DNA of 36,834 nucleotides from positions 1 through 36,834 of the forward strand of contig DAIDKO010000075.1 in NCBI GenBank assembly GCA_027450005.1, written 5' to 3'. Below the pieces are notes generated by a model. The model saw nothing but the letters and a program-made list of their open reading frames with translations, did not search any database and was not told the origin of the DNA. Every line of letters starts with the position of its first letter. Position 1 is the stretch's first letter. The position numbers and the translations under genes were made by a program. Origin of the DNA: Rhodanobacter sp. Lineage in GTDB: Bacteria > Pseudomonadota > Gammaproteobacteria > Xanthomonadales > Rhodanobacteraceae. Shown here in pieces: positions 1 to 36,834 of this stretch.

Positions 1-617
1 ATGCCCGCCCCGCTGGCCCGCATCAGGTTGTGCGTGACGAGCGCCGCCTCGAACGGACTGCGGTGACCGGGCGCGAGCGTGCCGTTCAGATAGCCTCCGT
101 CCACCACCACCCACGGTTCGTTGAGCGTGCTCCAGTACGGCACGCGATCGTCCAGCGCCCTGAACATCGTCGCGGCGTACTCGGCGAACCAGTGCGCGAT
201 GTCGCGGTTGAGCCAGCCGCCGCGGTCGTCCAGCGCCGCCGGCAGGTCCCAGTGGAACAGCGTGACGTTCGGCGCGATGCCGTTTTCCAGCAGCTCGTCC
301 ACCAGTCGCGAATAGAAGTCCAGCCCTTTCGCGTTGACGCGGCCGGTACCCTCGGGCAACACGCGCGCCCAGTTCACGCTGAAGCGGTAGCTGCCGAGAC
401 CCAGCGCGCGCATCAGCTGCACATCCTGCCTGTAGCGCCGGTAGTGGTCGCAGGCAATGTCGCCGTGGTCGCCGTTTGCCATCATCCCAGGCGTGTGCGC
501 ATAGCGCTGCCAGATGCTGGGACCGGCGCCGTCCGCCAACGGCGAACCCTCGACCTGGTAGGCGGAAGTGGCCGCGCCCCAGAGGAAGCCGTCCGGAAAG
601 CGGTAGCGTCGCGTCAT
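1..617 (-). CDS. GH1 family beta-glucosidase, N-terminal part (runs off left edge)
   Basis: This is the first 205 residues of a glycoside hydrolase family 1 enzyme; the rest lies outside the window. The protein opens MTRRYRFPDGFLWGAATSAY, the classic GH1 start, followed by YQVEG and a GLGSYRFSVNWARVLPEG stretch. The acid/base glutamate motif TLNEPW falls at about residues 164-169 (Glu167), which is the usual place. The nucleophile motif (ENG) would be in the missing half. No signal peptide is seen, so it should act in the cytoplasm and hydrolyse beta-linked di- or oligosaccharides to glucose. It is divergent from the sugar ABC ATPase across a 146-bp gap that holds a perfect match to a LacI-family operator. 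That places it in the same regulon as the transport genes to its right. The family call is firm; the linkage preference is inferred from neighbours only. Confidence 0.93.
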   Translation of the reverse strand, partial: MTRRYRFPDGFLWGAATSAYQVEGSPLADGAGPSIWQRYAHTPGMMANGDHGDIACDHYRRYRQDVQLMRALGLGSYRFSVNWARVLPEGTGRVNAKGLDFYSRLVDELLENGIAPNVTLFHWDLPAALDDRGGWLNRDIAHWFAEYAATMFRALDDRVPYWSTLNEPWVVVDGGYLNGTLAPGHRSPFEAALVTHNLMRASGAG

Positions 618-654
618 GGATTCCAAAACTCTCGAATGCCGCACTGCGGCTTGA

Positions 655-668
655 TGTAACCGTTTACA
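655..668. promoter_or_regulatory. LacI-family operator in the bglucosidase/ATPase divergent gap
   Basis: TGTAACCGTTTACA fits the LacI-family palindrome TGWAANCGNTNWCA at all 11 constrained positions and is centred on CG. It lies 38 bp upstream of the GH1 start and 95 bp upstream of the ABC ATPase start, so one regulator could control both. The regulator is likely the LacI protein encoded at 11731-12786, whose own upstream region carries similar boxes. Confidence 0.7.
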
Positions 669-763
669 TGCCGAGAATAGCCGAACGCCGTCTCTGGATG
701 CACGCCCTTGCCCATGACAGCGCTAACCGTATCGCGACAATCCTCACGGAGCGCACAACACCG

Positions 764-1858
764 ATGGCCACTGTCAGTCTCGACCACGTGCGCAAGATCT
801 ATCCCAATGGCCAAGTCGGCGTGGTCGGCGCCAGCTTCGACATCGCCGACGGCGAACTGCTGGTGCTGGTCGGCCCGTCCGGCTGCGGCAAGACTACGTT
901 GCTGCGCATGATCGCCGGGCTGGAAAGCATCAGTGCAGGCACGCTGCGCATCGGCGACCGCGTGGTGAACGACGTAGCGCCGAAGGATCGCGACATCGCG
1001 ATGGTTTTCCAGAACTACGCGCTCTACCCCCACATGACGGTGGCCGAGAACCTCGGCTTCGGCCTGCGCCTGCGTGGCATGCCGCGGGCGGAAGTCGCGC
1101 ATCGCGTGGGCGAGGTAGCGCGCCTGCTGGAACTGGATCAGCGGCTGGATGCACGCCCCGCCGCGCTGTCCGGCGGCCAGCGGCAGCGCGTGGCGCTGGG
1201 CCGCGCGATGGTGCGCCAGCCCGCTGTGTTCCTGCTCGACGAGCCGCTGTCCAACCTCGACGCGCGCTTGCGCCTTTCGATGCGCGTGGAGATCGCACGG
1301 CTGCATCGCCGCTTCGGCACCACCATGGTCTACGTCACGCACGACCAGATCGAGGCGATGACGCTGGGGCAGCGCATCGTGGTGTTCGACCAGGGCGCGA
1401 TTCAGCAGATCGATACGCCGATGGGACTCTACGAACGCCCCGCCAACCTTTTCGTCGCCGGCTTCCTCGGTAGCCCGGCGATGAACCTGCTGCGCGGCAC
1501 GCTTCATGCCGACCATGGCCTCGCGCTGGCGACCGCCGCTGGCAAGATCCCGCTCGGCGCACCACCGCAAGCCGCCGCGCTCGCCGGCTGGCACGATCGC
1601 GAAGTGGTGCTCGGCGTGCGACCAGAAGACCTGCGCCCGCTCGCGGCGAACGATCCAGCCGTCGCTTTCGAAGCACAACTGGAAGTGCTGGAACCGGTGG
1701 GCAACGAGGTCTTCCTCAACCTGTGTCACGGGGATTCGGCGCTGGTCGCGCGCATACCGCCGGGGATCGCCTGCGTACCGGGCGAGACGGTGCGGCTTGG
1801 CATCACCGCGCAACGGCTGCACTTCTTCGATCCGGGGGATGGAGCGCGGATCGGTTGA
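764..1858 (+). CDS. Sugar ABC transporter ATP-binding protein (MalK/UgpC type)
   Basis: A 364-residue ATPase that would power the two permeases encoded at 2587-4292. Visible motifs in order are Walker A GPSGCGKTT (residues 37-45), Q-loop FQNYALYPHMTV (from residue 82), signature LSGGQRQR (135-142), Walker B LLDEP (157-161), D-loop SNLDAR and the switch histidine in VTHDQIEAM (His193). After residue ~235 comes the C-terminal regulatory TOBE/MalK-type domain (GFLGSPAMN, then VLGVRPEDL), typical of importers for sugars and glycerol phosphate. I chose the ATG at 764 because alignment to the family begins there; an open frame continues upstream but crosses the operator and has no family similarity. 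It faces away from the GH1 gene and is separated from the permeases, which are on the opposite strand, by a large palindrome. A separately encoded ATPase serving more than one transporter is common in this family. Confidence 0.93.
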   Translation: MATVSLDHVRKIYPNGQVGVVGASFDIADGELLVLVGPSGCGKTTLLRMIAGLESISAGTLRIGDRVVNDVAPKDRDIAMVFQNYALYPHMTVAENLGFGLRLRGMPRAEVAHRVGEVARLLELDQRLDARPAALSGGQRQRVALGRAMVRQPAVFLLDEPLSNLDARLRLSMRVEIARLHRRFGTTMVYVTHDQIEAMTLGQRIVVFDQGAIQQIDTPMGLYERPANLFVAGFLGSPAMNLLRGTLHADHGLALATAAGKIPLGAPPQAAALAGWHDREVVLGVRPEDLRPLAANDPAVAFEAQLEVLEPVGNEVFLNLCHGDSALVARIPPGIACVPGETVRLGITAQRLHFFDPGDGARIG

Positions 1859-1936
1859 GGCGCACCTGTCTACTGTCGTGTGCGCGCATTGAACGCTTTT
1901 TGTTTTGCAGTACCGCAAAGCACAAAGCAATTTCGA

Positions 1937-2545
1937 GCGTCCGCCGGCGCCCGAGTCACTTTCTGTTTGCGTGGCCAGAGAGAGAGTAACCCAAGAGAAA
2001 GGCCACCCCGATGGCGCGCCCTCCCGGTCTCCTGCCCTGCGGGTTCGCAGACGGGCGGCGGGGCTTTTCGACGGCACCTCCTGTGCCGGCGAAAAACTGG
2101 CTCGAATCCCTGCGCGCCATCCTGCAGACTTTCCGCCACCCGTCCGCCGCGCCACAGGGGCCCCGGGTAGAGCAGCGCGCTCCCGGCGCGCAGAAGCAAA
2201 AGCACCCCACCCCGGCCTTTCTCCGCACGCAGGGGAGGGAGATGACCTGCAAGCTTGCGATGCGCTGCTTTTGCAGTTGCTTCTGGCGCGCGCGATGCGC
2301 GCCTGCTCTGGTGGGCACCCTGGGCAGCGGAGAGGCGGGGACGACAAGGCCGCGCAGCGGGCGAGGCCATAGCGGGTATCGCCTTTTCGACCGGGCAGGA
2401 GCCCGGCCGAAAAGCCCGGCAACGCCTCACGGACTTGCCGGGCACGATGCCCGGCAAGCGCCAACCGGGGTGTCGCTTTCTCTTGGCTACTTCTCTTTTG
2501 GACAAGCAAAAGAGAAGTAGCTCGGCCGCCGGCAGGCGGACGAAA
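1937..2545. repeat. ~610-bp imperfect palindromic intergenic element
   Basis: The 728-bp gap between the ATPase and the permease gene contains no credible gene. It is mostly one large imperfect inverted repeat. The left end, around CGAGTCACTTTCTGTTTGCG (1952 onward) and CCAAGAGAAAGGCCACCCCG (1991-2010), returns in reverse complement at 2461-2530. Further inward, GGGCTTTTCGACGGCACC (left arm, ~2058) matches the reverse of 2370-2415. Inside that, GAGCAGCGCGC...GCAGAAGC (2170-2200) matches the reverse of 2280-2312. The centre lies near 2235. The right arm also holds a perfect 14-bp hairpin, CTACTTCTCTTTTG (2487-2500) with its complement at 2507-2520 and a 6-nt loop. Reading frames inside it give only low-complexity peptides. 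It could be a miniature mobile element or a long structured convergent terminator region. Confidence 0.75.
2487..2520. terminator. Perfect 14-bp hairpin in the convergent gap
   Basis: CTACTTCTCTTTTG, a GACAAG loop, then CAAAAGAGAAGTAG. It sits between the 3' ends of the ATPase gene (+) and the permease gene (-), so it could terminate or stabilise either transcript. Neither side has a clean run of T after the stem, so it may be simply part of the repeat element rather than a true terminator. Confidence 0.4.
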
Positions 2546-2586
2546 CCACTCTGTCGCTGACGACAAGCCAAAGGGCAAATACGCAC

Positions 2587-3408
2587 TCACCCCTTCACGC
2601 TCCCCATCAGCAACCCATCCAGATAATGCCGCTGCATGGAAAGGAACAGCACCAGCACCGGCAGCACGGTGAGCACCGAGCCGGCCATCATCTGCTCGGT
2701 GCCTTCGGTGTGCTCGCGCGCCAACGAAGCTAGCCCCAGCGGCAACGTGTAGTGGCCCTGCCCGGTCAGCTCGATCAGCGGCCACATGAAGTCGTTCCAT
2801 GCGGTGAGGAAGGTGAGGATCGCCAGCGTCGCCACCACCGGCCGCAGCAGCGGCAATATAATGCGTACAAAGATGTGCAGCTCGCCGGCGCCGTCGATGC
2901 GCGCCGCCTCCAGCAACTCGTCAGGCAGGCCACGCGCATACTGGCGCACCAGGAAGATGCCCAACACCGACGCCATGCCCGGCAGCATCACGCCCACATA
3001 GGTGTCCACTAGACCGGCGTACTTGAACATCAGGAACAGCGGCAGCATCGCTACCTGCGCCGGCACCACCAGCAGGCCGAGCAGCGCGCGGAACAGCCGC
3101 TCGCGTCCGGCGAAGCTGAGCTTGGCGAAGGCATAGCCTGCCATCAGGTTAAACATCAACGACACCAGCGCGATGCCAGCGGAGGTCACCAGGCTGTTGA
3201 GCAGGTAGCGCGCCATGCCCGCCTGCTCGAACAGCTGCCGGTAATTACCCAGCACCGGATGCGCCGGCCACAACGGCGGCGGCAAGGCGTTGGACGTGCC
3301 TGGCGGCATGAACGAAACTGCGAGCATCCACAGCAACGGGAACAGCGCCACCGCGGCGGCGCCCAGCAGCAGGCCGTTGATCAGCGCCTTCGCCAGCCGC
3401 GGATTCAT
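2587..3408 (-). CDS. Sugar ABC transporter permease (MalG/UgpE type)
   Basis: A 273-residue inner-membrane permease of the carbohydrate uptake type-1 (CUT1) family. It starts MNPRLAKALINGLLLGAAAV, and about six hydrophobic segments follow. The cytoplasmic EAA loop, which docks on the ATPase, is clear: EAARIDGAGELHIFVRIILP near residues 168-187. The C-terminal MQRHYLDGLLMGSVKG is a typical MalG-like tail. The start overlaps the stop of the preceding permease by four bases (ATGA), so the two are translationally coupled and likely made in equal amounts. It is the last gene of the leftward run and ends just before the palindromic element. Substrate cannot be told from sequence alone; the neighbouring hydrolases suggest a glucose oligosaccharide. 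Confidence 0.93.
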   Translation of the reverse strand: MNPRLAKALINGLLLGAAAVALFPLLWMLAVSFMPPGTSNALPPPLWPAHPVLGNYRQLFEQAGMARYLLNSLVTSAGIALVSLMFNLMAGYAFAKLSFAGRERLFRALLGLLVVPAQVAMLPLFLMFKYAGLVDTYVGVMLPGMASVLGIFLVRQYARGLPDELLEAARIDGAGELHIFVRIILPLLRPVVATLAILTFLTAWNDFMWPLIELTGQGHYTLPLGLASLAREHTEGTEQMMAGSVLTVLPVLVLFLSMQRHYLDGLLMGSVKG

Positions 3409-4292
3409 GCCTCGTCACCAGTCTGCCCACTGCGCGACAGCCGCAGCATCGCCGCGGTCGCCGCGAACATCACCAGGAACAGCACGAACGCCTCCGCCGT
3501 GGCGACGCCGAGGTTCCACCATTGGAAGCCGTCCTCGTACATCAGGTACAGCACACTGGTGGTGCTTTCCAGCGGGCCGCCGTCGGTCATCACGTAGGGC
3601 TCGGCGAACAGCTGGAAATAACCCGATACGGTGAGGATGGACACCATCAGCAGCGTCGGCCCGAGCATCGGCAAGGTGATGTGGCGGAACTGCCGCCATG
3701 CCGACGCGCCGTCGATGCGCGCCGCTTCGTAGAGCTCGCCGGGGATCGCCTGCAGCCCGGCGAGTAGGATGATCATGTTGTAGCCGAAGTTCTTCCACAC
3801 CGCGAACAGGATGATGGTGGGCATCGCCCAATGCGGGTCGCCCAACCAGTCCACCGGGTGGATGCCAAGCATGCCGAGCAGGTGGTTGGCCCAGCCATAC
3901 TTGGTATTGAACAGGTAGCGCCACACCACCGCCGTCGCCACCGCGGTGGTCACCACCGGCGCGAACAGTGCGGTGCGGAAGAACGCCTTGCAGCGCGCCA
4001 TTGGCGAGTGCAGCAGTAGCGCCGCGCCCACCGAAGCGGCCAGCGACAGCGGCACCCCCGCCACCACGAAGTAGAACGTATGGCCCAGCGCGGCCCAGAA
4101 CTGCGGCCGGTGCAGCAGCATCCAGTAGTTACCCAGCGCCACAAAGCGCAGGTTGTGCAGGTCGGCCAAGGCATAGAGGTCGTAGTCGGTGAAGCTCAGC
4201 GCCAGCGCACCGAGCACCGGCAGCAGGAAGAACACCGCTAGCACCAGCAATGCCGGCGCGAGGAACAGCCACGCGGCGCGCGAGCCGGTCAT
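3405..4292 (-). CDS. Sugar ABC transporter permease (MalF/UgpA type)
   Basis: A 295-residue inner-membrane permease, partner of the MalG-type protein. It begins MTGSRAAWLFLAPALLVLAV with a membrane segment at once, and shows the EAA loop EAARIDGASAWRQFRHITLP followed by MLGPTLLMVSILTVSG. The FAEPYVMTDGGP stretch near the C-terminus is characteristic of CUT1 MalF/UgpA-like subunits. I chose the ATG at 4292 because it overlaps the stop of the solute-binding protein gene (ATGA) and puts the first membrane helix at the N-terminus; an upstream frame extension only reads through the binding-protein gene. It is short compared with E. coli MalF, lacking the large periplasmic loop, as is normal for UgpA-type subunits. 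Confidence 0.93.
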   Translation of the reverse strand: MTGSRAAWLFLAPALLVLAVFFLLPVLGALALSFTDYDLYALADLHNLRFVALGNYWMLLHRPQFWAALGHTFYFVVAGVPLSLAASVGAALLLHSPMARCKAFFRTALFAPVVTTAVATAVVWRYLFNTKYGWANHLLGMLGIHPVDWLGDPHWAMPTIILFAVWKNFGYNMIILLAGLQAIPGELYEAARIDGASAWRQFRHITLPMLGPTLLMVSILTVSGYFQLFAEPYVMTDGGPLESTTSVLYLMYEDGFQWWNLGVATAEAFVLFLVMFAATAAMLRLSRSGQTGDEA

Positions 4293-5572
4293 TGCGACGA
4301 CGCCTGCCTGCCAAGCAGCGCGCGCCGCTTGGCCAGAATCGCGTCGGCCCGGCTGTCCATCTCCGCCGCCGCCTGGTCCACCTTCAGCTCGCCAGCCACC
4401 GCACGCGCGGCGACCTGCTGCATCATCACCGCGATGCGTTCCCACTCGGGCACGGCCGGCGCGGACTTGACGCGTTCGAGTTGGTCGCGGAACGCTTGCA
4501 TGGCCGGATCATGCAGCAGCAGCGGGCTGCTCCAGCTGCTGCGCCGCGGCGGAATGTCGCCGGTAAGCCGGTAGAAGCGCTGCTGCACGCGTGGCTGCGA
4601 GAGGTATTCGATCAGCGCCCATGCCTCGCGCCGATGCTTCGACGCGCGGAACACCACCAGGCTGGAGCCACCCGCGAGGCCTGCGCCCGGACCCTCCGGC
4701 CCCGGCAGCGGCGCCGTGGCCCAGTCGCCCTGCTCGCTCGCCGGCAGGCGCTTGCGGAACTCGGCGACGTTCCATGGCCCGGACAGATAGAACGCATACA
4801 CGCCGCGGCCGAACTCGTCCCACGGATCGCTCACCTCCACGTTGGTGACGTCCGGTGCCTGCCGAAGGCGGAAAGTATCGACGTAGAAGCCGAGTGCGCG
4901 GCGGAATCCTGGGCTCTCGAAATTGCCGCGGGTGTCGTCGTCGCGCAGCAAGGGGTCGGGTTGCTGTAGCGCCAGCGAAAGCAGTTGCTCGTACTCGTTG
5001 GTCGGCAACAGGATGCCGTAGACCTTGCGCGCCGGATGGCTGAGCGCGGCCAGCATGCGCCGCCACTCGGCCCAGTCGCGCGGCGGCGCGTCGAAGCCCG
5101 CCTGCTTCAGAAGGTCGCTGCGGTAGAACAGCAGGCGCGTATCCACGTACCAGGGGATGCCATACAACTGGCCGTTAGTGAGATTGGTGGCCCAGATGCT
5201 GGCGAAGTAGTCGGACGCCATCACCGTCGACGAGGCGGCGACGCGCCGCTGCAGGGGGGCCAGCGCATGCAAGGCCACCATTTCGGGCAACCACGTGTTG
5301 CCGAGCTGCGCCATGTCCGGTGCGGTGCCACCGGCAATCGCGGTGAGCAGCTTCTGGTGTGCCGCGCTCAGCGGCAGTTGCTGCACCTCGACGTGGATGT
5401 CCGGATGGGCCCGTTCGAAATCCGGCAACAGGCGGGTGACGGCATCGCCTTCCGGACCGAACGTCCAGAACACCAGGGCGTCGTCGCGTCTGCCGCTGCA
5501 AGCGGTAAGGCACAACGCGGCAGCGATGGACAGCCATCGCCACCACGCCACATACCCTGCCCGCAGCTTCAT
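4289..5572 (-). CDS. Extracellular solute-binding lipoprotein of the sugar ABC importer
   Basis: A 427-residue binding protein of the family-1 (MalE/UgpB-like) class. A basic start and hydrophobic stretch end in the lipobox LTAC (Cys25), so it should be a lipid-anchored periplasmic protein. The mature part starts with DALVFWTFGPEGDAV, continues with HPDIHVEVQQLP and GGTAPDMAQLGNTW, then has LYGIPWYVDTRLLFYRSDLL, all standard landmarks of this class. It would hand oligosaccharide that has entered through the TonB-dependent receptor to the two permeases. It lies 10 bp after the GH144-like hydrolase and overlaps the next permease by four bases, so it is in the same operon. Family is clear; ligand unknown. 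Confidence 0.92.
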   Translation of the reverse strand: MKLRAGYVAWWRWLSIAAALCLTACSGRRDDALVFWTFGPEGDAVTRLLPDFERAHPDIHVEVQQLPLSAAHQKLLTAIAGGTAPDMAQLGNTWLPEMVALHALAPLQRRVAASSTVMASDYFASIWATNLTNGQLYGIPWYVDTRLLFYRSDLLKQAGFDAPPRDWAEWRRMLAALSHPARKVYGILLPTNEYEQLLSLALQQPDPLLRDDDTRGNFESPGFRRALGFYVDTFRLRQAPDVTNVEVSDPWDEFGRGVYAFYLSGPWNVAEFRKRLPASEQGDWATAPLPGPEGPGAGLAGGSSLVVFRASKHRREAWALIEYLSQPRVQQRFYRLTGDIPPRRSSWSSPLLLHDPAMQAFRDQLERVKSAPAVPEWERIAVMMQQVAARAVAGELKVDQAAAEMDSRADAILAKRRALLGRQASSQ

Positions 5573-5582
5573 CCCGGTTACC

Positions 5583-7046
5583 TCAGTGGTCGTCCAGCCA
5601 GCCGCCGGCGAAGCCCGCCCGCTGCAGGCCGCGGCGGATATACGGGTTCTTCTTCATCACGCTCCATACCAGGCCACTGCGCCAGTTCTCGATCATCAGC
5701 AGGATCGGCCCCTGGTCGATGCCCAGCTGCTGGTTGTCGGCCCAGCCGAAGCCGGGATAAGTGTGGCCATACACCGGTGCGCTATGGAAGCTAGGGTTGA
5801 ACGCGTCGACGAAACCGTAGCGGTTGTAGATGTACTGGCCGTAGCGCTGCTTCATCGTCATAAGCGCAGGCACCACGATGGACGGCGCGAATGCGATGGA
5901 GCCACCCGCCGCGGTGGGTGCGATGGTGCCGTCGTCGGTAATGTTTTCCAGCCCGGCGCCACGCGCCATGTAGCCGCTGAAGCGGCGCACGCCCTGCGGC
6001 AGGTTCTCGGTGACGTCGCCCGGTCCGTCGCTGGCGGTCAGGCCCCATACGTCGGCGCCGTAGCCGGTCCAGCGGCCTGGATTGGCGATGGCGTAGGCGC
6101 GCTGCGCGTAGGTGGCCAGGCGCCCGTTCTCGGCGTAATCGAGGTCGTGCGCGCGCCCCCACGCATCGCGGATGCCGCGGAAGTCCACCCACGACTCGGT
6201 GTACTGGTGGCCGAACAGCGGGCCAAAGTCGAGGAAGGTGTAGCCCTCGAAAGTCCCCCACTGCTTCGGATAGGTAGAGCACCATGCCGCCCACGCGTCC
6301 GCATCCACGGGATGCGTGGGCGAGCCCAGCGCGAGCAGGTAGACCAACTTGCCTTCGTCGTAGCCTTTCCAGTCGGATGGAATGAACTGGCCACCCGGCG
6401 TCCAGCCCATGCTGATGAGCGGCTTGCGCACCTGCATCCACGGCCAGTCGACGGCGCGGTACAGCCGGTCGGCCATCTGGCGGATCTCGCGCTCCTGCGG
6501 CGTGTTGCGGTCGTAATAGCTCTCCGCGAACAGCACGCCACCCATCAGCAGGGTGGTGTCCACGCTGGACAACTCCACCCAGCGGCCGTAGCGGCGACCG
6601 GTCTGCATGTCGAGGAAGTGGTAGAAGAAACCGTGGAAGCCGGCAGTGTCGTCTTCGCTGTCGTTCTGCGGGGCTGCCGCGAAGAAGCGCAGCGTGGTCA
6701 GGGTGCGCTGGACCGCCTGCGCACGCGTGATGTAGCCGCGCTCGACACCGATGCCGTAGGCGGTGAGGCCGAAGCCGACGGCGGCGATGGAGGAGAAGGT
6801 GTGGTTCGGCCACGAATCGGGCACCAGGCCGGTATACGGGTCGGCGCTCTGCCAGAACCAATCGAAGGTGCGATGCTCCAGGTCGTCGATGAAGGCCTTC
6901 TGTGCGGGCGTCAGCTTCCGGTACGTAAGGGTATCGGGCCGCGGTGGCACGACCGCCTGCGTCGCCTGTAACGGCATGCCGGCGACGAATACCATCAGGA
7001 CGGCGGCCGCGAACAGTTGCAGGCGGCGCCACGGGAATGAAGACAT
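5583..7046 (-). CDS. Secreted glucoamylase-fold hydrolase, GH144-like (putative beta-1,2-glucanase)
   Basis: A 487-residue protein with a signal peptide (MSSFPWRRLQLFAAAVLMVF..., cleavage likely after PLQATQA). The mature body matches what I know of the Pfam glucoamylase-like family PF10091, which contains GH144 endo-beta-1,2-glucanases: FIDDLEHRTFDWFWQSADPY, GLVPDSWP, IAAVGFGLTAYGIGVERGYI, GFFYHFLDM, SDWKGYDEGK, GYTFLDFGPLFGHQY, and the C-terminal DQGPILLMIENWRSGLVW. No lipobox is seen, so periplasmic or secreted. I chose the ATG at 7046 because a CGAGG ribosome site sits 7 bases before it and the signal peptide follows at once. It lies 55 bp after the halogenase gene and 10 bp before the binding protein. 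With the GH1 enzyme it suggests endo-cleavage followed by cytoplasmic beta-glucosidase action. Substrate specificity is an inference; catalytic acids cannot be assigned by eye. Confidence 0.82.
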   Translation of the reverse strand: MSSFPWRRLQLFAAAVLMVFVAGMPLQATQAVVPPRPDTLTYRKLTPAQKAFIDDLEHRTFDWFWQSADPYTGLVPDSWPNHTFSSIAAVGFGLTAYGIGVERGYITRAQAVQRTLTTLRFFAAAPQNDSEDDTAGFHGFFYHFLDMQTGRRYGRWVELSSVDTTLLMGGVLFAESYYDRNTPQEREIRQMADRLYRAVDWPWMQVRKPLISMGWTPGGQFIPSDWKGYDEGKLVYLLALGSPTHPVDADAWAAWCSTYPKQWGTFEGYTFLDFGPLFGHQYTESWVDFRGIRDAWGRAHDLDYAENGRLATYAQRAYAIANPGRWTGYGADVWGLTASDGPGDVTENLPQGVRRFSGYMARGAGLENITDDGTIAPTAAGGSIAFAPSIVVPALMTMKQRYGQYIYNRYGFVDAFNPSFHSAPVYGHTYPGFGWADNQQLGIDQGPILLMIENWRSGLVWSVMKKNPYIRRGLQRAGFAGGWLDDH

Positions 7047-7101
7047 TGCAAACCTCGGATGGATGTAACGGAGCGGTGCCATGCCGGCGCCGCGGCAAGA
7101 T

Positions 7102-8625
7102 TCAGGCGGCCTGCATCGCCGTTGCCGGGCAGACCTTGTCGATGAACGCCTGGTGCAGGGGCATCGCCTCCACGCACGAATTCACCACTTGGCGCACGCT
7201 GGCCATGAAGCCGGCGAGGTCCTTCTGGGGCATCTGGTCCACCAACGGGTGGTAGCCCCGCGGCACGATACGCTGGCCAAGCATCACCTGCACCCAGCTC
7301 GGCGTGGAGAACATCTCCTCGCCATCGCGATAGAAGCGGCCGCTGTCGCGGAACAGGCGGATGTACTCGTCGAGCTGCTGCGGCACCGCCATAGTGCGGC
7401 AATGGTTCCAAAACGGCGTGTCCTCGCGTTCGGTCGCGTGGTAATGCAGGATCAGGAAATCACGGATGCGCTCGTACTCGAAGCGGGAGCGCGCGTTGTA
7501 GCGGTCGATCAGCACCGGGCTGAAATCCCGCTGCGGGAACATCTCCAGCAGGCGCGCGATGCCGGACTGGATCATGTAGATGCTGGTGGACTCCAGCGGC
7601 TCAAGGAAACCGGCGGCCAGGCCGAGCGCCACCACGTTGCGGTTCCAGGCCCGCTTGCGCGCGCCGGTGGTGAAGCGCAGCAGTTTCGGGTCGCCCAGCG
7701 GCTTGCCATCCAGGTTCGCCAGCAGGATCGCGGCAGCTTCGTCGTCGCTCATGTGCGCGCTGCAGTAGACGTGCCCGTTGCCGGTGCGGTACTGCAGGGG
7801 AATGCGCCATTGCCAACCGGCCGGACGCGCGGTCGAGCGCGTGTATGGCGTGAGTTGCGCCACCCGCTCGCAACCCACCGCCACGGCGCGGTCGCACGGC
7901 AGCCAATGCGAGAAATCGTGGTAGCCGGTGTGCAGGGTCTGCTCGATGAGCAGGCCGCGGAAACCGGTGCAATCGATGAACAGGTCACCTTCGATGCGCT
8001 CGCCACCTTCCATCAACAGCGCCGATACGAAGCCGTCGTCCAGCCGAAGTTCCACGCTGGCGATCTTGCCCTCGGTACGTCGTACGCCACGCTGCTCGGC
8101 GTATCGACGCAGGAACCGCGCGTACAGGCCGGCATCGAAATGATAGGCGTAGGCAACGTTGGCCAGCGGCGAGTTGGCCGGCACATCGGTGGCGGAGGGC
8201 ATGAACTTCCCGCGCGGCGCGGCCACCGTGTTGAGCGAATAGGCGCCGATGTCCTCGGCCAGGCCCAACTGCTTGGCCTTGATCCAGAACTGGTGGAACG
8301 GCAGCAAGCTGATGGCGTGGCCGATCTCGCCAAAACCGTGCACATAGCTGTCGCCGAGCCGACCCCAGTCGTTGAACTGGATGCCGAGCTTGAAGGTGCC
8401 CTGGGTGTTGCGGACGAACTCGACGTCGTCCACCCCGAGCAGGTCGTTGAACAGCTTGAGATGCGGCACCGTGCCTTCGCCCACACCGACGGTGCCGATT
8501 TCCTCGGACTCCACCAGCCGGATCGAGCAATCGCCGCCCAGCACCTTGGAGAAGGCCGCAGCTGCCATCCATCCGGCGGTGCCGCCGCCGGCGATCACGA
8601 TGCGTTTGATGCGCATGTCGGTCAT
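7102..8625 (-). CDS. Flavin-dependent tryptophan-halogenase-like protein
   Basis: A 507-residue FAD-dependent halogenase homologue. The nucleotide-binding motif is GGGTAGW (residues 13-19). The family signature WxWxIP is WQWRIP at 271-276. The lysine that forms the haloamine or guides HOX in PrnA-type enzymes is Lys79 in GTFKLGIQF, and the active-site Glu-Ser pair is in EPLEST (Glu345, Ser346), so the catalytic set looks intact. I chose the ATG at 8625 because a GGAG lies at proper distance and this start numbers the lysine exactly as in PrnA; an ATG 15 bases upstream is less likely. The gene sits between a TonB-dependent receptor and a glycan hydrolase. Such pairs recur in Xanthomonads, where some of these enzymes brominate indoles in vitro, but the natural role is unknown. 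No flavin reductase gene is adjacent. Confidence 0.9.
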   Translation of the reverse strand: MTDMRIKRIVIAGGGTAGWMAAAAFSKVLGGDCSIRLVESEEIGTVGVGEGTVPHLKLFNDLLGVDDVEFVRNTQGTFKLGIQFNDWGRLGDSYVHGFGEIGHAISLLPFHQFWIKAKQLGLAEDIGAYSLNTVAAPRGKFMPSATDVPANSPLANVAYAYHFDAGLYARFLRRYAEQRGVRRTEGKIASVELRLDDGFVSALLMEGGERIEGDLFIDCTGFRGLLIEQTLHTGYHDFSHWLPCDRAVAVGCERVAQLTPYTRSTARPAGWQWRIPLQYRTGNGHVYCSAHMSDDEAAAILLANLDGKPLGDPKLLRFTTGARKRAWNRNVVALGLAAGFLEPLESTSIYMIQSGIARLLEMFPQRDFSPVLIDRYNARSRFEYERIRDFLILHYHATEREDTPFWNHCRTMAVPQQLDEYIRLFRDSGRFYRDGEEMFSTPSWVQVMLGQRIVPRGYHPLVDQMPQKDLAGFMASVRQVVNSCVEAMPLHQAFIDKVCPATAMQAA

Positions 8626-8659
8626 GAAGCGCTCCGGCAAAAAGTCGTTCCGTGGAAAC

Positions 8660-8684
8660 GCCGGGGTGCGCGAGACACCCCGGC
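8660..8684 (-). promoter_or_regulatory. Intercistronic stem-loop after the TonB-dependent receptor
   Basis: GCCGGGGTG (8660-8668) and CACCCCGGC (8676-8684) form a perfect 9-bp stem with a 7-nt loop. It begins 7 bases after the receptor stop and lies before the halogenase start. There is no T run directly after it, so it is more likely an mRNA-stabilising or processing element, or a weak attenuator, than a strong terminator. It would allow much more receptor than halogenase to be made. Confidence 0.6.
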
Positions 8685-8691
8685 TGGTGCA

Positions 8692-11600
8692 TCAGAAGTT
8701 CAGGCCCATCGAGAGCTTGACCGTACGGGGATAACCTGTGATGTCACCCGTGGGGTTGTAGGTCACGACAGGGTTGTAGCTGCCGTTCGCCCCCCAGTTT
8801 TCCAGATAGTTGACGTAGTTGTTCCAGTTGAATGCGTTGATCAGGTCGAAGCGCACGTAGGCATTGAGGTTGCCGTAGAGCTTGAAGTTCTTCGTGGCCT
8901 GGAAGTCCAGGTCGCGGTAGCCGAAGATCTTGCCGCCGATCAGGAAGCGCCCGTTGCCCGGCGGCGCGACCGCCGCCGAACGGCAACCGCTGCCGGCCAC
9001 GCCGCCGCTGTCCACGTTGGTGGCCGGCGCACCGAAGCACGCGAGGTTGATGTCCGGGACCGGCGTGGACAAGGTCAGCTTGGCGCCGAGCGTGAAACCC
9101 CACGGGCCATCCAGCGTGCCGGTCATAACCAGGCGATGCTTGGCGACACCGGACGAGGTGTACGGGTAGTTGCCGATCCACTCGTAGTCGAACGCGTACT
9201 GGTCGGTGGGATTTCCGTTGTCGTTGTTCTGCCGCGTACTCGAATAGGTATACGCGATCGTCGCACCCCAGTGCGATTCCGGCGTATACGGCTTGTTGGC
9301 CGACACCAGCAGTTGGCGGGTGCGCGTCTCCAGCCCGTTGTTGCCGATGATCAGGCTGCCGAAACCGGGGATGCCGTTGCCCCAGGGCTGGCTGCCGTTG
9401 TGCCAGAACGCACCATCGGGGTAACGGTTGCCCAGGGTATAAACCAGGCCATCGTGGCTCTTGATGTACGCCAGCGCTACGCTGGTATTCCAGTCGCCCA
9501 CCTGGTTGCGCATGCCGATGCTGAATTGGTCGGAATACGGCGCCTTCAGGTTGTTGTTGACCAGATCGACTTCCTTACCGGCATTGCTGCCGGATACCAG
9601 GCCCTGCAGGGTCGGGATGTTGAGGTAGGCCGGATTCCAGGCGTAGCAGTTGTTCACGCCAACCGTGCAGGGCATGTCCGGCGTGTTGAAGTACACCGTG
9701 GGCTGCGACAGCGACTGCTTGGTCTGCTCCACCTGCAGCCCCTCGTAGAGGTTGCGGTCGTAGGAGCGGCCGGCACCGCCGAAGATCACGTGCTTCTGGT
9801 CGCCGTTGATGTCGTAGGAGAAGCCAAGGCGCGGCTGCCACTCGTTGGTCTTCGCGTGGCGGTTGTGGCCCGTGCTGATGTAGTCGTTGATGTTCACCCC
9901 CCCCATTGCCAGCGACTGGGCGTAGGTCTGTCCGGCCGGCGCGTTCGGATCCTGCTGCTGGAAGGCCGCCACTACGTCCGCGGGGGTCACGTAGTTCAGG
10001 TAAGACGGCGTCGTCTCGTAGTCCCAGCGCACGCCGAGGTTCAAGGTCAGGTGGTCATTTACCGTCCAGTCGTCCTGGATGTAGGCGCCGAACTGCTTGT
10101 CCGAACTGTTCGCCACCGGGCTCATGCCGGGCGTGGGCGAGCCGAACTGCACCTGGTAAGGGATTGACTCGGTGCCGGCCGACGTCACCGCATAATTGAA
10201 CAGGGCATTGGAATCCCCCGCGTCCTGCGCGGTGAGCTTCACCGCCTTGTACTTGAAGCCGGTCTTGATGACATGGTCGCCGTGCCATTCCAGGTCGTTG
10301 AAGGTTAGGTCGTCCTGGATCGCCGGACCCTTCTGGCCCTTGTTCTGCTGTGCCAGCGGCGAGTTGCCGGTCTGCAGCACGGTAACGTACCGCTGCGCAC
10401 CGGTGAGGGTGTAGCTGTTGCCCGCGCCGAGGGCGATGGGAGTGGGCGAGAAGAACGCGTCCTCGTAGGTCAACTGCAGGCGGTTGAACCAGCTGTAGGC
10501 GCTGTGATCCCAACGCACGTCGACGCGCTTGTCGGTATTGATCGTGTTTAGCCCTGCCGAGGCGGTGAGCACGCCGCCGAGGCCACCGATGGAGGTTTCG
10601 TCGCGGTACTTGCCACTCACCTCCAAGCGGTCGCGCGAGGTGGGCTCGTAGTCGATCTTGCCGAACCAGTCGTTTTCCTTGAACGGCAGGCTTGCTGGGC
10701 CGATCTGCGACTGCACGCTAGCGGGCAGGTAGCTGGCGTAGCCGGTGATGCCCGGCACGACGGTGGTGGGACTGTCGAACTCCTTGCCCTCGTAGGACAC
10801 GTAGAAGTGCGCCATGTCCTTGACGATAGGACCGCCGAAGTCGAAGCCATAGTCCTTCTCGTGCGACGGCGTCTTGTGGTGCGCAGCCCGCTCGGACGGA
10901 GTCTCGGCGCGCATGCGGGTATCGGTGAAGCTGCCGAACACGTCGCCGTGGTATTCGTTCGTGCCCGACTTGGTCTCGGCCGTGATCGCGGCCGAGGAGA
11001 TCTGGTCGTACTCTGCCTTGTAGTTGGATGTGATGACCTTGTATGAGCCAATCGCCAGCTGCGGGAACGGATTTCCCTGACTTGCGTTCTGGCCGGTGAT
11101 GCCACCCGACAGCACGTAGTTCTTCTGGCCGACGCCGTCGATGTAGACGTTGATGTTGCTGTTGGCCTGGGCGCCGGAGCGCAGGCTGGTGTTGCCGTTG
11201 GCGTCACGCGTGAACACCATGCCGGGTACGATGTCGGCGAACTCGAGGAAGTTGCGCGACGCTTCCGGCAAGGCCGCGATGTCGCGCAGCGAGACGATGT
11301 TGCCCACTTCGGAGGTGGTCACCTCCGGCAACTCCACCGCCGTTGCCGACACCGACACGCCGGCCAGTGTCTTGGCGTTGGCCTGCGAGGCCGTGGCGCC
11401 GGTGAGGTCGATCGTGCTGATCGAAGCCACCGCCAGTTGCACCGTCTTCTCCACGCCGGATCCGGTCTGCACCTGGTAGGTGCCTGACGGCAGGCCGACG
11501 ATGGCGAAGCTGCCGTCCTTGCTCGACTGGGTGACGCGTACCAGGCCAGTCGCGACGTTCCTGACGGTGACGCTGGTGTTGGGCGCGGCGTTGCCGCGCA

Positions 11601-11709
11601 ACGTGGCGTCGGATGTCTGCGCCATGACGATGCTTGGCGCGGACGCGAGCATGGCCGCCACGACGGCCGCCGGCAACAAGCGCTTCTTGTATGACTTGAG
11701 ACTACTCAT
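8692..11709 (-). CDS. TonB-dependent receptor, Oar-like, glycan-locus type
   Basis: A 1005-residue outer-membrane active transporter. It has a signal peptide (LLPAAVVAAMLASAPSIVMA, cut about residue 30). Next comes a carboxypeptidase-regulatory-like beta-sandwich (TLRGNAAPNTSVTVRNVATG ... GLPSGTYQV, ~32-105), as in Oar-type receptors. A plug domain follows (~130-240, with LPEASRNFLEFADIVPGM and NINVYIDGVGQKNYVLSGG), and then a long beta-barrel ending SMGLNF with the terminal Phe typical of outer-membrane barrels. A GGAGGGGAG ribosome site stands 4 bases before the ATG, predicting strong translation. It lies 21 bp after lacI and before the halogenase and hydrolase, so it should import the oligosaccharide across the outer membrane with TonB-ExbBD energy. 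Ligand not determinable from sequence. Confidence 0.95.
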   Translation of the reverse strand: MSSLKSYKKRLLPAAVVAAMLASAPSIVMAQTSDATLRGNAAPNTSVTVRNVATGLVRVTQSSKDGSFAIVGLPSGTYQVQTGSGVEKTVQLAVASISTIDLTGATASQANAKTLAGVSVSATAVELPEVTTSEVGNIVSLRDIAALPEASRNFLEFADIVPGMVFTRDANGNTSLRSGAQANSNINVYIDGVGQKNYVLSGGITGQNASQGNPFPQLAIGSYKVITSNYKAEYDQISSAAITAETKSGTNEYHGDVFGSFTDTRMRAETPSERAAHHKTPSHEKDYGFDFGGPIVKDMAHFYVSYEGKEFDSPTTVVPGITGYASYLPASVQSQIGPASLPFKENDWFGKIDYEPTSRDRLEVSGKYRDETSIGGLGGVLTASAGLNTINTDKRVDVRWDHSAYSWFNRLQLTYEDAFFSPTPIALGAGNSYTLTGAQRYVTVLQTGNSPLAQQNKGQKGPAIQDDLTFNDLEWHGDHVIKTGFKYKAVKLTAQDAGDSNALFNYAVTSAGTESIPYQVQFGSPTPGMSPVANSSDKQFGAYIQDDWTVNDHLTLNLGVRWDYETTPSYLNYVTPADVVAAFQQQDPNAPAGQTYAQSLAMGGVNINDYISTGHNRHAKTNEWQPRLGFSYDINGDQKHVIFGGAGRSYDRNLYEGLQVEQTKQSLSQPTVYFNTPDMPCTVGVNNCYAWNPAYLNIPTLQGLVSGSNAGKEVDLVNNNLKAPYSDQFSIGMRNQVGDWNTSVALAYIKSHDGLVYTLGNRYPDGAFWHNGSQPWGNGIPGFGSLIIGNNGLETRTRQLLVSANKPYTPESHWGATIAYTYSSTRQNNDNGNPTDQYAFDYEWIGNYPYTSSGVAKHRLVMTGTLDGPWGFTLGAKLTLSTPVPDINLACFGAPATNVDSGGVAGSGCRSAAVAPPGNGRFLIGGKIFGYRDLDFQATKNFKLYGNLNAYVRFDLINAFNWNNYVNYLENWGANGSYNPVVTYNPTGDITGYPRTVKLSMGLNF

Positions 11710-11730
11710 GAACTCCCCTCCAATTGTCAG

Positions 11731-12786
11731 CTAGCGACTCGACGTATGGCGAATCTTCTTGGTTGTGGTGATGGTGGCTCCGCGCCGATGTGCCCCGCAG
11801 GATTCACGCACGACGATGTCGCAGCCGAGCGTGTGCACCGATGCGGCCGAACGCCCGGGGCGGTCCATCAGGTCGGCCAGCAGCTCCATGGCGTTCTTGC
11901 CCAGCTCCGCAATGCGTACGCGCACCGTGCTGAGCGGTGGTGTGACGTAGCGCGCGATCGGGATATCGTCAAAACCGGCCACGGCGACGTCGCCCGGCAC
12001 GGCAAGACCGGCTTCTTTGAAGGCTTGCAGGCAGCCCACAGCCATTGTGTCGTTGGCGGCGAACACCGCCTGCGGACGTATCTTCATGACCAGCAGCTCG
12101 CGACCCGCCACGTAGCCGGACGATTCGCCGAAATCGCCCGCTAGGAGGCGCACCGGCTCGCCCGGCAGGAACTTGGCCATTGCCGCTCGGAATCCCGCCT
12201 CGCGCTGGCGGGCGTCGTAGTTGTCCTTCGGGCCGCCAACGAAGGCGATGCGCTGGTGCCCGATGTCGACCAGGTGTCGCACCATGGCGTAGGTGCCGGC
12301 GAAGTTGTCGATGTTCAGCACGGCATCGGCGCCATTCTTCACGTCGCTGTTGAGCAGCACGATGGGCAGGCCATCCGGCAGGTTGGCTTTCAGGAAAGCC
12401 GCGTCCACGTGCGGCGAGGACAGCAGCACCACGCCATCCACGCGACCCTGCATCGCGCGCAGCGCGGCCGCCGCATCCTCTTCGCCATCGTGCGAACTGG
12501 ACACCAGCAGGTGCAGGCCATGCGAGCGGGCCTCGAGGTCGATACCGCGGATCAGTTCGGAGAAAAACTCGCCGTGCAGGTCGGGCAACAGTGCGCCAAT
12601 GGCGTGCGTGCGCCGGGTAATCAGGCTGCGGGCGGCGCTGTGCGGGACGTAGCGCAGGCGCGCGGCGGCCTCGCGGATGCGTTGCGCAGTGACGGGCGTC
12701 ACGCCGCCACCGCCGTTCAGGGCACGGGACACCGAAGCCACCGAAACCTTGGCTTCGCGCGCAACATCCTTGATGGTCGCCGTCAT
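11731..12786 (-). CDS. LacI-family transcriptional regulator of the glycan locus
   Basis: A 351-residue repressor. The N-terminal helix-turn-helix is TIKDVAREAKVSVASVSRAL (residues 4-23), followed by the hinge helix region RLRYVPHSAARSL. The periplasmic-binding-protein-like effector domain follows: IGALLPDLHGEFFSELIRGI, VDGVVLLSSP, IGHQRIAFVGGP, PQAVFAANDTMAVGCLQA, VAGFDDIPIARYVTPPLSTV. I chose the ATG at 12786 since it is the usual LacI start and has GGAGAG upstream. The frame stays open to 13029, but that extension would cover the candidate operator at 12835-12848 and resembles nothing. It is promoter-proximal in the leftward operon, 21 bp before the receptor gene. It probably represses itself, the import genes and the divergent ATPase/glucosidase pair until a sugar inducer binds. 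Inducer unknown. Confidence 0.93.
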   Translation of the reverse strand: MTATIKDVAREAKVSVASVSRALNGGGGVTPVTAQRIREAAARLRYVPHSAARSLITRRTHAIGALLPDLHGEFFSELIRGIDLEARSHGLHLLVSSSHDGEEDAAAALRAMQGRVDGVVLLSSPHVDAAFLKANLPDGLPIVLLNSDVKNGADAVLNIDNFAGTYAMVRHLVDIGHQRIAFVGGPKDNYDARQREAGFRAAMAKFLPGEPVRLLAGDFGESSGYVAGRELLVMKIRPQAVFAANDTMAVGCLQAFKEAGLAVPGDVAVAGFDDIPIARYVTPPLSTVRVRIAELGKNAMELLADLMDRPGRSAASVHTLGCDIVVRESCGAHRRGATITTTKKIRHTSSR

Positions 12787-12834
12787 TCCCCAGACTCTCC
12801 GCCGGATGGCGCCTCCGGGCGCCGTTGGCGAGAA

Positions 12835-12848
12835 CGTAAACGTTTTCA
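12835..12848. promoter_or_regulatory. LacI-family operator upstream of lacI
   Basis: CGTAAACGTTTTCA matches TGWAANCGNTNWCA at 10 of 11 constrained positions. It is about 50 bp upstream of the lacI start, a position suited to autorepression and to control of the receptor operon that follows lacI. Confidence 0.65.
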
Positions 12849-13033
12849 TGGAAGCTTGTAAAGAGAGCGGGACCGGTCCCGTTGATGCGATGCCACAACA
12901 GATCAGCCAGTCATGAACAAAAATCCAAGAATCGAGGAAGAATGTCGATTTTGCAGCGCAATAATCGTAGCGGAAGGCGTTATGCCGGCTCTCGCAAAGG
13001 TACGCGGCGAAAACGGCAGGCCGGCACATTTGA

Positions 13034-13047
13034 AGGAAACGCTTTCA
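13034..13047. promoter_or_regulatory. Second, weaker LacI-family operator candidate
   Basis: AGGAAACGCTTTCA matches the same palindrome at 9 of 11 constrained positions; on the minus strand it reads TGAAAGCGTTTCCT. It is ~250 bp upstream of lacI, so it could be an auxiliary site for looping with 12835-12848, or a site for another LacI-family protein. Confidence 0.4.
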
Positions 13048-13111
13048 CGTCCATCCCGACTCAATCCTCCGAGACCGCGCCGCTGATCCGGATAAAATGG
13101 GACTGCCGTGC

Positions 13112-13143
13112 TTTTGGACGGCCATCCATCCATACGTCCAAAA
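13112..13143. promoter_or_regulatory. 9-bp inverted repeat upstream of the leu/ilv promoter
   Basis: TTTTGGACG (13112-13120) and CGTCCAAAA (13135-13143) are perfect complements separated by 14 bp containing ATCCATCCAT. The repeat is ~45 bp upstream of the -35 element at 13187. The layout suits a dimeric regulator (for example Lrp or a LysR-type protein), but no family consensus is recognised. It lacks a T run for a terminator. Confidence 0.4.
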
Positions 13144-13186
13144 AGACTTTTCCAGTCGCATCTGAAAAATCGTCATGAAAAAAGTG

Positions 13187-13215
13187 TTGACACGCCCGGA
13201 CGGCAGGCGTACGGT
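13187..13215 (+). promoter_or_regulatory. Putative promoter of the leu/ilv operon
   Basis: TTGACA (13187-13192) is a perfect -35 box; 17 bp later comes TACGGT (13210-13215), a weak -10. The predicted start of transcription falls at about 13222, right at the leader-peptide ATG at 13223. The leader might thus be translated from an almost leaderless mRNA. The weak -10 leaves room for a different true promoter upstream. Confidence 0.5.
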
Positions 13216-13222
13216 CGGTCGC

Positions 13223-13360
13223 ATGTCGCAGCGCAGCAGCTACCGCAGCATCACCGCCAAGTACCGTCCCCCGACGGTCGCTAGCGCGTTGCGCCGTCGC
13301 GGCCTGCTCCTTCTTGCCCTTGTACTCGTACTCCTTATTACCAACGGAGGTGCGGGCTGA
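13223..13360 (+). CDS. leu/ilv operon leader peptide (attenuation)
   Basis: A 45-residue peptide, MSQRSSYRS... ending in GLLLLALVLVLLITNGGAG. The run at 13304-13339 contains eight Leu, two Val and one Ile codons among twelve, the exact set of end products of the downstream operon. The Leu codons are CTT (4), CTC (3) and CTG (1), whereas CTG dominates the structural genes, so ribosome speed should be sensitive to charging of minor Leu tRNAs. The stop codon (13358) lies just after the antiterminator segment at 13349-13356. Translation could also begin at an in-frame ATG at 13175, giving 61 residues, but that ATG lies before the predicted promoter. The peptide has no separate function; its translation sets the RNA fold. 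Confidence 0.85.
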   Translation: MSQRSSYRSITAKYRPPTVASALRRRGLLLLALVLVLLITNGGAG

Positions 13361-13415
13361 GGGCATGTGTCCAGGTAGCTAGAGAAACCTGAAAACACCC
13401 AAAGAACCCCGCACC
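13349..13415 (+). promoter_or_regulatory. Antiterminator pairing of the leu/ilv attenuator
   Basis: GGTGCGGG (13349-13356), which overlaps the last leader codons, is a perfect 8-base complement of CCCGCACC (13408-13415), which overlaps the left arm of the terminator. A ribosome stalled upstream in the Leu/Val/Ile codons leaves the first segment free, the pairing forms and the terminator cannot. A ribosome that reaches the stop codon covers it and the terminator forms. Confidence 0.75.
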
Positions 13416-13436
13416 AAAGATGGAGCGGGGTTTTTT
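13405..13436 (+). terminator. Attenuator terminator of the leu/ilv operon
   Basis: AACCCCGC (13405-13412) pairs with GCGGGGTT (13425-13432), with an internal CC/GG pair, followed by six T residues (13431-13436). It is a canonical rho-independent terminator located between leader peptide and leuA, 39 bp before the leuA start. It is mutually exclusive with the antiterminator. Confidence 0.9.
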
Positions 13437-13475
13437 GTTGCCCTCGGCCTCGCACCCACACAGCGGAGCGAAGCG

Positions 13476-15127
<1,652 letters not shown>

Positions 15128-15131
<4 letters not shown>

Positions 15132-16213
15132 GCAACGTCGCCTTCCTCTGGCACAACGGCCGCATCAAGCCCTGGACCGAGGCCAACGTCCACGTCAGCA
15201 CCCACGCGCTGCATTACGGTTCGTCGGTGTTCGAGGGTGAGCGCGTCTACGCCACGCCGAACGGCCCGGCCTATTTCCGCCTGGCCGACCACACGCGCCG
15301 ACTGTTCGAATCGGCCAAGGTGTACGAGATCGAGATTGGCTACAGCGAGGCCGAGATCGATGCGGCCTGCCACGAGGTGATCAGCGCCAACGGCATGCAA
15401 TCCGCCTACGTGCGACCCATCGTGTTCCGCGGCGCAGGTGGCCTGGGCGTGCTGCCCAAGGATGGCGCTCCGGTGGACGTGGCCATCATGGCGATGGCCT
15501 GGGGCGCCTACCTCGGCGACGCCGCGGAGCGCGGCGCGGACGTGTGTGTCTCCTCGTGGAACCGCCCTGCGCCGAACACTATCCCTGGCTGGGCCAAGGC
15601 TGGCGGCAACTACCTCAGCAGCCAGCTGATCGGACTGGAAGCGCGCCGTGGCGGCTACGATGAAGGCATTGCGCTGGGCCACAACGGCCTGCTTAGCGAG
15701 GGTGCGGGCGAGAACCTGTTCCTGGTCAAGCGCGGCAAGCTGCTCACGCCCCCCTCCAGCGCCGGCATCCTCGCCGGCATCACCCGCGACAGCGTGCTCA
15801 CCCTGGCTGCCGAACTGGGCATCGAGGCTGAAGAACGCGACTTGCCGCGCGAAGCGCTATACACCGCCGACGAGATGTTTATGACCGGCACCGCCGCCGA
15901 GATCACCCCTGTGCGCTCGGTGGATCGCAAGCCGGTGGGCAACGGCCAACCCGGCCCGGTGACCCGGGCGTTGCGCGAGGCGTTCTTCGGACTGTTCGAC
16001 GGCCGTACCCACGACAAGTGGGGGTGGCTGGATCTGGTGGATCCAGCCCGTGCGGCGGGGTTTGCCAGTGCGGTCATTCCTGGCCGCGAAGGTCAAGAAG
16101 TAGGCATCCATGGAGTTGCCTCTGGGGCCATCCATGCCCACGAAAGTGAAACAGCCGGCATTCATGCCCGCACGTCTCACGAAAGGTCTGCTTCGATGGA
16201 GATCCCGGCATGA
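15128..16213 (+). CDS. ilvE: Branched-chain amino acid aminotransferase, with C-terminal extension
   Basis: PLP enzyme of fold type IV that transaminates the keto acids to Leu, Ile and Val using glutamate. Landmarks are [20 protein letters not shown] near the N-terminus, [16 protein letters not shown], the Schiff-base lysine in [13 protein letters not shown] (Lys157), [10 protein letters not shown] and [20 protein letters not shown]. The family core ends at [11 protein letters not shown] near residue 305, where E. coli IlvE also ends. Here the frame continues for about 55 residues rich in His, Ala and Glu with no similarity I recognise. The DNA for that tail includes an imperfect palindrome (16103-16138), so the tail may come from an inserted intergenic repeat. 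It overlaps leuA and leuC by four bases on each side, showing tight translational coupling. Confidence 0.94.
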
Positions 16214-17628
16214 CGACCGCTCGCACCCTGTTCGAGAAAATCTGGGGCGCCCATGTGGTCGCTCCCGAAACCGCCGATACCCCGGCGATCCTCTACATCG
16301 ACCTGCACCTGGTGCACGAGGTCACCTCGCCGCAGGCCTTCGACGAACTGCGTGCACGCGGCTTGAAGCTGCGCCGCACGGATCGCACGCTGGCCACACT
16401 GGACCATTCCACGCCCACCCTGCCCACCGGCGCCAACGGCGAGCGTCCCTACGCCAATGCCGAAGCCAAGGCGCAGGTCGCCCAGCTGGAGCAGAACTGC
16501 CGCGAGTTCGGCATCGAACTGCACGGCTGGGACAGCCGCGAACGCGGCATCGTGCACGTGATCGGTCCCGAGCTTGGCGCTACCCAGCCGGGCATGACCA
16601 TCGTCTGCGGCGACAGCCACACGTCGACGCATGGCGCATTCGGCGCCTTGGCCTTCGGCATCGGTACCACCGAAGTGGGCCACGTGATGGCTACGCAGTG
16701 TCTACTCCAGCGCAAGCCTAAGACGCTGGCGATCCACGTCGACGGCGAGCTGCCGAAGGGCGTGGGCGCCAAGGACCTGATCCTGCACATCATCGGCCAG
16801 ATCGGCGTGGACGGCGGCACCGGCCACGTCGTCGAATACCGCGGCGCGGCCATCGAGAAGCTGTCGATGGAAGAGCGCATGACGGTGTGCAACATGTCGA
16901 TCGAGGCAGGCGCACGCGCCGGCCTGATCGCGCCGGACGAAACTACTTATGCCTGGCTGAAGGGCCGCGCGCGGGCACCGCAGGGCGAAGCGTGGGATCG
17001 CGCCACCGCGCACTGGCGCACCCTAAGGACCGACGACGGCGCGCGCTACGACCGCGAGGTACGCATCGACGCCGCCGCGGTGAAGCCCACCGTCACCTAC
17101 GGCACCCACCCGGGCATGGCGATCGCGATGGACACACCGGTGCCGGCGGCGCGCAATGCAGTGGAACAACGCGCGCTGGACTACATGCAGAGCCGTGCCG
17201 GCCAGCCGATGCAGGGCACGCCGGTGGACGTGGTATTCGTCGGCAGCTGCACCAACTCGCGCCTGTCCGACCTGCGCGAGGCCGCTGGTGTGCTGCGCGG
17301 TCGCCGCATCGCCGATGGCGTGCGCATGCTGGTGGTGCCCGGCTCCGAAGCCGTGCGCCGCGAGGCCGAGGCGGAAGGCCTGCACGAGGTGTTCCGCGCC
17401 GCCGGTGCCGAATGGCGCATCCCCGGCTGCTCGATGTGCATCGCCATGAACGGTGACCTGGCGCTGCCGGGCCAACTGGTCGTCTCCACCTCTAACCGCA
17501 ACTTCGAGGGCCGCCAGGGCAAGGGCGCGCGCACCGTGCTGGCCAGCCCCGCCACTGCCGCGGCCTCTGCCGTCGCCGGTGCGATCGCCGATCCGCGCGA
17601 GTACATAAACCAGGAGCAGGCCGCATGA
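16210..17628 (+). CDS. leuC: 3-isopropylmalate dehydratase large subunit
   Basis: Catalytic large subunit of isopropylmalate isomerase, converting 2- to 3-isopropylmalate with a [4Fe-4S] cluster. The 472-residue protein has [20 protein letters not shown], the cluster cysteines in [12 protein letters not shown] and [11 protein letters not shown], and the C-terminal [20 protein letters not shown]. Length and motifs match the bacterial aconitase-like LeuC of the E. coli type. It overlaps ilvE at its start and leuD at its end (ATGA at both ends), so LeuC and LeuD should be made in step. Confidence 0.97.
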
Positions 17629-18209
17629 AGCCCGTCACCCGCATCCACTCGCGCACCGCCGTGCTGGCCGACGAGAACGTCGACACCGACCGCATCATTC
17701 CGGCGCGCTTCCTAACCACCACCACGCGCACGGGCCTGGGCAAGCTGTGCTTCAACGACTGGCGTTACCTGCCGGACGGCAGCGACAACCCCGATTTCCC
17801 GCTCAACAAGCCGGAGGCAAAGGGTTGCGCCATCGTGGTGGCCGGACGCAATTTTGGCTGCGGATCCTCGCGTGAGCACGCGCCCTGGGCGCTGCTGGAC
17901 TACGGCATACAGGCCGTGCTGTGCAGCGAGATCGCGGACATCTTCCGCAACAACGCGCTGAAGAACGGCCTGCTCGCCATCGTGATATCGGCCGCCGAAC
18001 ACCGCTGGCTGCTAGCCAATCCCGGTGTCGAGCTGAGCGTCGACGTGCAGGGCCAGTACATCGCCCTGCCCGACGGCGGCCGCATCAGCTTTGAACTGGA
18101 GCCGTTCGCGCGGCATTGCCTACTCGAAGGCGTGGACCAGCTTGGCTTCCTGCTACAGCACGCCGGGGACGTCGATGCGTTCGAGGCGCGCTACGAGGCA
18201 GCGGCATGA
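17625..18209 (+). CDS. leuD: 3-isopropylmalate dehydratase small subunit
   Basis: A 194-residue partner of LeuC forming the swivelling domain that closes the active site. Motifs are [17 protein letters not shown] at the N-terminus and the substrate-loop [20 protein letters not shown], then [16 protein letters not shown]. Length is normal. Its start overlaps the leuC stop by four bases. A 97-bp gap separates it from leuB, the first non-overlapping junction in the operon. Confidence 0.97.
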
Positions 18210-18306
18210 AGCCAAGCGACGCCACAACCCTCCCTCCCCGTCATTCCGACCATCGCCGGGAAGACGGCGACTACGAAACCGCTACCACGCACGAGGACAT
18301 CCACGC

Positions 18307-19404
18307 ATGAAAGCCCGCATCGTCACCCTGCCCGGCGACGGCGTCGGTCCCGAAGTCACCGCCGCGGCGGTCGCCGTGCTCAACGCCGTGGCCACGCATT
18401 ACGAGCACACGTTCGCGTTCGACGAACAGTTAATCGGCGGCGCCGCCATCGACGCCACCGGCGAGCCGCTGCCGACCTCCGCGTTGCAGGCCTGCCAGTC
18501 CGCCGATGCCGTGCTGCTGGGCGCGGTGGGCGGCCCGAAGTGGTCGGACCCCAATGCGCCGATGCGCCCCGAGCAGGGCTTGCTGGCCCTGCGCGCCACG
18601 CTGGGCGTGTACGCCAACCTGCGTCCGCTCACCGTGCATCCCGCGCTGGCCGGGCTCTCGCCGCTGAAGGACGACAAGCTCAAGAACGTGGACGTGTTGT
18701 TCGTGCGCGAGCTGACCGGCGGCGCCTACTTCGGCGCGAAGACCAAGGGCGCCGACTACGCCACCGACGAGTGCAGGTACACCGAGGCCGAAATCGAGCG
18801 CGTCGCCCGCCGCGCCTTCGAGCTGGCCCGCGCGCGCCGCAAGCACGTCACCTCGGTGGACAAGGCCAACGTGCTGGAGACTTCGCGCCTGTGGCGCCGC
18901 ACCGTCACCCGCATCGCCGCCGACTACCCGGACGTGACGCTGGAGCACCAACTGGTCGATTCGATGGCCATGCTGCTGCTGACGCGCCCCGGCAGCTACG
19001 ACGTGGTGGTCACCGAGAACCTGTTCGGTGACATCCTGACCGACGAAGCCGCCGCGCTGGCCGGTTCGCTGGGCCTGCTGCCGTCCGCTTCGCTGGGCGA
19101 GGGCCGCAATGGACTCTACGAACCCATCCACGGTTCTGCACCCGACATCGCGGGTCAGGGCGTGGCCAATCCCATCGGCACCATCCTCTCCGTCGCGCTG
19201 CTGCTGCGACATTCGCTGCGGCTGGAGGCCGAGGCGCAGGCGGTGGAGGCCGCGGTCGACCGCGTGCTGCAGCACGGCCCTCGCAGCCGCGACATCGGCG
19301 GCGACGCCGGCACCGCCGAGGTGCGCGACGCAGTGCTCGCGGCGCTGGCCGACCACGTGGCCACCCATCGCGACTCTTTCAGCGGATCGCGCGCATGCGG
19401 CTGA
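18307..19404 (+). CDS. leuB: 3-isopropylmalate dehydrogenase
   Basis: A 365-residue NAD-dependent decarboxylating dehydrogenase producing 2-ketoisocaproate. It opens [20 protein letters not shown], and later shows [24 protein letters not shown], the catalytic region [39 protein letters not shown] and the NAD-binding [20 protein letters not shown] start it at the ATG at 18307 because the family begins there; a longer open frame begins inside leuD. GAGG lies some 14 bases upstream. It is followed by a 193-bp gap with a nested inverted repeat before ilvC. Confidence 0.97.
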
Positions 19405-19427
19405 GCAGGCGCACATCCGCTTCCCTT

Positions 19428-19533
19428 GCCCTCCCCTGTGCGCCGCGCCCGGCGCCCACGACGACCCATGCCCACTCCCCGGCCATGCCCCGTCGTCACC
19501 CCCGAGCTGACGCCGTAGCGCGCACAGGGGAGG
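19428..19533 (+). repeat. Nested inverted repeat between leuB and ilvC
   Basis: CCTCCCCTGTGCGC (19428-19441) and GCGCACAGGGGAGG (19520-19533) are perfect 14-bp complements. Inside lie ACGACG (19456-19461) and CGTCGT (19489-19494), plus two copies of CCATGCCC. In RNA this would fold as a ~106-nt branched hairpin in the middle of the operon. No T run follows. It could be a processing or stability element, or a REP-type repeat. Confidence 0.65.
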
Positions 19534-19597
19534 CAACCACCCACCACTACATCCCCACCAGACACACGCACGTCGCCATCAACGAAGGAGCCACCGC

Positions 19598-20614
19598 ATG
19601 AGCAATACCCATACCAACGACACGCTGGCCAAGGCCCGCATCGCCGTCCTCGGCTACGGCAGCCAGGGTCGCGCCCACGCCCTCAATCTGCGCGACTCCG
19701 GCCTCGATGTCGTCGTTGGCGTGCGCAAGGGTGGCCCCTCCTGGGAGAAGGCTCACGCCGAGGGCTTCAACGTCGCCGAGCCGGGCGACGCGGTGAAGGG
19801 TGCCGACCTGGTCGCCGTACTCACCCCCGACATGGTGCAGGCCGACCTGTACAAGCAGAGCATCGAGCCGAACATCAAGCCGGGCGCCGCGCTGCTGTTC
19901 GCGCACGGCTTCAACGTGCATTTCAAGCGCGTCGAGCCGCGCAAGGACATCGACGTGATCCTGGTCGCGCCCAAGGGCCCCGGCGCGCTGGTGCGCACCG
20001 AGTACGAGCGCGGCCGCGGCGTGCCCTGCATCTGGGCGGTGTACCAGGACGTAACGGGCCAGGCGCAGGTCAAGGCGCTCAGCTACGCCGACGGCATCGG
20101 CGGCGGCCGCGCCATGCTGATCAAGACCGACTTCAAGGAAGAGACTGAGACCGACCTGTTCGGCGAGCAGGCCGTGCTGTGCGGCGGCGCCTCGTCGTTG
20201 GTGCAGGCCGGCTTCGAAACCCTGGTCGAGGCCGGCTACCAGCCGGAGATCGCCTACTACGAAGTGCTGCACGAGCTGAAGCTGATCGTCGACCTGTTTT
20301 ACGAGGGAGGCATCACCAAGATGCTGGAGTTCGTCTCCGAGACCGCCCAGTACGGCGACTACGTCAGCGGCCCGCGCGTGATCGACGCTGGCGTGAAGCA
20401 ACGCATGCAGGGCGTGCTGAAGGACATCCAGGACGGCACCTTCGCGCGCAACTGGATCGCCGAATACGAGGCCGGCCTGCCGAACTACAAGAAGTTCAAG
20501 CAGGCCGACCTCGACCACCCGGTCGAGCAGGTGGGCCACAAGCTGCGTGCGCGCATGCCGTGGCTGCAACCCAATGCCGCCAAGCCCGCCGAGCCGCTGA
20601 AGAAGGCTGGCTGA
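19598..20614 (+). CDS. ilvC: Ketol-acid reductoisomerase (class I)
   Basis: A 338-residue NADPH- and Mg-dependent enzyme that isomerises and reduces 2-acetolactate or 2-aceto-2-hydroxybutyrate. The Rossmann motif is [12 protein letters not shown] (Gly19-Gly24). Then come [34 protein letters not shown], metal-ligand region [20 protein letters not shown] (Asp, Glu) and the C-terminal knotted domain with [20 protein letters not shown]. The length is that of the short class I enzyme, unlike E. coli's 491-residue class II. AAGGAG lies 9 bases before the ATG. A strong hairpin with a T run follows the stop. Confidence 0.97.
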
Positions 20615-20622
20615 CGCCACAG

Positions 20623-20651
20623 CGGGCCGTGCGCGATGCGCGGCCCGTTTT
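20623..20651 (+). terminator. Hairpin-plus-T terminator inside the operon, after ilvC
   Basis: CGGGCCG (20623-20629) pairs with CGGCCCG (20641-20647) around a G+C-rich loop, followed by TTTT. It starts 9 bases after the ilvC stop. It looks like an intrinsic terminator, but five more co-oriented genes of the pathway lie downstream, so it probably lets only part of the transcripts through or marks a second transcription unit. Confidence 0.7.
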
Positions 20652-20679
20652 CCACGCACCAACGAACACGAGGTACGCC

Positions 20680-21021
20680 ATGAAACGCTTTCACATTGCC
20701 CTGGCCGTCGCCGACCTGGACGCCTCCATCGCCGACTACAGCAATCGCCTCGGCCAGCCGCCGCAGGCGCTCGTGTACGGCATCTACGCGATGTGGCGCA
20801 CCGACATCCTCAACTTCTCGATCCGCCAGCAGCCGGAGAAAGCCGGCCAGATCTGCCAGCTCGGTTTCGAGGACGACAGCGCGCAGGGCTTCAGCAGCAG
20901 CACCGACGTCAACGGCATCGCCTGGGAGCGCTTCTCCACGCTGGAGCAGGACCTGCAGATCATCGCCACCTTCGGCGTGCCGGTGCACCCAGCCGTCGAG
21001 CGCGACCTGATTCGCAACTGA
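20680..21021 (+). CDS. Small VOC-fold (glyoxalase/ArsI-CadI-like) protein within the ilv operon
   Basis: A 113-residue protein that begins MKRFHIALAVADLDASIADY and continues with SNRLGQPPQALV and ILNFSIRQQ. This resembles the first half of vicinal-oxygen-chelate proteins, with His5 where the first metal ligand normally is, and the spacing recalls ArsI/CadI. The second half, ending FGVPVHPAVERDLIRN, is less clear. It is only about one VOC unit long. It sits between ilvC and the acetolactate synthase gene, downstream of a terminator-like hairpin, and ends 31 bp before the next start. Function unknown. Its position hints at handling a reactive intermediate or a toxic analogue related to this pathway, but that is a guess. 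Confidence 0.75.
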   Translation: MKRFHIALAVADLDASIADYSNRLGQPPQALVYGIYAMWRTDILNFSIRQQPEKAGQICQLGFEDDSAQGFSSSTDVNGIAWERFSTLEQDLQIIATFGVPVHPAVERDLIRN

Positions 21022-21052
21022 CGCCTGCCCACCTTCGCAACGGGAATCCATC

Positions 21053-22918
21053 GTGACCACCACGCAGACCGCTTACGCGATCCCCACCCACGACCAGCAT
21101 CCGCTCGCCGGCCGCGCCATAACCGGCGCCGAGGCGATCGTGCAGGTATTCGCCGACGAAGGCGCAGGCGTGCTGTTCGGCTATTCCGGCGGCGCCATCC
21201 TGCCGGTGTACGACGCGGTGTTCCGCTACAACGCCGAGCATGTCGGCGACGACGGCCGCGAACCGATGCCGCTGATCGTGCCGGCCAACGAGCAGGGTGC
21301 CGGCTTCATGGCGGCGGGTTATGCGCGCGCCTCCGGCAAGGTGGGCGTGGCCATCGTCACCTCCGGCCCCGGCGCCACCAACACCGTGACACCGGTGCGC
21401 GACGCGATGGCCGACTCCACGCCGATTGTGGTGGTCTGCGGCCAGGTCGCCACGCCCGCGCTGGGTACCGACGCGTTCCAGGAGGCGCCGGTCAGCAACA
21501 TCATGGGCGCCTGCGCCAAGCACGTGTTCCTAGTGACCGACCCCGCCGCACTGGAAGCCACGCTGCGCACCGCGTTTGAGATCGCCCGCAGCGGCCGCCC
21601 CGGTCCAGTGGTGGTGGACGTGCCGAAAGACGTGCAGAACGCCACGCTGCGCTTCGACGGCGCCAGCCGCCTGCCGATCCCCGGCTATCGCGCGCGGCTG
21701 CGCGCGGTCGAGAACGCACGACTGGACGATGCCGCCTGCGCCATCTTCTTCGATGCACTGATGCAGGCGAAGCGCCCCCTGGTATACGCCGGCGGCGGCG
21801 TAATCGCGGGCGAGGCGTCTGCGGCCTTGCGCGAATTCGCCAACACCTTCGGCCTACCGGTCACCACCACCCTGATGGGTCTGGGCGCCTACGACAGCAC
21901 CGCACCACTGGCGTTGCACATGTTAGGCATGCACGGCACCGCCTACGCCAACTACGCGGTAGAGGATTGCGACTTCGTGTTGGCGCTGGGCGCGCGCTTC
22001 GACGACCGCGTGGCCGGCGTGCCCGACCAGTTCGCGCCTCGCGCGAAGTTCATCGCGCAGATCGACATCGATCCCGCCGAGATCGGCAAGGTGAAGGCGG
22101 TGGACTGGCACCACCTTGGCCAGCTGGTTCCCACGCTGGAACGGCTCACCGCCTGGGGCCGCGCGCGCGGCCTGCAGCCGCGGCTCGCCGACTGGCATGC
22201 GCACGTCGCCGCACTCAAGCGCGACCATGCGATGGGCTACGACCGCGACAGCGCGCTGATCCAGCCCTGTGCGGTAATCGAGGCAATCAACCGCATCGCG
22301 CAAGGCCGCGCCATTGTCAGCACCGGCGTGGGCCAGCACCAGATGTGGGCTGCGCAGTATTTCGACTTCCGCGCGCCGCGCCACTGGCTCACCTCCGGCT
22401 CAATGGGCACGATGGGCTACGGCCTGCCGGCGGCGATCGGCGCGCAGTTCGCGCGGCCCGACGCGCTGGTAATCGACATCGACGGCGACGCCAGCATCCG
22501 CATGAACCTCGGCGAGCTGGAGACCGTCACCACCTACGGGCTGCCGCTGAAGGTGGTGGTACTCAACAACAATGGCGACGGCATGGTGCGGCAGTGGCAG
22601 AAGCTGTTCTTCAAGGGCCGCTTCTCCGCCTCCGACAAGAGCCTGCACAAGAAGAACTTCGTGCTCGCCGCGCAGGCCGACGGCTTCGAGTGGGCGCGGC
22701 GCCTCGACGACAAGGCGCAGCTCGATGCCACCATCGCCGACTTCCTCGCCTTCGACGGCCCGGCCTTCCTCGAGGTGGTGATCGACCCCGATGCCGGCGT
22801 GTACCCGATGGTCGGCCCGGGCGCGACCTACGCGCAGATGATCACCGGCGATTTCATCGCGGCGCGCGGGGCGGCGGCGGTGGAAGCCGGCGGAGTCCCC
22901 TCGACGTCGATGTTCTGA
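21053..22918 (+). CDS. ilvG: Acetolactate synthase large subunit
   Basis: A 621-residue TPP- and FAD-dependent enzyme that makes 2-acetolactate (Val, Leu) and 2-aceto-2-hydroxybutyrate (Ile). The N-terminal TPP-PYR domain has VLFGYSGGAILPVYDAVF and the cofactor-activating Glu in IVPANEQGAGFMAAGYARAS. FAD-binding central domain motifs include LGARFDDRVAGVP, and the C-terminal TPP domain has DIDGDASIRMNLGELET (from about residue 475) and VVLNNNGDGMVRQWQ. The second motif carries GDAS, with Ala in place of the more usual Gly or Cys. The start is a GTG at 21053 and the Shine-Dalgarno is weak. The short ACT subunit gene follows after 152 bp. The symbol ilvG is by order (ilvG-ilvM-like); ilvB would be equally fair. 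Confidence 0.94.
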   Translation: MTTTQTAYAIPTHDQHPLAGRAITGAEAIVQVFADEGAGVLFGYSGGAILPVYDAVFRYNAEHVGDDGREPMPLIVPANEQGAGFMAAGYARASGKVGVAIVTSGPGATNTVTPVRDAMADSTPIVVVCGQVATPALGTDAFQEAPVSNIMGACAKHVFLVTDPAALEATLRTAFEIARSGRPGPVVVDVPKDVQNATLRFDGASRLPIPGYRARLRAVENARLDDAACAIFFDALMQAKRPLVYAGGGVIAGEASAALREFANTFGLPVTTTLMGLGAYDSTAPLALHMLGMHGTAYANYAVEDCDFVLALGARFDDRVAGVPDQFAPRAKFIAQIDIDPAEIGKVKAVDWHHLGQLVPTLERLTAWGRARGLQPRLADWHAHVAALKRDHAMGYDRDSALIQPCAVIEAINRIAQGRAIVSTGVGQHQMWAAQYFDFRAPRHWLTSGSMGTMGYGLPAAIGAQFARPDALVIDIDGDASIRMNLGELETVTTYGLPLKVVVLNNNGDGMVRQWQKLFFKGRFSASDKSLHKKNFVLAAQADGFEWARRLDDKAQLDATIADFLAFDGPAFLEVVIDPDAGVYPMVGPGATYAQMITGDFIAARGAAAVEAGGVPSTSMF

Positions 22919-22932
22919 GCCTTATCCCTTTT

Positions 22933-23027
22933 CCCTCCGGGGAGAAGGTGGCCCCAAGGGCCGGATGAGGGTACCGCGAAACCTCAAACCCGCACGCCGG
23001 CCGGCACCCTCACCCGAAGGGCGAGGG
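22933..23027. repeat. REP-like palindromic sequences upstream of the ACT subunit gene
   Basis: CCCTCCGGGGAGAAGGTGGC (from 22933), ending GCCGGATGAGGG, reads as the widespread intergenic repeat of the CCCTCATCCG...CTTCTCCC type. It is followed by CCCTCACCCGAAGGGCGAGGG-like sequence (23007-23027), another short palindrome. Both fill the 152-bp gap between the two acetolactate synthase subunit genes. They are probably structural in the mRNA; no protein can be read there. Confidence 0.6.
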
Positions 23028-23070
23028 ATTCACCATCAACGATGCGGTCAATCGTGTCGGGAGCCAGACC

Positions 23071-23349
23071 ATGAAGCACACACTGTCTATCCTGCTGCAA
23101 AACGAATCCGGCGCCCTGGTGCGCGTGGCCGGCCTTTTCGCCGCGCGCCACGTCAACATCGACACGCTCACCGTGGCCGCGACGCACGATCCCGCGGTGT
23201 CGCAGCTCACCCTGGTGCTGCATGGCGACGAAGGCACACTGCAGCAGATCCTGCGCCAGGTGCGCAAGCTGGTGGACGTGCTGGACGCCAGCAGCCTCTC
23301 GCTTGTCGGCGGGCACGAGGGTAGCCGTCTCGCCGCCACGCCTGCATGA
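23071..23349 (+). CDS. ilvM: Acetolactate synthase small (regulatory) subunit, single ACT domain
   Basis: A 92-residue protein consisting of one ACT domain: TLSILLQNESGALVRVAGLF, then FAARHVNIDTLTVAATHDPA and VRKLVDVLDA. It would bind the large subunit and confer activity and, usually, valine feedback. It lacks the second C-terminal domain of IlvH-type subunits, so it is of the short IlvM/IlvN class. GGGAG lies 7 bases before the ATG. The stop overlaps the ilvA start by four bases. The symbol follows the ilvG-M order and is provisional. Confidence 0.88.
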   Translation: MKHTLSILLQNESGALVRVAGLFAARHVNIDTLTVAATHDPAVSQLTLVLHGDEGTLQQILRQVRKLVDVLDASSLSLVGGHEGSRLAATPA

Positions 23350-24917
23350 GCTTGCCGCTCGCCACGCTTGAACCCTCCGCCAGCGAGACGCCTGCTGGGC
23401 ACGACCTGCTGCGCCATACGCTGGCCGCGCGGGTGTACGAGGTGGCGCGCAAGACGCCGCTGGAGGCCGCCGCGCTGCTCTCCGCGCGCCTGGTCAACCG
23501 CGTGCTGCTGAAGCGCGAGGACCTGCAGCCGGTGTTCTCGTTCAAGCTACGCGGCGCTTACAACAAGATGGCCGCGCTCGGCACTGCGGAACGCTCGAAC
23601 GGCGTGATCGCCGCCTCCGCCGGCAACCACGCGCAGGGCGTAGCGCTGGCGGCGGCCCGGCTAGGCATCCGCGCGGTGATCGTGATGCCGGTAACCGCGC
23701 CGCAGGTGAAGGTGGACGCAGTACGCCGCTTTGGCGGCAACTTCGTCGAGGTGCTGCTGGCCGGCGATTCCTACAGCGACGCGCAGGCCGCCGCCCGGCA
23801 CATCCAGGCTGAACGGGACCTGGTGTTCGTGCATCCGTTCGACGACCTCGCCGTGATCGCCGGCCAGGCTACCGTTGGCATGGAGTTGCTGCAGCAGTTG
23901 CCCGCGCCGCCGGACGCGGTGTTCGTGCCGGTGGGCGGCGGTGGGCTGCTCGCCGGCGTGGCCGGCTACGTGAAGGCGTTGTCGCCGCACACCAAGGTGA
24001 TCGGCGTACAGGCGGCGGACTCCGACGCGATGGCGCGGTCGCTGGAGGCCGGCACGCGCGTAACGCTGCCCGAGGTCGGCCTGTTCGCCGACGGTACCGC
24101 GGTGAAACAGGTCGGCGCACTCACCTTCGAGTTGTGCCGCCGCCACGTGGACGAAGTGCTACGCGTGGACGGCGATGCGCTGTGCGCCGCGATGCGCGAC
24201 GTCTACCAGGAAACCCGCTGCGTGCCCGAACCTTCCGGCGCGCTGGCGCTGGCCGGGCTGAAGCAGTACGTCGGCGTGCACGGCCTGCGCGACGCCACGC
24301 TGGTCGCGATCATTTCCGGCGCAAACATGAATTTCGAGCGACTGCGGTTCGTCGCCGAGCGCGCCGAGGCTGGCGAGCAGCGCGAGGCGCTTTTTGCGGT
24401 GACCATCCCGGAGGAACGCGGCAGCTTCCGCCGCTTCTGCGCGGCGCTGGGCCGGCGCAGTATCACCGAGTTCAACTACCGTATCGGCGACGCGCGCCAG
24501 GCCCACATCTTCGTTGGCGTGCAAACCGCCAGCCGCGACGAGCGGACTGCGCTGGCCGCAGCGTTCCGAGCGCAGGGCTTCGACGTGCTCGACCTCAGCG
24601 ACGACGAACTAGCCAAGCTGCATCTGCGCCATATGGTGGGCGGCCGTTCGCCGCTGGCGCAGGACGAGCGGCTGTACCGGTTCGACTTCCCCGAGCGCCC
24701 CGGCGCGCTGCCCGATTTCCTCGCGCAACTGCACCCGGACTGGAACATCAGCCTGTTCCACTACCGCAACCACGGTGCTGACCAGGGCCGCATCCTGGTC
24801 GGCATCCAGGCGCCGGCCGACGAGCAAGCCGCGCTGCGACGCTTCCTCTCCACGCTGGGCTATCCGCATTGCGACGAGAGCGACAACGCCGCCTACCGTC
24901 TGCTGCTGTGCAGCTGA
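23346..24917 (+). CDS. ilvA: Threonine ammonia-lyase (threonine dehydratase), biosynthetic
   Basis: A 523-residue PLP enzyme deaminating threonine to 2-ketobutyrate, the entry to isoleucine. The PLP lysine is in FSFKLRGAYNKM (Lys67). Other landmarks are SAGNHAQGVALAAARLG and the phosphate-binding VPVGGGGLLAGVAGY. After residue ~330 come two ACT-like regulatory domains (LFAVTIPEERGSFRRFCAAL and LYRFDFPERPGALPDFLAQL), which make this the isoleucine-inhibited biosynthetic type and not the short catabolic TdcB. It overlaps the ACT subunit gene by four bases and lies 39 bp before ilvD. Confidence 0.96.
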   Translation: MSLPLATLEPSASETPAGHDLLRHTLAARVYEVARKTPLEAAALLSARLVNRVLLKREDLQPVFSFKLRGAYNKMAALGTAERSNGVIAASAGNHAQGVALAAARLGIRAVIVMPVTAPQVKVDAVRRFGGNFVEVLLAGDSYSDAQAAARHIQAERDLVFVHPFDDLAVIAGQATVGMELLQQLPAPPDAVFVPVGGGGLLAGVAGYVKALSPHTKVIGVQAADSDAMARSLEAGTRVTLPEVGLFADGTAVKQVGALTFELCRRHVDEVLRVDGDALCAAMRDVYQETRCVPEPSGALALAGLKQYVGVHGLRDATLVAIISGANMNFERLRFVAERAEAGEQREALFAVTIPEERGSFRRFCAALGRRSITEFNYRIGDARQAHIFVGVQTASRDERTALAAAFRAQGFDVLDLSDDELAKLHLRHMVGGRSPLAQDERLYRFDFPERPGALPDFLAQLHPDWNISLFHYRNHGADQGRILVGIQAPADEQAALRRFLSTLGYPHCDESDNAAYRLLLCS

Positions 24918-24956
24918 AACCACCGACACCACCACGATCCACGGAGCACCCACTGC

Positions 24957-26831
24957 ATGCCTGCCTACCGTTCCCGCACCACCACCCACGGCCGCAACAT
25001 GGCAGGCGCGCGCAGCCTGTGGCGCGCCACCGGCATGAAGGACGGCGACTTCGGCAAGCCCATTATCGCGGTGGCCAACAGCTTTACCCAGTTCGTGCCC
25101 GGCCACGTGCACCTGAAGGACCTTGGCCAGTTGGTGGCGCGCGAGATCGAGGCCGCCGGCGGCGTGGCGAAGGAGTTCAATACCATCGCGGTGGACGACG
25201 GCATCGCGATGGGCCACGGCGGCATGCTGTACTCGCTGCCCTCGCGCGAGCTGATCGCCGACAGCGTGGAATACATGGCCAATGCGCACTGCGCCGATGC
25301 GCTGGTATGCATCTCCAACTGCGACAAGATCACCCCGGGCATGCTGATGGCCGCGATGCGGCTGAACATCCCCGCAGTGTTCGTCTCCGGCGGGCCGATG
25401 GAATCGGGCAAAGCGGTGGTGAAGGGCCAGAAGAGGGCGCTCGACTTGGTCGACGCGATGGTGGCCGCCGCAGACGACAACTACAGCGACGCCGAGGTGG
25501 CGACGATGGAACGTTCGGCCTGCCCCACCTGCGGCTCCTGCTCGGGCATGTTCACCGCCAACTCGATGAACTGCCTGACCGAGGCGCTGGGCCTAGCCCT
25601 GCCCGGCAACGGCTCGGTACTGGCCACCCACGCCGACCGCGAACAGCTGTTCCGCCGCGCCGGTCGTCTCATCGTCGAACTCGCGCACCGCTGGTACGAA
25701 CAGGACGACGCCAGCGCATTGCCGCGCGGCATCGCCGACCGCGCGGCGTTCGAGAACGCTATGAGCCTGGACATTGCGATGGGTGGCTCCACCAACACCG
25801 TGCTGCACCTGCTCGCCGCCGCCCGCGAGGGCGGCGTGGAATTCACCATGGCCGACATCGACCGCCTCTCGCGCCGCGTGCCTTGCCTGTGTAAGGTGGC
25901 ACCGTCCAAGGCCGACGTGCACATGGAAGACGTGCACCGCGCCGGCGGCATCATGGGCATCCTCGGCGAGCTGGAGCGCGCCGGCCTGATCGACGCCAGC
26001 CGACCCACAGTGCATGCGCCCACGCTGGGCGACGCGCTGGCGCGGTGGGACATACGGCGCAGCAACGACGAAGCCACGCAGCACTTTTACCGCGCCGCCC
26101 CCGGCAACGTGCCCACCCAAGTCGCCTTCAGCCAGTCCGCGCGCTGGGACTCGCTGGATACGGACCGCGAGCACGGAGTGATCCGCTCCGCCAAACATCC
26201 TTTCAGCCAGGACGGCGGCCTCGCCATCCTCTTCGGCAACCTCGCGCCGGAAGGCTGCATCGTGAAGACCGCGGGCGTGGACGAATCCATCCTCGTCTTC
26301 CACGGTACCGCCAAGGTGTACGAAAGCCAGGAAGCCGCGGTGAGCGGCATCCTCGGCAACAAGGTGAAGGCCGGCGACGTGGTGGTGATCCGCTACGAAG
26401 GCCCGCGCGGCGGCCCCGGTATGCAGGAGATGCTCTACCCCACCAGCTACCTGAAGTCGAAAGGCCTGGGCAAGGCCTGCGCACTGATCACCGACGGCCG
26501 CTTCTCCGGCGGCACCGCCGGCCTCTCCATCGGCCACGTGTCGCCCGAGGCCGCCGAAGGCGGACTGATCGCCCTGGTCGAGGACGGCGACCCGATCGCC
26601 ATCGACATCCCCCATCGCAGCATCCGCCTCGACCTGCCGGAGGAAACCCTCGCCGCACGCCGCGCCGCGATGGAAGCGCGCGGCCGCCACGCGTGGAAGC
26701 CGACGAACCGCGTGCGACCGGTTTCGGTCGCCTTGCAGGCCTATGCGGCGATGACCTCGAACGCGGCGAACGGGGCGGTGCGCGACTTGGGGCGGCTGGG
26801 TGTAGTGAAACGGGATGAAGCGACGGCCTGA
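24957..26831 (+). CDS. ilvD: Dihydroxy-acid dehydratase
   Basis: A 624-residue Fe-S enzyme that dehydrates dihydroxy-acids to 2-keto acids in Val and Ile synthesis. It starts [20 protein letters not shown]. Cluster cysteines are seen in [19 protein letters not shown] and the [19 protein letters not shown] motif. Later come [46 protein letters not shown] and [20 protein letters not shown]. Length equals the E. coli enzyme. It is the last gene of the operon. The 188-bp gap after it, shared with the convergent peroxidase gene, shows no clear intrinsic terminator. Confidence 0.97.
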
Positions 26832-27019
26832 TAGGAGCTCCGTTCGCCATCCCGGCTTTTGCCCTGTAGTGAACGGTCAGTTCCACATGCCACGCCGTCC
26901 CAGCACAGCCGTCATGCCGCCCCGGCCAACAACCGGGAGGAGCCTTCGACCGCTCCTCGCGTCCAGGGTTTGTCTTCCACTCACTCCTCCACAGGTTGGC
27001 AGGTACGACGCGATTGCGG

Positions 27020-28378
27020 TCAATCCGAACCCCGGTGATGCTGACCTGGAGATCTTGCCCCGCCCGCTTGGTCCGAATACCCGTCGTCCAGCGTCTTCAG
27101 GAAGGCGATCATGTCAGCGATTTCGCGGGCGTCGAGCGCCGGCTTGTCACCCGGCTTGCGGTTCATCGGGGCGTCGCTGCGGTCGACGTTGGCGCGGTAG
27201 CGCGGCGGCAGGTCGTCGAATTTCTGCACCTTGCCGCGTACTACCGGATACCACTTGCGCGGATCAGTGTCGCGCTCGACGTAGAAGTGCATCATCGCGT
27301 CCAGCGTGTGGAAGTAGCCGTTGTGGAAGAACACATGGCGCATGGCGACGTTGCGCAGGGTTGGCGTCTTGAACATGCCGCAGTATTGCGTCTGCTTCGC
27401 GAGATCACGCCGCTTGGGGCCGCATAGCCCCATGTCGTAGTAGTGCGGGTTGCGATTGGCCGGGATCTGCGGATTGCGCGGCACGCCCAGCGCTTCGTAG
27501 GCGTAGTCGGTGAATGCCGCCGGCCGGCCACCTGGGCCGGGCACGTCGATGTGGCATGCCGCGCAGTTGCCTTTGCTGGGGTCGTTGAACAATGCGTAGC
27601 CGCGCAGCTCCTGTGGCGTGAAGCGCGCGTGGCCAGACATCACCGCGTCGAACTTGCTGGTGTAGGGATGGAAGCTTGGGTCCTCGGCCTGGAAGGCCCG
27701 CAGCGCCGCGCCGACATCGTCGAACGCCTGCCGCGGATGCCGGAAAACGTCGGCACCGAAGACCTGAGCGAACTGCTGCGCATAGGCGCCTTCGCGCACC
27801 GCGGCAACCACCGCGGCGGGCGACGCGTTAGCCATTTCACTGGGATCGAGCAGCGGCCCGGCGGCCTGCTGCTGGCGCGAGGCGGCTGCGCCGTCCTGGT
27901 CGAAGCCGCCGCTGGGCCCTTCGTACTCAGCGTCCTCCGAGCCGGGGATGAAGGCATGCAGGCTGAACAGCGGCGTGTCATCGAGGTAACGCAGCGAAGG
28001 CACCGCGCGCATGCCCGACTGCAGCCGGTCCTTGCCGCCCGGCTGCACGGCGCGCCCATCCGGCGGACCATAGGCACGCGCAGGATCGTGGCAACTGGCA
28101 CACGACATCTGCCCGGACGCGGACAACGCGGTGTCGAAGAACAGCCGCCTGCCCAGTTCGGCCTGCGGGCTCAGGCGCGCCGGTACGGGCGGATAGCGCA
28201 CCCAGGGGCGGATCGCGGCGTCGGGTGCTGCCTGGGCTGCTTTGGCGGCCTGTCCGCGCGCCGCGGCCGGCAGGCAGGCTCCCGCAAAGCCCACAGCGAG
28301 CATGGCCAGCATCGCGGCGACGATGGGCCCGCGGCAGCCGTACCCGATGCCGTGCCGTTCGCTCCGCACCGGACGCAT
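27020..28378 (-). CDS. Di-haem cytochrome c peroxidase (CcpA/MauG family)
   Basis: A 452-residue periplasmic protein with an N-terminal signal (GPIVAAMLAMLAVGFAGACL, then an AAARGQA cleavage region) and two c-type haem sites: CASCH (Cys93, Cys96, His97) and CAACH (Cys272, Cys275, His276). The body has LGRRLFFDTALSASGQMSC, AVPSLRYLD and, near the end, FKTPTLRNVAMRHVFFHNGY and KPALDAREIADMIAFLKTLD, all standard for this family. It would reduce peroxide with electrons from cytochromes, or carry out a MauG-like oxidation. An upstream frame extends far but reads antisense-like sequence; the ATG at 28378 leads straight into the signal peptide. It follows the phosphoesterase gene by 26 bp and is probably co-transcribed with it. 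Confidence 0.9.
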   Translation of the reverse strand: MRPVRSERHGIGYGCRGPIVAAMLAMLAVGFAGACLPAAARGQAAKAAQAAPDAAIRPWVRYPPVPARLSPQAELGRRLFFDTALSASGQMSCASCHDPARAYGPPDGRAVQPGGKDRLQSGMRAVPSLRYLDDTPLFSLHAFIPGSEDAEYEGPSGGFDQDGAAASRQQQAAGPLLDPSEMANASPAAVVAAVREGAYAQQFAQVFGADVFRHPRQAFDDVGAALRAFQAEDPSFHPYTSKFDAVMSGHARFTPQELRGYALFNDPSKGNCAACHIDVPGPGGRPAAFTDYAYEALGVPRNPQIPANRNPHYYDMGLCGPKRRDLAKQTQYCGMFKTPTLRNVAMRHVFFHNGYFHTLDAMMHFYVERDTDPRKWYPVVRGKVQKFDDLPPRYRANVDRSDAPMNRKPGDKPALDAREIADMIAFLKTLDDGYSDQAGGARSPGQHHRGSD

Positions 28379-28404
28379 GCGCTTGACCGACTCGCGGCGA
28401 CCGC

Positions 28405-30816
28405 TCAGAAGCGGAACATCGACATCAGGTCGCCCACCGCCGGGCCATTGATCGGGCGGTACGGATGGGCGGCCGTGGTCACCGGGTCGGGCAGGTTGTC
28501 GCGGCTGCGCGGGGACAGCGGCGGCAACCGCCAGTTGCGCTCGATGAACTTCAGGATCGAGGCGTGATCGTCGTATTCGTGGTCGACCACGCCCTTGCGG
28601 GCATAAGGGGACACCGCCAGCATCGCGATGCGCGGGCCGTCGCCGAAGAAGTCCAAGGTCTGGATATAGCCGGTGTCGAAATGGCCGCCGCCCTCGTCTG
28701 TGGTGATCAGTATCGCGGTGTGCGCCCACTGCGCGGGGTCGGCCTGCACCTTGGCCAGGAGGTCCTTGAGGAAGGCCTCGTAGCTGGCCGGCGCAGAATA
28801 GCCCGGGTGGCCGCTGTCGAGGTTCTTCGGCACCACGAAGGACACCGCCGGCAGGGTGTGGTGCGCGAGGTCGCTGTCGAACGTGGCGAGGCCGGCCAGG
28901 CCGGACTTCAGCGCCGGATCGCCCATCACCGTGGCCGAGGCCGTGAGCGGATCGCCAAGATTGTTGTACTGGAGCATCTGCGCCTTCGCCACCGGCGCGT
29001 GCAGCGCGGCGGCTTCCGCGGCGACGTCGGCCGCGTCGCGCGCGCCGGTGTACCACTTCCAGCTCACGCCGTGCTTCGCCAGCAGCGCGGCGATGGTGGG
29101 CACGGTCTGCGGCGGGTAATTGTAGTTGTTAGGGCCGATCGGCTGCGGCTTGCCGTCCATGTCGTAGCCGGGATTGTAGTTATTCACCAGGTAGTAGGCG
29201 CCGGGTGCGCACTTGCTCGGGATGTGGCGCGCTTCGAGAAAGGCGCGGATGGCGGCGACGCCCGGCTGCCTCGGGTCGGAGCAGTCGACGTAGGAGCCGC
29301 CCTGGTAACCGTCGCGGGCGTAGAAGTCCGGCGTGTCCGGCATCGGATCGGGGTTTTCAATCTGGTTGGCCGGCGGCACGGCAATCTTGCCGTCCTGGTT
29401 GAAGAACGGCACATCCGCGGTTGCGATGGCGAAGAAGTTTGCGCCGGTGCCGCCCATGATGGACTGGTGGTAGTTGTCGCTGAGCGCGTAGTTCCGCGCC
29501 AGCTTGTCGAACAGCGGCGCATCACCGGCCGACATGTTCATGAAGCCCATCAACTCACCACCCTGCGCCGGGTTGGCCGGAGTCACGCCTGGGGTGTCGC
29601 CGCCCTGACCGGTGCTGTCGGCGACCCAGGTGAACATGTCGTGCTTGGCGTTGTCGCCGCCGGTCTGCTGCCACATCTGGAAGAAGCGGTGTACCGGATC
29701 GCCAGTCCTCACCGCAGACGCCAGCGCGTCCTTGCCGGCTAGTCGGTAGGGCACGTAGCGGGTGATCTGGAACGGCCCGTTAGGAAGGTTTGCCGGAAAA
29801 CGCTTGTCCGGCTGACCACCGGCACTCTGGAAGGTGACCGGGTTCATCTCGCCGATCCGCTCCGGCTGCGGCAGGCTGGCGTAGCTGCCGGCGCGCTCGG
29901 GCTGCAGGGTGTAGGCCTTGAGCGGTGCACCCTTGCTCTGCGCGGCCAGCGCGAAATTCGGCCCCGGCGTACCGTCGGCCTTGATGATGCCTTCGGACAG
30001 CAGGTTGCGCACCGACTGTCCCGCGGGCGGCGCATAGCCGCCGAACAGGGCGTCGAAGGTCTGGTTCTCGCCGATCACCACGATCACATGCCGGATCGGT
30101 GTGGTGGTCGGCCCATGCGCCAGCGCCAGCGCCGAGGCCGCCGCTTTGGCGGGCACCGCGGCGGAAGGCGCGCCCCGCGCGGGCACCGAGACCACCGCTC
30201 GGTCGGCGTCGCTGCCGACGCTGGCGCTGCCCCGGCGCACGTCGAAGTGCACCACCGAAAACAACGCGCCAAGCGGGTTGCTGGGATCAGCCCGGAACGA
30301 TGCGTCGCCCGCGGGATCCGTCGCCGCAGCGGCAGGCACGTGGAACGCCTGGTACAGCGGTGCGAACACGCTGGCGACTTCATGGCTTGCTGCGGCGATG
30401 CGCGCCGCGTCGAGGCCAGCCATCTTGGCCGCATCCGGTGCGCCATCCAGCACGGCGCCTAACGCACGCTGAGCCTGCAACGTGGTGATAGGATCGAGGT
30501 TCGCCACCGCCGATGGCTGGCCCGATGCGGGCAACAAGGTCGCGGACAAGGTGGCCGGGGTGCCGTCGTCGTCGTTGAACGGAGCCGTCAGCACGAAGGG
30601 GCCGGTGCCATCGAGTACCAGCGAGTAGCGGCCTCGCGCGTCCGTAATCGCGGATACCACCTGATGGCCGCCATGGTCGGTAGCCGTGACCGGCACGCCG
30701 GCCACCGGCACCGCGCCGTCGACCACGCCGCTGACGGCAAGATGCGAGACCACCGCATTGCGCGCGCATCCGCTCAGCGTGAGCAGCAGAACCAGGGGCA
30801 ACAGGCGACGTTTCAT
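28405..30816 (-). CDS. Phospholipase C/acid phosphatase-type phosphoesterase lipoprotein
   Basis: An 803-residue lipoprotein: the signal peptide ends in the lipobox LSGC (Cys17). Residues ~28-90 form a carboxypeptidase-regulatory or Ig-like domain (VSGVVDGAVPVAGVPVTATD, ARGRYSLVLDG). From ~240 the PF04185 phosphoesterase domain starts with HVIVVIGENQTFDALFGGYA, where Glu250 and Asn251 are metal ligands and Thr253 the nucleophile by analogy with PlcH/AcpA. It ends with ITTDEGGGHFDTGY (Asp707, Glu708) and AVSPYARKGVVDHEYDDHAS. It should hydrolyse phosphate esters at the outer membrane or in the periplasm. The gene sits between a TonB-dependent receptor and a cytochrome c peroxidase, suggesting processing of the receptor's phosphorylated ligand. 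Phospholipid, phytate or other esters remain open as substrates. Confidence 0.88.
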   Translation of the reverse strand: MKRRLLPLVLLLTLSGCARNAVVSHLAVSGVVDGAVPVAGVPVTATDHGGHQVVSAITDARGRYSLVLDGTGPFVLTAPFNDDDGTPATLSATLLPASGQPSAVANLDPITTLQAQRALGAVLDGAPDAAKMAGLDAARIAAASHEVASVFAPLYQAFHVPAAAATDPAGDASFRADPSNPLGALFSVVHFDVRRGSASVGSDADRAVVSVPARGAPSAAVPAKAAASALALAHGPTTTPIRHVIVVIGENQTFDALFGGYAPPAGQSVRNLLSEGIIKADGTPGPNFALAAQSKGAPLKAYTLQPERAGSYASLPQPERIGEMNPVTFQSAGGQPDKRFPANLPNGPFQITRYVPYRLAGKDALASAVRTGDPVHRFFQMWQQTGGDNAKHDMFTWVADSTGQGGDTPGVTPANPAQGGELMGFMNMSAGDAPLFDKLARNYALSDNYHQSIMGGTGANFFAIATADVPFFNQDGKIAVPPANQIENPDPMPDTPDFYARDGYQGGSYVDCSDPRQPGVAAIRAFLEARHIPSKCAPGAYYLVNNYNPGYDMDGKPQPIGPNNYNYPPQTVPTIAALLAKHGVSWKWYTGARDAADVAAEAAALHAPVAKAQMLQYNNLGDPLTASATVMGDPALKSGLAGLATFDSDLAHHTLPAVSFVVPKNLDSGHPGYSAPASYEAFLKDLLAKVQADPAQWAHTAILITTDEGGGHFDTGYIQTLDFFGDGPRIAMLAVSPYARKGVVDHEYDDHASILKFIERNWRLPPLSPRSRDNLPDPVTTAAHPYRPINGPAVGDLMSMFRF

Positions 30817-30897
30817 GGGCAATCCAGGAAAGTGAGAGGACGCGATCGGGTTCGCATCCGGTGGACATGGTGCCGCTCTCTCACGCAGCTTGCGCGC

Positions 30898-30931
30898 CGC
30901 GCGTGCCGGCACGGATCGGCCGGCACGCGCG
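30898..30931 (-). promoter_or_regulatory. Intercistronic stem-loop after the second TonB-dependent receptor
   Basis: GCGTGCCGGC (30901-30910) and GCCGGCACGC (30919-30928) pair perfectly; three further G-C pairs extend the stem to 13 bp with an 8-nt loop. It begins 7 bases beyond the receptor stop, within the 122-bp gap before the phosphoesterase gene. No T run follows. Like the hairpin at 8660-8684 it may stabilise the receptor message or limit downstream expression. Confidence 0.6.
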
Positions 30932-30938
30932 CGAGGCA

Positions 30939-33254
30939 TCAGAGCCGCGCGTTGATGTTGAAGAATACCTGTCGAGGCGCACCGGCCTGCAGGGTCTGGT
31001 TGTAGCCGTTCGGATCGGACGCAACGTAGCCGTTGGTGCCGGTGGTGGCAAAGTAGTGCTTGCCCGCGAGGTTGGTCACGTTGAGTGCCAGGCGGATGTC
31101 GCGGAAGCCGGCTATCGCGCCGAGGTCGTAGCTCGCGCCGGCGTTGAACAGCCAGTACGACGGCACCTGCGAGTCGTTGGTGTAGGTGATGTAGCGCCGG
31201 CCGGTGTACTTGCCGTCGACGGTGAAGTCCCAGGCACCCACGTTGTAGTTCACGCTGGACGTGGCCATCCAGCTAGGAATGCCAACCACGTACTTGCCCT
31301 TGGTGGCGACCACGCCGCCGTTGAGGTAGTCGTTCTGGTACTTGGAGCTGTCGTAGGACAACGTGTTGAGCCAGCGTAGGCCCTGCACGGGACGCCAGAT
31401 CAGCGACAGGTCGGCACCCTTGCTGCCCACGCTTCCCACGTTGTCGAGCTGGCTGGCGCAGGTCTGCACCGCCGAGCACGGCGTGGTCTGCAGCAGTCGG
31501 TTGCTGAAGCGCGTGTAGTAGAGGTCGGCCGCCGCCTCGAAGGTCTCACCGTGCACGCGGTAACCCGCCTCCAGCGTCTGCGAGCCTTCCGGCTTGAGCG
31601 TGCTCTTGCTGGCGTCGAACGTCGCCTGCGAGGTCGAGAAGGGCAACGCGCCGTAGGCGTCGATATTCTTGCTATACGAGGCGTAGATGTCCTGGTGCTC
31701 GTCCAGCTTGTAGTCCACGCCGGCCTGCGGCAGGAAGCCCTTGCTGGCCTTGATGCTGCCCTGCGCGAACGCGCTAGTGGGCACCAGCGAAACCGCGCTG
31801 CTGGTGGAGCGCAACGACTTGGCGCCGAAGTTGACCGTCAGCCGGTCGTCCATCAAGTGCAGGGTGTCTTCCGCATACGCCATGCGCGTGTCGTAGGTGT
31901 AGTGCTGCAGGAAGCCCCGCAGGAACGGCGTCTCGCCGTCATAGAAGGTCCACAGGCCGGTGTACTGGCCTGCGAGGTTGAAGTAGTTGCGCTCGATGTG
32001 GTTGCTGGAGTCCTCGCCCCAGACGCCCACTTCGATGTCGTTGTTGCCGAGCGTGTACTGTAGCGAACTGGTCACGCCATAGCGGTCCAGGCCGTAGTCG
32101 GTGGTACGCATCGCCAGCGGCAGGCCGGAGGCCGGCGACGATGCGTACGGCGTCACCCACTGCCCTTCGCCGCGATCGTGGTGGTAGTAGCTGCCCACGT
32201 TCCAGGTCAGGTTCTCACCGAAGTTGAAGCTGCCGCTGAGGCCGACCAGGTTGTCCTTGCGGATGCCGCCGCCGGCATAGTAGTTCGCGTCCAGCCAGTC
32301 GTAGTTGGCCGGCAGGCCGGCCAGCGAGGCCGGGTAGCCGTTGGCCACGCCGCTGTACTGCCCGCTGGTGTGGTAGGCGTTGGCCGCCTGCAGTGCGGTG
32401 TTCCAGTCCGGCTGCCAGTAGTCGAAGTTCCAGCCGAGGACGCGCTGGCTGGTCAGCGACAGATCCTGGTAGTCGTATTCCTTGCGCCGGGAGCTGTCGG
32501 CGAACAGGCTGATGCGATCACCGTCGCCCCACTGGTAGACCGCCTTCAGGTTGGCTTGGTTGGAGCGCTGCGAACCGTAACCCTTCCACTTGTCGGTGTT
32601 GGCGTGGTCGAACGACACGTACATTGAGAAGCCGTGGAAGTCGCCCGTATCCAGCCGCGCATAGCTGCGAAGCGTGCTATCCGAACCGATCGTCTGGTTG
32701 AAGCGCGCGCCCGGCTTCATGTCCGGATCGGCAGAGTAGAACTGCACGGTGCCGCCGAGATTGGTGTTCGACGGCGTGCCCAGTGCACCGGCACCCTGCG
32801 CCAGTTGCACCGAGGCTAGGTTGTCCGAGCTGATCGCTCGGGTCACCTGAAGGCCGTTGGTAACACCGTAGGACATGTTACCCAACGGGATGCCATCGAG
32901 CGTGAAGCCCAGACGGCTCTGGTCGAAGCCGTGTAGGCTGATTGCCGTGGACCATTCGTACGCGCCCCACGGATCGGACGACTGGAAGTTCACACCGGGC
33001 AGCTCGTTTAGCACCTTCAACGCACTGGTGCCCGGCGCGACTGCTTCGATGTCTTTGCGGCCGATGGTCTGGATCTGGCGTGTCTCGCCGGTCGCCACTA
33101 CCGATACCGCGGTCAGCGCGGTGGCATGGTCCTTGGACGGCGCGGCCGCCGGAGCGGGTGCAGCGTCCGTCGCCGCGGCGACATTTCCGTGCAGGGTCGC
33201 AAGGATGGCCAGGGCAAGGCCCGACAGTTGAAGCGAAGTACGGCGGTTGAACAT
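30939..33254 (-). CDS. TonB-dependent receptor of the phosphoesterase/peroxidase group
   Basis: A 771-residue outer-membrane receptor. The signal peptide is followed by an Ala/Pro-rich stretch and a TonB-box-like TAVSVVATGE near residue 50. The plug has KVLNELPGVNFQSSDPWGAY, ISLHGFDQSRLGFTLDGIPL and VQLAQGAGALGTPSNTNLGG. The barrel includes LKPEGSQTLEAGYRVHGETF and ends FFNINARL. It lacks the Oar-like N-terminal domain of the receptor at 8692-11709 and is the classical siderophore/ligand type in size. I chose the ATG at 33254 because the signal peptide follows; the frame is open further upstream without similarity. It is first in a leftward group with the phosphoesterase and peroxidase genes. 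Ligand unknown. Confidence 0.93.
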   Translation of the reverse strand: MFNRRTSLQLSGLALAILATLHGNVAAATDAAPAPAAAPSKDHATALTAVSVVATGETRQIQTIGRKDIEAVAPGTSALKVLNELPGVNFQSSDPWGAYEWSTAISLHGFDQSRLGFTLDGIPLGNMSYGVTNGLQVTRAISSDNLASVQLAQGAGALGTPSNTNLGGTVQFYSADPDMKPGARFNQTIGSDSTLRSYARLDTGDFHGFSMYVSFDHANTDKWKGYGSQRSNQANLKAVYQWGDGDRISLFADSSRRKEYDYQDLSLTSQRVLGWNFDYWQPDWNTALQAANAYHTSGQYSGVANGYPASLAGLPANYDWLDANYYAGGGIRKDNLVGLSGSFNFGENLTWNVGSYYHHDRGEGQWVTPYASSPASGLPLAMRTTDYGLDRYGVTSSLQYTLGNNDIEVGVWGEDSSNHIERNYFNLAGQYTGLWTFYDGETPFLRGFLQHYTYDTRMAYAEDTLHLMDDRLTVNFGAKSLRSTSSAVSLVPTSAFAQGSIKASKGFLPQAGVDYKLDEHQDIYASYSKNIDAYGALPFSTSQATFDASKSTLKPEGSQTLEAGYRVHGETFEAAADLYYTRFSNRLLQTTPCSAVQTCASQLDNVGSVGSKGADLSLIWRPVQGLRWLNTLSYDSSKYQNDYLNGGVVATKGKYVVGIPSWMATSSVNYNVGAWDFTVDGKYTGRRYITYTNDSQVPSYWLFNAGASYDLGAIAGFRDIRLALNVTNLAGKHYFATTGTNGYVASDPNGYNQTLQAGAPRQVFFNINARL

Positions 33255-33500
33255 GCGCAGGGGTCCTTCGCGGCGCGTCTCGCGAGGACGCCGCTTGTGG
33301 CGATGAGGGATTCGACGACCGTCGACGACGGACCACGCTATGGTGGAGCCGCTTTGTGAAAATTCGCCTACAGCCAGATGAAGGCCAAGCGAACAGCGTG
33401 ACACTAGCCTGTCCGACAGGCGATCCCTGTGCATCGGCCAGCCACGGCCCTGCGCGAAGCGGGCGGCACTGGCCGGGCCACGTGGTCAGCCGCTGGAGGA

Positions 33501-33653
33501 CTACTTGCCGCGTTTCACAGTCGCCGCAGGCTTGCGCGGCCTGGGCAGCGGCATCGACGCGGCGATATCGACCAGCAGGTGGCGCATCGCATCCGCGTCG
33601 TCCAGCGCGGCCTGCCCAGTCACATAATCGATGAAGTCACAGTCGGTGGACAT
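33501..33653 (-). pseudogene. Possible remnant of a TfoX/Sxy-family gene
   Basis: A 50-residue frame, MSTDCDFIDYVTGQAALDDA and onward to RPRKPAATVKRGK. The first part resembles the start of TfoX-type proteins (xFVDYVxxQ), and ALDDADAMRHLLVDIAASMP resembles their C-terminal end, as if the middle ~50-60 residues had been deleted. Similarity is by eye and weak; it might also be a genuine small protein. It lies beside another broken gene, which favours decay. Confidence 0.35.
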
Positions 33654-33701
33654 GCGCGCATCACTCCACTCAGGTTTGAATCGTGTCGGGCGTCGCAAGG
33701 T

Positions 33702-34062
33702 TCAGTGCACCACGAGTACCTGAGGCAGGCCCAGCAGGCCGGGTAGCGCCTGCACGCACAGAATCTTGCGACTAGCCGTGGCGGCGCCGTCGACGCCAGC
33801 CACGAAGACGTTCGACAGGCAGAACACATTGAATCCGTGCCCGCCGGTCCCTGAAACGCGCCCCACACCATTCCAGCGCCGATGGCGCCGTTGTACAGGC
33901 CCTGGTTCGGCGCTAGCACCCTGGTGGCCGCCGCGCGCTCCTCGACTGGCCGAATACCTTCAACCCCACCGGCTTGTCCCAGAGGAACATCTCCAGCACC
34001 AAGAATTTACCGCGCAGCAAGGCCACCAGCACCACCACGATCCCAGCGGGTGTTCCCAACAT
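33702..34062 (-). pseudogene. DUF1304 membrane-protein gene broken by two frameshifts
   Basis: Three consecutive frames together rebuild a DUF1304 protein of normal length (~120 residues). Part one starts at 34062: MLGTPAGIVVVLVALLRGKF and LVLEMFLWDKPVGLKVFGQS. Part two, shifted near 33945, reads EERAAATRVLAPNQGLYNGA and IGAGMVWGAFQG. Part three, shifted again near 33845, reads FNVFCLSNVFVAGVDGAATA and SRKILCVQALPGLLGL, stopping at 33702. The first shift fits loss of one base in CAGTCGAGG. Unless the sequence has errors here, no full-length product is made. The intact family is a small integral membrane protein with about four helices and unknown function. Confidence 0.8.
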
Positions 34063-34436
34063 GGTCGTGCCTTCGAGTGGTGGGTGGCGAATGCAGAATG
34101 ACCGCGGACAGGTCCGCACATTCCGGATGTCGCAGCCCAGCTAGGCACGCTCTTCTCATACGCGCGGTTTGGGCGGAGCACGGCCTCGACCCCGCGTTGC
34201 ACGTCGTTGACGAGGCTGGCCAGCGCAGGCCTGTCGCCATACATGTCCAGCTCCCTCGTTGCGATCAAGCCCATCGAGAGCAGCCCCGTACAATCGTCGC
34301 TTGGCAGGCCGGATGCAAACGCCACGCACCAGAGCAATTGAAAGGTGATGCTTTGCGCGAGAGCCGAACCGGCGGCGTCCATGGGCTCGATCTGCTCCAG
34401 CGCCGATCTGGCTTTGGAGGACAACTGGGAATGCAT
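33960..34436 (-). CDS. Doubtful hypothetical reading frame
   Basis: A 158-residue frame beginning MHSQLSSKARSALEQIEPMD. Its first ~105 residues look protein-like (SITFQLLWCVAFASGLPSDD, then MGLIATRELDMYGDRPALAS, LVNDVQRGVEAVLRPN). The last ~50 residues are Trp/Cys-rich and overlap the start of the DUF1304 pseudogene in another frame, so that end is probably not real. I do not recognise the family. It may be the N-terminal part of a gene whose end was lost in the same decay. Confidence 0.3.
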   Translation of the reverse strand: MHSQLSSKARSALEQIEPMDAAGSALAQSITFQLLWCVAFASGLPSDDCTGLLSMGLIATRELDMYGDRPALASLVNDVQRGVEAVLRPNRAYEKSVPSWAATSGMCGPVRGHSAFATHHSKARPCWEHPLGSWWCWWPCCAVNSWCWRCSSGTSRWG

Positions 34437-34622
34437 GGTCTGCTGCCCGATGCGGGCTACGTGCGTTGACGCGACCGTAGCGCGTCATTTCCGGCAAGGC
34501 CATCCTCGCGTCAGCTTGCGGTAACGAACGGTGCGACTGAGCGCTTGGAGCGCAGCGCAATACACCGTTTTTGGGGGCCTCATCACGCCGCCGCATCGGC
34601 ACGGCCACGCTAAACTGCGCCG

Positions 34623-35639
34623 ATGGCTTCCCCTAAGCGCAAACGCCAGCGGCGCAAACCTGGCTCATCGCCTTCGCCCCGCGCTGCGAAGGTGCCGACT
34701 GTTGCCGTCGTGCGCCCTGCTGACAGCTCGAACCGCGCCAACGGTGTGCTGGACTGGCTGCTGCGCAAGCTGCCACCGCGCTATCGCGACAAGGTGCGGG
34801 ACTACCTCGTGCTCACCCGCATGGACCGGCCGATCGGCGCGCTGCTGCTGCTGTGGCCGACCTGGTGGGCGCTGTGGCTGGCGGCTGGCGACTGGCCTCC
34901 GCTGAAGCCGCTGGCGATCTTCACGCTGGGCGTGTTCGCGATGCGCGCGGCAGGCTGCGCGATCAACGACTTCGCCGACCGTAAGCTCGATCCGCAGGTA
35001 GCGCGCACCGCCGGACGCCCCATCGCTAGCGGGCGTGTGACGTCACGCGAGGCGCTGGTCGTGTTCGGCGCACTGCTTGCATTCGCCTTCGTACTGGTGT
35101 TGTTCACCAACCGGCTCACCGTCGAGCTCTCCTTCGCCGGTGCGGCACTGGCGGCCATCTATCCATTCACCAAGCGCTGGACCTACCTACCGCAGGTGGT
35201 ACTGGGCGCAGCGTTCGGCTGGGCCATCCCAATGGCGTTCGCAGCGGTGGCAGGTGCCGTGCCGCCGCTGGGCTGGCTCCTGTTCATCGCCAACATCCTG
35301 TGGTCGGTGGTGTACGACACCGAGTATGCGATGGTGGACCGCGAGGACGACCTCAAGGCCGGCGCGAAATCCACCGCCATCCTGTTCGGCGATGCCGACT
35401 TGCCGATCCTCGGCGTGCTGATGGCCACCCTGCTGCTGGCGATGGCGTTCGTGGGTCGGCGTGCGCAACTCGGCTGGCCCTACTGGCTGAGCCTGCTGGT
35501 GGCTACGGGATTGTTCGCGTACCAGCTTTGGTTGATCCGCGCGCGCGAACGCGACCGTTGCCTTGCCGCCTTCCGCCACAACAACTGGTGGGGCCTGTCG
35601 ATATGGATCGGTATCGTGCTGGCGCTAGCGGTGAAATAG
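34623..35639 (+). CDS. ubiA: 4-hydroxybenzoate polyprenyltransferase
   Basis: An integral membrane enzyme that attaches the polyprenyl chain to 4-hydroxybenzoate in ubiquinone synthesis. The two Asp-rich sites are NDFADRKLD (residues 115-123), which binds Mg-diphosphate, and DTEYAMVDREDD (232-243). The family start LTRMDRPIGALLLLWPTWWA begins only near residue 60. Thus this 338-residue form has about 40 extra N-terminal residues, strongly basic (KRKRQRRK at 5-12), compared with E. coli UbiA (290). No clear ribosome site precedes the ATG at 34623, so an internal GTG start before LDWLLRKLPP is possible. The gene stands alone, convergent with comM after a 46-bp gap. Confidence 0.93.
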   Translation: MASPKRKRQRRKPGSSPSPRAAKVPTVAVVRPADSSNRANGVLDWLLRKLPPRYRDKVRDYLVLTRMDRPIGALLLLWPTWWALWLAAGDWPPLKPLAIFTLGVFAMRAAGCAINDFADRKLDPQVARTAGRPIASGRVTSREALVVFGALLAFAFVLVLFTNRLTVELSFAGAALAAIYPFTKRWTYLPQVVLGAAFGWAIPMAFAAVAGAVPPLGWLLFIANILWSVVYDTEYAMVDREDDLKAGAKSTAILFGDADLPILGVLMATLLLAMAFVGRRAQLGWPYWLSLLVATGLFAYQLWLIRARERDRCLAAFRHNNWWGLSIWIGIVLALAVK

Positions 35640-35685
35640 GCGCCGCACCTGCGCACGTGATCGCAGCGGCAACAGGACTGCCCGA

Positions 35686-36834
35686 TCAGAAGCGGTGGTA
35701 CTGCAATGCCTCGGCGAGATGCACGCGCTCCAGCATGGCCGCGCCGCCGTCGATGTCGGCAATGGTGCGCGCCACGCGCAGCACGCGATGGTAGGCGCGC
35801 GCGGACAGGCCGAGTCTTTCCAGCGCCTGCTCGTACCAGCGACGCTCCGCCGAACCCAGTGCGCAGTCGCGCTCCAGCTCGCGGTGGTTGATCTCCGCAT
35901 TCGGCCGGCCGGCGCGCATCAGCGCATGGCGGCGCGCGTTGAGCACACGCGCGCGCACCGTGGCGGAGTCCTCATCGCGGGGGCCGCGCGCCACGTCCAT
36001 TTCATGCAGCGTCAACGGCGGCACCTCGACCGCGAGGTCGATGCAATCCAGCAGAGGACCGGATATTTTCGTGCGATAGTGCTGGATCCGCGCGGGGGTG
36101 CACTGGCAGCGGCGGCGTACGTCGCCGGCGTAACCGCAGGGGCACGGGTTCATCGCCGCTACTAGCTGGAACCGCGCAGGAAAGGTGGATTGCCAAGCGG
36201 CGCGCGACACCACGATCTGACCCGACTCCAGTGGCTCGCGCAACACGTCCAGCACGTGCCGGTTGAATTCCGGTAGCTCGTCGAGGAACAGCACGCCATT
36301 GTGCGCCAGCGAAATCTCGCCCGGTCGGGGTTGCGAACCGCCACCCACCAGCGCCACCCCGGAAGCCGTGTGGTGCGGCGCACGGAATGGCCGGCGCCGC
36401 CAGCGCGCGATATCGGTCGGCTGGCCGGCCACCGACAATACGGCGCAGGTCTCCAGCGCCTCGGATTCGGAAAGCGGCGGCAGTATGCCGGGCAACCGTT
36501 CCGCCAGCATGGTCTTGCCGGTGCCCGGCGGTCCTACCAGCAGCAGGTGATGGCCGCCCACGGCGGCGATTTCCAACGCCCGTCGGGCATGCATCTGGCC
36601 GCGCACGTCGCGCAGGTTCGGGCCATCGTAGATGCCGCCCTCGCCGGCGGCGATGCTGGTCGGCGCGTCGAGATCCTGCGCGCCGCGCAGCCAACTGCAG
36701 ACGTCAGCCAGCGTATCGGCGACCCGCACGTCCACTTCGGAGACCAGCGCCGCCTCGGCTGCATTAGCACGCGGCACGACCACCTTGCGACCACGCGCCC
36801 GCGCACGCAGCAGTGCCGGCAGCACACCGGAAAC
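35686..36834 (-). CDS. comM: ComM/YifB family AAA+ ATPase, C-terminal part (runs off right edge)
   Basis: The visible 382 residues are the last three quarters of a Mg-chelatase-like AAA+ protein of about 500 residues. The visible start VSGVLPALLRARARGR ends the N-terminal Lon-like domain. Then come DLRDVRGQMHARRALEIAAV, Walker A LLVGPPGTGKTMLAERLPGI, FRAPHHTASGVALVGGG, Walker B-type NGVLFLDELPEFNRHVLDVL, the MNPCPCGYAGD zinc-type motif and RISGPLLDCIDLAVEVP-like sequence (KISGPLLDCIDL here). ComM is a hexameric branch-migration helicase in natural transformation, helping integrate imported DNA. It is convergent with ubiA. The true N-terminus is outside the window. Confidence 0.94.
   Translation of the reverse strand, partial: VSGVLPALLRARARGRKVVVPRANAAEAALVSEVDVRVADTLADVCSWLRGAQDLDAPTSIAAGEGGIYDGPNLRDVRGQMHARRALEIAAVGGHHLLLVGPPGTGKTMLAERLPGILPPLSESEALETCAVLSVAGQPTDIARWRRRPFRAPHHTASGVALVGGGSQPRPGEISLAHNGVLFLDELPEFNRHVLDVLREPLESGQIVVSRAAWQSTFPARFQLVAAMNPCPCGYAGDVRRRCQCTPARIQHYRTKISGPLLDCIDLAVEVPPLTLHEMDVARGPRDEDSATVRARVLNARRHALMRAGRPNAEINHRELERDCALGSAERRWYEQALERLGLSARAYHRVLRVARTIADIDGGAAMLERVHLAEALQYHRF

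What the first reader, a model, noticed from the sequence alone, without database searches (positions are those of the whole stretch)
1..12848. Complete two-membrane glycan uptake and degradation locus, probably for beta-1,2-glucan or sophorose-type oligosaccharides
LacI regulator, TonB-dependent receptor, halogenase, GH144-like hydrolase, binding lipoprotein, two CUT1 permeases, ATPase and GH1 beta-glucosidase stand together. The enzyme set covers outer-membrane entry, cleavage outside the cytoplasm, ABC import and final hydrolysis. The GH144-like family is known for endo-beta-1,2-glucanases, and a GH1 enzyme could split the sophorose produced. Receptor-driven loci of this family usually use MFS permeases; pairing with an ABC importer is less common.
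Basis: partly seen in the sequence, partly recalled or inferred. Interest (0 to 1): 0.72.

Follow-up and report, generated by a model that had tools for sequence, protein, structure and literature searches.

The report
Beta-1,2-glucan scavenging locus in Rhodanobacter
A soil bacterium carries a self-contained gene set, with what looks like its own switch, that very probably imports and digests beta-1,2-glucan, a sugar polymer made by many bacteria; relatives including Dyella and Xanthomonas share it, which suggests what an orphan "maltose-binding" crystal structure really binds.

Summary
All nine genes are confirmed. "Complete" is wrong for this contig: GH1 is cut by its edge and continues, followed by a GH39 gene, on another contig through an exact 141-bp overlap. 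The hydrolase is GH144, 53% identical to XcSGL (XCC2207, 8xul), an assayed beta-1,2-glucanase, and keeps the clan's defining residues. New here: (1) the binding lipoprotein's nearest solved relatives are Xac-MalE (3uor, ligand listed as unknown), then the sophorooligosaccharide binder Lin1841, well ahead of the rest; (2) in 12 of 12 evidently Xanthomonas genomes examined, the Xac-MalE gene stands beside the XcSGL gene; (3) ATGTAAnCGnTTACAT at up to two mismatches occurs at two places only in the 2.9-Mb assembly, upstream of lacI and between the divergent ATPase and GH1 genes, and is conserved in relatives. Best reading: LacI-controlled scavenging of beta-1,2-glucan by TonB receptor, GH144, ABC importer and GH1. 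Kindred pathways are published for Ignavibacterium, Listeria and Streptomyces. GH1 linkage specificity and the halogenase's role remain open.

The parts
3..614 (-). GH1 beta-glucosidase, N-terminal 204 codons; no signal peptide seen (by eye); continues on contig C160 (L113, L115) and is followed there by a GH39 gene
   Evidence: PF00232; best NCBIfam model BGL, 314 bits, under its cut-off of 478.5, probably because the protein is a fragment; C160 match and 141-bp exact overlap
654..669 (.). LacI-type operator-like palindrome ATGTAACCGTTTACAT between the divergent ATPase and GH1 genes
   Evidence: a similar site upstream of GH1 in 33 of 42 loci at <=3 mismatches and 39 of 42 at <=4
764..1858 (+). 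MalK/UgpC-type ABC transporter ATPase
   Evidence: PF00005, PF17912, PF08402; NCBIfam UgpC subfamily 468 bits, cut-off 432
1860..2586 (.). interspersed repeat between the convergent ATPase and permease genes; not thought to belong to the function
   Evidence: 31 matching stretches in the assembly, the window's own included
2587..3408 (-). CUT1 permease, MalG-like
   Evidence: PF00528
3405..4292 (-). CUT1 permease, MalF-like; overlaps both neighbours by start/stop
   Evidence: PF00528; ATG position
4289..5572 (-). solute-binding lipoprotein (LTAC lipobox by eye), relative of Xac-MalE (3uor) and of Lin1841
5583..7046 (-). GH144 endo-beta-1,2-glucanase (predicted) with Sec-like signal and no lipobox (by eye); frame open to 7082
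7102..8640 (-). flavin-dependent (tryptophan-type) halogenase with GGGTAG, FKLG and WQWRIP motifs; optional part of the locus
   Evidence: PF04820; motifs (their meaning is recalled); found in 27 of 61 related loci
8692..11709 (-). Oar-like TonB-dependent receptor, no plug domain found by Pfam
   Evidence: PF25183, PF00593, PF13620
11731..12786 (-). LacI-family regulator
   Evidence: PF00356 and PF13377
12834..12849 (.). operator-like palindrome ACGTAAACGTTTTCAT, 47 bases upstream of lacI
   Evidence: a similar site upstream of lacI in 54 of 56 loci at <=3 mismatches

Best explanation
A dedicated scavenging system for exogenous beta-1,2-glucan. The Oar-like TonB-dependent receptor brings glucan or large fragments into the periplasm. 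The secreted GH144 cuts it endolytically to sophorooligosaccharides. The lipoprotein captures these and the MalFGK-type importer takes them into the cytoplasm, where GH1 releases glucose; a secreted GH39 beyond the contig edge may help. LacI holds the lacI-to-permease operon and the divergent ATPase and GH1 units at two matching operators and lets go when a sugar of the pathway is present. Shown by sequence: the genes, the family of GH144 with its catalytic residues, kinship of the SBP with Lin1841, the operator-like pair, co-inheritance. Inferred: substrate, localisation, order of steps, LacI binding and induction. Unknown: halogenase role, GH1 linkage preference.
For: GH144: best solved relative XcSGL 8xul (E 8e-167; 53.2% identity over 466), which has 3.85 U/mg on beta-1,2-glucan alditol and none detected on the 12 other glycans tested (xylan not examined; PMC12102758, section 4 part 1). 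Clan residues E, F, Y and the proposed base D are kept in the window and in 73 of 73 loci rows, the rows extracted from 81 loci. SBP: a profile of the window and 20 locus SBPs scores Xac-MalE 691 bits, Lin1841 311, the next 166. In 15 genomes of the genus the SBP is in the 12 that have this GH144 clade and in none of the 3 that lack it. Operators: two sites only in the assembly, none for the reversed control pattern; 54 of 56 and 33 of 42 in related loci against 0 of 16, 0 of 54 and 0 of 58 upstream of leuA, SBP and permease G and 0.8% of 4000 random windows. Foreign substrate: two single-contig relatives (G002, G012) carry GH144 and SBP but no MdoG match and no GH94-type domain match.
Against: No biochemistry on any protein of this organism. 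GH1's best solved relative is a beta-glucosidase (6jfp) with no known tie to this glucan; no alignment to the beta-1,2-specific SGR_2426 was made, and its entries (8KAP, 9U98) are not among the 60 rows shown. 9 of 15 genus genomes carry GH94-type domains in frames of about 1300 or 2900 aa, possibly cyclic glucan synthases, so recycling of own glucan is possible there. The own assembly is 87.7% complete, so absences in it are weak. Ligand contacts of the SBP could not be checked. The operator pattern was taken from the window's own two sites, and the related loci are not independent; 2 of 56 lacI and 9 of 42 GH1 upstream regions lack a site at <=3 mismatches. The GH39 resembles beta-xylosidases, which does not fit a pure glucan diet. 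XcSGL shares its branch with paralogues of unknown activity.
Confidence: 0.82

Rival explanations
1. Recycling of the cell's own osmoregulated or cyclic beta-1,2-glucan rather than scavenging of foreign glucan.
For: GH94-type domains in long frames occur in 9 of 15 genomes of the genus.
Against: The own assembly has one PF10091 match only, no MdoG match and no PF06165 match; G002 and G012, each one contig, have GH144 and SBP without MdoG or PF06165 matches. A TonB receptor is not needed for a periplasmic glucan. The own assembly is incomplete, and unknown synthases cannot be excluded.
Confidence: 0.12
2. A maltose or trehalose uptake locus, as the names MalE, MalF and MalG given to such ABC genes suggest.
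For: [quoted passage not shown] the ATPase and permeases are of the MalFGK/Ugp type.
Against: The same paper lists its specificity as unknown. The SBP profile scores Lin1841 at 311 bits and the acarbose/maltose binder GacH at 157. The SBP gene sits beside a close relative of a verified beta-1,2-glucanase in 14 of 14 Xanthomonas-type loci examined. None of the nine window genes is an alpha-glucosidase.
Confidence: 0.05
3. The true substrates are short beta-1,2-linked glucosides, such as flavonoid sophorosides, with glucan a side substrate.
For: Sophorosides are named as natural beta-1,2-linked glucosides (PMC11842490 and PMC12369401, passages); the GH39 and the halogenase hint at compounds other than pure glucan.
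Against: The authors of PMC12102758 report the enzymes of this clan that they studied as endolytic and judge that glucose must fill subsites -3 and +2, so short sophorosides should be poor substrates for GH144.
Confidence: 0.1

Closest known systems
Xanthomonas locus with XCC2207 (XcSGL) and the gene of Xac-MalE (3uor)
   Same: Same order LacI, receptor, GH144, SBP, two permeases in X. sacchari and in 11 of 12 evidently Xanthomonas genomes examined; the twelfth shows no receptor match. XCC2208 is described as a receptor without a canonical plug, as here (PMC1790865, passage).
   Different: There the GH144 starts with a lipobox-like signal (by eye, X. sacchari), a protein of more than 1000 aa with an F5/8 type C domain follows, and no ATPase or GH1 match was found in the stretches fetched.
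Ignavibacterium album beta-1,2-glucan cluster (PMC8861115, passages)
   Same: Proposed path: TonB-dependent transporter, periplasmic GH144, ABC importer with a Lin1841-like binding protein.
   Different: Two GH144 genes, a GH94 homologue and the GH35 transferase; one passage lists a putative GH3 beta-glucosidase, another says that no beta-glucosidase homologue is in the cluster. The passages seen name no LacI, halogenase or GH1.
Listeria innocua lin1839-1841 and Streptomyces griseus SGR_2422-2427 (PMC12369401, passages)
   Same: ABC importer with sophorooligosaccharide-binding protein (shown in Listeria, expected in Streptomyces); in Streptomyces a GH1 and an SGL-family gene beside it.
   Different: No receptor is named in the passages; the SGL relative is GH193 in Streptomyces; Listeria uses GH94 and GH3.
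CUT loci of Xanthomonas, e.g. sux (PMC1790865, passages)
   Same: TonB receptor, degradative enzyme, inner-membrane transporter and regulator together.
   Different: sux has a single sugar transporter gene, suxC, not an ABC set; XCC2208 is mentioned once in that main text and not there as part of a CUT locus (supplements not seen).

Membership tests
GH144 | Sequence family and phylogenetic place with characterised GH144 enzymes | tested here: met
   XcSGL is the best solved match and lies in one 70-row branch with the window, away from CpSGL (quick tree, SH-aLRT only; the branch is unresolved inside and holds seven paralogues). Both are GH144 by PMC12102758.
GH144 | Clan residues E239, F286, Y367 (XcSGL) and acidic residue at CpSGL E142 | tested here: met
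   Window E243, F290, Y371, D175 in the 499-aa frame; the same in 73 of 73 loci rows
GH144 | Hydrolysis of beta-1,2-glucan | not testable with these tools
   Known for XcSGL by the paper
Sophorooligosaccharide-binding ABC protein (Lin1841 type) | Closer to Lin1841 than to alpha-glucoside binders | tested here: met
Sophorooligosaccharide-binding ABC protein (Lin1841 type) | Conserved ligand contacts and binding of Sop3-Sop5 | not testable with these tools
   PMC5995521 not held
beta-1,2-specific GH1 (SGR_2426 type) | Gln229 and Trp291 equivalents | not tested
   No SGR_2426 sequence was obtained; the best solved relative of the L032 homologue is 6jfp
CUT locus | TonB receptor, degradative enzyme, inner-membrane transporter and regulator in one locus | tested here: met
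   conserved in relatives
CUT locus | Induction by its carbohydrate | not testable with these tools
   No expression data; operator-like sites only

The most novel reading that the evidence does not exclude
The Lysobacterales hold a private regulon (one LacI, two operators) for eating the beta-1,2-glucans of other bacteria, and the crystallised orphan Xac-MalE is its sophorooligosaccharide-binding protein, not a maltose or trehalose binder. The halogenase, present in under half of the loci, would be tuned to this substrate or to a molecule that enters through the same receptor.
Probability: 0.55. Interest if true: 0.55.

Novelty: new variant of a known kind. Interest (0 to 1): 0.42.

Why it matters
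Beta-1,2-glucans are symbiosis, virulence and osmoregulation factors of many bacteria, and few uptake pathways for them are known. Here three lines of sequence evidence (enzyme, binding protein, operator-like sites) agree on one pathway across a bacterial order. It gives a testable ligand for a structure listed as of unknown specificity, and it makes the question of who eats these glucans in soil and on plants open to genetics in harmless strains.

Tried and rejected
Maltose/trehalose reading rejected on the SBP profile and gene context. Whether GH1 is an SGR_2426-type enzyme could not be decided. NCBIfam gave no hit for GH144. Of 94 plasmid records with a GH144 relative I opened the surroundings of one only, X. 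sacchari; a near-identity search with 4.4 kb of it found that record alone. The large F5/8 type C protein of relatives was folded (13 rows, mean pLDDT 77.9) and searched: the first rows are dextran dextrinase, an exo-beta-D-arabinanase, GH94 phosphorylases and GH116 enzymes, TM by query length 0.43 or less in the 50 rows shown of 1331, so its family stays open. The stretch at 1860-2586 is an interspersed repeat.

Literature: 10 searches answered; one of them was mostly off target because 'male' matched the sex. Texts seen in part only: abstract, outline, one passage, section 4 part 1 of 3 and section 12 part 1 of 2 of PMC12102758; passages of PMC12369401, PMC1790865, PMC7676653, PMC13084667, PMC11842490, PMC11228985 and PMC8861115. 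The Xac-MalE and Lin1841 structure papers are not held. That I found no description of this locus rests.
Full report
What was checked. The window is the whole of contig C75 of an assembly of 2,901,613 bases in 164 contigs, 87.7% complete. Its nearest named relatives are Rhodanobacter. Pfam confirms all nine genes of the finding. lacI, receptor, halogenase, GH144, SBP and the two permeases lie on the minus strand with small gaps; the ATPase lies on the plus strand and GH1 diverges from it. The GH1 gene is cut after 204 codons. Its remainder is on contig C160, whose end repeats the first 141 bases of the window exactly, and a GH39 gene follows there.

The hydrolase. The best solved relative is XcSGL (XCC2207, 8xul), E 8.1e-167, against 4.6e-54 for the next. 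Identity is 53.2% over 466 positions by a pairwise alignment, 34.4% to CpSGL and 45-49% to seven paralogues from related genomes. In a quick tree of 85 rows (73 rows from 81 loci, seven paralogues, four PDB rows, the window) XcSGL sits among Lysobacteraceae rows in a 10-row group (support 90) and the window in a 51-row group (support 93); both lie in one branch of 70 rows (support 100) that also holds the paralogues and is unresolved inside. The 12 Bacteroidota rows and the three other PDB rows lie outside it. The program warns of long branches among the paralogues. The residues that PMC12102758 gives as defining the clan, and the acidic residue proposed as base, are kept in the window protein and in 73 of 73 loci rows. 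XcSGL was active on beta-1,2-glucan alditol and on none of 12 other glycans; xylan was not examined.

The binding protein. phmmer ranks 3uor first (E 1.5e-143), Lin1841 second (8.5e-61) and a third sequence at 6.8e-34. A profile of the window SBP and 20 of 62 locus SBPs extracted widens the gap: 691, 311 and 166 bits. [quoted passage not shown] In X. sacchari the SBP gene follows the GH144 gene, and these two proteins have XcSGL and Xac-MalE as first matches. Of 15 genomes of one unnamed genus (g58) matched, I took stretches of 12: in each of the 12 a GH144 94.6-97.5% identical to XcSGL is followed by an SBP 91.5-99.8% identical to Xac-MalE. Two further loci (G299 and X. sacchari) have 88-89% and 75%. 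The two proteins therefore belong to one locus. That Xac-MalE binds sophorooligosaccharides is an inference from this context and from Lin1841.

Conservation. Of 80 named loci (the best 80 of 542 candidates), 61 have the SBP beside GH144; of those, 60 have permease F, 58 permease G, 59 the receptor, 56 lacI and 27 the halogenase within the set distances. Seven loci lack at least one of the first four; five of these are stretches under 13 kb, and in a sixth (L069) lacI is present but further off. 58 of the 61 are Pseudomonadota, with one Gemmatimonadota, one Myxococcota and one unassigned MAG. None of the 15 Bacteroidota loci has the SBP; four other loci (L079, L080, L088, L101) also lack it. 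In the genus, GH144 of this clade and the SBP go together in 12 of 15 genomes and are both absent from 3; two of the three have only the paralogue and one is a small assembly.

Regulation. The palindrome ATGTAACCGTTTACAT lies between the ATPase and GH1 starts, and ACGTAAACGTTTTCAT 47 bases before lacI. At up to two mismatches the pattern ATGTAAnCGnTTACAT occurs at these two places only in the whole assembly, and the reversed control pattern nowhere. The pattern was taken from these sites. In relatives a site with at most three mismatches to the symmetrical form lies within 300 bases upstream of lacI in 54 of 56 loci and of GH1 in 33 of 42 (39 at four), also where the GH1 unit lies kilobases away; upstream of leuA, SBP and permease G it is found in 0 of 16, 0 of 54 and 0 of 58, and in 0.8% of 4000 random windows. 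The loci are related, so these counts are not independent events. The Xanthomonas-type loci mostly show weaker sites (three mismatches) before lacI and before GH144; one of the 14 shows none. Binding by this LacI is inferred.

Source of the glucan. The own assembly has one PF10091 match, no MdoG match and no GH94-type domain match. MdoG has no match in 15 of 15 genomes of the genus; GH94-type domains are present in 9 of 15. G002 and G012, single contigs, have GH144 and SBP without either. Scavenging of foreign glucan is the simplest reading for them; other synthases cannot be excluded.

What remains open. GH1: the full homologue from L032 matches beta-glucosidases of no stated tie to this glucan best. 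The halogenase keeps the FAD, FKLG and WxWxIP motifs in 22 of 24 rows examined, and the other two lack WxWxIP, but nothing links it to a substrate. Relatives carry accessory enzymes: a GH39 in several Rhodanobacter and a few other loci, and in Lysobacteraceae-type and some Rhodanobacteraceae loci a protein of about 1050 aa whose catalytic part has no solved relative by sequence and is predicted as beta-sandwich plus alpha/alpha barrel.

Comparison. The chain receptor, GH144, ABC importer was already proposed for Ignavibacterium, and ABC import plus GH1 or GH3 for Streptomyces and Listeria. This locus is a variant of that kind with its own regulator, its GH1 ending and an optional halogenase. 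In the papers held I found no description of it as a locus.

Noticed in passing
L070:14339-17473 and homologues in L060, L064, L082, L084, L089, L095, L096, L099, L103, L104, L109, L112: Conserved protein of about 1050 aa (CBM11-like and F5/8 type C parts, then an alpha/alpha-barrel region with no sequence match among solved structures and only a marginal Pfam match) after the permeases in Lysobacteraceae-type, Xanthomonas and some Rhodanobacteraceae loci: a candidate new glycosidase of the pathway.
   Followed up: partly
L115:15961-17559 (contig C160 of the same assembly): GH39 gene with a signal-like start right behind GH1, outside the window; nearest solved relatives are beta-xylosidases.
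   Followed up: partly
window 1860-2586: Interspersed repeat, 31 matching stretches in the assembly, its own included.
   Followed up: partly
L033:15453-16850: A frame that reads like a group II intron reverse transcriptase (by eye, not searched) between permease and ATPase of a close relative.
   Followed up: no
G001:C10, G004:C33, G006:C47, G007:C28, G008:C195, G009:C17, G010:C1, G014:C50: A second GH144-like paralogue (43-48% identity) lies next to a frame of about 1300 aa with two GH94-type domains: perhaps a second beta-1,2-glucan gene pair.
   Followed up: no
L112:21027-25305: In X. sacchari the genes edd, pgl, glk and zwf follow the locus, which would suit glucose as its end product.
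   Followed up: no
L043:16793-21000: A second set GH144, SBP and two permeases directly follows the first in one Rhodanobacter MAG: a tandem copy of the locus core.
   Followed up: no
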